Of a stretch of DNA of 50,898 nucleotides, positions 1 through 50,898 are shown one piece after another. Below the pieces are notes generated by a model that did not search any database, was not told where the DNA came from, and saw only the letters and a list, made by a program, of their open reading frames with translations. A program made the position numbers and the translations under genes. Every line of letters starts with the position of its first letter. Within the stretch, counting starts at the first letter, position 1. This DNA comes from Candidatus Zambryskibacteria bacterium RIFCSPHIGHO2_01_FULL_46_25. GTDB taxonomy: Bacteria; Patescibacteriota; Minisyncoccia; Phycocordibacterales; Zambryskibacteraceae. Location: NCBI GenBank assembly GCA_001825155.1, contig MHVH01000003.1:1-50898 (forward strand). The letters run 5' to 3'.

Positions 1-899
1 GAGATGTCCAAGAGTTCCAGCTTCATCTCATGGATAATATTTTTTCGTTACATGAAGATTTAAAGAATAAAACTTACAAACACTCTACCTATAAACACTT
101 CAAAATATCAGACCCAAAGCCGCGCGATATTCACAAAGCTTCTGTACGCGACCGGCTTTTGCATCACGCAATTTACAGAATCCTCTATCCATATTTTGAT
201 AAAAAGTTCATCGCTGATTCTTATTCCTGCCGTATAAACAAAGGTACGCACAGGGCTCTAAAGAGATTCAATCACTTCGCAGGCAAAGTATCCAAAAACA
301 ACACTAAGCAGTGCTGGATACTAAAGTGCGATATCAGAAAATTCTTCGCTTCCATAGACCACAACTCACTGCGATATATCATAATGAATTATGTTGAGGA
401 TGAGAATGTAATTTGGCTCTTAACCCAAATTATCGATAGCTTTGAAACTGCTCCGGGCACCCTTCGACATACTCAGGATAAAAAAGGCTTACCCCTGGGC
501 AACCTTACCTCCCAGCTTCTAGTAAATATTTACATGAACGAATTCGACCAATTTGTTAAGCGAGAACTAAAATTCAAATACTATATCCGCTATGCTGATG
601 ATTTCGTAATTCTATCGCACGACAGGAACGCATTGATTGAAAACGTTCGATATATCGAACGTTTTCTGAAAGGGAGATTGAAGCTAGAACTGCACCCCGA
701 TAAGGTTTTTATTAAGACCCTCTCATCCGGAGTGGATTTCCTGGGCTGGGTGCATTTTCCCCATCACCGAGTCTTGAGAACAACAACAAAGAGGAGAATG
801 CTTAAGAATCTAGCACTTGGCGGTTCAACCGCCAAATGCGCATCATATTTAGGAATGTTAAAGCATGGGAATACATACAAAATAATTAAAAAGCTGTAA
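1..899 (+). CDS. Reverse transcriptase, DGR-type (5' truncated by window)
   Basis: RNA-directed DNA polymerase. The frame is open to the window edge, so the N-terminus is missing; the ATG at 30 is probably internal. Seen: the palm active site IRYADDFVIL, the motif GLPLGNLTSQ (an LGxxxSQ form typical of diversity-generating-retroelement RTs, whereas group II intron RTs have QG), and the thumb-like YLGMLKHGNTYK. No maturase or endonuclease domain follows, so it is not a complete group II intron protein. Two small insertions, around bases 461-477 and 817-835, coincide with palindromic or repeat-like DNA. The template/variable repeats expected of a DGR are not visible here and would lie upstream. 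The next gene, adk, starts 9 bases after the stop. Confidence 0.85.
   Translation, partial: DVQEFQLHLMDNIFSLHEDLKNKTYKHSTYKHFKISDPKPRDIHKASVRDRLLHHAIYRILYPYFDKKFIADSYSCRINKGTHRALKRFNHFAGKVSKNNTKQCWILKCDIRKFFASIDHNSLRYIIMNYVEDENVIWLLTQIIDSFETAPGTLRHTQDKKGLPLGNLTSQLLVNIYMNEFDQFVKRELKFKYYIRYADDFVILSHDRNALIENVRYIERFLKGRLKLELHPDKVFIKTLSSGVDFLGWVHFPHHRVLRTTTKRRMLKNLALGGSTAKCASYLGMLKHGNTYKIIKKL
817..835. repeat. 19-base palindrome inside the RT gene
   Basis: Arms TTGGCGGTT and AACCGCCAA around one C form a perfect palindrome, read in frame as part of ALGGSTAKC. It sits between the conserved thumb segment and the C-terminal SYLG motif, where DGR-type RTs normally vary in length. It looks like an inserted mini-palindrome tolerated by the protein. 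Confidence 0.6.
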
Positions 900-908
900 G
901 CTATATGC

Positions 909-1508
909 ATGCTTCAAACTGTTATCTTCATCGGTCGTTCCGGATGCGGCAAAGGGACGCAGGCGGACCTTTTCAAAAACCGCATCAAGCGCATGGATGT
1001 GGACAATAACCAAATTCTCTACGTCGAGACTGGGGAGCACTTCCGCAAGTTTATTCGTGGTGGGAGCTATTCCTCGAAGATTTCCAAAAATATTTATGAT
1101 ACCGATGAACGCCAGCCGGATTTCCTCGCCTGCTATATGTGGAGCAATATGCTTCTTGAAGAGCTCGATGAGAACATGCATCTTATCTTCGACGGCGCGC
1201 CGAGGGCGCTCGATGAAGCGGAGATTCTTACCTCCGCCCTCAAGTTCTACAAGAGAGAGATGCCCGTGGTCATACACATAGACGTCTCCAGAAAGTGGTC
1301 CGAAGAGCGCCTGCTTGCCCGTGGACGGAAAGACGATTTGAATCTCGGCAAAATCGACAAGCGTCTCGATTGGTTCGACAAGGATGTCATGCCGGCGGTT
1401 GAATATTTCAAGAATAACCCGTATTATCGCTTACTCGACGTGAACGGCGAGCAGACCATAGGACAGGTGCATGCCGATATCGTCGCCGCTTATGACTATT
1501 CTGCTTAA
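909..1508 (+). CDS. adk: Adenylate kinase
   Basis: Converts ATP + AMP to 2 ADP in the cytosol. The P-loop GRSGCGKGTQ is at residues 9-18, the AMP-binding TGE at 41-43, the DGAPR motif at 95-99, and the LID-region arginines in ARGRKDD (138-143) and KRLDW (151-155). At 199 aa it is slightly short, and the LID is reduced with no zinc cysteines, as in other compact adenylate kinases. The ATG at 909 gives the N-terminus the family expects. The 3' end overlaps map by 17 bases, so the two are co-transcribed. An adk-map pair is the usual end of the secY ribosomal-protein region; the RT gene immediately upstream is out of place there. Confidence 0.93.
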   Translation: MLQTVIFIGRSGCGKGTQADLFKNRIKRMDVDNNQILYVETGEHFRKFIRGGSYSSKISKNIYDTDERQPDFLACYMWSNMLLEELDENMHLIFDGAPRALDEAEILTSALKFYKREMPVVIHIDVSRKWSEERLLARGRKDDLNLGKIDKRLDWFDKDVMPAVEYFKNNPYYRLLDVNGEQTIGQVHADIVAAYDYSA

Positions 1509-2262
1509 GTCTCCGGAAGAAATCGAAATATTGCGAGAAGGCGGGCGAAGGCACGCCGAGATTTTGCGCACCTTGGCGGAAATGGTTGAGCCCGGCCTCC
1601 CTACTCTTATTCTCGAAGAAGAAGCACTAAGGCTTATCAAAGAGGGTGGGGATAAACCGGCGACTCTAGGCTATACGCCTGCCGGGGCGAGAAGGCCTTT
1701 CCCGGCGGCGCTTTGCATCTCGATAAACGACGAGATAGTGCACGGCATACCGAACGAGGAGCCGAAGATTCTGCGACAGGGCGACATTGTGTCTATCGAC
1801 CTGTCTTTGATACACAAAACACTCTTTACCGACGCGGCTATTACGGTGCCGGTGGGCGCGATTGATGACGAATCGAGGGAATTGCTCAAGGTGACGAAAA
1901 GGGCGCTTGAAGCGGGCATTGCGGCCGCAATGCCCGGCAATAGGATAGGCGATATAGGCTTCGCCATAAGCGATGTGGTAAAGGGAACCAGGTTCTCCCT
2001 CGCGGAAAATCTTGTCGGTCATGGCTTGGGCTATAAGCTGCATGAAGAGCCTTATGTGCCGAATGAGGGTGAGAGAGGCAAGGGCGAGAAACTCGTGCCG
2101 GGCACGGTTATAGCCATAGAGCCCATGGTCAACGCCGGCAAAGGGGGGATAAAAGCTATGCGGGACGGCTATACTATAAAGACCAGAGACGGCTCAAGGA
2201 GCGCCCACTTCGAACACACGATTGCTATTACCGAAAAAGGCAATATCGTGCTAACAAAATAA
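1492..2262 (+). CDS. map: Methionine aminopeptidase type I
   Basis: Removes the initiator methionine from nascent proteins. All metal ligands are visible, numbered from the ATG at 1492: D103, D114, H177, E210 and E241, plus the substrate histidine H84 in EIVHGIP. At 256 aa it has the normal length for a type I enzyme with no N-terminal extension. The ATG at 1492 (MTILLKSPEE) is preferred over the ATG at 1471, because SPEEIE is the conserved start of the family. It overlaps the adk stop, which indicates translational coupling. Confidence 0.95.
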   Translation: MTILLKSPEEIEILREGGRRHAEILRTLAEMVEPGLPTLILEEEALRLIKEGGDKPATLGYTPAGARRPFPAALCISINDEIVHGIPNEEPKILRQGDIVSIDLSLIHKTLFTDAAITVPVGAIDDESRELLKVTKRALEAGIAAAMPGNRIGDIGFAISDVVKGTRFSLAENLVGHGLGYKLHEEPYVPNEGERGKGEKLVPGTVIAIEPMVNAGKGGIKAMRDGYTIKTRDGSRSAHFEHTIAITEKGNIVLTK

Positions 2263-2264
2263 CA

Positions 2265-3002
2265 ATGGATTCATTATTGGGATACGAATATTTGGTAGGA
2301 GGTATTATTTTGGCAGTTATTTGGTTAACTTTTATATTTATCCGCAGAGATTTGTTGAAAGTAATGTTGTGGAGCAGTTTTGGTTATTTTGGGTTGTTTA
2401 TAGTTGGACTTATTATTTTACCAATCCTTAATAATTTTATTCCAGCCGATAGAGCCTTCAACCCGGGCTACTGGAATCCAAATTCTTTGTGGGACCTCAA
2501 TAAAATAACAGGCGGGGCGGGGCTGGAAGACGGATTTTTTATGTTTTTTGTCGGAGGCATCGCGGCGGCAGCATATGAAATATTTTTCCGCCAAAAAGTA
2601 AGAGAGCCCAAAAAGCATGGGTACCGACTCCACGCGCTCAAGGTTGGAATTATAGCGGCAGCGGTTTTCGGCCTAATAATTAAAATCAATTTAATCTGGC
2701 CGCTCATCATTTTTGGCTTTGTCACAGCCCTTGCAGAAGTTAAAGAGCGTCATGATCTCTGGGCACATGCCGTTTGGGGCGGGATAGTCTTTTTCGTAAT
2801 TTATCTGGTGGCATTTGAAGCCTTTAATCTTATTTATCCTCTTTTTATCAGCAATACATACAATCTATCCAATTTAAGCGGTCTGTTATTTTTGGGATTC
2901 CCAATCGAAGAACTACTCTATGCCCTGAGTTTTGGCATGATGTGGGCTCCGATTTACGAATATGTTACCGGAGCCAGGGATACTAAAATACCGTTAAATT
3001 AG
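2265..3002 (+). CDS. Multi-pass membrane protein with lycopene-cyclase-like motifs
   Basis: A 245-aa protein with about seven hydrophobic segments. Two acidic motifs at membrane boundaries, GLEDGFFMFFVGG and GFPIEELLYALSFG, resemble the paired P-(I/L)-E-(E/D) motifs of the CrtYc/CrtYd-type lycopene cyclase domain. The first copy lacks the proline. No other carotenoid gene is nearby, so the true substrate is unknown. It follows map after two bases and is likely in the same transcript. It is lower in GC than its neighbours, which hints at a separate origin. Confidence 0.6.
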   Translation: MDSLLGYEYLVGGIILAVIWLTFIFIRRDLLKVMLWSSFGYFGLFIVGLIILPILNNFIPADRAFNPGYWNPNSLWDLNKITGGAGLEDGFFMFFVGGIAAAAYEIFFRQKVREPKKHGYRLHALKVGIIAAAVFGLIIKINLIWPLIIFGFVTALAEVKERHDLWAHAVWGGIVFFVIYLVAFEAFNLIYPLFISNTYNLSNLSGLLFLGFPIEELLYALSFGMMWAPIYEYVTGARDTKIPLN

Positions 3003-3004
3003 TG

Positions 3005-3010
3005 TATAAT
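3005..3010 (+). promoter_or_regulatory. -10 box of ndk (leaderless message)
   Basis: TATAAT ends eight bases before the ndk ATG, so transcription would begin at or next to the start codon. No Shine-Dalgarno fits in the remaining space. Confidence 0.6.
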
Positions 3011-3018
3011 CAGCCATT

Positions 3019-3621
3019 ATGCACCCAAAGAAAGAAAGAACACTTGTAGTTATCAAGCCGGACGGAATACAAAGAACTCTTATAGGCGAGATCATCGGAA
3101 GATTCGAAAAAATTGGTTTCAAGCTGGTGGCTATGAAGATGCTCGTTCCCACGGAAGAGTTTGTGGAGCAACATTACACTCTTGACCCGGAGTGGAGGAG
3201 GGTTACCGGCGAAAAACGCGTTAAAGCGGCAAAAGAGAAGGGAGAAGTACTCCCAACCGAAGATCCGTACGAAATTACGGCCATAATCCTTCAAAAACTC
3301 AAGAAATATCTTGCTTCAGGTCCGGTTGTAGCCATGATTTGGGAAGGCGCACATGCCGTTGAGATTGTAAGGAAGCTTGTCGGCGGGACGGAGCCGAGAT
3401 CTACCGATGTGGGGTCGATTCGCGGGGATTATGTGATGGATTCGTACATTATGGCGGATAGTGACGACCGGGCGATACGCAATCTGGTACATGCTTCGGG
3501 TTCTGTAGAAGAAGCCAACAAGGAAATCGCCCTCTGGTTCAGACCTGAAGAGGTCATCAACTACCGTCTTGTGCAAGAAGAGATACTTTATGACGTTAAT
3601 CTAGACGGTATTTTAGAATAG
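3019..3621 (+). CDS. ndk: Nucleoside diphosphate kinase
   Basis: Transfers the gamma phosphate between NTPs and NDPs. Seen: the N-terminal ERTLVVIKPDGIQR, K13, the GSIRGDY loop (residues 132-138) and the active-site histidine H158 in NLVHASGS. The protein is 200 aa instead of about 140. The extra 40-50 residues lie in the middle (around 60-100, including a charged VKAAKEKGE stretch), a known long form of NDK. A TATAAT box directly precedes the ATG. Confidence 0.93.
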   Translation: MHPKKERTLVVIKPDGIQRTLIGEIIGRFEKIGFKLVAMKMLVPTEEFVEQHYTLDPEWRRVTGEKRVKAAKEKGEVLPTEDPYEITAIILQKLKKYLASGPVVAMIWEGAHAVEIVRKLVGGTEPRSTDVGSIRGDYVMDSYIMADSDDRAIRNLVHASGSVEEANKEIALWFRPEEVINYRLVQEEILYDVNLDGILE

Positions 3622-3713
3622 GCTTTTTTCGCGAAGCAACATAAGGTCGGATACGGAATGTTTTGGGCTTCACGTCTATATGATATCCACACATTTTTTC
3701 TCCGCTCAAACGT

Positions 3714-3719
3714 TATAAT
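3714..3719 (+). promoter_or_regulatory. -10 box of the 6S-like RNA
   Basis: A perfect TATAAT lies six bases before the first paired base of the downstream RNA. A -35 box is not obvious. Confidence 0.6.
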
Positions 3720-3725
3720 GTGTAC

Positions 3726-3877
3726 AGGGTTATTTGAGGTATTATCTAGCTAAAACATTTTAAGGGAGTCTTATGTCTTTGCGCCCCTTGGGGCATGAAG
3801 CTGACACCCACCTAGTTTTAAAAACTAGGGTATACCAAAATAACCCTACCAAAAATTCCGACTTCGGTCGGTATTTT
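3726..3877 (+). ncRNA. ssrS: 6S RNA-like structured RNA with terminator
   Basis: A long closing helix is formed by AGGGTTATTT + GGTAT (3726-3742) and ATACC + AAATAACCCT (3832-3847): 15 pairs broken by one small asymmetric loop. Inside lies a large, mostly unpaired bubble and an apical arm with the GCCC/GGGC hairpin and a 3x3 internal loop (about 3777-3800), plus a CCTAGTTTT/AAAACTAGG hairpin (3811-3829). This closing stem - central bubble - apical arm plan is that of 6S RNA, which mimics an open promoter and binds RNA polymerase. A rho-independent terminator with stem CCGAC/GTCGG and a T run ends at about 3877. The assignment rests on architecture, not on a covariance search. Confidence 0.6.
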
Positions 3878-3897
3878 TGTTATGATAGACTGGCTCA

Positions 3898-4302
3898 ATG
3901 GAAAGGAAAAATTTCATACTGTTTTCAACTCTCATTTTAGCCATTGCCGTAACAATTCTGCACGTACTTGCAGGCGCTCTCTATTTATACTGGACTTATT
4001 GGTGGTTCGACTGGGTTACTCATTTTTTGACCGGCTTTACGGGGGCGCTCGGAATATATTGGGGACTTTTTCTTTCCGGTCTTATCTTTCACCGCGAACC
4101 GGGTAATAAATTTTTTGCCGGCGCGCTCGTTTTTTTCTTTGTCATGCTGGTAGGCGCGGGATGGGAAATATTTGAATACAGCAATGATATTACCGATTCA
4201 TACGAATCTTCCTACGGCCTAGATGTTCTCGTTGATCTTATTATGGACGCGAGCGGGGCTGTCTTAGCTGTTCTTGTGGTTTGGAGAAAGAACAATGGCT
4301 AA
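3898..4302 (+). CDS. Small polytopic membrane protein, YjdF/DUF2238-like
   Basis: A 134-aa protein with four predicted membrane helices. Polar motifs WWFDWVTHFLTGF and WEIFEYSND...DLIMDASG recall the conserved Asp/His/Glu pattern of the YjdF (DUF2238) family, whose function is unknown. A TATGAT box lies 11 bases before the ATG. Its 3' end overlaps the start of the beta-CASP RNase gene by eight bases. Confidence 0.6.
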   Translation: MERKNFILFSTLILAIAVTILHVLAGALYLYWTYWWFDWVTHFLTGFTGALGIYWGLFLSGLIFHREPGNKFFAGALVFFFVMLVGAGWEIFEYSNDITDSYESSYGLDVLVDLIMDASGAVLAVLVVWRKNNG

Positions 4303-5599
4303 ACTTACTTGCTATGGCGGTGCTGGTTCGGCTACCGGAGCCAATTTTCTTTTGGAATTTGAAAAAAATAAAATTCTTGTTGACTGTGGCTTGCTTCAAG
4401 GCAGCGCTCTCGCCGTGAACGCGAACAAAGAAAAATTTTCTTACGACCCGGCATCAATCGATGCACTCTTTGCCACTCACGCTCACATTGACCACATCGG
4501 ACTCATACCGAAGCTCTACCGGGAAGGCTTCCGAGGCGATATTTATTCGACTAGGGCGACGAAGAGCATCGCGGAATTCCTGCTGGCGGACGCGGTAAAG
4601 ATAAATGCCGATGACGCGGAGCCGATATATGGCGCGGACGACGTTTTAGGCTGCTTATCGCTCTGGAAAACGCTTGAGTATCATCAGAAACTCGAACTCA
4701 ACGGCATTAAGGTCGAATTTTTGAACGCCGGGCATATACTAGGCTCCGCGATGGCGCAGTTTTCCTTCCCATTGGATAGGAAGATGCTCTTTACCGGAGA
4801 TTTGGGTAACTCGCCGTCGCCCTTACTGCCTGACGTGGAGAAAGTCGGCGGGCTCGACTATCTGCTCATGGAGAGCGTGTATGGCGACAGAAACCATGAG
4901 AGCAAAGAAGAGAGAGACAGAGAGTTCGAAAGGGTGGTGCGCGAAGCAATAGGACGCAAGGGCACCCTGCTTATACCAGCCTTCTCGCTTGAGCGGACGC
5001 AAGTATTGCTCACGAAGCTCAAAGCGCTTCTTGAAGAGAAGAAGATTCCTTCCGTACCGGTATATCTAGACTCACCTCTAGCTATTCGTATTACCGAAAT
5101 TTATGAGAGGGTCAAAGAGGGGAATGATTTCAATTTTCAAGAACTTCACGAGACTGCAAAGATTGCTGATTCGCGCGAAATCGCAGAGGTGCGAGGGGCA
5201 AAAATTATTATAGCCGGTTCCGGCATGTCTACTGCTGGGCGGATTGTCGGACATGAAGAAATGTATTTGCCCGACCCGCGCGCAACCATTCTCCTTGCCG
5301 GCTATCAGGCTCAAGGCACGCTTGGCAGAGAGATAGAAGAAGGGCTCCGATCGATAACTATCGGAGAAAAAAAGATTATCGTGAGGGCGAAGGTTGAGAA
5401 AATAAGCGGCTTCTCCTCGCACGCGGACTCCAACGCGCTGGTCGGCTTCGCTTCCGAGAGCGCCAAGACGCTTAAAAAAGTTTTTGTCGCCATGGGTGAA
5501 CCAAAGTCACAGATATTCCTCGCCCAGCGCTTGCGCGACGAACTCGGCGTGGACGCTGTAGCTACCGAGAAGGGGAAGAGCTATGAATTAGATTTATAA
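4295..5599 (+). CDS. Beta-CASP metallo-beta-lactamase fold RNase
   Basis: Predicted metal-dependent RNase of the MBL/beta-CASP superfamily (the group of RNase J, YSH1 and CPSF73-like enzymes), acting in RNA processing or decay. HAHIDH is at residues 62-67, a ligand lies in FTGDLGNS, and the C-terminal beta-CASP motifs include GSGMSTAGR and the histidine of GFSSHADSNAL. The start at 4295 (MAKLTCYGGA) is the conserved N-terminus; the longer reading from 4274 is not needed. The last 12 codons (TEKGKSYELDL-stop) recur downstream of the transposase at 6316-6351. Confidence 0.9.
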   Translation: MAKLTCYGGAGSATGANFLLEFEKNKILVDCGLLQGSALAVNANKEKFSYDPASIDALFATHAHIDHIGLIPKLYREGFRGDIYSTRATKSIAEFLLADAVKINADDAEPIYGADDVLGCLSLWKTLEYHQKLELNGIKVEFLNAGHILGSAMAQFSFPLDRKMLFTGDLGNSPSPLLPDVEKVGGLDYLLMESVYGDRNHESKEERDREFERVVREAIGRKGTLLIPAFSLERTQVLLTKLKALLEEKKIPSVPVYLDSPLAIRITEIYERVKEGNDFNFQELHETAKIADSREIAEVRGAKIIIAGSGMSTAGRIVGHEEMYLPDPRATILLAGYQAQGTLGREIEEGLRSITIGEKKIIVRAKVEKISGFSSHADSNALVGFASESAKTLKKVFVAMGEPKSQIFLAQRLRDELGVDAVATEKGKSYELDL

Positions 5600-5614
5600 T
5601 AAGCTTGAAATCCG

Positions 5615-5641
5615 TCACTTAGCTGTCCGACAGCTAAGTGA
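5615..5641. repeat. REP palindrome, type A, copy 1
   Basis: Arms CACTTAGCTGTC and GACAGCTAAGTG flank a single C; adjacent T and A extend the pairing. The same palindrome recurs right behind the transposase gene and at 8491. It lies 15 bases after the RNase stop codon. Confidence 0.85.
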
Positions 5642-5661
5642 GATGTGGTACAATAAAAGGC

Positions 5662-6282
5662 ATGAGAGATGCGCCATTGGTGGAAGGGGAATATTATCAC
5701 TTATACAATCGTGGAGTTGATAAGCGTTCTATTTTCCAGGACAGAACAGATTTGGCGCGCTTTTTGCAAAGCATTGATGAGTTCAATTGTATCGATCCTA
5801 TTGGCAGTATTTTTATGAACTCTTTTAATAAAGATAGAAAATCCAAGGGGAAATTGATCGAAATAATTTGTTATTGTTTAAATCCGAATCACTACCACTT
5901 TGTTGTCAAACAACTTGTAGAAAATGGGATAAGTGAATTTATGAAAAGGTTGTCTGGTGGTTATACCCAATACTTTAATAACAGATACGGAAGAAATGGG
6001 GCCTTGTTTCAAGGAAAATTTAAATCAAAGCGTATTGATACTGACGAGTACCTTTTACATGTGAGCGTTTATGTGAACTTGAATAACAGATTTAAGGGAA
6101 AGCCACATTTAATTAGTGAATCAAGTTGGAATGAATATTTGGGAAGGGGAGGCATATGTCTTTGTAAACCAGACATTATTTTGGATCGATTCAAAAATTC
6201 AAAAGAATATGAAAAATTCGCCTTGTCTTCCCTAAAAGACATATTAAGGAGAAAGGAGTTAGAAAAAGAGCTTGAATTTTAG
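5662..6282 (+). CDS. REP-associated tyrosine transposase (RAYT, Y1/HUH type)
   Basis: Single-strand DNA transposase of the IS200-like Y1 superfamily, which nicks and moves REP palindromes. The HUH metal motif is HYH at residues 77-79 (CLNPNHYHFVVKQ); the catalytic tyrosine is in GGYTQYFNNRYGRNG (101-110), followed by the family signature GALFQGKFKSKRI. The ATG at 5662 sits seven bases after a TACAAT box and starts the conserved EGEYYHLYNRG block. Identical-type palindromes lie 20 bases before the start and directly at the stop. AT-rich codon use differs from the flanking RNase and ABC genes, which supports transfer. Confidence 0.9.
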   Translation: MRDAPLVEGEYYHLYNRGVDKRSIFQDRTDLARFLQSIDEFNCIDPIGSIFMNSFNKDRKSKGKLIEIICYCLNPNHYHFVVKQLVENGISEFMKRLSGGYTQYFNNRYGRNGALFQGKFKSKRIDTDEYLLHVSVYVNLNNRFKGKPHLISESSWNEYLGRGGICLCKPDIILDRFKNSKEYEKFALSSLKDILRRKELEKELEF

Positions 6283-6309
6283 CCACTTAGCTGTTCGACA
6301 GCTAAGTGG
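6283..6309. repeat. REP palindrome, type A, copy 2
   Basis: Arms CCACTTAGCTGT and ACAGCTAAGTGG around TCG. It begins at the base after the transposase stop codon, so transposase and palindromes form one unit. Confidence 0.85.
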
Positions 6310-6315
6310 TGACTA

Positions 6316-6351
6316 ACCGAGAAGGGGAAGAGTTGTGAGCTGGATTTGTAA
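6316..6351 (+). pseudogene. Displaced 3' tail of the beta-CASP RNase gene
   Basis: Reads TEKGKSCELDL-stop, matching the last 12 codons of the RNase gene (5564-5599) without gaps. Differences are mostly synonymous (AGC/AGT, GAA/GAG, TTA/CTG, TTA/TTG) with one Tyr/Cys change, so both copies diverged as coding sequence. This is the scar of an insertion at the gene's 3' end; one tail was displaced and the other carried in. Confidence 0.85.
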
Positions 6352-6610
6352 GCTTGCATCGCCTTTGTTTCTATGGTAGCGTTTAAATACATGAACACAA
6401 TCATGTCACAACTGAATATGACCAAGACCCCGCTTTTTGCCGTGGGTGTTCTTGGGCGCAACGCTGTATCAGAGTGGCATGATGTTGTAAGTATTTGATA
6501 ATCTCCTAAAATCGAATTCTTAAAACATCGTGCCGACCGGCACGATGTTTTAGTTCTTTATGTTCTTTCACGCTCTTTGACATTCACACTAACATTGTAA
6601 GGAGAAGCGA
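6352..6610. other. Intergenic stretch with weak 35-aa ORF
   Basis: Holds an ORF of 35 codons (6391-6498, starting MNTIMSQLNM) with no ribosome site, which is probably not a gene. A strong hairpin follows at 6522-6551. A TTGACA at 6577 lies upstream of the ABC gene without a clear -10. The AAGGAG at 6600-6605 is the ABC ribosome site. Confidence 0.5.
6522..6551. terminator. Hairpin terminator
   Basis: Perfect stem AAAACATCGTGCCG / CGGCACGATGTTTT with a two-base loop. It may be the original terminator of the RNase gene, now separated from it by the RAYT insertion. Confidence 0.75.
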
Positions 6611-8407
6611 ATGGCAGACAATGTTCGTGAGAGGCGAAATGCGCTTCTCTATCTCTTCGGAGAAACCTGGAAGTATTCGGCGGGCAACCGCGACAAGATC
6701 GTGTGGTATTGGCTCATGTTTATCGCGGCCAATGTCATCGCATTCTTGTGCCAGCCCCTGGCCATGGCCAAGATTATGGATGTCATCCAGAAAGAGGGCA
6801 TTACCGACGCTAATTTCGGTTTGCTCAAATGGCTGCTGGTCTTCACCCTAGCGGTGGAACTGGCCTTCTGGTCTCTCCATGGTCCGGCGAGATGCATCGA
6901 GAGGACCAACGCCTTTAAGGCGCGTCTGAACTATCGGAAGTATCTTCTCAAAGGAGTGATGACTCTGCCTCTTGAATGGCACAACGATCACCACTCCGGC
7001 GACACCATCGACAAGATCGGGAAGGGAACAGACGGACTGTTCTCGTTCGCTCACGGGTCCTTCATGCCCATCTCGAGCTTGGCGCAGCTTATCGTCAGTC
7101 TCGTCATGCTGACCATCTTCAGCGGCTCTCGCAGTCTGGCGATTGCGCTCGTGATGATCTTCGTTTCCGGTTTTATCACCGTCCGGTTCGACCGGAAGAT
7201 GATAAGCCAGTACGAGGAACTTGACCACGCGGACAATAAGATTGCGGAAAGCGTCCATGACGCCATCAGCAACATTACGACGGTCATCATCTTGCGCATG
7301 GAAAAACGGGTCTTCGGGACCATCATGCGTAAGGTCGAGAAGCCGTATGACCTCTTCCGTCGCAATCAGCAGCTGAATGAAATCAAATGGTTTCTGACCA
7401 GTCTCTGCTGCGCCGTGATGGCGGCGGCCGTGCTCTACACGCACTTCCGCCAAAACATCGGCGTACCGAAGGCAACACTCGTCGGGAGCACGTATCTCCT
7501 GATGAGCTACCTCGGCCGGATAAGCGATCTCTTCTTTCAGTTCACCAATCTATACGGCGACTTGGTGAGATATCAGTCGCGGATGATGAATGCCGAGGAA
7601 CTCGCACTCGACTTTAAAGAAGAGAACTTCGCCAACCACGTGCTGCCGAAAAACTGGCGACAACTCAAGGTGGAGAATCTCTGCTTCTCGCACCGAAACG
7701 GCGGGAACGGGGAACTGCATCTCGATAATGTCTCCTTCTCTCTCGGAAGAGGGGAGCATATGGCTGTCATAGGGCCGAGCGGAGGCGGGAAAACCACTCT
7801 TCTCTGGGCCCTGCGCGATCTGCATCGTTCCGGAAGCGTTCACCTCTTCGTGGACGGGCAGGGTGTGGCCGAAGGATTCGGCGGTATCTCGCGCGACATC
7901 GCGCTGGTGCCGCAGGATCCGGAAATCTTCGCCACCACGATACTCGAGAACATCACCATGGGAGAAGAGTATGAAGCGGAACTTATCCGCCACTACTCCA
8001 ACCTCACGTGCTTCACGGAAGTGGCGGAGAAACTGCCGAAGAAATTCGACTCCTCCATCAAGGAAAAAGGGGTCAATCTCTCCGGTGGCGAACAGCAGCG
8101 GCTGGCTCTGGCGAGAGGACTCCTCGCAAGCCACGACAAGAGCATTGTGCTCCTCGACGAGCCGACATCAAGCCTGGATGCGGCAACGGAGATGAAAGTG
8201 TACCGGAACATCTTCAGAGAATTCCGGGACAAGACCATCGTCGCTTCCGTGCACAGGCTGCACCTCCTACCCATGTTCGACAAGATTCTCTTGTTTAACG
8301 GTGGCAGAATTATCGCATCGGGGAGCTTCGCGGACCTACTCGCGAACTCTCCCGAATTCCAAGAACTCTGGGCGCAGTACAACACGGAGAAAAAGGAGAC
8401 TGTGTAA
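6611..8407 (+). CDS. ABC transporter, fused permease and ATPase
   Basis: A half-transporter of the MsbA/exporter type: six membrane helices in the first 320 residues, then the nucleotide-binding domain. Walker A GPSGGGKT is at 388-395, Q-loop Q435, signature LSGGEQQ at 490-496, Walker B SIVLLDEPTSSLD at 511-523 and H-loop histidine in ASVHRL. At 598 aa it has the normal length. It starts after AAGGAGAAGCG, a good ribosome site. It is higher in GC than the transposase next to it and ends with its own perfect terminator, so it is a single-gene unit. The substrate cannot be told. Confidence 0.9.
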   Translation: MADNVRERRNALLYLFGETWKYSAGNRDKIVWYWLMFIAANVIAFLCQPLAMAKIMDVIQKEGITDANFGLLKWLLVFTLAVELAFWSLHGPARCIERTNAFKARLNYRKYLLKGVMTLPLEWHNDHHSGDTIDKIGKGTDGLFSFAHGSFMPISSLAQLIVSLVMLTIFSGSRSLAIALVMIFVSGFITVRFDRKMISQYEELDHADNKIAESVHDAISNITTVIILRMEKRVFGTIMRKVEKPYDLFRRNQQLNEIKWFLTSLCCAVMAAAVLYTHFRQNIGVPKATLVGSTYLLMSYLGRISDLFFQFTNLYGDLVRYQSRMMNAEELALDFKEENFANHVLPKNWRQLKVENLCFSHRNGGNGELHLDNVSFSLGRGEHMAVIGPSGGGKTTLLWALRDLHRSGSVHLFVDGQGVAEGFGGISRDIALVPQDPEIFATTILENITMGEEYEAELIRHYSNLTCFTEVAEKLPKKFDSSIKEKGVNLSGGEQQRLALARGLLASHDKSIVLLDEPTSSLDAATEMKVYRNIFREFRDKTIVASVHRLHLLPMFDKILLFNGGRIIASGSFADLLANSPEFQELWAQYNTEKKETV

Positions 8408-8437
8408 CGAACAAATATTGTGAGACAAATCAAAACC

Positions 8438-8466
8438 AAACCGCCCTGGCGATGCCAGGGCGGTTT
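8438..8466 (+). terminator. Terminator of the ABC transporter
   Basis: Perfect stem AAACCGCCCTGGC / GCCAGGGCGGTTT with loop GAT, followed by a T-rich stretch. Confidence 0.85.
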
Positions 8467-8490
8467 CTCTTTGGATCAGAGAATTTTAGT

Positions 8491-8515
8491 CACTTAGCTG
8501 TCGGACAGCTAAGTG
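8491..8515. repeat. REP palindrome, type A, copy 3
   Basis: Arms CACTTAGCTGT and ACAGCTAAGTG around CGG. The left flank GAATTTTAG matches the flank of copy 2, the end of the RAYT gene. A mobilised copy without the transposase. Confidence 0.85.
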
Positions 8516-8533
8516 AAGCCATGGAGCACTTTT

Positions 8534-8878
8534 TTATTTAACTGTTTCTAGGATTTTTACAAAAGTTTCGGGGTGGTTCTGGGCGAGGTTGGCAAGGATT
8601 TTGCGGTCGAGGGCGACGTTCGCCTTCTTCAACATCGGGATGAACTTGGAGTAGGAAACGCCGTTCTCTTTGAGGAGAGCCGACATGCGGACGTTCCAGA
8701 GGCGACGGAAGTCGCCCTTCTTGTCCTTCCTATGGGCGAAGGAATATGTGCCGGCGTGGAAGATGGCTTCGTTTGCCATGCGCTCCTTGGTTGAGCGACC
8801 GTGGCGATAACCCTTAACCTTACGGAGAATATTCCGGCGGCTCTTCAATGCGTTGACTCCTTTCTTGACTCTTGTCAT
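8534..8878 (-). CDS. rplT: 50S ribosomal protein L20
   Basis: Binds 23S rRNA early in large-subunit assembly. The N-terminus MTRVKKGVNALKSRRNILRK and the RDKKGDFRRLWNVRMSA block (here HRKDKKGDFRRLW) are diagnostic. 114 aa, normal length. It is last in the infC-rpmI-rplT cluster, 29 bases after rpmI. Confidence 0.97.
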   Translation of the reverse strand: MTRVKKGVNALKSRRNILRKVKGYRHGRSTKERMANEAIFHAGTYSFAHRKDKKGDFRRLWNVRMSALLKENGVSYSKFIPMLKKANVALDRKILANLAQNHPETFVKILETVK

Positions 8879-8907
8879 GTTAGTAGATAGTAGTTAGTAA
8901 ATAGTAG
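8879..8907. repeat. Degenerate TAGTAG repeat between rpmI and rplT
   Basis: The short gap is made of near-repeats of TAGTAGATAGTAG and TTAGTAAATAGTAG. A low-complexity dispersed-repeat-like insert within a ribosomal operon. Confidence 0.45.
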
Positions 8908-9093
8908 TTAGAGATTGACTAAGAAGCGGGAAGCAGATTTGTTGCTTATATGAAATTCAACCGAGCGGTTTTTGGCCGACTTGGCTTGCCTCCTATCCTT
9001 GGAGTTGAAGTGGTTCTGGCCCGACTTTCTCGAAAGGAGCTTGCCGTTCTTGGTTACCTTGAGCCTCTTGGCGTATGACTTGTTTGTTTTCAC
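8908..9093 (-). CDS. rpmI: 50S ribosomal protein L35
   Basis: Small, basic 61-aa protein of the large subunit. Seen: KTNKSYAKRLKVTKNGKLL and the SGQNHFNSKD segment that corresponds to the H-(N/L)-x-x-K region of L35. It lies between infC and rplT in the canonical order. Confidence 0.92.
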   Translation of the reverse strand: MKTNKSYAKRLKVTKNGKLLSRKSGQNHFNSKDRRQAKSAKNRSVEFHISNKSASRFLVNL

Positions 9094-9131
9094 AGGGCTT
9101 TATAATACGGATTCCAGCCGATTTGTAAAGC

Positions 9132-9635
9132 CTAGGCTCTTTCTATGAGGCAACTCATACCCTTTGGACTCTTCTTTGCCGGGTCGGCCATTTTGTAGTC
9201 TACGGAGACGAGCTTCAACATGCGCTCGATGCGCTCCTTGAGGAATTTTTCCTCCATATACTTGGAGCGACCGGGGAGGAAGAGGTCGACTCGCACGCGG
9301 TTGCCCTCGGTGAGCCATTCCGAAGCCTTCTTCGCCTTGAGGGCCAGGTCGTGGTCACCGGTGCCGAGCTTGACTTGCACGGTCTTGACCTCGGCGGAGC
9401 GGGGCTTCTTGCCGAGCTTCTGCTTCTTGTTCTCCTCGTAGAGCCACTTGCCGAAGTCGGCAATCTTCGCCACTGGAGGATTGGCGGTGGGGGAAATTTC
9501 TATAAGGTCGAGAGAAAACTCGCTTGCCGCCTTGAGCGCTTCGGAAAGCGTGAGGACGCCCAGATTCTCCCCCTTAGGACCAATAACGCGAAGTTCGCGT
9601 GCGGAGATACGATGATTGATGCGTGGCTCTGGCAA
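9132..9635 (-). CDS. infC: Translation initiation factor IF-3 (non-AUG start)
   Basis: Prevents premature 70S formation and checks start codons. Seen: RINHRI, the SLDLIEISPTANPPVAKIADFGKWLYE block of the N-domain, a helical linker rich in Lys, and the C-domain VDLFLPGRSKYMEE...LIERA. The first codon of the 167-aa form is TTG at 9633-9635. An in-frame ATT seven codons earlier could also serve, as in the AUU start of E. coli infC that mediates autoregulation. No ATG and no clear Shine-Dalgarno exist upstream. A TATAAT box on this strand lies about 20 bases before the TTG. Confidence 0.93.
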   Translation of the reverse strand: MPEPRINHRISARELRVIGPKGENLGVLTLSEALKAASEFSLDLIEISPTANPPVAKIADFGKWLYEENKKQKLGKKPRSAEVKTVQVKLGTGDHDLALKAKKASEWLTEGNRVRVDLFLPGRSKYMEEKFLKERIERMLKLVSVDYKMADPAKKSPKGMSCLIERA

Positions 9636-9681
9636 CTTCTGTGTATAACTAATTGTTCGATTTATTATACACTAATAGTCA

Positions 9682-10140
9682 ATGGAATACAAACACAATC
9701 CACCGACACTACAGGAGTTAAGACGAATATTTACCGTGCTTACCAACGGGCAATACAAACCGCATCATGCGGTGCTTACGCGCTCGGAGCGCTTCGCCGT
9801 CTACATGCACAGGCGCATAGGATCGCTGGGCTTCTTCTGTCTTATCCTTGCTTGGACTGTGTTGTGGCTCGCTTGGAATATGTTCGCGCCTATCGAAATG
9901 CGTTTCGACCCGGCACCGGCATTCGTCATATGGCTCTTCGCTTCCAATATCCTCCAGCTGGTACTCCTACCGGTTATCATGGTTGGACAGAATATTGAAG
10001 GCAGGGCGGCGGAGTGGCGGGCGCAAAAAGATTTCGAAGTTGACCGTCAGGCCCAGCAGGAAATAGAAGTGATTATCGCGCATTTGGAAAATCAGAATGA
10101 GCTTCTGCTCGAACTCGCGCGGAAGATTGACAGGAAGTAG
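9682..10140 (+). CDS. DUF1003 membrane protein
   Basis: A 152-aa inner-membrane protein. Two hydrophobic helices, a FDPAPAFVIWLFASNILQ segment, and the following IMVGQN...EVDRQAQQEIEVIIAHLE match the DUF1003 pattern (FDPxPxxxL...IMMSQN...D...N..AE.EI). It ends in a coiled coil. Function unknown. Divergent from infC with only 46 bases between starts. The downstream small membrane gene begins three bases after its stop. Confidence 0.8.
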   Translation: MEYKHNPPTLQELRRIFTVLTNGQYKPHHAVLTRSERFAVYMHRRIGSLGFFCLILAWTVLWLAWNMFAPIEMRFDPAPAFVIWLFASNILQLVLLPVIMVGQNIEGRAAEWRAQKDFEVDRQAQQEIEVIIAHLENQNELLLELARKIDRK

Positions 10141-10143
10141 CTT

Positions 10144-10338
10144 ATGGAAACAGAAACTTTCTGGACCCTTTTTACCGACCTTGCGCATTGGGAGTTCGAA
10201 CTCTTCCTCATCCTGCTTTTCGATGTGTTGGTCGGACTGCTTCTATGGCCGTGGATAAGAAAATTTATACTGCATCACAAGTCCGACGACGAGCGCATAG
10301 CCGAGCTCGAGAGGAAGGTGGAGGAGATTTCTAGATAA
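10144..10338 (+). CDS. Small single-span membrane protein with coiled-coil tail
   Basis: A 64-aa protein: one hydrophobic helix (about residues 18-40) and a charged C-terminal coil DDERIAELERKVEEIS. Not recognised. Co-transcribed with the DUF1003 gene, whose product has a similar C-terminal coil; the two may interact (inference). Confidence 0.65.
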   Translation: METETFWTLFTDLAHWEFELFLILLFDVLVGLLLWPWIRKFILHHKSDDERIAELERKVEEISR

Positions 10339-10346
10339 AAAAGAAA

Positions 10347-10379
10347 GAAGCCGCCCCTCGACATGCTCGGGGCGGCTTC
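10347..10379. terminator. Bidirectional terminator
   Basis: Stem GAAGCCGCCCC / GGGGCGGCTTC, with A-rich and T-rich sides. It serves the DUF1003 pair and the convergent gene on the minus strand. The loop TCGACATGCTC resembles the repeat-like CGACATACTC in the RT gene. Confidence 0.8.
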
Positions 10380-10385
10380 GTGCGG

Positions 10386-10931
10386 CTAGCGTTCTTTAGG
10401 CAGTTTCAGACGAAGACCGACCAGGCGAACCCTTTCCATGGCTTGCCGGGCCAGTTCCGACAATACTCCAAGACCTTTTTCACCGACCATTACCCCAAAA
10501 TCGGTGAATGGTCTGAATCCATTTTGGTAAAACGGCGCCCACGAGTCGTGTGATACCAGCACTTTTTCTCTTCCGGCCCAAGCCGTGCCGTACAACTCAA
10601 TACGGTGCGGGTTACTACCCAAGGCGGCGATGTAGGAACCAAAGCCGCGCAAATCCTCCCAGTCCTTGTACGTCTCGGCGATGCGCAACTCGATATCCGC
10701 CACACACACCCTGTATCCTTCGCGGCGGTACCCCTTTCTTCTTTCTGATGAAGCCTCAAGAGCTGGGGTCTTGACACCGAACGGCTCAAGCCCGTTGCTG
10801 GACAGATTTTCCGAGAGCCCACCAACCTCAGCGGATGTTACGGGACCGAAGAGCCCGCCATAATAGTGCAGTCTTTTTGGGTCGGGCTGGGCCAGCATCA
10901 CGACCACCCAGCCTTTGCGTGTGATGATCAC
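10386..10931 (-). CDS. Hypothetical protein, single-gene cassette
   Basis: 181 aa, not recognised; no membrane segment or signal peptide. It starts with GTG seven bases after a very strong AAGGAGGT, read on the minus strand, and ends at its own terminator. GC-rich coding with Arg/Gly/Glu-rich composition. It belongs to the class of monocistronic, strong-Shine-Dalgarno accessory genes that recur in this window. Confidence 0.7.
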   Translation of the reverse strand: MIITRKGWVVVMLAQPDPKRLHYYGGLFGPVTSAEVGGLSENLSSNGLEPFGVKTPALEASSERRKGYRREGYRVCVADIELRIAETYKDWEDLRGFGSYIAALGSNPHRIELYGTAWAGREKVLVSHDSWAPFYQNGFRPFTDFGVMVGEKGLGVLSELARQAMERVRLVGLRLKLPKER

Positions 10932-10995
10932 GAGTAACCTCCTTCAATAATTAATCTGTTTCTACGCTAACCTTACTATTTTATTTATAAAAAGT

Positions 10996-11022
10996 GAAGA
11001 CCGCAGGGATTGCCTGCGGTCT
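10996..11022 (-). terminator. Hairpin terminator, first of two identical copies
   Basis: Stem GACCGCAGG / CCTGCGGTC. The full 27-base unit recurs unchanged at 11783-11809. It ends the membrane-protein gene read leftwards. Confidence 0.75.
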
Positions 11023-11056
11023 TTCCTACGACTTGAGAGCCGGATTGCGAGACACT

Positions 11057-11437
11057 TTAAGCGTAAAGCTCCTTGAGTACCCAGATGACGAGAAGGATCC
11101 AGATTACGACTCCGAACCAGTTCTTCTTCAGTATTCCTCCGGAGGAAAGCTCTCGAGTAGCCATGTCATAAAGGTTTTTCCTATATGGCGACATAGTGAG
11201 CCACATGAGTGGAGCAAAGAAAGCCATGACGGCGAATATCTGGACTATCGTGAGCTCAATGAGAAGATATTTGAGCACAAGGCCGCCAAGCACGAGCGCC
11301 ACGACGGTGGCCACGCCCGGCTTCATCCAGAGTTTGCCGACAGTGCTGAACCATGCGCCGGGCTTCACCAGAAGGAAAACGATTTTAATGGCTGATACGA
11401 TTACCAGAATCAACGCGATTGTTTCTATGGCGGACAT
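11057..11437 (-). CDS. Hypothetical four-helix membrane protein
   Basis: 126 aa with about four membrane helices (near 5-25, 43-60, 65-82 and 108-124) and a short basic loop SPYRKNLYD. Not recognised. Minus strand, with its own terminator. Confidence 0.65.
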   Translation of the reverse strand: MSAIETIALILVIVSAIKIVFLLVKPGAWFSTVGKLWMKPGVATVVALVLGGLVLKYLLIELTIVQIFAVMAFFAPLMWLTMSPYRKNLYDMATRELSSGGILKKNWFGVVIWILLVIWVLKELYA

Positions 11438-11541
11438 AAAATTTGATTAATTTTTTAAGCTTCTTAATTATACTCTAAAAACAAAAACTGCAGGTTAAGC
11501 GAATTGTTTGATTTATTTATCCGTCCATATATAATAAATCC

Positions 11542-11754
11542 ATGAATACAGTTACCAGCTCACAGGTAAATAAGGCTAAAAAGGGCCTGGAAAAAATTAC
11601 TCGCGAAGCCAAGCGACGCCTTTTTGAGTTTGAAACCCTAACTAATTTATACGAAATAGGGCTTGGCAAGACTTCCAGTTATAAGACCGCAAAATCTTTT
11701 CTGCGCTCTCTCGCGAAATATTCGACAATAAACATGTTTATATCACAAACATAG
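11542..11754 (+). CDS. Hypothetical small basic protein
   Basis: 70 aa, rich in Lys/Arg and Thr/Ser, predicted helical; no recognised motif. A TATAAT box ends six bases before the ATG, the leaderless pattern seen for native genes here. This is the main reason to accept it. Confidence 0.5.
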   Translation: MNTVTSSQVNKAKKGLEKITREAKRRLFEFETLTNLYEIGLGKTSSYKTAKSFLRSLAKYSTINMFISQT

Positions 11755-11782
11755 GTTCGCACGACGAAATCTACTAAAAAAC

Positions 11783-11809
11783 GAAGACCGCAGGGATTGC
11801 CTGCGGTCT
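11783..11809 (-). terminator. Hairpin terminator, second identical copy
   Basis: Same 27 bases as at 10996-11022. It lies 64 bases beyond the GIY-YIG stop and probably ends that gene. Confidence 0.65.
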
Positions 11810-11873
11810 GGAAAAGGTGCGGACAAGCTAACGGCGAGTTAGCTTCGCTATCGAATTACTCAGAAACTAAGAT

Positions 11874-12113
11874 TTAGATCAGATGTTTTCTGGCGAAAGC
11901 AAATCCTGATCCTTGTTTTAAATATTTTTCAAATTGTAGAGCCTTTAATTTATCTTTAAATACGCAATACCAAGCTATTTTAAAAGGACGTTTTGATGAT
12001 GAGTATTTGCTCGAACCAGAGTTGTGCGCCTTTAATCTTTCTATCAAATCCTCTGTTACACCAGTATACAGACTCCCATCTTTTTGACTCACTAGAATAT
12101 AAACTTTATACAT
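11874..12113 (-). CDS. GIY-YIG nuclease superfamily protein (UPF0213-like)
   Basis: 79 aa from the ATG at 12113; a TTG two codons earlier is less likely. Shows the family core YKVYILVSQKDGSLYTGVTEDLIERLKAHNSG and the C-terminal LQFEKYLKQGSG. These are stand-alone GIY-YIG domains with a catalytic Tyr/Arg pair; the cellular role is unproven. Confidence 0.88.
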   Translation of the reverse strand: MYKVYILVSQKDGSLYTGVTEDLIERLKAHNSGSSKYSSSKRPFKIAWYCVFKDKLKALQFEKYLKQGSGFAFARKHLI

Positions 12114-12119
12114 ACACAA

Positions 12120-12242
12120 ATTATAGCCCTACTTCGCTAAAGCTACGAAGGGCACTGCTTCTTGAGTAACAAAAAACCGCTTACGGCGGTGGTTTGTTGC
12201 TAAGGTTTACAGTGCTTGCACTGCGAAGCCTTGGCGAAGCAG
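12120..12242. other. Hairpin-rich spacer after tmRNA
   Basis: Contains CTTCG...CGAAG and CTGCGAAGCC/GGCGAAGCAG palindromes of a GCGAAG-type dispersed repeat, and a likely ssrA terminator (stem ACCGC/GCGGT flanked by A and T runs, about 12172-12198). Confidence 0.55.
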
Positions 12243-12647
12243 TGGAGATGGGCGGAATCGAACCGCCGTGCAAGACGGAATCCGACTGAGGTCTACGCGG
12301 AGTAGTTAGCTTCTCCGCCGGTTGGCGGATGATTCGAGACTTGAGATACAAAGCGAACGAAAACTCTCAAATCTCTATCCTCTTAGTTTCGTCCCGCTTA
12401 GAGGAATGGCGGAACAGAGTCCCATGTGATTACACGATATCTCTTACCTGAGACTTCTCAGAGCATCGCGCAGCCCGTTACGCGAGATTAAACTCGAGCG
12501 TAGGCGAACTGGAAATCGCTAGCCGTATAAAACGGCGAGACGACCGCAAAAGGTGATTTTGCATTTAGGTTTGAAGCGGATTTAAGAGTCGCTTCGGCTC
12601 TTCCGCGCGTCAGTCAGATGTCCGGCTTGTCTAGGCCGATCATCCCC
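12243..12647 (-). ncRNA. ssrA: tmRNA
   Basis: Rescues stalled ribosomes with SmpB. The 5' end GGGGATG pairs with CATCTCC at the 3' end; the T-arm GGCGGTTCGATTCCGCC is intact and CCA is not encoded. A pseudoknot precedes the tag: AAGAG/CTCTT with loop GAAGCG pairing to CGCTTC. The resume codon is probably the GCA at 12561-12559. The reading frame then runs 24 codons from AKSPFAVV to FAYARV and a TAA that lies in a hairpin loop, as expected. The ending ARV differs from the usual LAA-type tag. A TCCGCC/GGCGGA palindrome (12314-12329) sits inside the RNA. It lies just after smpB on the same strand. Confidence 0.93.
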
Positions 12648-12681
12648 GTATGGAAATAATTTTCAATTTCCAATTTTCAAT

Positions 12682-13119
12682 TTACAATGAACGTTTGATT
12701 TCTCGTTCGACATCACGCTTCTTGATAGCTTGGCGCTTGTCGAACTTCTTCTTGCCTCGGGCTATGGCGATGTCCGCCTTGAGAAATCTACCCTTATTAT
12801 ACACCGAAAGCGGGACGATTGTCAACCCCTTGGTGTGCTCAGCTTCCGCCAGCTCGGCTATTTCCGGGGTGGTAAGAAGAAGCTTTCTCGGCCTTGTTGC
12901 GTCATAGTCAGCGGGAGTGTTCTTGGGTTGATAGGGAGGAATCTCGGCGCTGATGAGGAAAGCCTCTCCACCGCGCACTGCTACAAACGCGCCACGGAGG
13001 TTTATCTTGCCGGCTCTCACCGATTTCACCTCCTGGCCCGAGAGTTCTAGCCCCGCGGAAAATTTGCCGAGTATCTCGTAGTCGAAGAGAGCTTTTCTAT
13101 TATTGGCAAACTGCGTCAT
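12682..13119 (-). CDS. smpB: SsrA-binding protein SmpB
   Basis: Carries tmRNA to stalled ribosomes. Typical blocks: NRKALFDYEILGKFSAGLELSGQEVKSVRAGKINL, then AFLISAEIPPY and the basic C-terminal tail GKKKFDKRQAIKKRD. 145 aa, normal length. The ATG is four bases after a minus-strand TATAAT that overlaps the ftsH -10. ssrA follows 34 bases downstream. Confidence 0.96.
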   Translation of the reverse strand: MTQFANNRKALFDYEILGKFSAGLELSGQEVKSVRAGKINLRGAFVAVRGGEAFLISAEIPPYQPKNTPADYDATRPRKLLLTTPEIAELAEAEHTKGLTIVPLSVYNKGRFLKADIAIARGKKKFDKRQAIKKRDVEREIKRSL

Positions 13120-13131
13120 TGCTATTATAAT
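13103..13131 (+). promoter_or_regulatory. ftsH promoter (overlaps divergent smpB -10)
   Basis: TTGGCA at 13103-13108, a 17-base spacer, then TATAAT at 13126-13131. The expected transcription start falls on the ATG at 13139. The shared ATTATAAT also reads as TATAAT on the minus strand (13124-13129) for smpB. Confidence 0.7.
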
Positions 13132-13138
13132 GCGTCAT

Positions 13139-15067
13139 ATGCGTGACCAACTCAAGAAGACCAAAAGAATAAGAATTCTGCCGCCGAAGCTTGGCGGCAA
13201 TCCTCGGGGCAGAAGCCCTTTTACTCAAGGCGCGCTCGCCTTGGTCATTTTCTTTATCTTGGTAAGCACTTACTCGCTTCTCTCCGGTATCTCCGAGGAT
13301 AAGGCGGAAATTTCTCTCTCCGAGCTCGCGAGCGAAGTAACGGCGGGGAACATTGCATCCATTACCGTAAACGGCGATGACCTCAATATCACATACAGGA
13401 ATGGCGATGAGAAACTCTCCAAGAAAGAAGTCGGCACCGCGCTTACCACCACGCTCAAGAATTACGAAGTGCCGATGGAGGCTCTCGCTGGCGTGGAAAT
13501 CGACGTGAAAAACAACCAAGGTATTTTCTACTGGATAATATCGCTCGCGCCGATACTCTTGCCAATCCTTTTTATAGTCTTCTTCCTCTGGTTCTTGTCT
13601 CGGCAAGTGAAGGGCGCCGGCATGCAGGCCTTCACCTTCGGGCAGTCGAAAGCGAGGATGACGCATCCTTCCGACAAGAGTCAGAAAGTAACTTTCAAGG
13701 ATGTGGCCGGTTGTAGGGAAGCGAAGGAAGAATTGCGGGAGATTGTCGACTTTTTGAAAAATCCGAAGAAGTTCCTCGACATCGGCGCGAGAATTCCGAA
13801 AGGCATTCTGCTTATGGGGGCGCCCGGCACCGGCAAAACTTTATTGGCGCGGGCAGTCGCCGGGGAAGCCGGCGTGTCGTTCTTCTCCATCTCCGGGTCG
13901 GAGTTCGTAGAAATGTTCGTGGGTGTCGGTGCTTCGAGAGTGCGGGACCTCTTCGACCTGGCGAAGAAGGCGGCTCCGGCTATCATCTTCGTCGACGAGA
14001 TTGACGCCGTGGGTCGAGTGCGAGGAACGGGAGTGGGAGGAGGCAATGACGAGCGTGAACAGACGCTAAACCAGATACTGGTAGAGCTAGACGGCTTCGA
14101 GCCCAACGAAAAAGTGATTGTCATGGCGGCGACCAACAGGCCGGACGTGCTCGACCCGGCGCTTCTGCGCCCCGGACGCTTCGACAGGCGAGTGACTCTC
14201 GACCTGCCGGACAGGAAAGATAGGGAAGAGATTCTTGTAATTCACGCGCGCAAAAAACCTTTTGCCGAAGATGTGCACTTGCCGCTTATTGCCGAGAGGA
14301 CGCCGGGCTTCTCGGGCGCGGACCTCTACTCGCTTATGAATGAAGCGGCGATTCTCGCGGCGCGCGAGAATCGCACGCAAGTTTCCCAGTTCGACCTCAT
14401 CCGCTCGATAGAGAAGGTGATGCTCGGTCCGGAGAGGAAGAGCCACGTCCTCTCGCAGAAAGAGAAGGAGCTCACGGCTTTCCACGAAGCGGGACACGCG
14501 GTGGTCGCATCCGTGCTTCCTTACGCCGACCCGGTGCACAAAATTTCCATAATTTCTCGCGGGCGAGTGGCGGGCTATGTGATGAAGTTGCCTCTGGAAG
14601 ACAAAAGGCTCCAGAGCAAGAAAGAATTCCTCGACGATATCGCCGTGGGACTTGGTGGCTATGTGGTGGAGCAAACTTTATATAACGATATTACGACCGG
14701 ACCCTCGAACGACTTACAAGTGGCAACGGCGCTCGCGCGGGATATGGTGACGAAGTACGGCATGAGCGAGAAGATGGGACCCATCGCGCTCGAAAGCTCG
14801 GGGGGCAGGCCGCTCTTCGGCATGGGGGTTGGGGAGAAGGATTACTCGGAGCGAGTGAGCGCGGAGATAGACGCGGAAGTCTCGCGTATCATGCTTGAGG
14901 CGAAGGCGAAGGTGGAGAAAATTATCAAGGAGCACAAGAAAGCTCTTCACGCCATTGCCGAACGCTTGATAGAAGTGGAGACGATAGAGCAGAAAGAATT
15001 TGAAGGTATATTAGTTGCGCATGGCATAGTACCGAAGAAGAAAAAAGATATAGAGCATCAGAAATGA
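13139..15067 (+). CDS. ftsH: ATP-dependent zinc metalloprotease FtsH
   Basis: Membrane-anchored AAA protease that degrades unassembled membrane proteins. Two membrane helices (about 31-50 and 131-153) bracket an extracytoplasmic domain. Walker A GAPGTGKT is at 227-234, Walker [10 protein letters not shown] at 282-290, the second region of homology in [19 protein letters not shown], and the zinc site HEAGH at 449-453. The start at 13139 fits a leaderless transcript; an ATG three codons upstream (13130) lies within the -10. Bases 13179-13199 form a palindrome inside the cytoplasmic N-terminus. The last codons, [15 protein letters not shown], are repeated downstream several times. Confidence 0.96.
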
Positions 15068-15070
15068 GAA

Positions 15071-15115
15071 AACGCCGACACAATTGTGATTGTGCCGGCG
15101 TTCTGGCCTGAGGCC
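15071..15115. terminator. Double hairpin terminator, copy 1
   Basis: Stem AACGCCGaCACAAT / ATTGTGcCGGCGTT, followed by GGCC/GGCC. It starts four bases after the ftsH stop and serves both ftsH and the minus-strand gene. Almost identical DNA stands at 17855-17899 behind another gene. Confidence 0.8.
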
Positions 15116-15126
15116 GGGGGAGGGAA

Positions 15127-15282
15127 CTAGTCGAAGCAGGCGGCGACACCTGCGGGGATAGCGATCAGACCGACGAGTGCCGCGACGGGCGCGAGACCGA
15201 CCGCGGTGAGAATCCCGATGTTGGCCGCGATTCCTAGGAATTGCAGGGCCTTGGCGGCCCTGCTGTTATGCTGCTGTGCCAT
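15127..15282 (-). CDS. Small hydrophobic protein, 51 aa
   Basis: Starts MAQQHNSRAAKALQ and continues as one long Ala/Gly/Val/Ile-rich hydrophobic stretch, ending AACFD. It is probably a small membrane protein. AAAGGAGGT lies six bases before the ATG, and a consensus promoter and a terminator bracket the gene, so it is a complete monocistronic unit. It is inserted between ftsH and the first displaced ftsH tail. No family recognised. Confidence 0.75.
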   Translation of the reverse strand: MAQQHNSRAAKALQFLGIAANIGILTAVGLAPVAALVGLIAIPAGVAACFD

Positions 15283-15300
15283 GTGGCACCTCCTTTATAT

Positions 15301-15329
15301 ATCCTAGCATACTTCATCTTATTTGTCAA
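15301..15329 (-). promoter_or_regulatory. Promoter of the 51-aa gene
   Basis: Minus strand: TTGACA (15329-15324), 17 bases, TAGGAT (15306-15301). The spacer ends in GTATGC, shared with the promoters at 16559 (ATATGC) and 18395. Confidence 0.85.
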
Positions 15330-15476
15330 GCACTTTTTGTGTATCATAAAAATACCCTTATTTAAAGCCACATTAAGTTTCCTGGATTAAACTAGGCGTA
15401 AAATAATGAGAAAAATAGAAATGATTTGATAAAAGGTGCGTTTTATTTGTATATATTGTCTGTATAATAAAAAATT
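15330..15476. other. AT-rich spacer before hicB
   Basis: No gene seen. A TATAAT at about 15465-15470 lies eight bases before hicB and is its likely -10. Confidence 0.5.
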
Positions 15477-15701
15477 ATGAAGAAAACTCGAATTTTTACG
15501 GCTATCTATAAAAAGGTTTCTGGTGGTTATTCTACTTGGATTGAAGAAATGCCAAATGTTATTTCGGAAGGCAAGACTCGTAAGGAAGCTGAAAGAAACA
15601 TCAAAGATGCACTCTCTCTTATGCTTGAGACTAACTTTATTATGTCTATGAAAGACGCTACCGGAAAAGTTGAGCGCTCGAACATCAAGGTGGCTGCATG
15701 A
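15477..15701 (+). CDS. hicB: HicB-family antitoxin
   Basis: 74 aa with the partial RNase H-like fold of HicB: YKKVSGGYSTWIEEMPNVISEGKTRKEAERNIKDALSLML. It neutralises HicA. No C-terminal DNA-binding domain is visible, so autoregulation is not evident. The stop overlaps the hicA start by four bases, and a -10 box directly precedes the ATG. Confidence 0.88.
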   Translation: MKKTRIFTAIYKKVSGGYSTWIEEMPNVISEGKTRKEAERNIKDALSLMLETNFIMSMKDATGKVERSNIKVAA

Positions 15702-15889
15702 ACAGAGCCAAATTAATTCTACATTTACTCAAACACGGCTGTATTCTCTTGCGCGAAGGTTCGAGACATTCTATTTACAAGAATCTCATTACGGGAGCAC
15801 AAACCACTGTGCCGAGAAAATCTACACTGCTTTTATTTACGGCTAAAGGAATTTGCAAACAGCTTGGCGTTTCTTGGTTCCGTAAATAA
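15698..15889 (+). CDS. hicA: HicA-family mRNA interferase toxin
   Basis: 63 aa, dsRBD-like fold, cleaves mRNA on the ribosome. The family core is REGSRHSIYKN...TTVPRKSTLLLFTAKGICKQLGV. The catalytic histidine is probably the His of SRH. The order antitoxin-toxin is the reverse of the classic hicAB order but common. The pair lies between two copies of the ftsH 3' tail. Confidence 0.88.
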   Translation: MNRAKLILHLLKHGCILLREGSRHSIYKNLITGAQTTVPRKSTLLLFTAKGICKQLGVSWFRK

Positions 15890-15901
15890 CACTCTTTCAT
15901 T

Positions 15902-15949
15902 CACGGAATAGTGCCGAAGAAGAAAAAAGATATAGAGCATCAGAAATAA
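15902..15949 (+). pseudogene. Displaced ftsH tail, copy 2 (16 codons)
   Basis: Reads [15 protein letters not shown]-stop. Against the real ftsH end (15020-15067) it differs at CAT/CAC, GGC/GGA, GTA/GTG and TGA/TAA, all synonymous. Such a pattern requires a history as a functional coding end. Confidence 0.9.
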
Positions 15950-15961
15950 TTTAACCTCACC

Positions 15962-15986
15962 CACTTGGAAACTCAGTTTCCAAGTG
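15962..15986. repeat. REP palindrome, type B, copy 1
   Basis: Arms CACTTGGAAACT and AGTTTCCAAGTG around C. Same length and same CACTT...AAGTG ends as the type A palindromes but a different core. Flanked on both sides by ftsH tails. Confidence 0.85.
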
Positions 15987-16010
15987 AAAGATATAGAGCA
16001 TCAGAAATAA
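15987..16010 (+). pseudogene. Displaced ftsH tail, copy 3 (8 codons)
   Basis: Reads KDIEHQK-stop (TAA), directly abutting the palindrome. Confidence 0.85.
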
Positions 16011-16027
16011 ATTTTTGGAATGAAAAA

Positions 16028-16052
16028 GGGCCTCGCGCGTAGCGCGAGGCCC
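16028..16052 (-). terminator. Cassette terminator
   Basis: Perfect stem GGGCCTCGCGC / GCGCGAGGCCC with loop GTA. Ends the minus-strand gene that follows. Confidence 0.85.
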
Positions 16053-16065
16053 CAAAGACGATCGG

Positions 16066-16443
16066 TCAGTCGATATCGCCGAGCCAGTGCTCGACGCGGT
16101 CTTTCTCGACCGCCGAGCACTGGGCCGAAGCCCACTCCGGTCGCCGACGGCCCTGACGGTCCTTGCACTGGTATGCAAGGACGAGTTGACCGTTGACCCG
16201 GAGGAAGAGGTACCAGCCGATGAAGGCTGACACCCCCATCCGCCACTGTACCGTACCCAGGGTCGGGTGATTGATAGTTTCCCACCCTCGGCGCGATCTC
16301 TTGGAGATGCCGACTTCGGTGAGGCTGGCGAGGAGGTTCCAGATCCTTGCAAGCCTCCAATCATTGTAGTTCACCATCTCCGGCACTTCGCCGGAGACGA
16401 GCGCCGAAAGGGTAGACACAAACCAGCCCTGGTTTCGAATCAT
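16066..16443 (-). CDS. Hypothetical protein, single-gene cassette
   Basis: 125 aa from the ATG at 16443, which follows CAGGAGGACATC. The ATG at 16467 has no ribosome site. Trp-rich, basic, with no signal peptide or clear membrane span; not recognised. It has its own promoter, a structured leader of about 110 bases and a terminator. It lies between ftsH-tail copies 3 and 4. Confidence 0.7.
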   Translation of the reverse strand: MIRNQGWFVSTLSALVSGEVPEMVNYNDWRLARIWNLLASLTEVGISKRSRRGWETINHPTLGTVQWRMGVSAFIGWYLFLRVNGQLVLAYQCKDRQGRRRPEWASAQCSAVEKDRVEHWLGDID

Positions 16444-16552
16444 GATGTCCTCCTGTCCAGCGTTCATGACACTGGCTCTGTGAGCGTCCGCCTTAGCGGT
16501 CCGCGAGGAACTCCGGTGTCGCCGGAGCGCGAGAGGGTCTAACCCTCAGTCT
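16444..16552 (-). other. Structured 5' leader of the 125-aa gene
   Basis: Read on the minus strand: three consecutive hairpins, GAGGGT/ACCCTC, CTCCGG/CCGGAG and CCGC/GCGG, between the promoter and the ribosome site. Could be a regulatory leader; no known riboswitch is recognised. Confidence 0.5.
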
Positions 16553-16558
16553 TTTTAC

Positions 16559-16587
16559 ATCTTAGCATATCTCACTCTATTTGTCAA
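16559..16587 (-). promoter_or_regulatory. Cassette promoter
   Basis: Minus strand TTGACA, 17 bases, TAAGAT; the spacer ends in ATATGC. Confidence 0.85.
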
Positions 16588-16638
16588 GGACTTTTTCTGT
16601 TTCATTAAAATAGGTCTAGAAATAAGGGTTTCTGCCAA

Positions 16639-16659
16639 AATATAGAGCATCAAAAATAG
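16639..16659 (+). pseudogene. Displaced ftsH tail, copy 4 (7 codons)
   Basis: Reads NIEHQK-stop (TAG), with CAA for CAG and one Asp/Asn change relative to ftsH. Confidence 0.75.
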
Positions 16660-16670
16660 TTTGACCTACC

Positions 16671-16695
16671 CACTTGGAAACTGAGTTTCCAAGTG
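16671..16695. repeat. REP palindrome, type B, copy 2
   Basis: Same arms as the copy at 15962 with G at the centre. About 80 bases around it (tail-palindrome-tail) repeat the arrangement at 15930-16010 with few differences. Confidence 0.85.
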
Positions 16696-16719
16696 AAAGA
16701 CATAGAGCATCAGAAATAG
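16696..16719 (+). pseudogene. Displaced ftsH tail, copy 5 (8 codons)
   Basis: Reads KDIEHQK-stop (TAG), with GAC for GAT (synonymous). Confidence 0.82.
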
Positions 16720-16722
16720 AAA

Positions 16723-16755
16723 AAGGCTCCGGCCGCGTGATGCGGCTGAAGCCTT
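16723..16755 (-). terminator. Cassette terminator
   Basis: Stem AAGGCT..GGCCGC / GCGGCT..AGCCTT, ending the minus-strand lipoprotein gene. Confidence 0.75.
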
Positions 16756-16770
16756 CGTGCGTTGCCGCCG

Positions 16771-17055
16771 TTAGCGGCAAACGACCCAGTAGCCTTCGTC
16801 TCTCCCGTATCCTCCGGTTCCGCTGCCGGCCACAGAAAAGTTGGCAGGGCACTGGTGAGTAGCGAGAAATTTCGAGAGAGCGTTCCCGAAGTTCGCTCCA
16901 GTCAACGGGAAATAGTAGACCCCGTTTCCATAGTTGAGGAAGTCTTTCGACTCCTGCTCAGCCGCCGCGACATTCTTGATGTTCTTGGGGTTGGCGGCCA
17001 GATCACAGGCCGCCAGAATAGCGGCCAAGAACAGGACACAAATCAGTCTCATCAT
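16771..17055 (-). CDS. Small predicted lipoprotein
   Basis: 94 aa (or 93 from the second ATG). Signal MRLICVLFLAAILAAC: positive start, hydrophobic core, lipobox LAAC with Cys as the mature residue 1. The mature part, about 78 aa, has two more cysteines (QCPANF, VVCR) and Gly-rich turns; function unknown. AGGAGAGT precedes the start. Own promoter and terminator: a one-gene cassette. Confidence 0.78.
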   Translation of the reverse strand: MMRLICVLFLAAILAACDLAANPKNIKNVAAAEQESKDFLNYGNGVYYFPLTGANFGNALSKFLATHQCPANFSVAGSGTGGYGRDEGYWVVCR

Positions 17056-17084
17056 CGGTACTCTCCTGAAGGTAATCTTGATAC

Positions 17085-17113
17085 ATTATATACTTTATAA
17101 AATATTTTGTCAA
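17085..17113 (-). promoter_or_regulatory. Cassette promoter
   Basis: Minus strand TTGACA, 17 bases, TATAAT: full consensus. Confidence 0.88.
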
Positions 17114-17137
17114 ACACTTTTTGTATTTCGTCAGTAA

Positions 17138-17461
17138 TTACGCTCTGGCTTTAGATTGGGTAGCCATGGCGAAGAGCATAAAATATTTTTCCAAATCAGC
17201 CAGGCTGCTTTTATATTCACTGCCACCGAGAACCGCATCGGCGAAAGTTTCTCTTGCCCTATCCAATTCGGCTCTGCGCCTCTTCCAGCGAGCGTCCATT
17301 TGGATTAGGTCAAACAAAGACATTGCTCGCTCTACTGCTCCCCAAAATGATTTCTCATCCTTATTTTGCCATTTGGCGGCACGACCCACTTCGCTTCCCA
17401 GATTGCCGAGCTGTTCCGCGAGCGAGAGCGCGGACCATCTTTCTTTTGAAATTGCGACCAT
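17138..17461 (-). CDS. Hypothetical all-helical protein paired with DUF5674
   Basis: 107 aa: SLAEQLGNLGSEVGRAAKWQ..., then RARETFADAVLGGSEYKSSLADLEKYFMLFA. Predicted helical bundle, no catalytic motif visible. It starts one base after the DUF5674 stop, so they form one operon. A two-gene toxin-antitoxin-like unit is possible but unproven. Confidence 0.7.
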   Translation of the reverse strand: MVAISKERWSALSLAEQLGNLGSEVGRAAKWQNKDEKSFWGAVERAMSLFDLIQMDARWKRRRAELDRARETFADAVLGGSEYKSSLADLEKYFMLFAMATQSKARA

Positions 17462-17462
17462 A

Positions 17463-17810
17463 TTACTTTATTAATTTGCCTACTATTTCTCGAATTTTGT
17501 TCTGGACCGAAATATCTTCTACCCCGCGGGTCTTATTTCCGAGCGCCGGCTTGAGATTGATCATAGAGTCAAACTCGATAAAATCTTCCCCGTCTTTATC
17601 CAAATATAAATTTATGCCCCAAGTATTGGCGCCTTGGGAACATTCTTTTTCTATAAGGAGAGATTGGATATCGACATGCAGTTCGCCTCCGACTCCCATG
17701 ATACTCTGCTCAATATCCACCACGGCCTTTATTATGTCCCCATATTGTTCATGAGCTAAGCTTCTTAATTCTTTTCTGCCCATACCATCTTTAATGATTC
17801 TTGTTTCCAT
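17463..17810 (-). CDS. DUF5674 family protein
   Basis: 115 aa. The core AVVDIEQSIMGVGGELHVDIQSLLIEKECSQGANTWGINLY...DFIEFDSMINLKPALGNKTRGVED is that of DUF5674, a family of unknown function frequent in Patescibacteria. Upstream of, and coupled to, the helical protein gene. Confidence 0.8.
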   Translation of the reverse strand: METRIIKDGMGRKELRSLAHEQYGDIIKAVVDIEQSIMGVGGELHVDIQSLLIEKECSQGANTWGINLYLDKDGEDFIEFDSMINLKPALGNKTRGVEDISVQNKIREIVGKLIK

Positions 17811-17830
17811 GAAAGCAATCTTATCACACT

Positions 17831-17850
17831 AAGATAAAGCATCAGAAATG
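17831..17850 (+). pseudogene. Degenerate ftsH tail, copy 6
   Basis: AAGATAAAGCATCAGAAATG retains most of the ftsH-tail bases with a deletion and no stop. The next 60 bases match those that follow the true ftsH end. Confidence 0.7.
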
Positions 17851-17854
17851 GGAA

Positions 17855-17899
17855 AACGCCGACACAATTGTGATTGTGCCGGCGTTCTGGCCTGAGGCC
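17855..17899 (-). terminator. Double hairpin terminator, copy 2
   Basis: Nearly identical to 15071-15115 although the genes it ends (51-aa hydrophobic protein there, lipoprotein here) are unrelated. Confidence 0.8.
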
Positions 17900-17910
17900 G
17901 GGGGAGGGAG

Positions 17911-18336
17911 CTAGCGGTTGCCAATGTTGTCGTCGGCGTTCTCGATCAGTTCCTTGATCCGGGTGACCGTCGCCTCTGGCGTGTCACCCGAATTGATCAC
18001 GCGCTCAATGTTGGCGTAGGTTGTCTCGTGTTCGACGAGCCGCGCGAGGTCGTCGCCGCAACGCGCGGTAACGGTGTTGAGCGGGAGCATCTCGGTCCAG
18101 ATGTCGCCTCCGTCGCTCACGAAAACGCGAACGGCCTGGACTTGCCCGTTGACGCAGACGACGTAGACGGCGCCGATCCTGCTGACCGGCGTGCCGTCCG
18201 TGGCGGAGGTGGCGAGTACGGTGCCGCCGTACTCGCCCTTCACGTAGCGGTCGACGTCGGTCTTCAAGGCGTCACTGCACCCGACGATGCCGAAGCACGA
18301 GACGGCCAGCATGATTAGAAAGCAAATCTTCTTCAT
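17911..18336 (-). CDS. Predicted lipoprotein
   Basis: 141 aa from the ATG at 18336, which follows GGGAGAGATTCCG and lies downstream of a consensus promoter; longer starts would precede the transcription start. Signal MKKICFLIMLAVSCFGIVGC with lipobox IVGC. The mature domain has VYVVCVNGQVQAVRVFVSDGG and an acidic helical end. Function unknown. Single-gene cassette. Confidence 0.78.
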   Translation of the reverse strand: MKKICFLIMLAVSCFGIVGCSDALKTDVDRYVKGEYGGTVLATSATDGTPVSRIGAVYVVCVNGQVQAVRVFVSDGGDIWTEMLPLNTVTARCGDDLARLVEHETTYANIERVINSGDTPEATVTRIKELIENADDNIGNR

Positions 18337-18394
18337 CGGAATCTCTCCCGTCCAGGGGAAACTGCCAGTGGCAGGTCCTGAACTATCTTTTTTC

Positions 18395-18423
18395 ATCTTA
18401 GCATACTTCAGTTTATTTGTCAA
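18395..18423 (-). promoter_or_regulatory. Cassette promoter
   Basis: Minus strand TTGACA, 17 bases, TAAGAT; the spacer ends in GTATGC. Confidence 0.85.
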
Positions 18424-18517
18424 TGCTTCGCATTGCTTCAGGTTCGCTCGGGCTCTATGTGAGCAAGCTCCCATATTCCCTCGCTGCCTGAAGTCAAGCA
18501 CTTTTGTGGGGTATAAG

Positions 18518-18543
18518 AAAAACGGCTCGAGTGAGCCGTTTTT
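18518..18543 (-). terminator. Terminator of the DUF378 gene
   Basis: Perfect stem AAAAACGGCTC / GAGCCGTTTTT with loop GAGT. Confidence 0.8.
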
Positions 18544-18571
18544 CTCGATTAGGATTTATTCTTAAATCTAA

Positions 18572-18766
18572 TTACATTCCCTGGCCGTTGCAGGACTTGC
18601 ACAAACTCTTGTGAGTGAAGACTTCGTAGAGGGCGGAAAGACCGACGAGAATGTAAACCACCGTCATGAGGCCGGCTGGCAACCAGTTGCCGATGCCATA
18701 GCCGAATGCCTCAAGACCCCAGTTCAGACCTCCGATGATGAGCAGGATAAACGTAATCTTATGCAT
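18572..18766 (-). CDS. DUF378 small membrane protein
   Basis: 64 aa with two helices: ITFILLIIGGLNWGLEAFGYGIGNWL... and VVYILVGLSALYEVFT. The motif GGLNWGL and the YILVG(L) repeat define DUF378, function unknown. The C-terminus carries CKSCNGQGM, resembling a single DnaJ-type CxxCxGxG zinc knuckle, which is unusual for the family. Confidence 0.85.
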   Translation of the reverse strand: MHKITFILLIIGGLNWGLEAFGYGIGNWLPAGLMTVVYILVGLSALYEVFTHKSLCKSCNGQGM

Positions 18767-18828
18767 TTCTTTGGATATTAATTATTAAGGGCATTTAACC
18801 CTGCTTATATTGTACCTTGCTTGGAGCA

Positions 18829-19404
18829 CTAGTTATTCACACCTTCGGGCTGTGGCTTCACTCCGGCATTGGCCATGGAAACTATCCGCATGATGGCGTT
18901 CTTGGCTTCTTCTGGTCTTGGAATCTGTTTGAAGATGAAGCTCTGCTCCATGCCGGCGGTCTGCACGATGATGTCGCCGTAGTGAATCATGGTTGGAAGC
19001 ACTCCTTTGGTTGAGACGGTGATGTCTTGGATGCGATAGATATGGAGTTCAGAGACCTTCCTGTTGAAGAAACCACTCTGCTCGCGCTCTATGATTCTTC
19101 TGTCTGTCAGAATGACGGTATTGAGGGTATACATCATGAGATAGAAGAAAGCGATAATCCAAATAATCATGAGGTAGACGCTTGAGGCGAAAAGGAATAA
19201 GAGGAGGAAATTGGCGACGATGTATGAATAGAAGATGAAGAAAATAAATATCGGCACGAGGCAGAAGAGACCTAAAGTGCTTACCGGCAGGAGAGCGATG
19301 AATGGGTGCCGGCGCAAGAGTAGGACGACTTCCTCACCCTTCTCCTGTCCTTCGAAGCTCTTGGACGACTCGCTGAAGATGGAAATAATTCGATCAATCA
19401 TCAT
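18829..19404 (-). CDS. PH-domain (YdbS/DUF304-like) membrane protein
   Basis: 191 aa: two long membrane helices (about 36-60 and 64-92) followed by a bacterial PH domain, LNTVILTDRRIIEREQSGFFNRKVSELHIYRIQDITV. Function unknown. It overlaps the upstream membrane gene by four bases (ATGA), a coupled pair. Confidence 0.8.
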   Translation of the reverse strand: MMIDRIISIFSESSKSFEGQEKGEEVVLLLRRHPFIALLPVSTLGLFCLVPIFIFFIFYSYIVANFLLLFLFASSVYLMIIWIIAFFYLMMYTLNTVILTDRRIIEREQSGFFNRKVSELHIYRIQDITVSTKGVLPTMIHYGDIIVQTAGMEQSFIFKQIPRPEEAKNAIMRIVSMANAGVKPQPEGVNN

Positions 19405-19619
19405 TTTGAAATAAGAGAAGCCAGGTCCAAATTGGCGAAGAGGATGACGCTTGCGCCGAAAAGGATGACCGAACCAATGAAGAAGACCGCGGCGAAGCGC
19501 TTGGGCTGGGTGCCGACGCCGAAGCGGGTGAGGTGATAGAAGATGACGAAGACCGCTCCCCAGAAGATGAGATAGACCGCGAACATGATGGCATTGAGTG
19601 CGATTGCTACGCCGGACAT
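19401..19619 (-). CDS. Small two-helix membrane protein
   Basis: 72 aa from the ATG at 19619 (MSGVAIALNAIMF). Two or three hydrophobic stretches separated by a short basic loop GVGTQPKRF. Not recognised. It starts upstream of and overlaps the PH-domain gene, so they are likely partners. Confidence 0.68.
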   Translation of the reverse strand: MSGVAIALNAIMFAVYLIFWGAVFVIFYHLTRFGVGTQPKRFAAVFFIGSVILFGASVILFANLDLASLISK

Positions 19620-19649
19620 ATATTTATGATAGCACCAAACACTATTTGT

Positions 19650-19740
19650 GGTCACGGATATTTTTCTGTTGAAAAATTCCTCGACCCCGCCTCGTCTGCC
19701 TACGCAGACTCCGGCGCGCACAAAACTTCGTTTTGTGCGC
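19650..19740. repeat. GGTCACG fold-back repeat, copy 1
   Basis: Core GGTCACGGATA, an AATTTTT-like palindrome, then GACCCCGCCTCG and a variable end. The variable end CGCGCACAAAAC is the inverted copy of GTTTTGTGCGCG, which is the last bases of tRNA-Ile plus its flank, so a strong hairpin forms on the tRNA 3' end. Confidence 0.7.
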
Positions 19741-19809
19741 GTGCTTGGATTCGAACCAAGGACCGCAGAGGTATAAGCTCTGTGCTCTAACCAACTGAGC
19801 TACACGCGC
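19736..19809 (-). tRNA. tRNA-Ile with anticodon UAU
   Basis: Acceptor GCGCGTG / CACGCGC, D-arm GCTC/GAGC, anticodon stem CAGAG/CTCTG with loop CTTATAC (anticodon TAT), T-arm CTTGG/CCAAG, discriminator A, no encoded CCA. It reads AUA directly. Confidence 0.93.
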
Positions 19810-19832
19810 GTTGAACACTAATATAGCAAAAT

Positions 19833-20252
19833 CTAGGCAAATTTTCTTTTTGCCTTGCGGAATAGGCGGCGGGCGCGGAAGAGCTCTAGGTGCATGACGG
19901 GGGAGAGCCATTCTATGGAAGCAGCAAAGAGCGCTCCGCCGGTAAAGAAGGTCGTCTGCTGGACCATGCGGGAGGTGAAGCTGACGCCCAGAAGTTTATT
20001 GGCGTAGAATGGGGTGAAGCCGACATTGGTGATGCCCGAGGGATTGCCGGCAAGCGTGCGGAGCTTCTCTTCGAGAATAGTGAGAGGGCAGTTGCCGAAG
20101 TATGACCACAAGACGACTGTGGCTATAAGTGCTCCGGCTTCCCACGGGCGGAAGCGTTTGTAGCGGAAGGAGATAAGGAGGCCGACGATAACCGCCACGA
20201 TGATAGTTGCGTGCGTAACAGCGGTCACATCTGCCCAGAAGTTGTAATCCAT
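19833..20252 (-). CDS. DUF2784 membrane protein
   Basis: 139 aa with four membrane helices. The N-terminal THATIIVAVIVGLLISFRYKRFRPWE and the GNCPLTILEEKLRTLAG motif identify DUF2784, function unknown. Confidence 0.85.
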   Translation of the reverse strand: MDYNFWADVTAVTHATIIVAVIVGLLISFRYKRFRPWEAGALIATVVLWSYFGNCPLTILEEKLRTLAGNPSGITNVGFTPFYANKLLGVSFTSRMVQQTTFFTGGALFAASIEWLSPVMHLELFRARRLFRKAKRKFA

Positions 20253-20290
20253 ATAAAAATTCTATCACAAAACTGTTGTATAATGATTGA

Positions 20291-20623
20291 ATGGATTACT
20301 TTTTAGGATTCAGTTACGCTTTCCAGTATTATTTCGGCGTTCCTGTTTTGTTTGTTGCTATTCCTATAGTTACCGGCCTTCTAGTCCTTGTCTTTTCAAA
20401 AGAAAGAAGGATAAAAAAGGCGATTATATTTTTTTCTGTCGCACTGGTAATTTCTGGAATAATGATTCTGCCCGGCTATTTTGCGGATGAATCTTTGAGA
20501 AAAAGCCAATACAGGGCAGAATGCGAAGAACAGCGCCAGGCAGATATCGAGAGAATAAGAATTATACAGCAGACAAATCCAGGATCAATAAAGAACGTAT
20601 ACGTTCCGCCTCCTTGCGAATAG
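20291..20623 (+). CDS. Hypothetical two-helix membrane protein
   Basis: 110 aa: two hydrophobic helices (about 15-35 and 43-62) and an extracellular or cytosolic tail rich in Glu/Arg/Gln ending in VPPPCE. TATAAT ends seven bases before the ATG. Not recognised. Convergent with recG, whose stop is five bases away. Confidence 0.6.
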   Translation: MDYFLGFSYAFQYYFGVPVLFVAIPIVTGLLVLVFSKERRIKKAIIFFSVALVISGIMILPGYFADESLRKSQYRAECEEQRQADIERIRIIQQTNPGSIKNVYVPPPCE

Positions 20624-20628
20624 CGGAT

Positions 20629-22764
20629 TTATTCAAAATGGATTTTGAGAGTGGAGGAGGCGAGGTGCTCGCGAAGCATGGAGTGTTTGGTGAGGAGGGG
20701 ATCGTCCTCAATAATTTTCGTCGCTTCGGCGCGGGCGGCTTCGACCATTTTCAAATTCTTGACCGCTTCCATGCCAAGGTCGGAGAGGCCCCATTGCTTG
20801 TTGCCGGCGAGTTCGCCGGCGCCGCGCTGGGCGAGGTCGAATTCGGCTAGTTCGAAACCATTTTTGGCGGTCTTTAAGGCACTAAGTCTGCCACCAGTTT
20901 TCTCGGATTTCGAATCAGTGAAGACGAAGCAATACGGCTGGTGTGTGCCGCGCAAAACGCGTCCGCGAAGCTGGTGGAGTTGCGCCAAACCGAATCTCTC
21001 CGCACCTTCTATAATAATGAGAGAAGCGTTCTCAACATTGACTCCCACTTCGACCACGGATGTGGCGACGAGAATGTCTATTTTCTTCTCCTTAAACGCA
21101 TTCATTATCTTTTCTTTATCAGCGGGCTTCATTTTGCTATGCAATATGCCGATTTCGTATTGCTGGAAAACTTCTTTCTTGAGCCGCTCGGCCTCTTTCT
21201 TCACCGACTTGGCTTGCACGGCGAGCTCTTTGCTCGGGTCGGGTTCGTCTATGCGCGGACAAATCACGAATAACTGCCGGCCTGCTTCCAATTCAGTTCT
21301 GATTTTCGCGTAAGCACTATTTCTTTGTTCGGGAGTCACAATTTCTGTAATAATTTTCTTCCTTCCCGCAGGCATTTCGTCAAGAAGAGTGAGGTCGAGG
21401 TCGCCGTAGAGGGTGAGAGCGAGCGTGCGGGGGATGGGAGTTGCCGTCATCGAGAGCAAGTGCGGAATAACTTCGTGCTTGTTCACAAGTTTCTGTCTCT
21501 GCGCAGTACCAAACCTATGTTGTTCGTCTACGATAGCGAGAGCAAGGTGCTTGAACTTGACGGACTTCTGTATGAGGGCGTGGGTGCCGATGAGGACAGC
21601 GATTTCGCCATTCGCGGACCACTTGAGAAGTTGGGAGCGAGAGATATCTGTCCAACCGCCGGTCCGCCAGCTGGCGGAAATTTTCGAAGGGAACTTGCGA
21701 CAGCCACTTCCCGTGATGAGACCTATGTTTATCGGCAAGTGTTTAAAGTATTTTATGAAGGACTCGAAGTGTTGTTGGGCGAGAATTTCGGTCGGGGCCA
21801 TGTAAGCGGTCTGGAGCGTGCCGAAGGTCTGCCCCTTGGGTCTTGAGATGGCAGTCGCGTATGCCGCGACGGCCGCGACAGCGGTCTTGCCGGAGCCTAC
21901 GTCGCCTTCAAGAAGCCGGCTCATGGGATGACCTTTCTTAAAATCTGTCAAAATCGCGCTAACAGCGCGATTTTGCGCCTCAGTTGCTGCGAAGGGGAAG
22001 CGCTTGATGAATAGTTCCATGTCTTCGGTCGATTTTTCTATTACAAATGCCGCTTTCTCTCTAGACTCTGCTCTCGATTGCTGGCGCTCGAGTTGGATGA
22101 AGAAAATTTCTTCGAAGGCGAAGCGTTTGCGGGCCGCCGCGGCGTCGTTCGTATTCTTCGGCGTATGAATCCAGACGAGCGCAGTTCGTAAGTTGGGAAG
22201 TTTGTAAGTTTTAAGTATTGATTCCGGAATCGGATCTTCGGGACGTTCAATTTTTGAAAGAATCTTTTTTATCGCATAGTAAATCCAGTTGGATGTAATG
22301 CCGCGTGTTTCCGGATATACCGGATAGAGCGTATGTGTCTTGTCTTGGGTAAAGAGGTCTGGTGCGGGCTCAATTTTTGGATTTGAAAAATATTTTTGAG
22401 AATTTTTTTCCGAAACTCGTCCCTCGACTCTCACGTGCGAGCCCTCGGCAATCATCTTGGCGAGATAGGCCTGATGGAACCAAATTATTTTTATGCTACC
22501 ACTCCCGTCTTCTACACTGGCCTCGGCCATAGGGATTTTCCTCCGCCAAGCCTTCTTTGTTTTAAGACCGGAAATTGTGCCGAAAATGACGGCCGGTTTG
22601 CCAGACTCGAGCTCGGCGATGCTTGTAACTTCGGCCGTGTCGCCGTAGTAGCGGGGGAAGTAACGCAAAAGGTCTTCCACGGTTTCAATCTTGAGCCGCT
22701 TCAAGGCTTTCTCTTGGTCCGTGTGAAGGCGGAAGTGTTCTATAAGCAGGTCGCTTAAATGCAT
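20629..22764 (-). CDS. recG: ATP-dependent DNA helicase RecG
   Basis: Branch-migration helicase for stalled forks. An OB-fold wedge domain in the first 200 residues, then helicase motifs LLEGDVGSGKTAV (I), VDEQHRFGTAQR (II, DExQ-like), MTATPIPRTLALT (III), GAERFGLAQLHQLRGRVLRG (VI) and the C-terminal TRG-like end. The start at 22764 (MHLSDLLIEHF) follows a TATGAT by six bases; an upstream frame extension adds residues not typical of RecG. A TCCGCC-type palindrome (21663-21678) sits in an expanded loop between motifs Ia and II. Confidence 0.95.
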   Translation of the reverse strand: MHLSDLLIEHFRLHTDQEKALKRLKIETVEDLLRYFPRYYGDTAEVTSIAELESGKPAVIFGTISGLKTKKAWRRKIPMAEASVEDGSGSIKIIWFHQAYLAKMIAEGSHVRVEGRVSEKNSQKYFSNPKIEPAPDLFTQDKTHTLYPVYPETRGITSNWIYYAIKKILSKIERPEDPIPESILKTYKLPNLRTALVWIHTPKNTNDAAAARKRFAFEEIFFIQLERQQSRAESREKAAFVIEKSTEDMELFIKRFPFAATEAQNRAVSAILTDFKKGHPMSRLLEGDVGSGKTAVAAVAAYATAISRPKGQTFGTLQTAYMAPTEILAQQHFESFIKYFKHLPINIGLITGSGCRKFPSKISASWRTGGWTDISRSQLLKWSANGEIAVLIGTHALIQKSVKFKHLALAIVDEQHRFGTAQRQKLVNKHEVIPHLLSMTATPIPRTLALTLYGDLDLTLLDEMPAGRKKIITEIVTPEQRNSAYAKIRTELEAGRQLFVICPRIDEPDPSKELAVQAKSVKKEAERLKKEVFQQYEIGILHSKMKPADKEKIMNAFKEKKIDILVATSVVEVGVNVENASLIIIEGAERFGLAQLHQLRGRVLRGTHQPYCFVFTDSKSEKTGGRLSALKTAKNGFELAEFDLAQRGAGELAGNKQWGLSDLGMEAVKNLKMVEAARAEATKIIEDDPLLTKHSMLREHLASSTLKIHFE

Positions 22765-22799
22765 GCCTTTATCATACTGGAATATTTTGGAGATTAAAC

Positions 22800-22828
22800 G
22801 AAGCCGCTGGGCGATACCATGCGGCTTC
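22800..22828 (-). terminator. Terminator of the secreted-protein pair
   Basis: Stem GAAGCCGC / GCGGCTTC followed by TTATT on the minus strand, just beyond the 132-aa gene. Confidence 0.7.
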
Positions 22829-22847
22829 TTATTGTAAGCACGTTTGT

Positions 22848-23246
22848 TCATGCGACGCGTACGGCTTTCACCTTTTCGAATTGGTGAGAACCGAAGCGAA
22901 CCTGGTCTGCTCGGTCCTTCATCTCCGTGAGAGTGACCAGCCAGTATCCTTCGCCATCGTACTCGACCTCGTAGACCTCGTAGGTCTTCCCCAATACAAG
23001 ATCAGATGAATAGGAAGAAGAGGCTAATTTCCTTCGAAGACGGACGGAGTCCCCTTTCTCGAACGGCGCCTTGACACCGTCGAGTTGGGTGAGTACTTCG
23101 CTAATGAGCTTCCTGAAACGCTCGCGCTTATCGAAACAGAGGATGTCTCCTCTGTTCTCGGTGCGCTTGATGTCACAGAGCGCCGTTACCAAGTTCTCTA
23201 CCAGTTCCTTGTTTCGAGCTTGGGTAGCCTTACTATCTTTACTCAT
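22848..23246 (-). CDS. Hypothetical cytosolic protein
   Basis: 132 aa: a basic helical N-half and a C-half VRLRRKLASSSYSSDLVLGKTYEVYEVEYDGEGYWLVTL that looks like an SH3-type beta barrel. Ribosome site GAGGAGATTCCGT. Second gene of a two-gene unit with the secreted protein. Function unknown. Confidence 0.68.
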   Translation of the reverse strand: MSKDSKATQARNKELVENLVTALCDIKRTENRGDILCFDKRERFRKLISEVLTQLDGVKAPFEKGDSVRLRRKLASSSYSSDLVLGKTYEVYEVEYDGEGYWLVTLTEMKDRADQVRFGSHQFEKVKAVRVA

Positions 23247-23261
23247 ACGGAATCTCCTCTG

Positions 23262-23894
23262 CTATTGGCAATGGTAGCGCGTGATGTAGCGGCTGTGCTG
23301 GTCTGCCAGGATCCGCTTCGATACGTGGAGCGTGATGAGCGAGGACTCGGGCATCCATCGGTCGCCGATGAGTTTCTGCTTGAGCGAGAATTTCAGAGTA
23401 TGGAGTTCGGCGAGTTTGATCCACTTCCTGAACTCTTGATTGCCTGGAGTCTCCCCTTCGATGCGGATGATGCCACCGGTGGCCTCGTCGATTTTCACGA
23501 AGCCAGACATACGATTCATGCCCCAGTTGAACCGCTTGTCTTCTCCGGAAGCGATTCTAAGATGGTCCTTCTCGGGCTTAGCCGAGAAGCGGATGACCAA
23601 AGCTCTTCGTCCGTCATGCGCCGTGACCATTTCTCCGTACGAGAGCTCGAAGCGCCCAGGTTTGAAAAGAATGGCGAGTGAGAGTTTGTTTACAGCCTCG
23701 CCCTGATCCCGGTCGTGATCAGCCCTCTTCTCGTTGTCCTGATTGTCCAGGTCCACCTTCTCTGTCGTGTTGGGGCAGATCTGGGATAGGCTCACAGCCC
23801 GCGCGAGCATTGCGGCGGGGCCGCCGTTCTCTTGAGCGCCGGGGATACCGGTACCCAAGAGGCTTACGCCCATAAGCACCAGTAATTTCCTCAT
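23262..23894 (-). CDS. Hypothetical secreted protein
   Basis: 210 aa with an N-terminal signal-like segment MRKLLVLMGVSLLGTGIPGA and a soluble remainder containing FELSYGEMVTAHDGRRALVIRFSAKPEKD...ATGGIIRIEGE, probably beta-rich. GGGAGGAGAT precedes the ATG. It has strong-Shine-Dalgarno cassette features. Not recognised. Confidence 0.7.
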   Translation of the reverse strand: MRKLLVLMGVSLLGTGIPGAQENGGPAAMLARAVSLSQICPNTTEKVDLDNQDNEKRADHDRDQGEAVNKLSLAILFKPGRFELSYGEMVTAHDGRRALVIRFSAKPEKDHLRIASGEDKRFNWGMNRMSGFVKIDEATGGIIRIEGETPGNQEFRKWIKLAELHTLKFSLKQKLIGDRWMPESSLITLHVSKRILADQHSRYITRYHCQ

Positions 23895-23954
23895 ATCTCC
23901 TCCCTAGTGAACGTTTCTGGCAACCAATATAGCCTAAAGTCGGGTTGAATTCAT

Positions 23955-24203
23955 CTATACGGAGATTTCGAAAACTTTTCTCTTCGAAGTGGCGCCGGAG
24001 ATGAGGCGGACTTGTGAGCGGGGGAGTTTGAAATGTTTTGCCAGAAGTTTTGCCACTGCCTCGTTCGCCCGGCCCTCGACCGGCCGCTCCTTAGTAGATA
24101 CCGTGTACCACTCTTCATCTTCCGGCACTAACCTCAGCGGCGGAGGAATGACCTTATCTTCTTTTGTACCCGTTTTCACTTTTACGAAAATTTTCTTACT
24201 CAT
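23955..24203 (-). CDS. DUF167 (YggU) family protein
   Basis: 82 aa. KVKTGTKEDKV...ERPVEGRANEAVAKLLAKHFKLPRSQVRLISGATSKRKVFEI is the full DUF167 signature. Role unknown. It starts eight bases after the arsR stop and is co-transcribed with it. Confidence 0.92.
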   Translation of the reverse strand: MSKKIFVKVKTGTKEDKVIPPPLRLVPEDEEWYTVSTKERPVEGRANEAVAKLLAKHFKLPRSQVRLISGATSKRKVFEISV

Positions 24204-24211
24204 CTATTCTC

Positions 24212-24475
24212 CTATTCGAGCGAATTAGAGACATATTTTGAGATGTGGTGGGCGGAAGGGGAGAGCTTGTACCACATTTGCAAACTTTGTTGCTGTTTAT
24301 CAACTATGTCCGCTCCGGAAAGCACGCCAAGATGTTTGGACGTTGCCTTGAATGAAAGATTGATATGTTCCGCGATGTCTCCGACGGTGGCCTGCTTCTC
24401 TTTCTTTAAATATTTGATGATGGCGAGGCGGCGCTTGTTGGCCAGCGCTTTCAAAACTCTTTCAATATTTTTCAT
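24212..24475 (-). CDS. ArsR-family transcriptional regulator
   Basis: 87-aa winged helix: ALANKRRLAIIKYLKKEKQATVGDIAEHINLSFKATSKHLGVLSGADIVDKQQQSLQMWYKLS. No metal-binding cysteines in helix alpha-3, so the inducer is unknown. The last residues SNSLE lie in a repeat-like sequence that recurs upstream at 24573-24590. Confidence 0.9.
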   Translation of the reverse strand: MKNIERVLKALANKRRLAIIKYLKKEKQATVGDIAEHINLSFKATSKHLGVLSGADIVDKQQQSLQMWYKLSPSAHHISKYVSNSLE

Positions 24476-24493
24476 ACCCTTATTCTACCATTC

Positions 24494-24582
24494 GGTCACG
24501 CATAATTTTGTGCTCAAAATTTGTGCGACCCCCGCTCGCACCGTCGTGCTCCGCGCCTCGAATAAGTTCGGACTTATTCGAG
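24494..24582. repeat. GGTCACG fold-back repeat, copy 2
   Basis: Core GGTCACGCATAATTTT, AAAATT, GACCCCCGCTCG, then the variable end CTCGAATAAGT, which folds on ACTTATTCGAG. The right arm continues into GCGAATTAG, the same sequence that encodes the ArsR C-terminus. Confidence 0.65.
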
Positions 24583-24640
24583 CGAATTAGAGAATAGAGG
24601 GAGGGGGTTTACCATGAGCAAAGTTGAATGGTTTGAAAAA

Positions 24641-24671
24641 GGGAGGGGAGTGTGGGAGAGTGGGGGAGGAG
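24641..24671 (+). other. G-rich leader with potential G-quadruplex
   Basis: Runs GGG, GGGG, GGG and GGGGG with short spacers directly before the ribosome site of the 78-aa gene. Confidence 0.5.
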
Positions 24672-24676
24672 GTTCT

Positions 24677-24913
24677 ATGGCAGAGAATCACACGCGTTCG
24701 AAGTGCGGTGCGGCACCTCCTCCAGAGGTGTCTGCGGAAAAGATCGAGGCTTGTTCGGCCGGATGTATTCTGCCGGTTCACATTCTCTACGACACGCATG
24801 TCGTGAGGACAGTCGAGGGTGGGTATCTGGCCTTCGAGAGGCTGGTCGGGGGAGCTTTCAAGCTCTGGAGGATCAGCAAGAAGGATTACCAGCGCCTGGT
24901 CGATACTACGTGA
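24677..24913 (+). CDS. Hypothetical small protein (possible frameshift after it)
   Basis: 78 aa from the ATG after GGAGGAGGTTCT. Cys-rich N-half, then VHILYDTHVVRTVEGGYLAFERLVGGAFKLWRISKKDYQRL. From 24914 to the TGA at 25028 another frame stays open and reads protein-like (FGSFDPARKVWEEITHDEALQMI) without any start codon or ribosome site, up to the shared terminator. Either the gene is frameshifted or a second small gene has lost its start. Confidence 0.6.
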   Translation: MAENHTRSKCGAAPPPEVSAEKIEACSAGCILPVHILYDTHVVRTVEGGYLAFERLVGGAFKLWRISKKDYQRLVDTT

Positions 24914-25052
24914 AGGTGGTGGCGGCCAACGGTTCGGCAGCTTCGATCCGGCCAGGAAGGTCTGGGAAGAAATAACCCATGACGAAGCGCTCCAGATGAT
25001 CAACAGCCAGCCGTGTTACTCACTCTGACAGGCATTCACCGGACGGTGCGCG

Positions 25053-25080
25053 CGGCCGGCTCGAACTCTCGAGCCGGCCG
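25053..25080 (+). terminator. Terminator
   Basis: Perfect stem CGGCCGGCTCGA / TCGAGCCGGCCG, loop ACTC, followed by GTTTGTTTT. Confidence 0.85.
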
Positions 25081-25125
25081 GTTTGTTTTGAATGGTTTGC
25101 GGAAGAGGGAGAAATGGGCGTGTGC

Positions 25126-25154
25126 TTGACAAGTGAGACAGGTTGTGCTAATAT
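25126..25154 (+). promoter_or_regulatory. Promoter of the 70-aa membrane gene
   Basis: TTGACA, 17 bases, TAATAT; the spacer ends in TGTGC. Confidence 0.85.
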
Positions 25155-25182
25155 TGATATTAGACAAATGCAAAGGAGGCAT

Positions 25183-25395
25183 ATGGATTTGATCATCGGA
25201 TTCTCGGTGCTAATCGGCGCAGTCTGGTTCTCGGGCTACGGGGCAGCGATGATCGTCCAGCAGCACGGACGTTACGCCGCCGCGAGCGGCAGGGTCCTGC
25301 GCTGGTTCTGGCGGCGGTATCGCGTCCAGATCATCTGGTTCGCGATCGGCTTCGCCTTCGCCCTACTCCTCCTCGCTCCCCGCGGCGCACAATAA
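25183..25395 (+). CDS. Small two-helix membrane protein, cassette
   Basis: 70 aa from the ATG after AAAGGAGGCAT. Helix 1 IIGFSVLIGAVWFSGYGAAMIV, an Arg-rich loop RVLRWFWRRYRVQ and helix 2 IIWFAIGFAFALLLLA. Unknown function. The stop codon lies in the loop of its own terminator. Confidence 0.75.
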   Translation: MDLIIGFSVLIGAVWFSGYGAAMIVQQHGRYAAASGRVLRWFWRRYRVQIIWFAIGFAFALLLLAPRGAQ

Positions 25396-25407
25396 ATTGT
25401 GCGCCGC
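25382..25407 (+). terminator. Terminator overlapping the stop codon
   Basis: Stem GCGGCGCACAAT / ATTGTGCGCCGC; the TAA stop occupies the stem-loop junction. Confidence 0.8.
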
Positions 25408-25465
25408 ATTTGTTTATCACATTATAATTATGCTATAGCAGAATTATAATGTGAGGGTAGAGTGA

Positions 25466-25505
25466 GTTTGTGGAAAGGGGGGATTTGTGGGAATATTTTG
25501 GCATG
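25466..25505 (+). repeat. 40-base G-rich leader repeat, copy 1
   Basis: Identical over 40 bases, up to and including the ATG, with 28416-28455 in front of an unrelated gene. Contains a GGGGGG run and GTGGG. Confidence 0.85.
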
Positions 25506-26105
25506 AAAATTACTCAATTCGAACAGTCGGGGTTTGTGGTGGAGACGGAGAGCGGGTTTAGGTTGGTGGGAGACATTGGGCACTATATGCCGCTAGAAAA
25601 TCTCGGCGCGGTAGCGCCGGACGCTATGCTGGTGTCGCATATACACGCAGACCACTTCTCGCTTGAGAGAATAAAAGCGCTCGCGCCTAAGAAAATTTAT
25701 TTGAATAAAGAATGCATCGAACTTCTGGGCGAAGAGAAACTGGTTTCAGAAATTGTGGAGGTAAAAGTGGGGGACGTGATAGATATCGAGGGGATAAAAG
25801 TACAATTCTTCGACGTGGACCACGGGCCGAATGTGAAAGTGAGGCCGAAAGAAAATTTCGGTTTCCTGATCGAATGTGACGGAGAGAAAATCTATTTCGC
25901 CGGAGACATGTTCTACCCATCCGGTATTGATGTTTCGAATCTCGAAGTGGACGTGGCGATGATTCCAGTCGGCGACTTCTACACCTTCGGTCCCGCCGAA
26001 GCCACCTCCTTCGTAAAGCAATTCAAAAAGATCGGCACCGTCCTACCCATGCATTACCACAAGACTCCGGAGACGAGGGAAGAGTTTTTGAAATTACTAA
26101 GCTAG
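25503..26105 (+). CDS. Metal-dependent hydrolase, UlaG/YtkL-like MBL fold
   Basis: 200 aa. Ligands HIHADH, a distal His in VDHGPN, Asp in YFAGDMFY and His in LPMHYHKTPE define the short UlaG-type MBL hydrolases; the substrate is unknown. The ATG at 25503 begins MKITQFEQSGFVVET, the conserved first strand. The upstream codons in frame belong to the repeated leader. Confidence 0.87.
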   Translation: MKITQFEQSGFVVETESGFRLVGDIGHYMPLENLGAVAPDAMLVSHIHADHFSLERIKALAPKKIYLNKECIELLGEEKLVSEIVEVKVGDVIDIEGIKVQFFDVDHGPNVKVRPKENFGFLIECDGEKIYFAGDMFYPSGIDVSNLEVDVAMIPVGDFYTFGPAEATSFVKQFKKIGTVLPMHYHKTPETREEFLKLLS

Positions 26106-26140
26106 CAGGAATGGTTTTTGCCAACCGCGTTAAATTTCAT

Positions 26141-26247
26141 ATACGTTATCTTTATGCGGTCGCACAAAAGTAACGTATACATCTAAAGTTAGCTATAGCC
26201 AAAGATAGATGTATACGTTAATAATTGCTATGGCAAATATTAACGTA
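26141..26247. repeat. Alternating ATACGTTA/TAACGTAT hairpin array
   Basis: Four sites in alternating orientation: ATACGTTA (26141), TAACGTAT (26171), ATACGTTA (26213), TAACGTA (26241). Each neighbouring pair closes a hairpin: 18-base arms with three mismatches, then a perfect 14-base arm, then 15-base arms with one mismatch. Confidence 0.8.
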
Positions 26248-26285
26248 GGTGGGTTGGGGCGGGGTCGGCCGGTTTGTTTTACTGA

Positions 26286-26323
26286 ATACAATATAACAAA
26301 GCGACCGCTGGCTTATATTGTAT
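26286..26323. repeat. ATACAATATAA inverted repeat
   Basis: Perfect 11-base arms around a 16-base loop; a fourth hairpin next to the array. Confidence 0.65.
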
Positions 26324-26464
26324 GGATGAAGGAGGGGTTGAAAGCGGAGGAGGAACGAAGTCGAATGGTTTACTTTGAGCGAAGTCGAAAGGTGGGGTTT
26401 GTGGAAGGGATGGGAGTGTGGGAGATGTTCACAAAAATTGGGCTTTGGAGTAATCTAATTGTAT

Positions 26465-26968
26465 ATGGATTTGCATAACAAATGGCCACACAGATGGCTT
26501 ACGCCGAAGGCGGAAGCCAGGGCATCGTCGATACATGGTCTGGGCGTTTTTGCAGTTGAGACGATAAACAAGGGTGAGAATGTGGGCGTGCTGGGAGGAG
26601 TGATTGTGCCAACTGCCGAGATAAGGAAATATTGGCATGAGATGGGCCATGTCGGCATACAGATTGATGAAAATTTCTTTATTGTGCCGACAAGCAGAGA
26701 AGAGCTCGAGAAAAAAGGAGTTTTCAATCACTCTTGCAATCCAAATATCGGCTTCAGCAACAGCATTACCTTGATTGCAATAAAGGATATACAAGCGGGA
26801 GAAGAATTGGTTTTTGATTATGCTTTCAACGAAACTTATCACGACAGCATGGAGTGTCTTTGCGGCTCAAAAAATTGCAGGAAAACGATCAGACCAGACG
26901 ATTGGAAACTTCCTGAAATCAGGGAAAAATATGAACAGTATTTTTCTCCATATCTGAGGGGTAAATAA
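26465..26968 (+). CDS. SET-domain protein lysine methyltransferase
   Basis: 167 aa: SSIHGLGVFAVETINKGENVGVLGG (start of SET), NHSCNPNIGF (SAM-binding NHS), AGEELVFDYAF (Tyr motif) and a post-SET zinc cysteine cluster ECLCGSKNCRKTI. Uses SAM to methylate lysine; the target is unknown. It is compact, with no other domain. The start may be the ATG at 26465 or the TTG at 26459. The G-rich leader and the absence of an operon suggest acquisition. Confidence 0.88.
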   Translation: MDLHNKWPHRWLTPKAEARASSIHGLGVFAVETINKGENVGVLGGVIVPTAEIRKYWHEMGHVGIQIDENFFIVPTSREELEKKGVFNHSCNPNIGFSNSITLIAIKDIQAGEELVFDYAFNETYHDSMECLCGSKNCRKTIRPDDWKLPEIREKYEQYFSPYLRGK

Positions 26969-27027
26969 TCCAGTCTAACTATTCTTTTTATTTTTCATTC
27001 TCCTATTCGCGCGAATAGAAGAATAGA

Positions 27028-27064
27028 GGGGAGGGGGGAAAGGTGGGGTTTGTGGGGTTGGGGG
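27028..27064 (+). other. Five-run G-tract, potential G-quadruplex
   Basis: Runs of 4, 6, 4, 4 and 5 G separated by 1-6 bases, about 35 bases before the fic promoter. Confidence 0.6.
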
Positions 27065-27096
27065 TACTTGCTAAGTAGTAAGTTTGTTTACATCGC

Positions 27097-27158
27097 TTGA
27101 CCTACATTAAACAAAGGTATATACTTTGTTTACCTGAAATATGGTGAATTAAACAAAG
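27097..27158 (+). promoter_or_regulatory. fic promoter with TAAACAAAG operators
   Basis: TTGACC, 17 bases, TATACT. The inverted repeat TAAACAAAG / CTTTGTTTA (27108-27132) covers the spacer and -10; a third half-site TAAACAAAG stands at 27150-27158, just before the ATG. Confidence 0.75.
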
Positions 27159-27164
27159 TAATTT

Positions 27165-28292
27165 ATGAGATTAGGGACCTTTCGTAAACAACCAGAAGGA
27201 TATGAGGCTTTTATACCTGACAAATTTCCACCAGTCGGGGGATTTCAATTTTCCAAAGAAATTTTGCGTAAAAATGATACCGCTGTACGGCTACTGGGTA
27301 AACTAGATGGTATCACGCAGTTATTGCCAGATGTAGACTTCTTTCTTTTTATGTATATACGAAAAGATGCGGCATCGTCCAGCCAGATTGAAGGAACTGG
27401 CGCGACGATGATCGATGCTATAGAAGCCGAGGCAAAAATTGAATCAGATATGCCTTCTGATGTGGATGATATTTTGCACTATATAAAGGCTCTAAACTAT
27501 GGAATGAAGCGTATGCAAGAGTTTCCGTTTGTCTTGCGTTTTGTACGGGAACTCCATAAAGAACTTATGGAAGGGGCGCGTTCCACACACCGTTCATATC
27601 CAGGGAAGTTTCGTCACAGTCAAAATTGGATCGGAGGTACAAAACCAGAGAATGCCTCTTTTGTATCTCCACCTGTAGATGATATGAATCGTACGCTGGA
27701 TGATTTAGAGAAATTTGTTCACAGCGAAGACGAGGTGTTACCACTTATAAAGGCTGGCCTTCTACATGCCCAGTTTGAAACTATCCACCCGTTTACGGAT
27801 GGTAATGGCAGAACCGGTCGCATGTTGATCACCTTCTTCCTTTGGAAAGCAGGGCTTCTTGAGCGACCAGTATTATTTCTATCCTCGTATTTTAAGAGAC
27901 ATCAGAAGGTTTACTACGAACGTTTGCACGGGTATCATCACGGGGAGGTAGAGCGTTGGATGGATTTCTTCCTCGACGGTGTTACAGATATTGCTCAAGA
28001 AGCAATTGGTACGGTAAGTAAAATTACTACGATACGAGATCGTGACTTGATGAAAATCCAGAAACTTAGCACCAGAGCATCTGAAAGTGCGGCAATCGTA
28101 TTGCCGAAGTTATTTCAACTACCAATTGTAACTGCCCGCAACATACAAGAGTGGACTGGGTTTACATTCCCGGGGGCGCAGAACATTATTGAGCGTTTTG
28201 TAGAGATGGGGATACTTGTGCCGCGGAAGCAAAGTATAAAGCATGCCCAGAGCTATATTTATAAGGATTATGTAAATATATTTTCTAATTAA
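27165..28292 (+). CDS. Fic-family AMP-transferase with winged-helix C-terminus
   Basis: 375 aa. Inhibitory helix SSQIEG at 72-77 (class II arrangement), a DUF4172-like N-part, catalytic HPFTDGNGRTGR at 208-219, and a C-terminal winged helix (about 300-375: VTARNIQEWTGFTFPGAQNIIERFVEMGILV). Transfers AMP to hydroxyl side chains of target proteins. The winged helix plus the operator-like repeats in its own promoter suggest autoregulation. Confidence 0.92.
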   Translation: MRLGTFRKQPEGYEAFIPDKFPPVGGFQFSKEILRKNDTAVRLLGKLDGITQLLPDVDFFLFMYIRKDAASSSQIEGTGATMIDAIEAEAKIESDMPSDVDDILHYIKALNYGMKRMQEFPFVLRFVRELHKELMEGARSTHRSYPGKFRHSQNWIGGTKPENASFVSPPVDDMNRTLDDLEKFVHSEDEVLPLIKAGLLHAQFETIHPFTDGNGRTGRMLITFFLWKAGLLERPVLFLSSYFKRHQKVYYERLHGYHHGEVERWMDFFLDGVTDIAQEAIGTVSKITTIRDRDLMKIQKLSTRASESAAIVLPKLFQLPIVTARNIQEWTGFTFPGAQNIIERFVEMGILVPRKQSIKHAQSYIYKDYVNIFSN

Positions 28293-28294
28293 TC

Positions 28295-28408
28295 ATGAGG
28301 TATACACTTTTTGAACAATTAGAGAAAGTTTTAGAGAAAGATGAACGGCTGGTAGCCGAAGGAGAGCTTGCTTGCTCGTCCGGAGCTTTAGCGGAGGAGG
28401 GAGTGTAA
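28295..28408 (+). pseudogene. Truncated N-terminus of a DNA methyltransferase
   Basis: MRYTLFEQLEKVLEKDERLVAEGEL resembles the beginning of adenine-specific DNA methyltransferases of type III/N-6 kind; it then runs into repeat-derived ACSSGALAEEGV and stops. The repeat DNA (GCTTTAGCGGAGG-type) replaced the rest of the gene. Family identification is from memory of the N-terminus only. Confidence 0.55.
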
Positions 28409-28415
28409 TCGAACG

Positions 28416-28455
28416 GTTTGTGGAAAGGGGGGATTTGTGGGAATATTTTGGCATG
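28416..28455 (+). repeat. 40-base G-rich leader repeat, copy 2
   Basis: Same 40 bases as 25466-25505, again ending in the start codon of the next gene. Confidence 0.85.
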
Positions 28456-29076
28456 GAGGTTGAAATTTTTTTTGATATTGAGAAAGAAATAGAACGGGTC
28501 GCGGATACTCTAAAAAGGTTGCCGTGGTACCGGGAGCAGGGATACACAAGTTTTCATACCAATTTACCGAAACAACTGACCGAGCAATCCAACAGGGCGG
28601 AAATTGCCTCGGCAATTTCCGCCGAATTTAATGAAGAGAAATACAGGGATTATTCCGAGCATATTCAAAAAGTTTGGTCGGAAATCTCTCAAAACCTAAT
28701 TAAATTAAAAGAGATAGCCGATTTTAAGTTATTACAGAAATACACCATCATTCTTACTAAATACGGAAGCGGCGGCAGTTATAATTCCAAGCAAGGTGTT
28801 GTGATTGTAAACATAAATTTTCGTTCCAAAGAGCAAATAGCAGGGACTATCACCCACGAAATTATTCATATCGGCATTCAGCACCTAGTTGATCAATATA
28901 AAATCAAGCATTGGTACAAAGAACGACTGGTTGATTTGATTTGTCACCATTACTTTTCGGACCTGCGGAAAATGCAGGATATAAAGGAAGATGTGAGCGT
29001 GGTAGACAAAGCACTTGAGGCGTATTTTCCGGACATCGAGGCTATAACTAAGGAAATTTGGGAAATAAGTATTTAA
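28453..29076 (+). CDS. Putative zinc metalloprotease-like protein
   Basis: 207 aa. GTITHEIIHIGIQHLVDQYKIKHWYKERLVDLICHHY contains HExxH with a possible third ligand Glu (KERLVD) about 20 residues on, a gluzincin-like layout. The N-terminal half is helical. No signal peptide. Closest family not recognised. It uses the ATG of the duplicated G-rich leader. Confidence 0.62.
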   Translation: MEVEIFFDIEKEIERVADTLKRLPWYREQGYTSFHTNLPKQLTEQSNRAEIASAISAEFNEEKYRDYSEHIQKVWSEISQNLIKLKEIADFKLLQKYTIILTKYGSGGSYNSKQGVVIVNINFRSKEQIAGTITHEIIHIGIQHLVDQYKIKHWYKERLVDLICHHYFSDLRKMQDIKEDVSVVDKALEAYFPDIEAITKEIWEISI

Positions 29077-29117
29077 TTACTTTAAGTCAGAGACAGATGG
29101 TATAATTCGAGCAATTA

Positions 29118-30149
29118 ATGAAGAAGGAATTTCCAGAATTCTATAGACTTGAAGATAGAGAGATAAAAAATCTTTGGGCGGATTGTCTATTTGTATTTGA
29201 TGCAAATGTTCTCCTAAACTTATATAGATATTCCTTAGGGACTACCGAAAACCTCATAGAAGTTCTTAAAAGTTTATCAGATCGCATATGGATACCTCAC
29301 CAATTTGCATATGAATATCAAAAAAATAGAGCAAGTGTTATAGAAGAGCAAAGGATAAAATATAATAAAAGCGCCGATACTATTTCCAGTGAATTAGACA
29401 AGATAAAAGACTTGCAAAGTAATTATTTTAAAACTCCCACTATCGATGTCGTAACTTTTCAAGAAAATTTGATAAAATCTAAAGAAATATATCCTGACTG
29501 CAATTTCGAAGATAAAACCAGGAGCCAGATGGACTCTCTCTTTGAAGATAAGGTTGGCGATCCCTTTAGTGATAAAAAACAAATTTCCATTATTGAGGAC
29601 GGTTTTGAGAGATATAGAAGAGAGATTCCTCCTGGTTATTGTGATGCAAAAGAGAAAGACAAGGATGACCCCACAAGGACCAGAAAATTTGGCGATCTAA
29701 TAGGGTGGATTCAAATGATGGAAAAATCAAAAGAAGTTGGGAAATCGGTAATCTTTATAACTAGTGAGCGAAAGGAAGACTGGTGGCAGATAGTCAAAGG
29801 TAAAACAATTGGCCCTAGATTTGAATTGATTAAAGAATTTAAAGAACAGACTGGAAAACAATTCCATATGTATGATATGAAAAGATTTCTGGATTATGCA
29901 AAGGAAAGTTATACGGTAAGCAAAAAAACGCTAGATGAGGTGGAGAAAAAAGATAAATTATATAATGATCTGCTTGTTAGTGAAAAAGTATTTTCTTCCG
30001 ATATAGCGGAATCACTTCCTGAGGGGCTTAATTTATCAGGAGAATGGAGAGAGGCAGAGATATCAGACTCGGCAGATACTGATAAGGAAATTATTCTGAC
30101 TAAAAAAGAAACTGTTCCAGAAGAAGATAGGCAACAGATCGATTTTTAA
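29118..30149 (+). CDS. PIN-like domain protein (DUF4935 type)
   Basis: 343 aa. The N-terminal CLFVFDANVLLNLYRYS supplies the first acidic residue, YEYQKNR the second region, and GDLIGWIQMMEKSKEVGKSVIFITSERKEDWW the third, matching PIN-like RNase domains found beside defence genes. The C-terminal 80 residues are charged and low-complexity. TATAAT precedes the ATG by 13 bases. It leads a cluster with the Cas2-like gene, four bases downstream. Confidence 0.8.
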   Translation: MKKEFPEFYRLEDREIKNLWADCLFVFDANVLLNLYRYSLGTTENLIEVLKSLSDRIWIPHQFAYEYQKNRASVIEEQRIKYNKSADTISSELDKIKDLQSNYFKTPTIDVVTFQENLIKSKEIYPDCNFEDKTRSQMDSLFEDKVGDPFSDKKQISIIEDGFERYRREIPPGYCDAKEKDKDDPTRTRKFGDLIGWIQMMEKSKEVGKSVIFITSERKEDWWQIVKGKTIGPRFELIKEFKEQTGKQFHMYDMKRFLDYAKESYTVSKKTLDEVEKKDKLYNDLLVSEKVFSSDIAESLPEGLNLSGEWREAEISDSADTDKEIILTKKETVPEEDRQQIDF

Positions 30150-30152
30150 ACC

Positions 30153-30428
30153 ATGAAGACTTATTTAATTACATACGACTTAATAAAGCCTGAAACTAGT
30201 GCTGATTACACCAGGCTTTTTGCAAATATAAAGTCCCATATCTCATGGGCAAAACCTATGGCTTCAGTTTGGCTTATAAAAACGAATAGATCCAAAAAAG
30301 AAATTATGAGGCTTTTGAGATCAGCAGCTGATTCTAATGATAAGTTTTTAGTTATTGAAGTAACTAATGATTGGATTTCTTTCAATCTCTCCGACGCTGT
30401 CGTCGCCTGGATGAAATCTAAAATATAA
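30153..30428 (+). CDS. Stand-alone Cas2-like (SinR-family) protein
   Basis: 91 aa ferredoxin-like fold: MKTYLITYDLIKP at the start (beta-1 with Asp), an ASVWLIKTNRSKKEIMRLL middle and FLVIEVTNDWISFNL. Resembles Cas2/VapD-like proteins annotated as SinR. No CRISPR array or cas1 is in the window, so a CRISPR role is unlikely; a nuclease or toxin role is possible. Confidence 0.72.
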   Translation: MKTYLITYDLIKPETSADYTRLFANIKSHISWAKPMASVWLIKTNRSKKEIMRLLRSAADSNDKFLVIEVTNDWISFNLSDAVVAWMKSKI

Positions 30429-30469
30429 TCAAATTTGTAAATATCTAAAGTTTGTGGGATAGTTGAGGT

Positions 30470-30994
30470 ATGAAAACGGGTGGCATAGGAGGTGGGCATA
30501 CTATATCAGGTCTTTATTTTGAAGGCCGGGCTGATTTGGTCGAAGCCATTAAAAAACTTAAAGGTTATAAGGTTGGTGAAGACGGAAAAATCTTTTTTAA
30601 AGACAAGCTTGTTGCACAAAGCCTTAAGAAAAACAAACTTTATAAATATCTGGATGCCAACGGAGTAGATTATAAGGCTCTGCTATCTGCGAGATTATTG
30701 CCGGACTCAGCTATATTGGTTTTTAGTACAAAGACACTCTATGTAATAGAGATGAAATTCCAGAAGATTACTGGATCGGTTGATGAAAAATTACAAACCT
30801 CCGCATATAAAAGGAAACAGTACATACGTTTGATGGAACCATTATCTATTAATGTAGAATATTATTACTTACTAAGTGATTGGTTTAAGAAAGATTCATA
30901 TAGAGACGTGCTGGCTTACATAAAAGAAATAGGTTGTGACTACTTTTTCAACCTCCTTCCTCTCGATAGACTCGGTTTACCTACTAGTCTTTAA
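30470..30994 (+). CDS. PD-(D/E)XK-like restriction endonuclease candidate
   Basis: 174 aa. The likely core is LLPDSAILVFSTKTLYVIEMKFQKITGSVDEKLQTSAYKRKQY: Asp, then E-x-K (IEMKF), then a helix with Gln/Lys. The N-terminus GGIGGGHTISGLYFE is distinctive. It ends in a four-base convergent overlap with the LexA-methyltransferase gene, which fits a restriction-modification pair. Metal-site residues are assigned by pattern only. Confidence 0.72.
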   Translation: MKTGGIGGGHTISGLYFEGRADLVEAIKKLKGYKVGEDGKIFFKDKLVAQSLKKNKLYKYLDANGVDYKALLSARLLPDSAILVFSTKTLYVIEMKFQKITGSVDEKLQTSAYKRKQYIRLMEPLSINVEYYYLLSDWFKKDSYRDVLAYIKEIGCDYFFNLLPLDRLGLPTSL

Positions 30995-32430
30995 GACTGT
31001 TTCAGTTCTCCCAATCGCTTTATAGAAAGATCCAAATAGGATTTATCCATATCGATTCCAATGAATTTTCTTTTTCCAATTATTTTGGCAGCAATGCCAG
31101 TTGTGGAACTCCCAGTAAATGGATCAAGAATAATCGCGTCGGGCTTGGTGGAGCTCAGAAGAACTCTTTTAAGTAAAGCAATAGGTTTCTGAGTTGGATG
31201 CTTACCAAATGTTTTCTCCCACTTTTGCGGAGGATGGATCGACCACACTGAGCGCATTTGTAGTCCAGGCTTCTTTATGGAATCTTCTATCCAGTCCCCA
31301 TTCTTCATAAGGTTGTAGTTGAAGAAATGTTTGGACTTCTTCTCTTTCCTCGCCCAAATTAAAGTTTCGTGGGAGGCAGTAAAAAAACGACAACTTAAGT
31401 TAGGGGAAGCATTGGGCTTAAACCAAGAAATGTCATTGAGAATGTGAAAATCTAATGCTTGTAAGGCATGACCACATTGATAGATAGAATGATATGTGCC
31501 ACTTAGCCACAGAGTTCCTTCTGGCTTCAGTACTCTTCTGCAGGCCTCGAGCCATTTGTGGTGGAACTCGTAATCATCCTTAAAACCCTTACTCTTATCC
31601 CATCCACCCTTGTTTACGCTTACCATCCTGCCTGCATGCACAGAAAATCCACCATTTGAGAGATTGTAAGGAGGATCGGCGAATATCATATCCACAGACT
31701 CTTCTGGTATTTGTTTGAGGATATCTAAACAGTCACCTTGGTATAAAGTGAATCCCAGAGCTTCAAAGTAAGGATCTGTTTTTTCGCTCTTCTTTTTTGT
31801 GAGAGAATTTATCGAGGTAGATGGTTCGTTTACCTCGCCCGACTTAATAATGTCAAACAGAATTCCTTGAATGGATATATCCTGTTTGTTTTTGATAATT
31901 ATTGGCTGATAATTTTTGTTTGCGGGCTGGAGTCTTATACGGCCATTTTCTTTGTAAAAAGTCTTAAGTGTTGCTTCGTAACCATTTAGGAGCGCCACAA
32001 CTTTCTGACCGTTTTCTGCCGTGTTTTGCTTCCTGATTAGAATCGTATCACCATCGTTTACTCCTTCATCTATCATACTGTCTCCTTGTACTCGTAGAGC
32101 ATAGACTTCACCGGCTCCATCAACTTTGCTTTTTGGTACCGCAATAATTTCCCGCTCTTGAACAGCTTCAATGGGTTCTCCTGCTGAAATAGTACCTAAC
32201 AGAGAAATCTTTATCATTCCCTCATGCTTTGGAATTTCTATAGAGCGGTGGAGTTTACTCTTCTTATTTAAATGCCCAGAATTTTCGAGTTCTTTTATAT
32301 GCTGATGGATGGTAGAAATTGAGTTCAACCTTAAACCATTACGAATTTCTTCTAGCGTGGGGGAGTACCCCTTCTTGTCTGTGTAGGTATTAATGAATTT
32401 TAAGACCTTTTGTTTGGTAGGGGTAAGCAT
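30991..32430 (-). CDS. LexA repressor fused to a DNA methyltransferase
   Basis: 479 aa. Residues 1-65 are a LexA-type winged helix (TPTKQKVLKFINTYTDKKGYSPTLEEIR). Residues 70-200 are the S24 autoprotease: cleavage site A83-G84 in ISAGEP, Ser118 in QGDSM and Lys156 in ATLK, almost the E. coli LexA spacing (A84-G85, S119, K156). Residues 225-479 are a beta-class amino-methyltransferase: DPPYNLS (252-258) precedes the SAM motif DPFTGSSTTG (436-445). Both halves look intact, with a 20-residue linker. A leaderless TACAAT and a palindromic operator candidate precede the ATG. The nuclease converges from the other side. Confidence 0.93.
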   Translation of the reverse strand: MLTPTKQKVLKFINTYTDKKGYSPTLEEIRNGLRLNSISTIHQHIKELENSGHLNKKSKLHRSIEIPKHEGMIKISLLGTISAGEPIEAVQEREIIAVPKSKVDGAGEVYALRVQGDSMIDEGVNDGDTILIRKQNTAENGQKVVALLNGYEATLKTFYKENGRIRLQPANKNYQPIIIKNKQDISIQGILFDIIKSGEVNEPSTSINSLTKKKSEKTDPYFEALGFTLYQGDCLDILKQIPEESVDMIFADPPYNLSNGGFSVHAGRMVSVNKGGWDKSKGFKDDYEFHHKWLEACRRVLKPEGTLWLSGTYHSIYQCGHALQALDFHILNDISWFKPNASPNLSCRFFTASHETLIWARKEKKSKHFFNYNLMKNGDWIEDSIKKPGLQMRSVWSIHPPQKWEKTFGKHPTQKPIALLKRVLLSSTKPDAIILDPFTGSSTTGIAAKIIGKRKFIGIDMDKSYLDLSIKRLGELKQS

Positions 32431-32436
32431 GTGATA

Positions 32437-32455
32437 ATTGTAACCGAAGGTTTAC
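32437..32455 (-). promoter_or_regulatory. -10 box and operator candidate of the LexA-MTase gene
   Basis: Minus strand: palindrome-like GTAAACC-TTC-GGTTAC, overlapping TACAAT six bases before the ATG. A second CGGTAAAC-type half follows. A likely site for autorepression. Confidence 0.55.
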
Positions 32456-32488
32456 CGAAAGTTATCCACAGGTCTTAATTTTGGATAT

Positions 32489-32517
32489 TTGACTTCTTTA
32501 CAAAACGGGAGTTTGAT
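32489..32517 (+). promoter_or_regulatory. Promoter of the two-gene HEPN-like module
   Basis: TTGACT, 17 bases, TTTGAT, seven bases before the ATG; leaderless layout. Confidence 0.65.
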
Positions 32518-32524
32518 TAGTGTC

Positions 32525-33100
32525 ATGGCAAAATCAGAATCATCCAGACTTACCTCCAAGCTCAAGGCGATTGAGGTCATTGTCAAGGAACTTCAAAAGC
32601 TGGAAGAGCAAGATAGACAAGGGGTCGTTTCCTTCGCCCTCGATCAGGTCGGTATGGCTGCCTCCGCCCAAAACCTAGGAGGTTCCATGGTTACTACGGG
32701 AATTAGACAAGTTATAGACCCTGGTAATTCGCCATCGGCAATCATCAACAGTATGGCCGAGTTTGTAAAAAATAAAAAACCACTAAACGAGTATCAACGT
32801 GTTGCGGTTATCGCCTACTATCTTGAACATAAGGAAGGGAAGAAAGAGTTTAAGAACGCTGAGATGTCAAAAGCAAATACGGAGACTGCACGGCAGCCCA
32901 AAATAGCTAATATAACCAGTGTAGTTACGAAGGCAAGAGATCGGTATAAATTTCTTACGAAAGGTATAGGTAAGGCCACACACCAACTTAGTACTCACGG
33001 AGCTGATATTGTGGAGGCTTTGCCAGATGAGTCTAAAGTTAAGGCTCTTATTGCTGAAGGAAAGTCTCGAAAAACGCGAAAGAAGAAATCTGTTAAATAG
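32525..33100 (+). CDS. Hypothetical protein, first gene of HEPN-like module
   Basis: 191 aa, helical, with a basic C-terminus (SRKTRKKKSVK). Central LGGSMVTTGIRQVIDPGNSPSAIINSMAEFVKNKKPLNEYQRVAVIAYYLEHKEG resembles a globular helical domain. Not recognised. Divergent from the LexA-methyltransferase gene, and followed after eight bases by the HEPN-like gene. It may act as partner or antitoxin (inference). Confidence 0.72.
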   Translation: MAKSESSRLTSKLKAIEVIVKELQKLEEQDRQGVVSFALDQVGMAASAQNLGGSMVTTGIRQVIDPGNSPSAIINSMAEFVKNKKPLNEYQRVAVIAYYLEHKEGKKEFKNAEMSKANTETARQPKIANITSVVTKARDRYKFLTKGIGKATHQLSTHGADIVEALPDESKVKALIAEGKSRKTRKKKSVK

Positions 33101-33108
33101 TTTCTTTT

Positions 33109-33876
33109 ATGATAGAAGTTGTAAGACAGGGGCTTGAACAAAAATTACCAAAACAATTAGTATCAGAACTTTTAGAAGCTTACGGTGAGGTGAAAAGCAA
33201 TTATTACTTAAACAAGTTTCGACCCAACGAAGTTGAGGGTGGTCGCTTTTGTGAGGCCGCCTTTCGGATTTTGGAGGAGCAGGCTTTTGGGAAGCATACT
33301 TCTATTGGCAAACAGTTAGACACAGAAAAGTTAATAGCTCGTCTTCAAAATATTCCTTTTGGTCAACAGTCGGAATCTGTACGGCTGCATCTTCCTAGGA
33401 CATTACGGTTAATTTATGACATTCGCAACAAGCGCGACGCGGCCCATCTAGCAGATGGGATTGATCCCAATCCTCAAGATGCAACTTTTGTTGTCGCTGC
33501 TTGTGATTGGGTACTAGCTGAATTAGTTAGGCTTTATCACTCAATATCTCCACAGGAGGCTCAGAAGATAGTGGAAAATATAATTGAAAGAAAATCGCTT
33601 GTAGTACAAGATTTTGATGGTTTTTTAAAAACACTAAAACCTTCTTGGGGCCCAAGAGAACGATTGTTAGCAACTTTGTACCAACGGGGGAAAAGTGGCG
33701 CTACCCCTGAAGAGTTGGCTTCGTGGCTGAAACCTAGCCAGCGGGCAAATATAAATAGAACATTGGGATATTTGGAACATGAAAATGATCTTATCATCTT
33801 AAAAGATAATCTATATATGATTACTAACCGAGGTATTAAATATGTTGAGGGATCCGGAATTCTAACCCCGGAATAG
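33109..33876 (+). CDS. HEPN-like protein with C-terminal winged helix
   Basis: 255 aa. Residues 1-150: helical domain with IYDIRNKRDAAHLADG, an R-x6-H pattern like the catalytic motif of HEPN RNases. Residues 165-255: winged helix (WGPRERLLATLYQRGKSGATPEELASWLKPSQRANINRTLGYLEHENDLIILKDNLYMIT). Likely a defence or abortive-infection effector; HEPN assignment is by motif only. Confidence 0.65.
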   Translation: MIEVVRQGLEQKLPKQLVSELLEAYGEVKSNYYLNKFRPNEVEGGRFCEAAFRILEEQAFGKHTSIGKQLDTEKLIARLQNIPFGQQSESVRLHLPRTLRLIYDIRNKRDAAHLADGIDPNPQDATFVVAACDWVLAELVRLYHSISPQEAQKIVENIIERKSLVVQDFDGFLKTLKPSWGPRERLLATLYQRGKSGATPEELASWLKPSQRANINRTLGYLEHENDLIILKDNLYMITNRGIKYVEGSGILTPE

Positions 33877-33914
33877 TAATAATTGGTTCATTTCTTCTGC
33901 TACAATAAATCCAT

Positions 33915-33934
33915 ATTTAAATCATGATTTAAAT
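33915..33934 (+). promoter_or_regulatory. 20-base perfect palindrome (operator candidate)
   Basis: ATTTAAATCA mirrored exactly, four bases before the ATG of the AbrB-like gene and after a TACAAT at 33901. Probably its own operator. Confidence 0.65.
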
Positions 33935-33938
33935 CAGT

Positions 33939-34112
33939 ATGGCTAATAGAAAATCAACACAAAGGGGAGTGAGGAAGATCACTAAGTCAGGCGGGAGTCT
34001 TGGCATTTCGCTGCCTATCGAGGTGGTGAAGAAACTTGGGTGGCGCGAGAAACAGAGGGTGACGGTGCGGAGAATTCACGGCGGGGTGTCGGTGAAGGAT
34101 TGGAAGAAATAG
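33939..34112 (+). CDS. AbrB/MazE-like DNA-binding protein
   Basis: 57 aa: RKITKSGGSLGISLPIEVVKKLGWREKQRVTVRRIHGGVSVKDWKK, the swapped-hairpin AbrB pattern (K-x-G-x-S-x-x-I-x-L-P-x-E...LG). Could be a small repressor or an orphan antitoxin. The next gene, a broken NUDIX, starts one base after the stop. Confidence 0.72.
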   Translation: MANRKSTQRGVRKITKSGGSLGISLPIEVVKKLGWREKQRVTVRRIHGGVSVKDWKK

Positions 34113-34113
34113 A

Positions 34114-34450
34114 ATGGCGAGGACTAATAACAGGGTGGCGGGGATTGTGGTGAAGGATGGGCAGGTGTTGCTTATGCACCGCTTTAAAAATGGGGAGGAG
34201 CATTGGGTTTTCCCCGGCGGGGGACAGGAGGAGGGGGAAACGCCGGAAGAAACCGTTGTGAGAGAGATTGAGGAAGAGACTTCTATGTGGGGAGCAGTCG
34301 TTTATACCAGGTTGGGTAGATATAAGCGAAGTTCCAAAACTCACGGTGTATCAGCTTGAGATAAAAGACTTGTTCCTGGAGGATTATGCAAAAGGTTTCT
34401 CCGAGCCTATGAAGCACTTGTCTATTAAGTTTGAAGAGAGAAGACAATAA
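34114..34450 (+). pseudogene. NUDIX hydrolase, frameshifted
   Basis: Frame 1 gives MARTNNRVAGIVVKDGQVLLMHRFKNGEEHWVFPGGGQEEGETPEETVVREIEEET, a good NUDIX box start, and stops at 34359. The C-terminal part, WVDISEVPKLTVYQLEIKDLFLEDYAKGF..., is in another frame from about 34300. Roughly 40-50 residues expected between them are missing, so a deletion with frameshift has inactivated it. Confidence 0.78.
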
Positions 34451-34456
34451 TAATTT

Positions 34457-35089
34457 ATGCCACCGGAAATTACTCCAGAATCTGCGCCAGCTCCTGAATC
34501 TATTCCCGAGCCAACACCTGTGCCTGAGCCGATTCCTGAGCCCATCCCATTAGAACCAGCGGCTCAGCAAGCGGAGCCTGCTTCTAACGGGACTAGCGCC
34601 CAAGAGCCAATTCCTCCGAGTACATCGGAGCCTGTTCAAGAGCCTCTTAGGGCTCCGGAAGAGCCTACAGTGGCAGAGGAGGCGGTTTCGGACAATGGGG
34701 GAAATGGGACGAATGGGACGAATGGGACAGATGGGACGAATGGGACGGATGAGAATGAAGCACGAAATCCGAATATCGAAATCCGAAACAATATTGAAGT
34801 TCAAAATGAAGTCCAAATTCAAAACAACTCCCCATTAACTCCTTTGAATAAAAGTACGGCCAAGGAGTTGTCGGTGAGGGCGCATGAAGCTAAGCGAGAA
34901 AAGAGAAGCGCGAAGCTTGAAAGGATACTGGCTTCAATGAACAACCGACGACCGACAACCAACGACAAGGTGCAGATATTGCTTGGGGTGAGTGATGCGA
35001 CGGCGGCGAGGTATTTGGGGATTTTGCTCAAAGAGGGCAAAATCGTAAGGGAGGGGAGAGGACGGTTTACGATTTATAGAGCAAAATAA
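34457..35089 (+). CDS. Pro/Glu-rich protein with C-terminal winged-helix-like domain
   Basis: 210 aa. Residues 1-75: low-complexity P-E-P repeats. Then a nine-base tandem repeat coding GTN/GTD units (about 34700-34750), an Ile/Asn-rich stretch RNPNIEIRNNIEVQNEVQIQNN, a coiled basic helix, and a small HTH (KVQILLGVSDATAARYLGILLKEGKIVREGRGRFTIYRAK). The middle looks like several dispersed repeats absorbed in frame. Function unknown; possibly DNA-binding. Confidence 0.65.
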   Translation: MPPEITPESAPAPESIPEPTPVPEPIPEPIPLEPAAQQAEPASNGTSAQEPIPPSTSEPVQEPLRAPEEPTVAEEAVSDNGGNGTNGTNGTDGTNGTDENEARNPNIEIRNNIEVQNEVQIQNNSPLTPLNKSTAKELSVRAHEAKREKRSAKLERILASMNNRRPTTNDKVQILLGVSDATAARYLGILLKEGKIVREGRGRFTIYRAK

Positions 35090-35175
35090 TTTCTAATTTA
35101 GAATTTAGAATTTTCCCGCCTCCCGGATTGGCGGGCAGGCAATCAATTTTTAATTAAATAATTTTCAAAAGAAAA

Positions 35176-35199
35176 GGCCGGCTGCTGGTGCAGCCGGCC
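35176..35199 (-). terminator. Cassette terminator
   Basis: Perfect stem GGCCGGCTGC / GCAGCCGGCC, loop TGGT. Confidence 0.85.
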
Positions 35200-35216
35200 C
35201 GGGTGGGGTCGGGCTT

Positions 35217-35729
35217 TTATGCCTGATTCAGGGAACGATTGAGGGTGTCGAGGGTTTCCGCCTGTTTCTGCTCGAGCCAGGTAGACAGATCCTTCATGCT
35301 GCGTGGCATCTTGTGGAGCGTTACGAAAACCCACTTGATCTCGAGGATGTAGCGGATTCGGTGAGCCTCGGTGGCGAACCGCTTGAGTGCCATCTCCACG
35401 TTCTCTTCCTTTACCTGAATGTAGAGGTAATCCTCGAGACGGAAGAAGGGGAACTGCCTTGAGAAGCTGAGACCCGAGCTTGCTTCGGGGTATTCTCCAA
35501 CCCCGCCAATCTCCACACCCTCTTCGTCGAGAAGAAGTATGCGACATGTGGGAATGTCATGTTCGTCTCGAGAAACGTGGTACAGGTTGTTGGGCGAGAG
35601 GCTCAGAGTATCGAGGTCTATCATCTCGACCAGGAAATCCCCGCCATTTCTGGCTTGGCTCGGAATGAGACCGGGAAGCCAAGGCAGCTCCTTGCCAAGC
35701 GCTTCGAGAGTAGCGGCATTGATTTTCAT
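35217..35729 (-). CDS. Hypothetical protein, single-gene cassette
   Basis: 170 aa from the ATG after CAAGGAGCGTTT. Soluble, mixed alpha/beta, with GGDFLVEMIDLDTLSLSPNNLYHV and a helical C-terminus. Not recognised. Own promoter and terminator. Confidence 0.7.
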   Translation of the reverse strand: MKINAATLEALGKELPWLPGLIPSQARNGGDFLVEMIDLDTLSLSPNNLYHVSRDEHDIPTCRILLLDEEGVEIGGVGEYPEASSGLSFSRQFPFFRLEDYLYIQVKEENVEMALKRFATEAHRIRYILEIKWVFVTLHKMPRSMKDLSTWLEQKQAETLDTLNRSLNQA

Positions 35730-35821
35730 AAACGCTCCTTGCGGCATCCCACCGCACTTCGGCTGCCGGCATCCCACCGGTGCCTAGGAATAGAACGCAC
35801 CTCATGTGCTGTTCTGAGCCA

Positions 35822-35850
35822 ACAATGCCAGAAGCTTTTTGATGTGTCAA
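35822..35850 (-). promoter_or_regulatory. Cassette promoter
   Basis: Minus strand TTGACA, 17 bases, CATTGT. Confidence 0.65.
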
Positions 35851-35921
35851 ACAATGCTTAAACGGAAGCTCCGCAGAAATTGTAATAAAAACCGCGCTGT
35901 TGAATTTTTTAATAAGAAAGA

Positions 35922-35950
35922 GGGTGCCGGGCCGCTGTGGCCAGACACCC
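35922..35950 (-). terminator. Cassette terminator
   Basis: GGGTG / CACCC closing an inner GGCC/GGCC stem, with flanking A-rich DNA. Confidence 0.65.
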
Positions 35951-35957
35951 CCTCGAA

Positions 35958-37304
35958 CTAACTCGGCAATCCGCTCATCTCGCGCTTGAGACGAAGGACC
36001 GTCGAGATGATTTCGGCTCCTGCCGGCGTTGCGCCGCTGACCCTAGTTGAGAGCGAAAGCGTCCGCTCGTCGGTCTTCGGTTTGGTGACGAGAACGCCTT
36101 GGCGTAGGAGCCAAGACACAGCATCATCGAAAACCGTAGGCCTGAACAGAATGTCGCCGTACATGTTGCACTGACGGCGCACCATCCGTTTGACCGTGTC
36201 TTCGGCGAAGTAGTGCTTATTGAACCTGCCACCGGACTGTCCTGGCCGAGCGAGCGCGAGAATGATCTCGCGGCACATCTGCCAGTCAGTCTCCGTCGCG
36301 AATACGGCGAGATTCTGAAGCCGCTCGCGAGCGAAGTTCTGCAGAGTGAGATGCTTGACCTCATTCTGCACAGAAGGCATTTCGCTTGTCGTGTCGACCA
36401 CGACAGGTGTCTTGCCATTTTCTTCGGCTGACCGGATGTCCTCGCTCAAGGCCCGCTTGAAGAGGCGGATCTTGTCGTGGCGGGAGGCGGCATTGAGCGC
36501 GTCGTAGTAGAACTGTGAAGCCCTGCCTTTGACCTTGGAAGCCTCGCGCCTCAAATACATGAGACGGAAATCTTCCTCGCTTCCCACCGGCTCTGGAGTG
36601 AACTGATGAACGCCAGAAACTCCATGGGCCCACTGATTCAGCTGCATCCACCCCTCGTGAGTGACGCGGGTGCGGAATCTCTCGAGGAAATCCTTGCGCC
36701 GCTCCGGATTGTCGAATGACGAGAATTCCTCGACGATCTCCAGGCGCTCGTCGCCGGCGACATTGAATTCGTCCAGGACGACCTCGAGTTGCCTTGTGAG
36801 TTTGGCGTTCGCCGTCGCCCACTTCGTCTGCCGCCTGAGAAGATCTTCCGTTTGCCGAAACGAACGGAGATAATCAAACAGCGACTGCTCGAACCGCTTG
36901 AGGTCCTTCGCCCAGTAGAACTGCCAATAACTGAGGGCGTTCTTGTCGGTGATCTTTTCCCAGTCGTAGCCTTCAGCCTTGAGTGTGTCCAAGGCATCGA
37001 CATAACGGCGGAGATAAAATCCCATGTACGCGCTGAGGAACTTCATCCGGCAGAGTATGACGTAGTCGACGATGCCCCATCCGAAGACGAAGGTGATGAC
37101 TCCGGGCATAAATGCCCAGTAGCTGTGCGCAACGATTTTGGTGTAGGTAGCGTGGCTAGCCAACACCATGATCTCGAAGCACACCAGCGCCTTGATGCCG
37201 AACATCGTTGCCTCTCGACGCCCCCTCACAATCTCTTCGATCGTCAAGTTCGAACGCCGGAGCTTCTCGACCCTGCCGGTGATGACCGGCTTGCGGTAAT
37301 TCAT
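35958..37304 (-). CDS. Large hypothetical membrane-anchored protein, cassette
   Basis: 448 aa from the ATG after GGAGGGCTGC. Two membrane helices near the N-terminus (about 36-54 and 64-86), then a long charged, helical cytosolic part (YVDALDTLKAEGYDWEKITD..., LERFRTRVTHEGW...). No recognised domain. The C-terminus is possibly a winged helix (DAVSWLLRQGVLVTKPKTDERTLSLSTRV). Promoter and terminator frame it as one unit. Confidence 0.7.
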   Translation of the reverse strand: MNYRKPVITGRVEKLRRSNLTIEEIVRGRREATMFGIKALVCFEIMVLASHATYTKIVAHSYWAFMPGVITFVFGWGIVDYVILCRMKFLSAYMGFYLRRYVDALDTLKAEGYDWEKITDKNALSYWQFYWAKDLKRFEQSLFDYLRSFRQTEDLLRRQTKWATANAKLTRQLEVVLDEFNVAGDERLEIVEEFSSFDNPERRKDFLERFRTRVTHEGWMQLNQWAHGVSGVHQFTPEPVGSEEDFRLMYLRREASKVKGRASQFYYDALNAASRHDKIRLFKRALSEDIRSAEENGKTPVVVDTTSEMPSVQNEVKHLTLQNFARERLQNLAVFATETDWQMCREIILALARPGQSGGRFNKHYFAEDTVKRMVRRQCNMYGDILFRPTVFDDAVSWLLRQGVLVTKPKTDERTLSLSTRVSGATPAGAEIISTVLRLKREMSGLPS

Positions 37305-37316
37305 GCAGCCCTCCAA

Positions 37317-37715
37317 TGAACTAGAGACGAAATTGTCTCCCTACTAATAATCATACAAGAAATAGCTAAATAAGTCAAGAAAGCGAATCAAATTTCTGCT
37401 GTGCTTGGGAAATGAAGGTTCGATTTTCAAAAAAGGGGGAAATGGGATCCCATTAAAGCTAACGGGTACGCCTGTGGCGAACCCTACCTCTAACGGGACA
37501 GGTAGGACGAATGGGAAGGACTTGATAAAAAATTGTTTTGCGGAGACCTGCCTGCCGGCAGGCAGGCGCAGGGGGGGGATTCGGTCACGGATAATTTTCT
37601 GCTGAAAATTTCCGCTACCCCGGCTCGGCTCGTCAGCCTGCGCCATTCGAATCCCTGCGATACTGCCGCATGATGAACTGCTCGAATGTCATTTAGACAT
37701 TCTTGCAGGTCATTG
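37317..37715. other. Gene-free stretch with repeats beside tRNA-Ser
   Basis: Holds a promoter (37350-37378), a CTAACGGG/ACGAATGGG low-complexity tract (37455-37515), a 20-base CCTGCC/GGCAGG palindrome (37547-37566) and the third GGTCACG repeat. Open frames here are not convincing. Confidence 0.6.
37350..37378 (-). promoter_or_regulatory. Cassette promoter
   Basis: Minus strand TTGACT, 17 bases, TATGAT. Confidence 0.8.
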
Positions 37716-37735
37716 CGGAGACGCAGGGATTCGAA
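37583..37735. repeat. GGTCACG fold-back repeat, copy 3
   Basis: Core GGTCACGGATAATTTTCTGC, ACCCCGGCTCGG, then TTCGAATCCCTGCG (37646-37659). The last is the inverted copy of CGCAGGGATTCGAA (37722-37735) within the tRNA-Ser T-arm and acceptor region. Inner stems CCGCA/TGCGG and GAATGTC/GACATTC lie between. Confidence 0.7.
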
Positions 37736-37802
37736 CCCTGGAGGGCGGTTAAGCCCTACGACTTTAGCAAAGTCGCTCAATAGACCACTCTGACACGTCT
37801 CC
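37716..37802 (-). tRNA. tRNA-Ser with anticodon GCU
   Basis: Acceptor GGAGACG / CGTCTCC, anticodon stem CGACT/AGTCG with loop TTGCTAA (GCT), long variable arm (AGGGC...GCCCT), T-arm CAGGG/CCCTG, discriminator G, no encoded CCA. 87 bases. Confidence 0.95.
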
Positions 37803-37854
37803 AATAAGCGTCAATTTAACATATTTTTCATGTTTTTTCTTATAAATAAAGAAG

Positions 37855-37880
37855 CCCCGCCGAGCACTGGCTCGGCGGGG
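37855..37880 (-). terminator. Cassette terminator
   Basis: Perfect stem CCCCGCCGAGC / GCTCGGCGGGG, loop ACTG. Confidence 0.85.
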
Positions 37881-37988
37881 AGGTGGGAAGGCCCTGGGGA
37901 ACGACTTACGTGGTTGCGGCGAGCTGCCCATCTGGCTCGCAGGCGGGACGGGTGAAACTTGGCTGTCACCAGGTGTTTTATGGGACGG

Positions 37989-38387
37989 CTAGAGGCGAAG
38001 GTGCTTGGGCTTGCTCCGCGGGTTGGGTGGAGGTATCTCGTACTCGTAGGTGCGGGCAACAAGCTGCGATGCGAGGTCCAGAGCAATACGGGCAATCAGT
38101 GCCGCATTGAGGACGCTCCACGAGTGAATGTAGCGGGAGACCCCCTTCCCGCTGTTGCGGAGACTCTCCTCGGCCTGGACACGGAAGCTCTCGAGGATAC
38201 TTCTTGTCACCTTGACCCCGTAGGGGACATCTCTGGTAAATGGCTTGGAAAGATAGAATGGTTTGAACTCACCTCTTGGTCCACGGGTGATGCTTAGGGC
38301 ATACTCCTTGTTTTCTCCGGATTTCTTGAGCTCAACTACCATGTCTCTGGCGTTGAGGAAGATTTCGCGAACGGTTTTAATATCCAT
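37989..38387 (-). CDS. Hypothetical protein, single-gene cassette
   Basis: 132 aa, basic, mixed alpha/beta: ARDMVVELKKSGENKEYALSITRGPRGEFKPFYLSKPF... and a helical centre LNAALIARIALDLASQLVA. Not recognised. Upstream on the minus strand TTGACA is followed after 18 bases by TAGTAT, and AGAGGTAACTGTAGAC precedes the ATG. About 105 bases separate its stop from the terminator. Confidence 0.68.
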   Translation of the reverse strand: MDIKTVREIFLNARDMVVELKKSGENKEYALSITRGPRGEFKPFYLSKPFTRDVPYGVKVTRSILESFRVQAEESLRNSGKGVSRYIHSWSVLNAALIARIALDLASQLVARTYEYEIPPPNPRSKPKHLRL

Positions 38388-38469
38388 GTCTACAGTTACC
38401 TCTCTGATTTTCTGTTCTGTTCAGCATACTAAACAATTGATAGGTATTATGTCAACGTCGGCGGGGTAT

Positions 38470-38497
38470 TTGCCAAAAATCCAGGGTGCACTATAAT
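38470..38497 (+). promoter_or_regulatory. Promoter of the 133-aa membrane gene
   Basis: TTGCCA, 16 bases, TATAAT; nine bases before the ATG at 38507. Confidence 0.65.
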
Positions 38498-38506
38498 ATG
38501 GGTATC

Positions 38507-38908
38507 ATGGATTATGAAAACAAAGGCTTCGTGCGGAGGAATATAGTATGGGTAATCGTTCTCGTGGCGGTAATAGTCTTCGGCGCGCTTCTCTTCAAGG
38601 GCTGGGATAAGATAGTGAATGAGCAAGTGGACAAGAGCGTTACTATTACGGGCAACTTCTCTTGTCTACCTTTGAAGACCGGCGAAATTCTGAAGGATGA
38701 TTGCCAGCTTGGGGTAAAGAGCCGCGACGGACTTTTCTACGCTCTCGACATTAGTCGCATCCAGGACGCGAACACCGACCTGAAAACCGACGATACTATC
38801 GCCGTGACTGGATTCCTCCAGCCGATAGAAACAGTTACCTCGACCGAATGGTCTGACTACAACGTGGCGGGCGTTATCAAAGTGAATACGTTGCTTCGAA
38901 CGCGCTAA
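38507..38908 (+). CDS. Membrane-anchored protein with small beta domain
   Basis: 133 aa: one N-terminal helix (IVWVIVLVAVIVFGALLF) and an outside domain VTITGNFSCLPLKTGEILKDDCQLGVKSRDGLFYALD...TDDTIAVTGFLQPIE that resembles an OB-fold. Two cysteines could form a disulfide. Function unknown. The stop overlaps the end of the convergent comF by four bases. Confidence 0.68.
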   Translation: MDYENKGFVRRNIVWVIVLVAVIVFGALLFKGWDKIVNEQVDKSVTITGNFSCLPLKTGEILKDDCQLGVKSRDGLFYALDISRIQDANTDLKTDDTIAVTGFLQPIETVTSTEWSDYNVAGVIKVNTLLRTR

Positions 38909-39564
38909 TGGGCGATGGCGAAACAAAGGATTTTCTTTGCGCCAGCTTCTTTCAGCGCGCGGCGGGCTTCGGCAAAGGTGGAACCGGTAGTGACGACATC
39001 ATCGACTAAGACGATGAGTCTGCCCTCGACCGAGAGGGGATTCATCACTTTCATCGAGCCTTCCAAGTTCTTCATCCTCTCGCTCTTGCTCGCGGTCTTA
39101 GTCTGGCTCTCGGTATGCAGAATCTTCACAAGCTGGCCGGGAACGTACTTCAGAATATTGCCGGCATCACTTCTCTTTGCCGCGCGTGCCAGAAGCTCGG
39201 CTTGATTCCAGCCGCGTTCGAAGCGGCGCTTGCCGGAGATGGGCATGGGCATGAGAATGGTCCGGGATGATTCCGATAACAGGTTCCTCTCCTCAAGTTC
39301 CTGGATGATGGTGTCATAAAGAATTTCCCCAAGCCTAGCGGAGAGAATGGCGTTGCCACCGTACTTGACCTCCCAGACAATCTCCTTGACCAAGGGGTGG
39401 GAATAGTTGAAAAGAGCGATAACATCGCTCTTTTCCGGACCATTGGCCGCCGGCAAGGACTTGTGAATTTCTTCCGCCGAAAGGGCTTCGAGCACAAGAA
39501 TTTTCGGATTCTTGGGGAATACAAAATTAAGAATGCTTTGTATGAAAAAGGGAAGAATTTTCAT
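38905..39564 (-). CDS. comF: ComF-family phosphoribosyltransferase-like protein
   Basis: 219 aa. The PRPP-binding motif LIVLVDDVVTTGST and PMPISGKRRFERGWNQAELLAR are hallmarks of ComF/GntX proteins, linked to DNA uptake in transformable bacteria. The N-terminal zinc finger of ComF is absent, replaced by a short hydrophobic start. It lies next to the type IV pilus operon, which fits a transformation role. Confidence 0.9.
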   Translation of the reverse strand: MKILPFFIQSILNFVFPKNPKILVLEALSAEEIHKSLPAANGPEKSDVIALFNYSHPLVKEIVWEVKYGGNAILSARLGEILYDTIIQELEERNLLSESSRTILMPMPISGKRRFERGWNQAELLARAAKRSDAGNILKYVPGQLVKILHTESQTKTASKSERMKNLEGSMKVMNPLSVEGRLIVLVDDVVTTGSTFAEARRALKEAGAKKILCFAIAH

Positions 39565-39593
39565 ATTCCGGTTATGATATTATAGAACAACCT

Positions 39594-40727
39594 ATGGCCT
39601 TCTTCAGCAAATTTTTTGCCCAGCCGGAACCAAGAGCGCTTGGCATCGACATCGGTTCTTCGGCTATCAAAATCGTTCAGCTCAAGAAGAAAAACGGCCA
39701 GGCGATACTCGAAACTTATGGCGAACTGGCTCTCGGCCCCTATGCCGGACTCTCGGTCGGACAGGCGGTGGCGCTCTCGCCGGACAAACTCGCCTCGGCG
39801 CTCTCGGACTTGATGCGCGAGAAGGAAGTGAATGTGACGACGAAGGCTTGCGGACTCTCGATACCCTTCTCTTCGTCCCTTATGGCGGTAATCGATATGC
39901 CGGAAGTAAGCGCGAAAGAGCTCGCGGTTATGGTGCCGATAGAAGCGCGGAAGTATATTCCGGTGCCGATATCGGAAGTGATGCTCGACTGGTCGGTGGT
40001 GCCGAAAAGCGACGTGAGAGTGGAGAGCGTGGCGGAAGAGATTGGGGCTAGTGGCTCTTTCGGCGAAACTCCGGCCGCGCTCGCGAGAGCGGACGTTCTT
40101 ATAGTGGCGATACACAAAGAAACCATAGCTCACTTTCAGGAGATTGTGACGCAGGCGGGGCTTGACGCAAGCTTCTTTGAAATAGAAATATTCGCCACCT
40201 GTCGCTCTGTAATGGACGAGGGCCTGCGCCCGGTCATGATTATGGATATGGGCGCTGCCTCGACCAAGCTTTATATCATTGAGAGGGGAATCATCCGCGC
40301 ATCGCACACTATAAATCGTGGCTCGCAGGATATTACCGGCAATATTTCTAAAACGCTTAACATTTCCCAAGAACAGGCGGAGGTGATGAAGAGACAGACC
40401 GGTGCTACCGGCGCGGACAAAAGCGTAAACGATGTTATCGCGCTCGTACTTGACTACATCTTTGCCGAGGCGAACACCGTGCTTCTGGCCTATGAACAGA
40501 AATACAATAAAACCGTTTCCAAAACGATTCTTGTCGGCGGCGGCGCGGCGCTAAAGGGATTGAGCGAACTCGCCAAAAATAATTTCAAAACAGAGGTGGA
40601 ACTAGCGGCGCCGTTCTCCAAAGTTTCAACGCCGGCATTCCTTGAAAAGATTCTCTACGAGACGGGACCGGAGTTCGCGGTTGCCATAGGTTTGGCGCTA
40701 AGGAAGCTTGCGGAAGAGGGGGAGTAG
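39594..40727 (+). CDS. pilM: Type IV pilus assembly protein PilM
   Basis: 377 aa, actin-like (FtsA fold) cytoplasmic protein that binds the PilN N-terminus. Seen: LGIDIGSSAIKIVQL (phosphate 1), MIMDMGAASTKLYIIE (phosphate 2) and ILVGGGAALKGLSEL (adenosine). First gene of the pilus cluster. Normal length. Confidence 0.93.
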   Translation: MAFFSKFFAQPEPRALGIDIGSSAIKIVQLKKKNGQAILETYGELALGPYAGLSVGQAVALSPDKLASALSDLMREKEVNVTTKACGLSIPFSSSLMAVIDMPEVSAKELAVMVPIEARKYIPVPISEVMLDWSVVPKSDVRVESVAEEIGASGSFGETPAALARADVLIVAIHKETIAHFQEIVTQAGLDASFFEIEIFATCRSVMDEGLRPVMIMDMGAASTKLYIIERGIIRASHTINRGSQDITGNISKTLNISQEQAEVMKRQTGATGADKSVNDVIALVLDYIFAEANTVLLAYEQKYNKTVSKTILVGGGAALKGLSELAKNNFKTEVELAAPFSKVSTPAFLEKILYETGPEFAVAIGLALRKLAEEGE

Positions 40728-40733
40728 TCTGTT

Positions 40734-41048
40734 GTGTTAAAATTGAAATTCAGTCTTCTTCCTGCCGTTCCGCATATTCTTAGAAATGCGGGCACAATTC
40801 AAGAATATAGACATACCCGTGAACCAGTTGGGCAAAAAAGATTTTCTGATGGATCGAGAGAAATGAGAGAAATAGAGTATTGGGGAGTAATCGCCATAAC
40901 TAAAGGCGAGAAACCAATTCGTATAAAAATCATTCTTCGAAGAGTGGGGAATGGAAATATAATATTTTGGAGCGTAATGCCTACGGTCAAACTAAAGGAT
41001 GGGGATTCCTATCTACATCTGGCAAGCCAGGGCATAGCGGAAGAATAA
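40734..41048 (+). CDS. Hypothetical protein inside the pilus operon
   Basis: 104 aa starting with GTG six bases after the pilM stop. EIEYWGVIAITKGEKPIRIKIILRRVGNGNIIFWSVMP looks like a small beta-rich fold with conserved Arg/Trp, reminiscent of small RNase or toxin folds, but no family is certain. Lower GC than pilM. Probably an insert. Confidence 0.62.
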   Translation: MLKLKFSLLPAVPHILRNAGTIQEYRHTREPVGQKRFSDGSREMREIEYWGVIAITKGEKPIRIKIILRRVGNGNIIFWSVMPTVKLKDGDSYLHLASQGIAEE

Positions 41049-41088
41049 AAAGACAAAACCCCTGGGTTAACAGAGGTTTCATCATTGG

Positions 41089-41142
41089 TGCCTGCCTTCA
41101 GCTTAGTTTATTAGCTGAACGGGGCTTGCGCCCACAGGCACT
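41089..41142. other. Three-way-junction palindrome
   Basis: Outer stem GTGCCTG/CAGGCAC encloses two hairpins, TTCAGCT/AGCTGAA and GGGC/GCCC. A preceding stem AAACC..CTG/CAG.AGGTTT (41056-41081) may be the terminator of the 104-aa gene. Confidence 0.6.
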
Positions 41143-41245
41143 TATCTACTATAACGTACGTCTGGTGGCTTCACAACAATTGTGAGCATCGATTAAGCTG
41201 AGTTTACTAAAATAGCCTTATATACAGGCGTAAAAAAGAAAGCAC

Positions 41246-41274
41246 TTGACAAAATAAGGATTTGGGTGTATGAT
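41246..41274 (+). promoter_or_regulatory. Cassette promoter
   Basis: TTGACA, 17 bases, TATGAT: consensus type of the accessory genes. Confidence 0.88.
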
Positions 41275-41322
41275 ATAAAAAGAAGTATCGGTACATTCCC
41301 GCAACGAAAAAGAGGAGGACTT

Positions 41323-41682
41323 GTGAGCAGCATTCTCGATAACCCCGAACTCCAGGCGGCGATTGAGGCGCAGGAAACGTCCGCCTACGTTCTCCGCCAC
41401 ATGCTAGACCGGCTCATTGCGGAACGGCCGTGGAGCGACATGCCTGCCGCGACGCGCACCGCATGCCTGCACCGTATCGTCGGCGAGAGCGATTCGCAGA
41501 CGGAGCTGTGCCAGAGACTCGACGCCTTCATCGGCGCCGGTAACTACGAGGTTCGATGGAAGGACATCGAACCAAACAATCAGGTGTTGCTGGAAACACA
41601 GATGATCGTCAAGGCTCTTGGCGGTCTCGTCGCCAAGAGCGGCGCGCTGGTTTCGGTCAACACCTCCGACGACGTGTACTAG
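41323..41682 (+). CDS. Hypothetical protein, single-gene cassette
   Basis: 119 aa starting at GTG after AGAGGAGGACTT. Soluble, mostly helical (ILDNPELQAAIEAQETSAYVLRHMLDRLIAERPW) and acidic. Not recognised. A perfect terminator follows 18 bases after the stop. Confidence 0.72.
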   Translation: MSSILDNPELQAAIEAQETSAYVLRHMLDRLIAERPWSDMPAATRTACLHRIVGESDSQTELCQRLDAFIGAGNYEVRWKDIEPNNQVLLETQMIVKALGGLVAKSGALVSVNTSDDVY

Positions 41683-41700
41683 GCTTCGTTCGCGGGGGAA

Positions 41701-41730
41701 GGCGCTTCGCTGGATATCCAGCGAAGCGCC
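41701..41730 (+). terminator. 30-base perfect palindromic terminator
   Basis: GGCGCTTCGCTGGAT mirrored exactly, followed by TCTTCATTT. Confidence 0.85.
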
Positions 41731-41806
41731 TCTTCATTTGGTGTTACAATTAAGGCAGAAGGAAGCCCGCCGTCGTTCTAACTATGGCATGGCAAGGAGG
41801 TGGAGT

Positions 41807-42061
41807 ATGCCTAAGCCGGAGTCGAAGGTTGGCGAGGATGAGCTCAAAAGCTGGGCTATCGCCGTAAGCGAACTGAATGTCTCTGCATCCTCGGCTTACA
41901 TGAAGGAGTTGGTCGAGGAAGGGGAGAAGTACCTCGCCTGTCTTAGGAAGGAAGCCGGGTCAGACGACCTGCGCGTCAAGAGCATCGAAGCGAGACTCGC
42001 CAAAGCTGAGGAGATACTTCGCCAGAGACTTCTCATCGAGAGTCGCCAGTCGCAAGTGTGA
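41807..42061 (+). CDS. Hypothetical small helical protein, cassette
   Basis: 84 aa from the ATG after AAGGAGGTGGAGT. Helical, acidic, with a likely coiled coil (KSIEARLAKAEEILRQRL). Not recognised. The terminator starts at the stop codon. Confidence 0.72.
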   Translation: MPKPESKVGEDELKSWAIAVSELNVSASSAYMKELVEEGEKYLACLRKEAGSDDLRVKSIEARLAKAEEILRQRLLIESRQSQV

Positions 42062-42090
42062 AGTCCCGTCGCTTACGAGCGACGGGACTT
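42061..42090 (+). terminator. Cassette terminator
   Basis: Stem AGTCCCGTCGC / GCGACGGGACT with T run. Confidence 0.85.
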
Positions 42091-42162
42091 TTGTCGCTAG
42101 TTTAGTTATAAACACTTTTTGTATCGGATAGTTGCGTTTTGTTCTATAATTTAGATTGTATT

Positions 42163-42834
42163 ATGCCTCCGAAATTTGAATCATCGTTCATTCCCAAAGG
42201 ACCGCTGGTTTCCGGCGCAGGGATGCCCTTGACGCATGGGAAGGGGGAACACACTCTCCTGGGCTTCATCGCCGGACTTCTCTTTGCCATCTCAGCTCTC
42301 TCGGCCATTGGAGTCTTTGGCTACAAGTTCTACCTCAATTACGCGATAGACAACATGAAGGAAGAGCTCGAAGCCGGACGAGTGGCGCTCGAGACGGAAA
42401 CTCTCTCCGAGATTACCCGCCTCAACAACAGATTGCTTGCCACTGAAGCGCTTGTCGACAGCCACTTGGCGCTCTCGCCCCTGTTCAAATTCATCGACGT
42501 CTCCACTTTGCGCACGGTGCGCTTCAACGATTTTTCTTTCACTACGAATGAGAAAGGCCTCGCGGTTACTATCGAGGGCGAAGCCAAAAGCTACGCTTCG
42601 CTCGCTTTGCAAGCTGACCTGCTGAACAAGAGCCCGTATTTCAAAGAGCCGGTTTTTTCTGATTTACGGCTCGATGACAGAGGCAATGTTGCCTTTACTT
42701 TCGAGGCTCTCGTTGACGGAGGCAAACTTTCTTACCGCAAAGAAGTGGAGAAGCTTGGCGCGAAAGTGGCACCGGTGGTAGCGACTTCAACCGCGACTAC
42801 GACCCGTTCGACAGCAACAACAACACCAAGATGA
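42163..42834 (+). CDS. pilN: PilN-like type IV pilus assembly protein
   Basis: 223 aa: short cytosolic N-terminus, one membrane helix (about 35-57), a coiled coil (NMKEELEAGRVALETETLSEITRLNNRLLATEALVDSHLAL) and a periplasmic-type alpha/beta domain, ending in a Thr/Ala tail. The PilN layout is clear though the sequence is divergent. TATAAT lies 12 bases before the ATG, giving this part of the operon its own promoter after the inserted cassettes. Confidence 0.78.
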   Translation: MPPKFESSFIPKGPLVSGAGMPLTHGKGEHTLLGFIAGLLFAISALSAIGVFGYKFYLNYAIDNMKEELEAGRVALETETLSEITRLNNRLLATEALVDSHLALSPLFKFIDVSTLRTVRFNDFSFTTNEKGLAVTIEGEAKSYASLALQADLLNKSPYFKEPVFSDLRLDDRGNVAFTFEALVDGGKLSYRKEVEKLGAKVAPVVATSTATTTRSTATTTPR

Positions 42835-43385
42835 AAAATACCACAGCCATTTTTCTCATAATTCTCGCAATCGGGCTCTTCTTCACTTTCACCAAGCCCT
42901 ATTACAACGGGCTTAAGGAAGTTGCCGCCGAGTCGGCAAGCTACAGGGAAGCGCTCGACAACCTGGAGAACATTATCGAAACGCGTGATCGCTTGCTAAT
43001 AAATTACAACTCGATACCGAAATCGGAGATAGACAGGTTAAGCAAGGCCTTGCCGGAAAATATCGACACAGTGCGACTCGCGCATGAGCTCGACTCGATT
43101 GGCGCCAAGTACGGTATCTCGATAAAGGACCTCGCGGTTGATACCGAGGCAAACAAGAACGCGACAAACGTCGCCTTGCCGGGAAGCGGCATGCCTTACG
43201 AGAAGGCGCTTGTGCGGGTGAGTTTTGTTTCGGACTATGGAGACTTCAGGCGCTTTCTCGAAGACTTGGAGAAAAGCCTGCGTATCATGGATATAAGGTC
43301 GGTCAAGTTCGAGGTGCCGGTCGAGCGCGCGCAGAGCGGTCTTTATGAACATGAGCTTACGATTGAAACTTACTGGGTCAAGTAG
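42831..43385 (+). CDS. pilO: PilO-like type IV pilus assembly protein
   Basis: 184 aa: membrane helix at residues 5-20, coiled coil, then a ferredoxin-like domain (VSFVSDYGDFRRFLEDLEKSLRIMDIRSVKFEV), typical of PilO. It overlaps pilN by four bases. Confidence 0.82.
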   Translation: MKNTTAIFLIILAIGLFFTFTKPYYNGLKEVAAESASYREALDNLENIIETRDRLLINYNSIPKSEIDRLSKALPENIDTVRLAHELDSIGAKYGISIKDLAVDTEANKNATNVALPGSGMPYEKALVRVSFVSDYGDFRRFLEDLEKSLRIMDIRSVKFEVPVERAQSGLYEHELTIETYWVK

Positions 43386-43396
43386 GTTATAAAAAA

Positions 43397-43684
43397 ATGG
43401 ATATTTTTCTAAAAAACAAATCAGCCGTCGTCGCAATCGTAGTTCTTCTCTTGGCGTTCTTTCTTTACAGCGTGTTTATGAGCCCGGACGGCGTTTCGGA
43501 ACAAACCACCGCGGCGAATCCCGGCGAAGACTTAGTGCGGGTGGCGGCGGAACTTTCGAACATCACTTTTCGCCAGGATATTTTGCAGGGCGCGGGATAT
43601 CGCTCGCTTGTCGACTGGAGCGTCGCTATTCCTACCGAGCCTATCGGTCGGGTGAATCCGTTTGAAGTAATAGGCCGAGATTAA
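43397..43684 (+). CDS. Small PilP-like membrane protein
   Basis: 95 aa: one membrane helix (VVAIVVLLLAFFLYSVFM), a linker, and a short C-terminus ending in GRVNPFEVIG; PilP proteins carry a similar GRxDPF box before their domain. It probably links the PilNO complex to other parts; no outer membrane or secretin is expected here. Confidence 0.62.
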   Translation: MDIFLKNKSAVVAIVVLLLAFFLYSVFMSPDGVSEQTTAANPGEDLVRVAAELSNITFRQDILQGAGYRSLVDWSVAIPTEPIGRVNPFEVIGRD

Positions 43685-43688
43685 TCTC

Positions 43689-45287
43689 ATGCCAACATCC
43701 TCCCCAAACAAAGGCTCACAAGAAGTGCCGACAAGAAGCCTGAAGGACGAGGATATGACTTCGAAAGTTCTCGAATTCATTCCCCAAGATTCGGCCATGC
43801 ATTATAAGATTGTGCCGATTGGCGTGAAAGACGGTGTTTTGGAAGTGGGCGCGATTGATCCCAACGACCTCGAGGCGAGAGACGCCCTGAACTTTATCTC
43901 AGCGAAGGTTGGCATGCCTTACAAACTCTTTCTCATTAGCGATGAGGACTTTACTCATGCTATGGATAAGTATCAAGGCTTGACGGGCGAAGTGGGGGAG
44001 GCGCTTTCCGAGCTTGAGTCGGAGATTGCGGCGAAGAGCGTACCGGATACGGAAGAGGAGAAGCAGAAGGCCGTGAAAAAGAGTCTTGAAGCGACGATTG
44101 TCGAGGACGCGCCGGTGATAAAGATTGTCGCCACGATTCTAAGCCATGCGTCTGAGGAGAATGCTTCAGACATTCACATTGAACCGACGGCCACGAATGT
44201 GAAGGTGCGCTTCCGAGTCGACGGCGAACTCAACACTTCACTCGTTTTGCCTCTCAAGGTGCACTCGGCGGTGGTGGCGCGCATCAAGATTCTCTGCAAC
44301 ATGCGCCTCGACGAAAAGAGAAAGCCGCAAGACGGTCGCTTCTCCGCCAAACTTGACGGCAGCGGCAAGAAGATTGACCTGCGCGTTTCGACCTTCCCGA
44401 CTTACTACGGCGAGAAAATTGTGATGAGAATCCTTGACCAGTCGAAAGGACTTCTGCCACTAGACAAAATGGGACTCTCGGAGAGGAATCTCACGCTCAT
44501 AAGACACGCGATAAAAGAGCCGTATGGACTTGTCCTCATCTCCGGTCCGACGGGTTCCGGCAAGTCGACCACGCTTTACTCAATGCTTAATGAAGTGGAC
44601 CGTGAGCACAAGAACGTACTTTCGCTCGAAGACCCGGTCGAGTACAACATTGAGGGAGTATCCCAGTCACAAGTCCAGCCGGAGATAGACTACACTTTCG
44701 CCACCGGCTTAAGGACGACTCTGCGCCAGGACCCCGACGTGATTATGGTGGGGGAGATTCGTGACAAGGAGACGGCTCAGCTTGCCATCCACGCGGCGCT
44801 TACCGGACACCTCGTCTTCTCGACTATTCACACCAATAACGCCATCGGCGTCATTCCAAGGCTCATTGCCATGGGCGTTGACCCTTACCTCATCGCGCCG
44901 ACCCTCGTACTTACTATGGCCCAGCGCTTGGTCAGGAAGCTCTGTCCCGACACAGGCAAGCCGATTCCAGTTGAGGGCTCCATCAAGATTATGATTGAGA
45001 AAACCTTCGAAGACTTGCCGGAGAAATATCGCAAGGAGATTCCGCAGGGCAAAGAGCTCTACGAAATCGAGCCGACAGAGAAGTGCCCGGGCGGCATCAG
45101 CGGTCGCATGGCGGTGATGGAGGTCTTCGACATGGACAAGGATGTCGAGGCGGTCATCCTCAAGGACCCGACCGAACCCGAACTCTACAGGGTGGCGCGA
45201 AGCAAAGGTATGCTTACCATGAAGGAAGATGCCATAATCAAAGCTTTGCAGAAAATCATTCCATTCGAGGAAATTAATACGCTATAA
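43689..45287 (+). CDS. pilB: Type IV pilus extension ATPase PilB
   Basis: 532 aa. An N-terminal MshEN-like domain, then the motor: HIEPT..., Walker A GPTGSGKST (286-294), Asp box, Walker B ...DVIMVGEIRDKETA, and the His box (HLVFSTIHTNNA). Cysteines remain at KLCPDTG and KCPGGISGR, but not the usual tetracysteine zinc site. Drives pilus assembly. Confidence 0.95.
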   Translation: MPTSSPNKGSQEVPTRSLKDEDMTSKVLEFIPQDSAMHYKIVPIGVKDGVLEVGAIDPNDLEARDALNFISAKVGMPYKLFLISDEDFTHAMDKYQGLTGEVGEALSELESEIAAKSVPDTEEEKQKAVKKSLEATIVEDAPVIKIVATILSHASEENASDIHIEPTATNVKVRFRVDGELNTSLVLPLKVHSAVVARIKILCNMRLDEKRKPQDGRFSAKLDGSGKKIDLRVSTFPTYYGEKIVMRILDQSKGLLPLDKMGLSERNLTLIRHAIKEPYGLVLISGPTGSGKSTTLYSMLNEVDREHKNVLSLEDPVEYNIEGVSQSQVQPEIDYTFATGLRTTLRQDPDVIMVGEIRDKETAQLAIHAALTGHLVFSTIHTNNAIGVIPRLIAMGVDPYLIAPTLVLTMAQRLVRKLCPDTGKPIPVEGSIKIMIEKTFEDLPEKYRKEIPQGKELYEIEPTEKCPGGISGRMAVMEVFDMDKDVEAVILKDPTEPELYRVARSKGMLTMKEDAIIKALQKIIPFEEINTL

Positions 45288-45325
45288 TGTATGCGAATAG
45301 CTTTGACGAATAAGCACATGCGAAT

Positions 45326-46411
45326 ATGCCACAACAAACTCTTTTAAATGAACTGGTCGAAGTGGTCGCCAAGGAAGGCGCCTCCGACCTGCATCTCGCC
45401 GAAGGGCGTTCGCCTATTATCCGCGTCTCAAACTTCCTTATTCCGCTTGCGAAACTTCCGGCGCTCACGCGCGCGGATATGGAGGGATTGCTTACCGTCC
45501 TTTTCAAACCTTATAACCGGAAAGAATTTGATACTGAAAAAGAAACCAACTTCGCTTATAGCTCGAGTTTGCCGGGGGCAAACTCGAGCGGTGCGGTGCA
45601 CCGTTTCCGTTGTAACGCTTTCCAGGCGCTGGGGAAGATTGACATCGCCATGAGGCTCATACCCGATAAGATCAAGAGCTTCGAAGAGCTTGGACTGCCG
45701 CCAGTGCTCGAGACGTTTGCCCGCCGTCAGCAGGGATTCTTCCTCGTCGTGGGACCGGTGGGGGTGGGCAAGTCAACGACCTTGGCCGCGATGATTGAGA
45801 CGATAAATAAGGAAAGGCTCGAGCACATCATCACTATCGAGGACCCGGTCGAATTCATTTTCGAACCCAAGAAAGCCATTATCGACCAGCGCGAGGTTAA
45901 GCTTGATACGCCGGATTTCCACAAAGCGCTTCAAGGCGTTTTCCGCCAAGACGCGGACATCTTAATGATTGGCGAAATGCGCGACCCGGAAACGATTTCG
46001 ACCGCCGTCACCGCCGCCGAGACGGGACACCTTGTGCTTTCAACGCTTCACACCAATACCGCCGGTCAGACTATAGACCGCATTATCGATTCCTTCCCGG
46101 CGGAAAGCCAGGGGCAAATACGCCTCCAGCTCTCGGGCTCGCTTTTGGGCATATTCTCGCAGAGACTTGTGCCGAGGATTTCCGGCGGTCTTGTGGCCGC
46201 TTACGAGCTTATGATAAACAACAGCGCCGTGAGCAATCTCATCCGCGAGAAGCGCACTCACGAACTTGCCACGGTCATCGAGACCGGCTCGGAGGATGGC
46301 ATGATTGACCTCAACCGATGTCTCGCGGAGTTGGTGAGGAAAGGGGATATTACCGCCGAGAATGCTTTCAAGTTCTCGAATAATCCCAAGACTCTGGAAC
46401 GCATGCTATGA
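45326..46411 (+). CDS. pilT: Type IV pilus retraction ATPase PilT
   Basis: 361 aa. DLHLAEGRSPIIRV (N-domain), Walker A GPVGVGKST (143-151), ILMIGEMRDPETI (Walker B region), HLVLSTLHTNTA. The AIRNLIRE-like motif appears as SNLIREKRTHEL. Residues 79-88 come from a perfect palindrome (45561-45589) that lengthens a loop in the N-domain. Retraction powers twitching and DNA uptake. Confidence 0.95.
   Translation: MPQQTLLNELVEVVAKEGASDLHLAEGRSPIIRVSNFLIPLAKLPALTRADMEGLLTVLFKPYNRKEFDTEKETNFAYSSSLPGANSSGAVHRFRCNAFQALGKIDIAMRLIPDKIKSFEELGLPPVLETFARRQQGFFLVVGPVGVGKSTTLAAMIETINKERLEHIITIEDPVEFIFEPKKAIIDQREVKLDTPDFHKALQGVFRQDADILMIGEMRDPETISTAVTAAETGHLVLSTLHTNTAGQTIDRIIDSFPAESQGQIRLQLSGSLLGIFSQRLVPRISGGLVAAYELMINNSAVSNLIREKRTHELATVIETGSEDGMIDLNRCLAELVRKGDITAENAFKFSNNPKTLERML
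45561..45589. repeat. 29-base perfect palindrome within pilT
   Basis: Arms GCTCGAGTTTGCC and GGCAAACTCGAGC around GGG. Encodes SSSLPGANSS in frame. Confidence 0.75.
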
Positions 46412-46503
46412 GTACCAATCAACAAATGATACGAATTCTACAAATGGCAACGAATTATTCGCAGACATTAGTAGATTGGCATAATTCGTAGATTCGAACT
46501 TAT
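46412..46503. repeat. AATTCGTAG-type spacer between pilT and pilC
   Basis: Contains GAATTCTAC, CGAATTATTCG, ATAATTCGTAG and ATTCGAAC: imperfect repeats of an AATTCG-rich unit, unlike coding DNA. No promoter is clear. Confidence 0.5.
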
Positions 46504-47712
46504 ATGTTATTCAACTACAAAGCGCTGGAAAATTCGGGCAAGAAGGTGGAAGGAGCCATCGAAGCGGTTTCTCTTGATGTTGCCATTGGCTCGCTTCAGA
46601 AGCGTGGGCTTATCATCTCTGAAATTGAACCGTCCGAGAAGGAATCGTGGTTCTCCCACTTCTCCATATTAAACCGCGTTTCGAACAAGGACGTCGTCAT
46701 GCTCTCGCGCCAGATGGCAACGCTTTTCGAAGCGCAGGTTTCCGCCTTGAAAATCTTTACTCTACTCTCATCCGAGACGGAGAATATTACCTTGAGAAAG
46801 AGTCTGGATGAGATTGTCGGCGACTTGCAGTCCGGCAGCCCGATTTCCAAAGCTTTGGGCAGGCATCCGAATATTTTCTCAGAATTTTACGTCAACATGG
46901 TGCGCTCTGGCGAGGAGACCGGCAAGCTCGATGAGACCTTCAACTACCTGGCGGAACATCTCGACCGCAATTACGAAGTGGTGAGCAAAGTAAAGAACGC
47001 CCTCATTTATCCGGCATTCGTCATCACGGTCTTTATCGCGGTTATGGTGCTCATGTTTACATTTATTATCCCGAAGATAAGCAGTATCATCGTCGATTCC
47101 GGCCAGGCGGTGCCTATCTATACTCAAATCATTTTCAGTCTGAGTAATTTTTTCATCGACTACGGTCTCTTCCTCCTGGCGGTTCTCGTCATTGCCGCTT
47201 TTTTCCTGGTGCGTTATGCGCGAACGCCGGCCGGCGGCGCGGCGTTCGCCCGCTTCAAGCTTGAGGTGCCGATATTGGGCAGTCTTTACAACAAACTCTA
47301 TCTTTCGATTATCGCCGACACCATGAGCACCATGATTTCTTCAGGCATCCCCATGCTCAAGGCTATCGAGGTGACATCGACCGTGGTCGATAACGAAATT
47401 TACAAAGGCGTGCTTGCCAAAACCTTCGCGGACGTGAAGGGCGGCCGGTCTCTCTCGCAGGCGCTCTCGGACCATAAGGAAATTCCAAGCATTCTTGTCC
47501 AAATGATTCGAGTGGGCGAGGAGACGGGCGAATCTGGCAAGATTTTCCGCACCATGGCGCGTTTCTATCAGAGGGATGTCATAAACATGGTTGATACGAT
47601 AGTGAGCCTCATAGAGCCGGTAATGATAGTGCTTTTGGGTTTGGGTGTCGGCATCCTCTTGGCTTCCGTCCTTATCCCCATTTACGATATTGCCAATTCC
47701 GCCGGACTTTAG
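46504..47712 (+). CDS. pilC: Type IV pilus inner-membrane platform protein PilC
   Basis: 402 aa with two repeated GspF domains (RQMATLFEAQVSALKIFTLL... and ADTMSTMISSGIPMLKAIEV...) and three membrane helices. The conserved GEETGKLDE and GEETGESGK loops are both present. Full length. Confidence 0.95.
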   Translation: MLFNYKALENSGKKVEGAIEAVSLDVAIGSLQKRGLIISEIEPSEKESWFSHFSILNRVSNKDVVMLSRQMATLFEAQVSALKIFTLLSSETENITLRKSLDEIVGDLQSGSPISKALGRHPNIFSEFYVNMVRSGEETGKLDETFNYLAEHLDRNYEVVSKVKNALIYPAFVITVFIAVMVLMFTFIIPKISSIIVDSGQAVPIYTQIIFSLSNFFIDYGLFLLAVLVIAAFFLVRYARTPAGGAAFARFKLEVPILGSLYNKLYLSIIADTMSTMISSGIPMLKAIEVTSTVVDNEIYKGVLAKTFADVKGGRSLSQALSDHKEIPSILVQMIRVGEETGESGKIFRTMARFYQRDVINMVDTIVSLIEPVMIVLLGLGVGILLASVLIPIYDIANSAGL

Positions 47713-47714
47713 AG

Positions 47715-47720
47715 TATAAT
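47715..47720 (+). promoter_or_regulatory. -10 box before the pilin gene
   Basis: TATAAT just after the pilC stop, followed by a TCCTA/TAGGA hairpin and about 40 bases of leader. The pilin may thus be transcribed separately. Confidence 0.45.
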
Positions 47721-47759
47721 GTATTAATCCTAGGTTTAGGATAATTAATTGTTCAAACT

Positions 47760-48194
47760 ATGAAATTTACAGGAAATAGTAAAGGTTTTACCCTCATCGA
47801 GCTCCTGGTGGTAATCGCCATCATTGGCATTCTCTCTTCGGTGGTGCTTGCTTCCCTCGGTACCGCCAGAAGCAAGGGCAATGATGCCAAAATCAAAGCC
47901 CAGCTTTCTGGTTTGCGCACCGCGGCCGAGATTTATTACGACAGCAACAGCAGTTACGGCACGGCCTCGAACTCATGCGCCTCAGGTATTTTCGCTGATA
48001 CCACGTCTGGCATGTCACAATACACGCTTGCCGCCAACTATCCGACCAACACCACACTCGTCTGTAATGCGACCGGTTCCGCTTACGCCGTCCAGGCCAA
48101 TCTCTCCACTTCCGGTCAGTACTGGTGCGTAGACTCGACCGGCAAATCCAAAGCAGAAACTGGCGTTCTCGGCAGCGCGACCACCTGCCCATAA
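47760..48194 (+). CDS. pilA: Major type IV pilin
   Basis: 144 aa prepilin. Leader MKFTGNSKG, cleavage before [24 protein letters not shown] (Glu5 present). The mature head has Ser/Thr/Gly-rich loops and four cysteines (NSCASG, LVCNAT, YWCVDS and the final CP), enough for two disulfides. Position between pilC and pilD and the longer leader suggest it is the main subunit. Confidence 0.93.
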
Positions 48195-48223
48195 ACAGAA
48201 TTTTCGGATGTTATACTTAAAGG

Positions 48224-48937
48224 ATGGCTACGGTCATCCTTTTCGTTTTCGGCGTGATTGTCGGAAGTTTTCTCAACGTCCTCGGCTTGCGGTGGAATTC
48301 CGGTCTCTCCCTCGGTGGTCGGTCCTTCTGCCCAGTCTGCGGCAAGAAACTCTGTTGGCATGAACTCATTCCTGTTTTGAGCTTTGTCTTCCTGCATGGC
48401 AGATGTTTACAGTGCAAAGCGAGAATTTCTTACCAGTATCCGATGGTCGAAATTTTAACGGGATTGATTTTCGCCACTGTGCCTTATATTTTCATCCCGG
48501 TTTTTTGTATCTATATAGTCATAGGCATATATGACATTCGTCACAAAATCATTCCAAATAGTCTTGTGTATGCAAGTATTGCCTTGAGTCTCATTGTCCC
48601 ATTGTTTATTGTTCATTATTCATTTCTTGATTGGCTTGCGGGACCAATTTTGTTTTCCTTCTTTGCTCTCGTCTGGCTCATATCCCGCGGCAAAGCCATG
48701 GGCTTTGGCGACGCGAAGCTCGGCCTCTCTGTCGGCTTGCTTCTCGGCGCGGCTCTCGGCTTCTCGGCGGTCGTGCTCGCTTTTTGGGTAGGCGCCGCAA
48801 TAGGCATAACTTACATGATTTTTTCTCCCAAAAAGATTACAATTAAGAGCGAGATGCCATTCGCGCCGTTCATAATTTTCGGAAGCTGGCTCGCTCTCAT
48901 TCTCAATCTAGATTTATTGCATGTATCTTTCTTTTAA
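48224..48937 (+). CDS. pilD: Prepilin peptidase / N-methyltransferase
   Basis: 237 aa polytopic aspartic protease. The zinc site CPVCGKKLCWHELIPV...CLQCKARIS is complete; catalytic aspartates lie in GIYDIRHKIIPN and GFGDAKL. Processes the pilins encoded on both sides. Overlaps the next pseudopilin gene by 17 bases. Confidence 0.94.
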   Translation: MATVILFVFGVIVGSFLNVLGLRWNSGLSLGGRSFCPVCGKKLCWHELIPVLSFVFLHGRCLQCKARISYQYPMVEILTGLIFATVPYIFIPVFCIYIVIGIYDIRHKIIPNSLVYASIALSLIVPLFIVHYSFLDWLAGPILFSFFALVWLISRGKAMGFGDAKLGLSVGLLLGAALGFSAVVLAFWVGAAIGITYMIFSPKKITIKSEMPFAPFIIFGSWLALILNLDLLHVSFF

Positions 48938-49553
48938 ATACAAGACTGGAGGGTTCACCCTCATTGAGCTCATGGTTTCAATCGCCATTATGGCTGTTAT
49001 CCTTACTGTGATAATGCTAAACCAGAAGAGTTATACGGAAGTGGCCATCTTAGTCAATACGGCCGACGAGTTGGGCCTCTCCATCTCGGAAGCGCAGGCC
49101 TATGGAGTGGCCGTGAAGGAACGCGTAACCGGTTCCACCGACTTTACTTCCGGTTACGGCATAAGCCTGGCCCTGTTTGAGCAGGAAGCGAATGTCGGTT
49201 ACATCTTTTTCTCCGACAGGAACGGTAGCTTGTATTACGACGGAAACTGGGCTTGTTCTACCGGAGAGGCTTCAGAGTGCTTGAAGAAAGCAGTTTTCTC
49301 GGGGGGCAATGAAATATACGAATTATGCCGGGTAAGAGATAATCCCAATAATCCTTACCAATGCAATATCGGGAGGATTGATATCACTTTTTCTCGCCCA
49401 AGCACAGAGGCCCGAATAAAGTCCTTTAACCAACAAGGGAATCTTATGGACGATGATCCGGATTTTATCGGGGCGAGAATAGGAATCCGTTCTCCCGGCG
49501 GAATGGTAAAATCGATAATTGTTTATTATACCGGACAGATCTCGATACAATAA
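48921..49553 (+). CDS. Minor pilin / pseudopilin 1
   Basis: 210 aa. Leader MYLSFKYKTGG, then FTLIELMVSIAIMAVILTVIML with Glu5. The C-domain is about 185 aa with three cysteines. First of four minor pilins in a row; its TAA shares bases with the next ATG. Confidence 0.88.
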   Translation: MYLSFKYKTGGFTLIELMVSIAIMAVILTVIMLNQKSYTEVAILVNTADELGLSISEAQAYGVAVKERVTGSTDFTSGYGISLALFEQEANVGYIFFSDRNGSLYYDGNWACSTGEASECLKKAVFSGGNEIYELCRVRDNPNNPYQCNIGRIDITFSRPSTEARIKSFNQQGNLMDDDPDFIGARIGIRSPGGMVKSIIVYYTGQISIQ

Positions 49554-50074
49554 TGAAAAAAGGCTTTACATTAATAGAACTCATGACGGCGGTATCGATA
49601 TTTGCCATTGTGCTTACCATAAGCATGGGTTCGATTATCGGCATCTTCGACGCCAATAGGAAATCGCGCGCTTTGAAGTCCGTCATGAGCAATCTCAATC
49701 TCGCGGTCGAGAGCATGTCTAAGGAAATGCGCTTCGGAAAAAATTATCATTGCGGCTCGGGTTCCGTCACAACGCCGCAAAACTGTTCCTCAGGCGCGAC
49801 TCTCATGAGCTTTCTCGCGAACGAAGGCGAGCAGATTACCTATAATCTAAGCGGCAACTCCATTGTTCGCCAGATTGACGGCGGAAGTTCGATAGCCATC
49901 ACGGCTCCGGAAGTGTTCATCGATGACTTGACCTTCTATACCCTGGGCGCCGGCATCACCGACACTCTTCAGCCGAAAGTGCTTATGAAGATAAAGGCGC
50001 ATGCCGGCTCGGGCAAGGGCAGGACGGATCTTACTCTCCAAACTGTTGTGTCCCAGCGTTTACCGGATATATAG
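49553..50074 (+). CDS. Minor pilin / pseudopilin 2
   Basis: 173 aa. Leader MKKG, then FTLIELMTAVSIFAIVLTISMGSII (Glu5). The domain, with MSKEMRFGKNYHCGSGSVTTP and an LMSFLANEGEQITYNLSGNSIVRQ segment, is like GspJ/PilW-class minor pilins. Confidence 0.88.
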   Translation: MKKGFTLIELMTAVSIFAIVLTISMGSIIGIFDANRKSRALKSVMSNLNLAVESMSKEMRFGKNYHCGSGSVTTPQNCSSGATLMSFLANEGEQITYNLSGNSIVRQIDGGSSIAITAPEVFIDDLTFYTLGAGITDTLQPKVLMKIKAHAGSGKGRTDLTLQTVVSQRLPDI

Positions 50075-50075
50075 T

Positions 50076-50585
50076 ATGAAAAAAGGATTCACAATTATTG
50101 AAAGTCTCGTGGCAGTCTCCATTCTGGTGGTGGCGGTTGTTGGCGCCATGAGCGCCGTGCAGACGGGCCTTTCCTCGTACATTTATTCCAAGGACCAGAT
50201 TATCGCTTTCTATCTGGCGCAGGAAGGCTTCGAGCAGATAAGAAATCTCCGTGACGAGAACCGGCTGGCGAGTAGGGACTGGCTTTACGGCGTGGCGCAG
50301 AATTCAAACGACCCATGCTACTTCGGCGAGGCTTGCATTGTCGACCCGGTAAACACTCCGGCGCCGACGCGTTGCTCGGGGGTTGGTAGCTGTCCGTATC
50401 TACGGCAGGACGTTGCCACGGGATTTTTCGGCCATGATTCTTCCTGGTCGGTAACGCAATTCAGGAGAGAGATTACCTTGTCATCCATTAACGCCGACGA
50501 GATAGCGGTTACCGTTACGGTGAGTTGGACAAAAGGGATTATAAACAGGCAATTTAAGGCTCGCGAAAATCTATTAAACTGGTAG
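50076..50585 (+). CDS. Minor pilin / pseudopilin 3 (PilV/GspI-like)
   Basis: 169 aa from the ATG at 50076. Leader MKKG, then FTIIESLVAVSILVVAVVGAMSAVQTG (Glu5). YLAQEGFEQIRNLRDENR after the helix is typical of PilV/GspI-like minor pilins. Confidence 0.88.
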   Translation: MKKGFTIIESLVAVSILVVAVVGAMSAVQTGLSSYIYSKDQIIAFYLAQEGFEQIRNLRDENRLASRDWLYGVAQNSNDPCYFGEACIVDPVNTPAPTRCSGVGSCPYLRQDVATGFFGHDSSWSVTQFRREITLSSINADEIAVTVTVSWTKGIINRQFKARENLLNW

Positions 50586-50589
50586 AGAA

Positions 50590-50898
50590 ATGAAAAAAGG
50601 ATTCACATTATTTCTGGCGGTGGTGGTTATGGGAACTCTTCTTCTCATCGCGACCGGCATTACCGCTCTGGCTGTCAAGCAATCCCTCATATCCGTCTCC
50701 GGTCGAGAATCGCAAATCGCTTTCTACGCCGCGGACACCGGTCTTGAGTGCGCGCTCTATTGGGACGTGAAGAATCCAAGCGGGTCAAGCGCCTTTGACC
50801 CTTCGACCAGTTCTACCATCAACTGCAATCAGGATGCCAACAATGGCGGGAATCAATGGGTCGTGGGCGGCAGTTCGGCATCGACCTTCACTATGACA
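50590..50898 (+). CDS. PilX/GspK-like minor pilin (3' truncated by window)
   Basis: Starts MKKGFTLFLAVVVMGTLLLIATGITALAVKQSLISVSGRESQIAFYAADTGLECALYW. No Glu5 in the mature helix, as in tip-type PilX/GspK proteins, and the AFYAADTGLECALYW motif is typical of PilX-like proteins. It runs off the window end. Confidence 0.85.
   Translation, partial: MKKGFTLFLAVVVMGTLLLIATGITALAVKQSLISVSGRESQIAFYAADTGLECALYWDVKNPSGSSAFDPSTSSTINCNQDANNGGNQWVVGGSSASTFTMT

Follow-up and report, generated by a model that had tools for sequence, protein, structure and literature searches.

Integration at the 3′ end of a host gene with displacement of the native tail is familiar from prophage e14 in icd of E. coli. Tandem repetition of a palindrome together with its flank is known from P. 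fluorescens SBW25, where REPIN/REP clusters that include the 5′ flank lie beside RAYT genes (Bertels and Rainey 2011, PMC3116915). RAYT (TnpA-REP) genes encode Y1_Tnp proteins, occupy a fixed locus in relatives, and are flanked by REP palindromes that are also scattered genome-wide (PMC2817692, PMC6006769). In competent bacteria, homology-facilitated illegitimate recombination joins DNA by homology at one end and illegitimately at the other (PMC3240628). Literature that names RAYT together with the candidate phyla radiation yielded two chance mentions only. Here we describe an interval with likenesses to all of these systems. It lies in the window, the whole stretch of 50,898 nucleotides that was analysed, which is bases 1-50898 of contig C3 in a Patescibacterial genome of 582 kb in 7 contigs (G000). 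Candidatus Zambryskibacteria and other Parcubacteria group bacteria are among the closest relatives that bear a name, which makes the host a small, probably Zambryskibacteria-like Patescibacterium. The interval has the following features.

4295..5599, + strand: beta-CASP metallo-beta-lactamase RNase gene (Pfam Beta-Casp, Lactamase_B, RMMBL; one full match in G000)
5564..5599, + strand: tail 1, the last 12 codons of the RNase, functional copy, ACCGAGAAGGGGAAGAGCTATGAATTAGATTTATAA
5600..5615, + strand: linker 1, TAAGCTTGAAATCCGT, containing AGCTTGAA, which is similar to the 3′ end of RAYT (shuffle P ~0.003)
5616..5640, + strand: REP1, type A, 25-bp palindrome
5662..6282, + strand: Y1 (HUH) transposase, RAYT type (Pfam Y1_Tnp; orthologous position in G012, G006 and G028)
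6284..6308, + strand: REP2, 25-bp palindrome, right of RAYT
6309..6315, + strand: GTGACTA, junction between the two modules
6316..6351, + strand: tail 2 (tail′), the displaced RNase tail, ACCGAGAAGGGGAAGAGTTGTGAGCTGGATTTGTAA
6349..6356, + strand: TAAGCTTG, left part of linker 2, common to linker 1 (0/5000 shuffles as good)
6357..8480, + strand: ABC cassette inside linker 2; its leader, terminator and ABC unit also occur in G012 (C36) and G001 (C6)
6391-6498: leader peptide of the cassette, 35 residues (MNTIMSQLN...SEWHDVVSI)
~6520-6553: terminator of the cassette
6611-8407: ABC transporter of the cassette
8481..8490, + strand: GAATTTTAGT, right part of linker 2, resembling the last codons of RAYT, GAATTTTAGC
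8491..8515, + strand: REP3, 25-bp palindrome, adjoining rplT
8534..8878, − strand: rplT (ribosomal protein L20), closing the interval on the right; same boundary in relatives

The repeated codons have the coordinates and sequences given in the original prediction, and 30/36 positions are identical (83%). All six differences are transitions, which fall at positions 18-33 of 36 and affect five codons; four codon differences are synonymous and one changes Tyr to Cys, a count that was predicted and is borne out. A match of at least 30/36 has a chance of ~6e-10 in 2 kb, so the repeat did not arise by chance. We scanned 1,564 ORFs of the genome for an in-frame repeat of their own tail within 6 kb and found only two standouts, the RNase gene and ftsH; matches of 27-29/36 were palindromes or repeated coding motifs. 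Very long repeats that came from loci truncated by a contig end were left out of the analysis. The similarity of the RNase tails extends beyond the stop, with TAAGCTTG after both. A separate full RNase gene as the source of the displaced tail, which had been named as a condition that would overturn the prediction, is ruled out, because the genome holds a single copy and no further full RNase gene anywhere.

As predicted, a transposase gene lies between two 25-bp palindromes (at 5616 and 6284) behind the RNase. Its product reaches 33.8 bits for Pfam Y1_Tnp (cut-off 23) and 22.9 bits for NCBIfam REP_Tyr_transpos (cut-off 80), the sole family match, from a model that may not cover this clade. The equivalog cut-off is not reached, and we therefore use RAYT as a type name and not as an equivalog; the Y1_Tnp domain, the flanking REPs and the motifs suggest this assignment. 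By eye, the translation contains NPNHYHF and SVYVNLNN, an HUH motif and a catalytic tyrosine. REP1 and REP2, which flank the gene, belong to 23 REP sites of two types in the genome. In these respects the gene is like described RAYT genes (PMC2817692, PMC6006769), including its fixed locus in relatives; it differs in being Patescibacterial, in scoring below the NCBIfam equivalog cut-off, in having REPs also inside genes, and in the REP 5′ flanks, which are not conserved and carry no shared tetranucleotide, such as GTAG, ahead of the REP foot.

The prediction described this part of the interval correctly but ended too early on the right, where it missed a third REP at 8491. With 6357-8480 taken out, a 75-nt sequence remains that aligns over the full length of module 1 (5564-5640, comprising tail, linker and REP1). 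A second module (6316-6356 plus 8481-8515), a complete copy of the first, is accordingly split by a 2.1-kb cassette of leader peptide and ABC transporter, and the displaced tail begins this longer repeat of tail, linker and REP on its left side. Linker 2 is a hybrid, the left half matching linker 1 and the right half matching the end of RAYT. The GAATTTTAG that precedes REP3 equals the RAYT end and is absent before type A REPs outside the locus; the last bases of RAYT before REP2 are GAGCTTGAATTTTAGC. Linker 2 looks like a RAYT-deletion allele in which the RNase-side AGCTTGAA has been joined to the last codons of RAYT. The leader, terminator and ABC unit is found at three unrelated loci (window 6391-8407, G012 C36 and G001 C6), and its presence at unconnected sites in the latter two genomes marks it as an accessory cassette; it looks like an attenuation-controlled transporter.

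Like e14 in icd, the locus has a second, synonymously diverged host-gene 3′ end adjoining foreign DNA, but the inserted piece is not a prophage. We found no tyrosine or serine integrase between the RNase tails and rplT; the three ORFs there are RAYT, the leader peptide and the ABC transporter, which speaks against an integrase-mediated 3′-end island. The likeness to the SBW25 clusters (PMC3116915) lies in a repeat unit of 5′ flank plus REP, found here in module 1 compared with the re-joined module 2 and in units at ftsH. Unlike in those clusters, the flank here is coding sequence from the end of a housekeeping gene, and the units number two, of which the second is split by the ABC cassette. 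The RNase locus can be seen as a further example of tandem REP-with-flank units of the kind already described.

Taken together, we favour, with moderate confidence, a reading in which the RNase-rplT segment holds two versions of the interval in tandem, joined by one non-allelic event, with RAYT as an old component and not the carrier of the tail. Version 1 would consist of RNase tail, linker, REP1, RAYT and REP2. Version 2 would consist of tail′, the hybrid linker and REP3, RAYT having been lost when the AGCTTGAA...REP repeats flanking it recombined; the RAYT-lacking RNase gene of this version would end in GAGTTGTGAGCTGGATTTGTAAGCTTG. The cassette would have been a later insertion into the hybrid linker. 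The versions would meet at REP2-GTGACTA-tail′. Most likely, sister-strain DNA would have been taken in, one of its ends integrating by homology and the other being attached at REP2 (GTGACTA) in an end-joining-like manner; in-situ tandem duplication is the alternative way of joining. We infer this order of events, the sister-strain origin and the joining mechanism. Homology-facilitated illegitimate recombination (PMC3240628), with its homology at one end and illegitimate join at the other, would yield the junction in the window and is a candidate mechanism for the RNase locus. The two-allele reading leaves the 7-nt GTGACTA without explanation.

The divergence of the two tails bears on the origin of the second. 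Had the six changes fallen at random on the displaced copy alone, at most one amino-acid change would be expected with P = 0.001, or P = 0.04 if only transitions are allowed. A coding-like divergence of the two tails is thus supported by their codons. Because the differences are almost only synonymous, the tails likely drifted apart when each was still the end of a working gene, a history that fits the joining of alleles from two strains better than an old in-situ duplication; one of them probably diverged in another lineage or allele. The statement that a target-site duplication would be identical holds for a recent duplication only. Both tails share a third-position T (TAT/TGT) where six relatives of the same genus have TAC. 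This shared base and the shared post-stop TAAGCTTG point to a single lineage, or to close sister lineages, as the origin of both tails, and link them to each other rather than to another sampled species. Comparison with the uninterrupted gene of the closest relative, the check proposed originally, marked neither tail as clearly native: each differs from that of G002 at 5/36 positions. The displaced tail also has unique Cys and GAG changes.

These figures weigh on a purely in-situ origin, in which the segment from tail to REP2 was tandemly duplicated (by slippage or end-joining at a REP hairpin), the second RAYT was then lost by REP-REP recombination, the ABC cassette was inserted and both tails drifted. 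The hybrid linker of module 2 is exactly what such a deletion would leave, tandem REP-with-flank units are known (PMC3116915), and the ftsH locus has tail-linker-REP-tail units. The coding-like divergence stands against it (P 0.001-0.04 if the displaced copy alone drifted), and a duplication followed by changes mixed over both copies, which is possible, requires several synonymous changes in the functional gene too. We consider this course of events unlikely, though a serious candidate. Another reading takes the tandem arrangement as an artefact of assembly that placed two strain variants of the interval one after the other. Two tandem alleles are the expected look of a chimeric join, short REPs are repeated across the genome, and assemblies of this kind are usually metagenome-derived, so that a chimeric join of two strains could occur. 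Yet at REP2-GTGACTA-tail′ there is no evident long stretch of common sequence that could have misled an assembler, and a second error would be needed for the comparable array at ftsH; we regard an artefact as very improbable.

We compared the same site in relatives, sampled as one genome per species; the two alleles of the window are known here only in tandem. In three relatives, G012 and G006 from the same genus and G028 from another genus of the family, the stop codon of the RNase gene is followed at a distance of 0-1 nt by a REP-RAYT-REP unit. Protein identity to the window is 69%, 70% and 65% for RAYT and 71%, 68% and 57% for the RNase in G012, G006 and G028, respectively, so that RAYT identity is roughly at or above that of the RNase. 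Since RAYT has diverged about as much as the RNase, it is old. A lone palindrome is found at the site in G005 and none in G002, G009 and G015. RAYT would then be an old resident of the site that was lost in some lineages, regain being less likely. Its vertical inheritance is read from position and identity only. Horizontal spread to the site is possible because the RAYT tree does not resolve the order of copies and G028 is the sole carrier at the RNase site among 9 genomes of its genus. A simple target-site duplication at RAYT insertion is rejected, as RAYT is common to species whose RNases are ~70% identical while the tails are 83% identical. After REP2 in G006 there is a 12-nt stretch, GAACTGGATTT, that matches the tail at 10/12 (P ~1e-3 for 30 positions); its significance is doubtful, and we do not rely on it as a decayed RNase tail.

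It had been proposed that one tail was carried in with the element. The part of this that stands is that a tail probably diverged elsewhere (P 0.001-0.04); RAYT insertion as its carrier is not supported. In such a RAYT-mediated 3′-end capture, the whole tail-REP1-RAYT-REP2 unit would have come from a different RNase locus in a single transposition and landed immediately 5′ of the resident tail, so that the gene regained its end. The insertion would indeed restore the RNase gene, the tails differ mostly synonymously, and the distance from REP to gene tail is 0-7 nt at three REP-tail junctions (one at the RNase, two at ftsH). However, G012 and G028 have RAYT at the same site with no second RNase tail, the flanks of the other REPs are clean, and a displaced gyrB tail exists without a REP. 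Characterised Y1 transposases are not known to take along ~50 nt of flank or to restore genes. We judge capture improbable. The locus shows that when a displaced and synonymously diverged gene tail lies next to a transposase, transposition is not a necessary explanation. The relatives place RAYT earlier than the duplication and suggest that alleles of a variable interval have recombined.

The original prediction had also linked REP mobility to 3′-end capture in general. We found no such rule: in a BLAST of the flanks of all 23 REP sites, repeated non-REP flanks occurred at the RNase and ftsH loci only. The ftsH tail AAGATATAGAGCATCAGAAAT is present six times in window 15020-17914 (at 15045, 15927, 15988, 16637, 16697 and 17834), and the copies surround small, mostly antisense ORFs. 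Tail copies lie on both sides of the ftsH-locus REPs at 15962 and 16671, one directly after each; the RNase tail′ starts 7 nt after REP2. Downstream of ftsH in 16 other genomes of the genus (within 1.5 kb or to the contig end) there are no such arrays. We also scanned portions of three more genomes for displaced tails. The gyrB tail of G001, a genome of the same genus, is FIQSNAKKAVLDV and recurs as FIQSNAKKAILDI (27/36), displaced by ~1 kb (L197, contig C1, minus strand, 3397-4440) and synonymously diverged. The ~1 kb of foreign DNA between gyrB and the displaced tail contains no hairpin, REP or RAYT. REP mobility is therefore not needed for displaced tails, given this case and the clean flanks of the other REPs. 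That all three REP-tail junctions in the genome start so close behind a REP does favour a role for REPs. RAYT might nick at the 3′ foot of a REP and start tandem duplications that rejoin to the neighbouring gene end, whereby REPs would repeatedly copy host gene ends; we hold this to be a long shot. Should junctions at REP ends turn out to follow a regular pattern, they would offer a way to trace and test RAYT activity in Patescibacteria. The RNase-rplT, ftsH and gyrB intervals are seemingly places where these small genomes take up new genes.

Several further arrangements were seen along the way. The cargo of the RNase-rplT interval varies by species (G000, G002, G006, G012): an ABC transporter, small ORFs, or a tRNA-like stretch with another ORF. 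Elsewhere in G001 (L210, contig C4, minus strand, 12140-13052), a 27-nt sequence that is both a glycosyltransferase tail and a methyltransferase start is repeated on both sides of a methyltransferase gene. A REP or RAYT directly follows uvrD, before rsmA, in G005, G013, G007 and the window's own genome, and directly follows secA in the latter; the G009 contig also has uvrD-RAYT and ends inside RAYT. A second RAYT lineage lies between uvrD and rsmA in several species (L042, L043, L045, L054), and at these loci palindromes are also found inside the RAYT and rsmA genes.

Of more general interest are REPs that form part of the reading frame of core genes. At least 11 of the 23 REP sites fall within ORFs and contribute the in-frame peptides LETEFPSG/LGNSVSKW or LAVGQLSG/LSVRQLSG (in-gene sites in G000 include C1:16896, C1:32020, C4:47965, C4:48645, C5:100909, C5:147481, C5:232746 and C5:237167). 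Going by their protein sequences, we take the genes to be like gatB (twice), groEL, valS, argS, miaA, tatD and lepA. These REPs resemble the Rickettsia palindromic elements, and here a RAYT family is also present in the genome. In groEL the REP replaces codons, with length unchanged compared with 12 relatives. Of the two REP copies in gatB, one occupies a variable loop and one makes the protein two residues longer than in most relatives.
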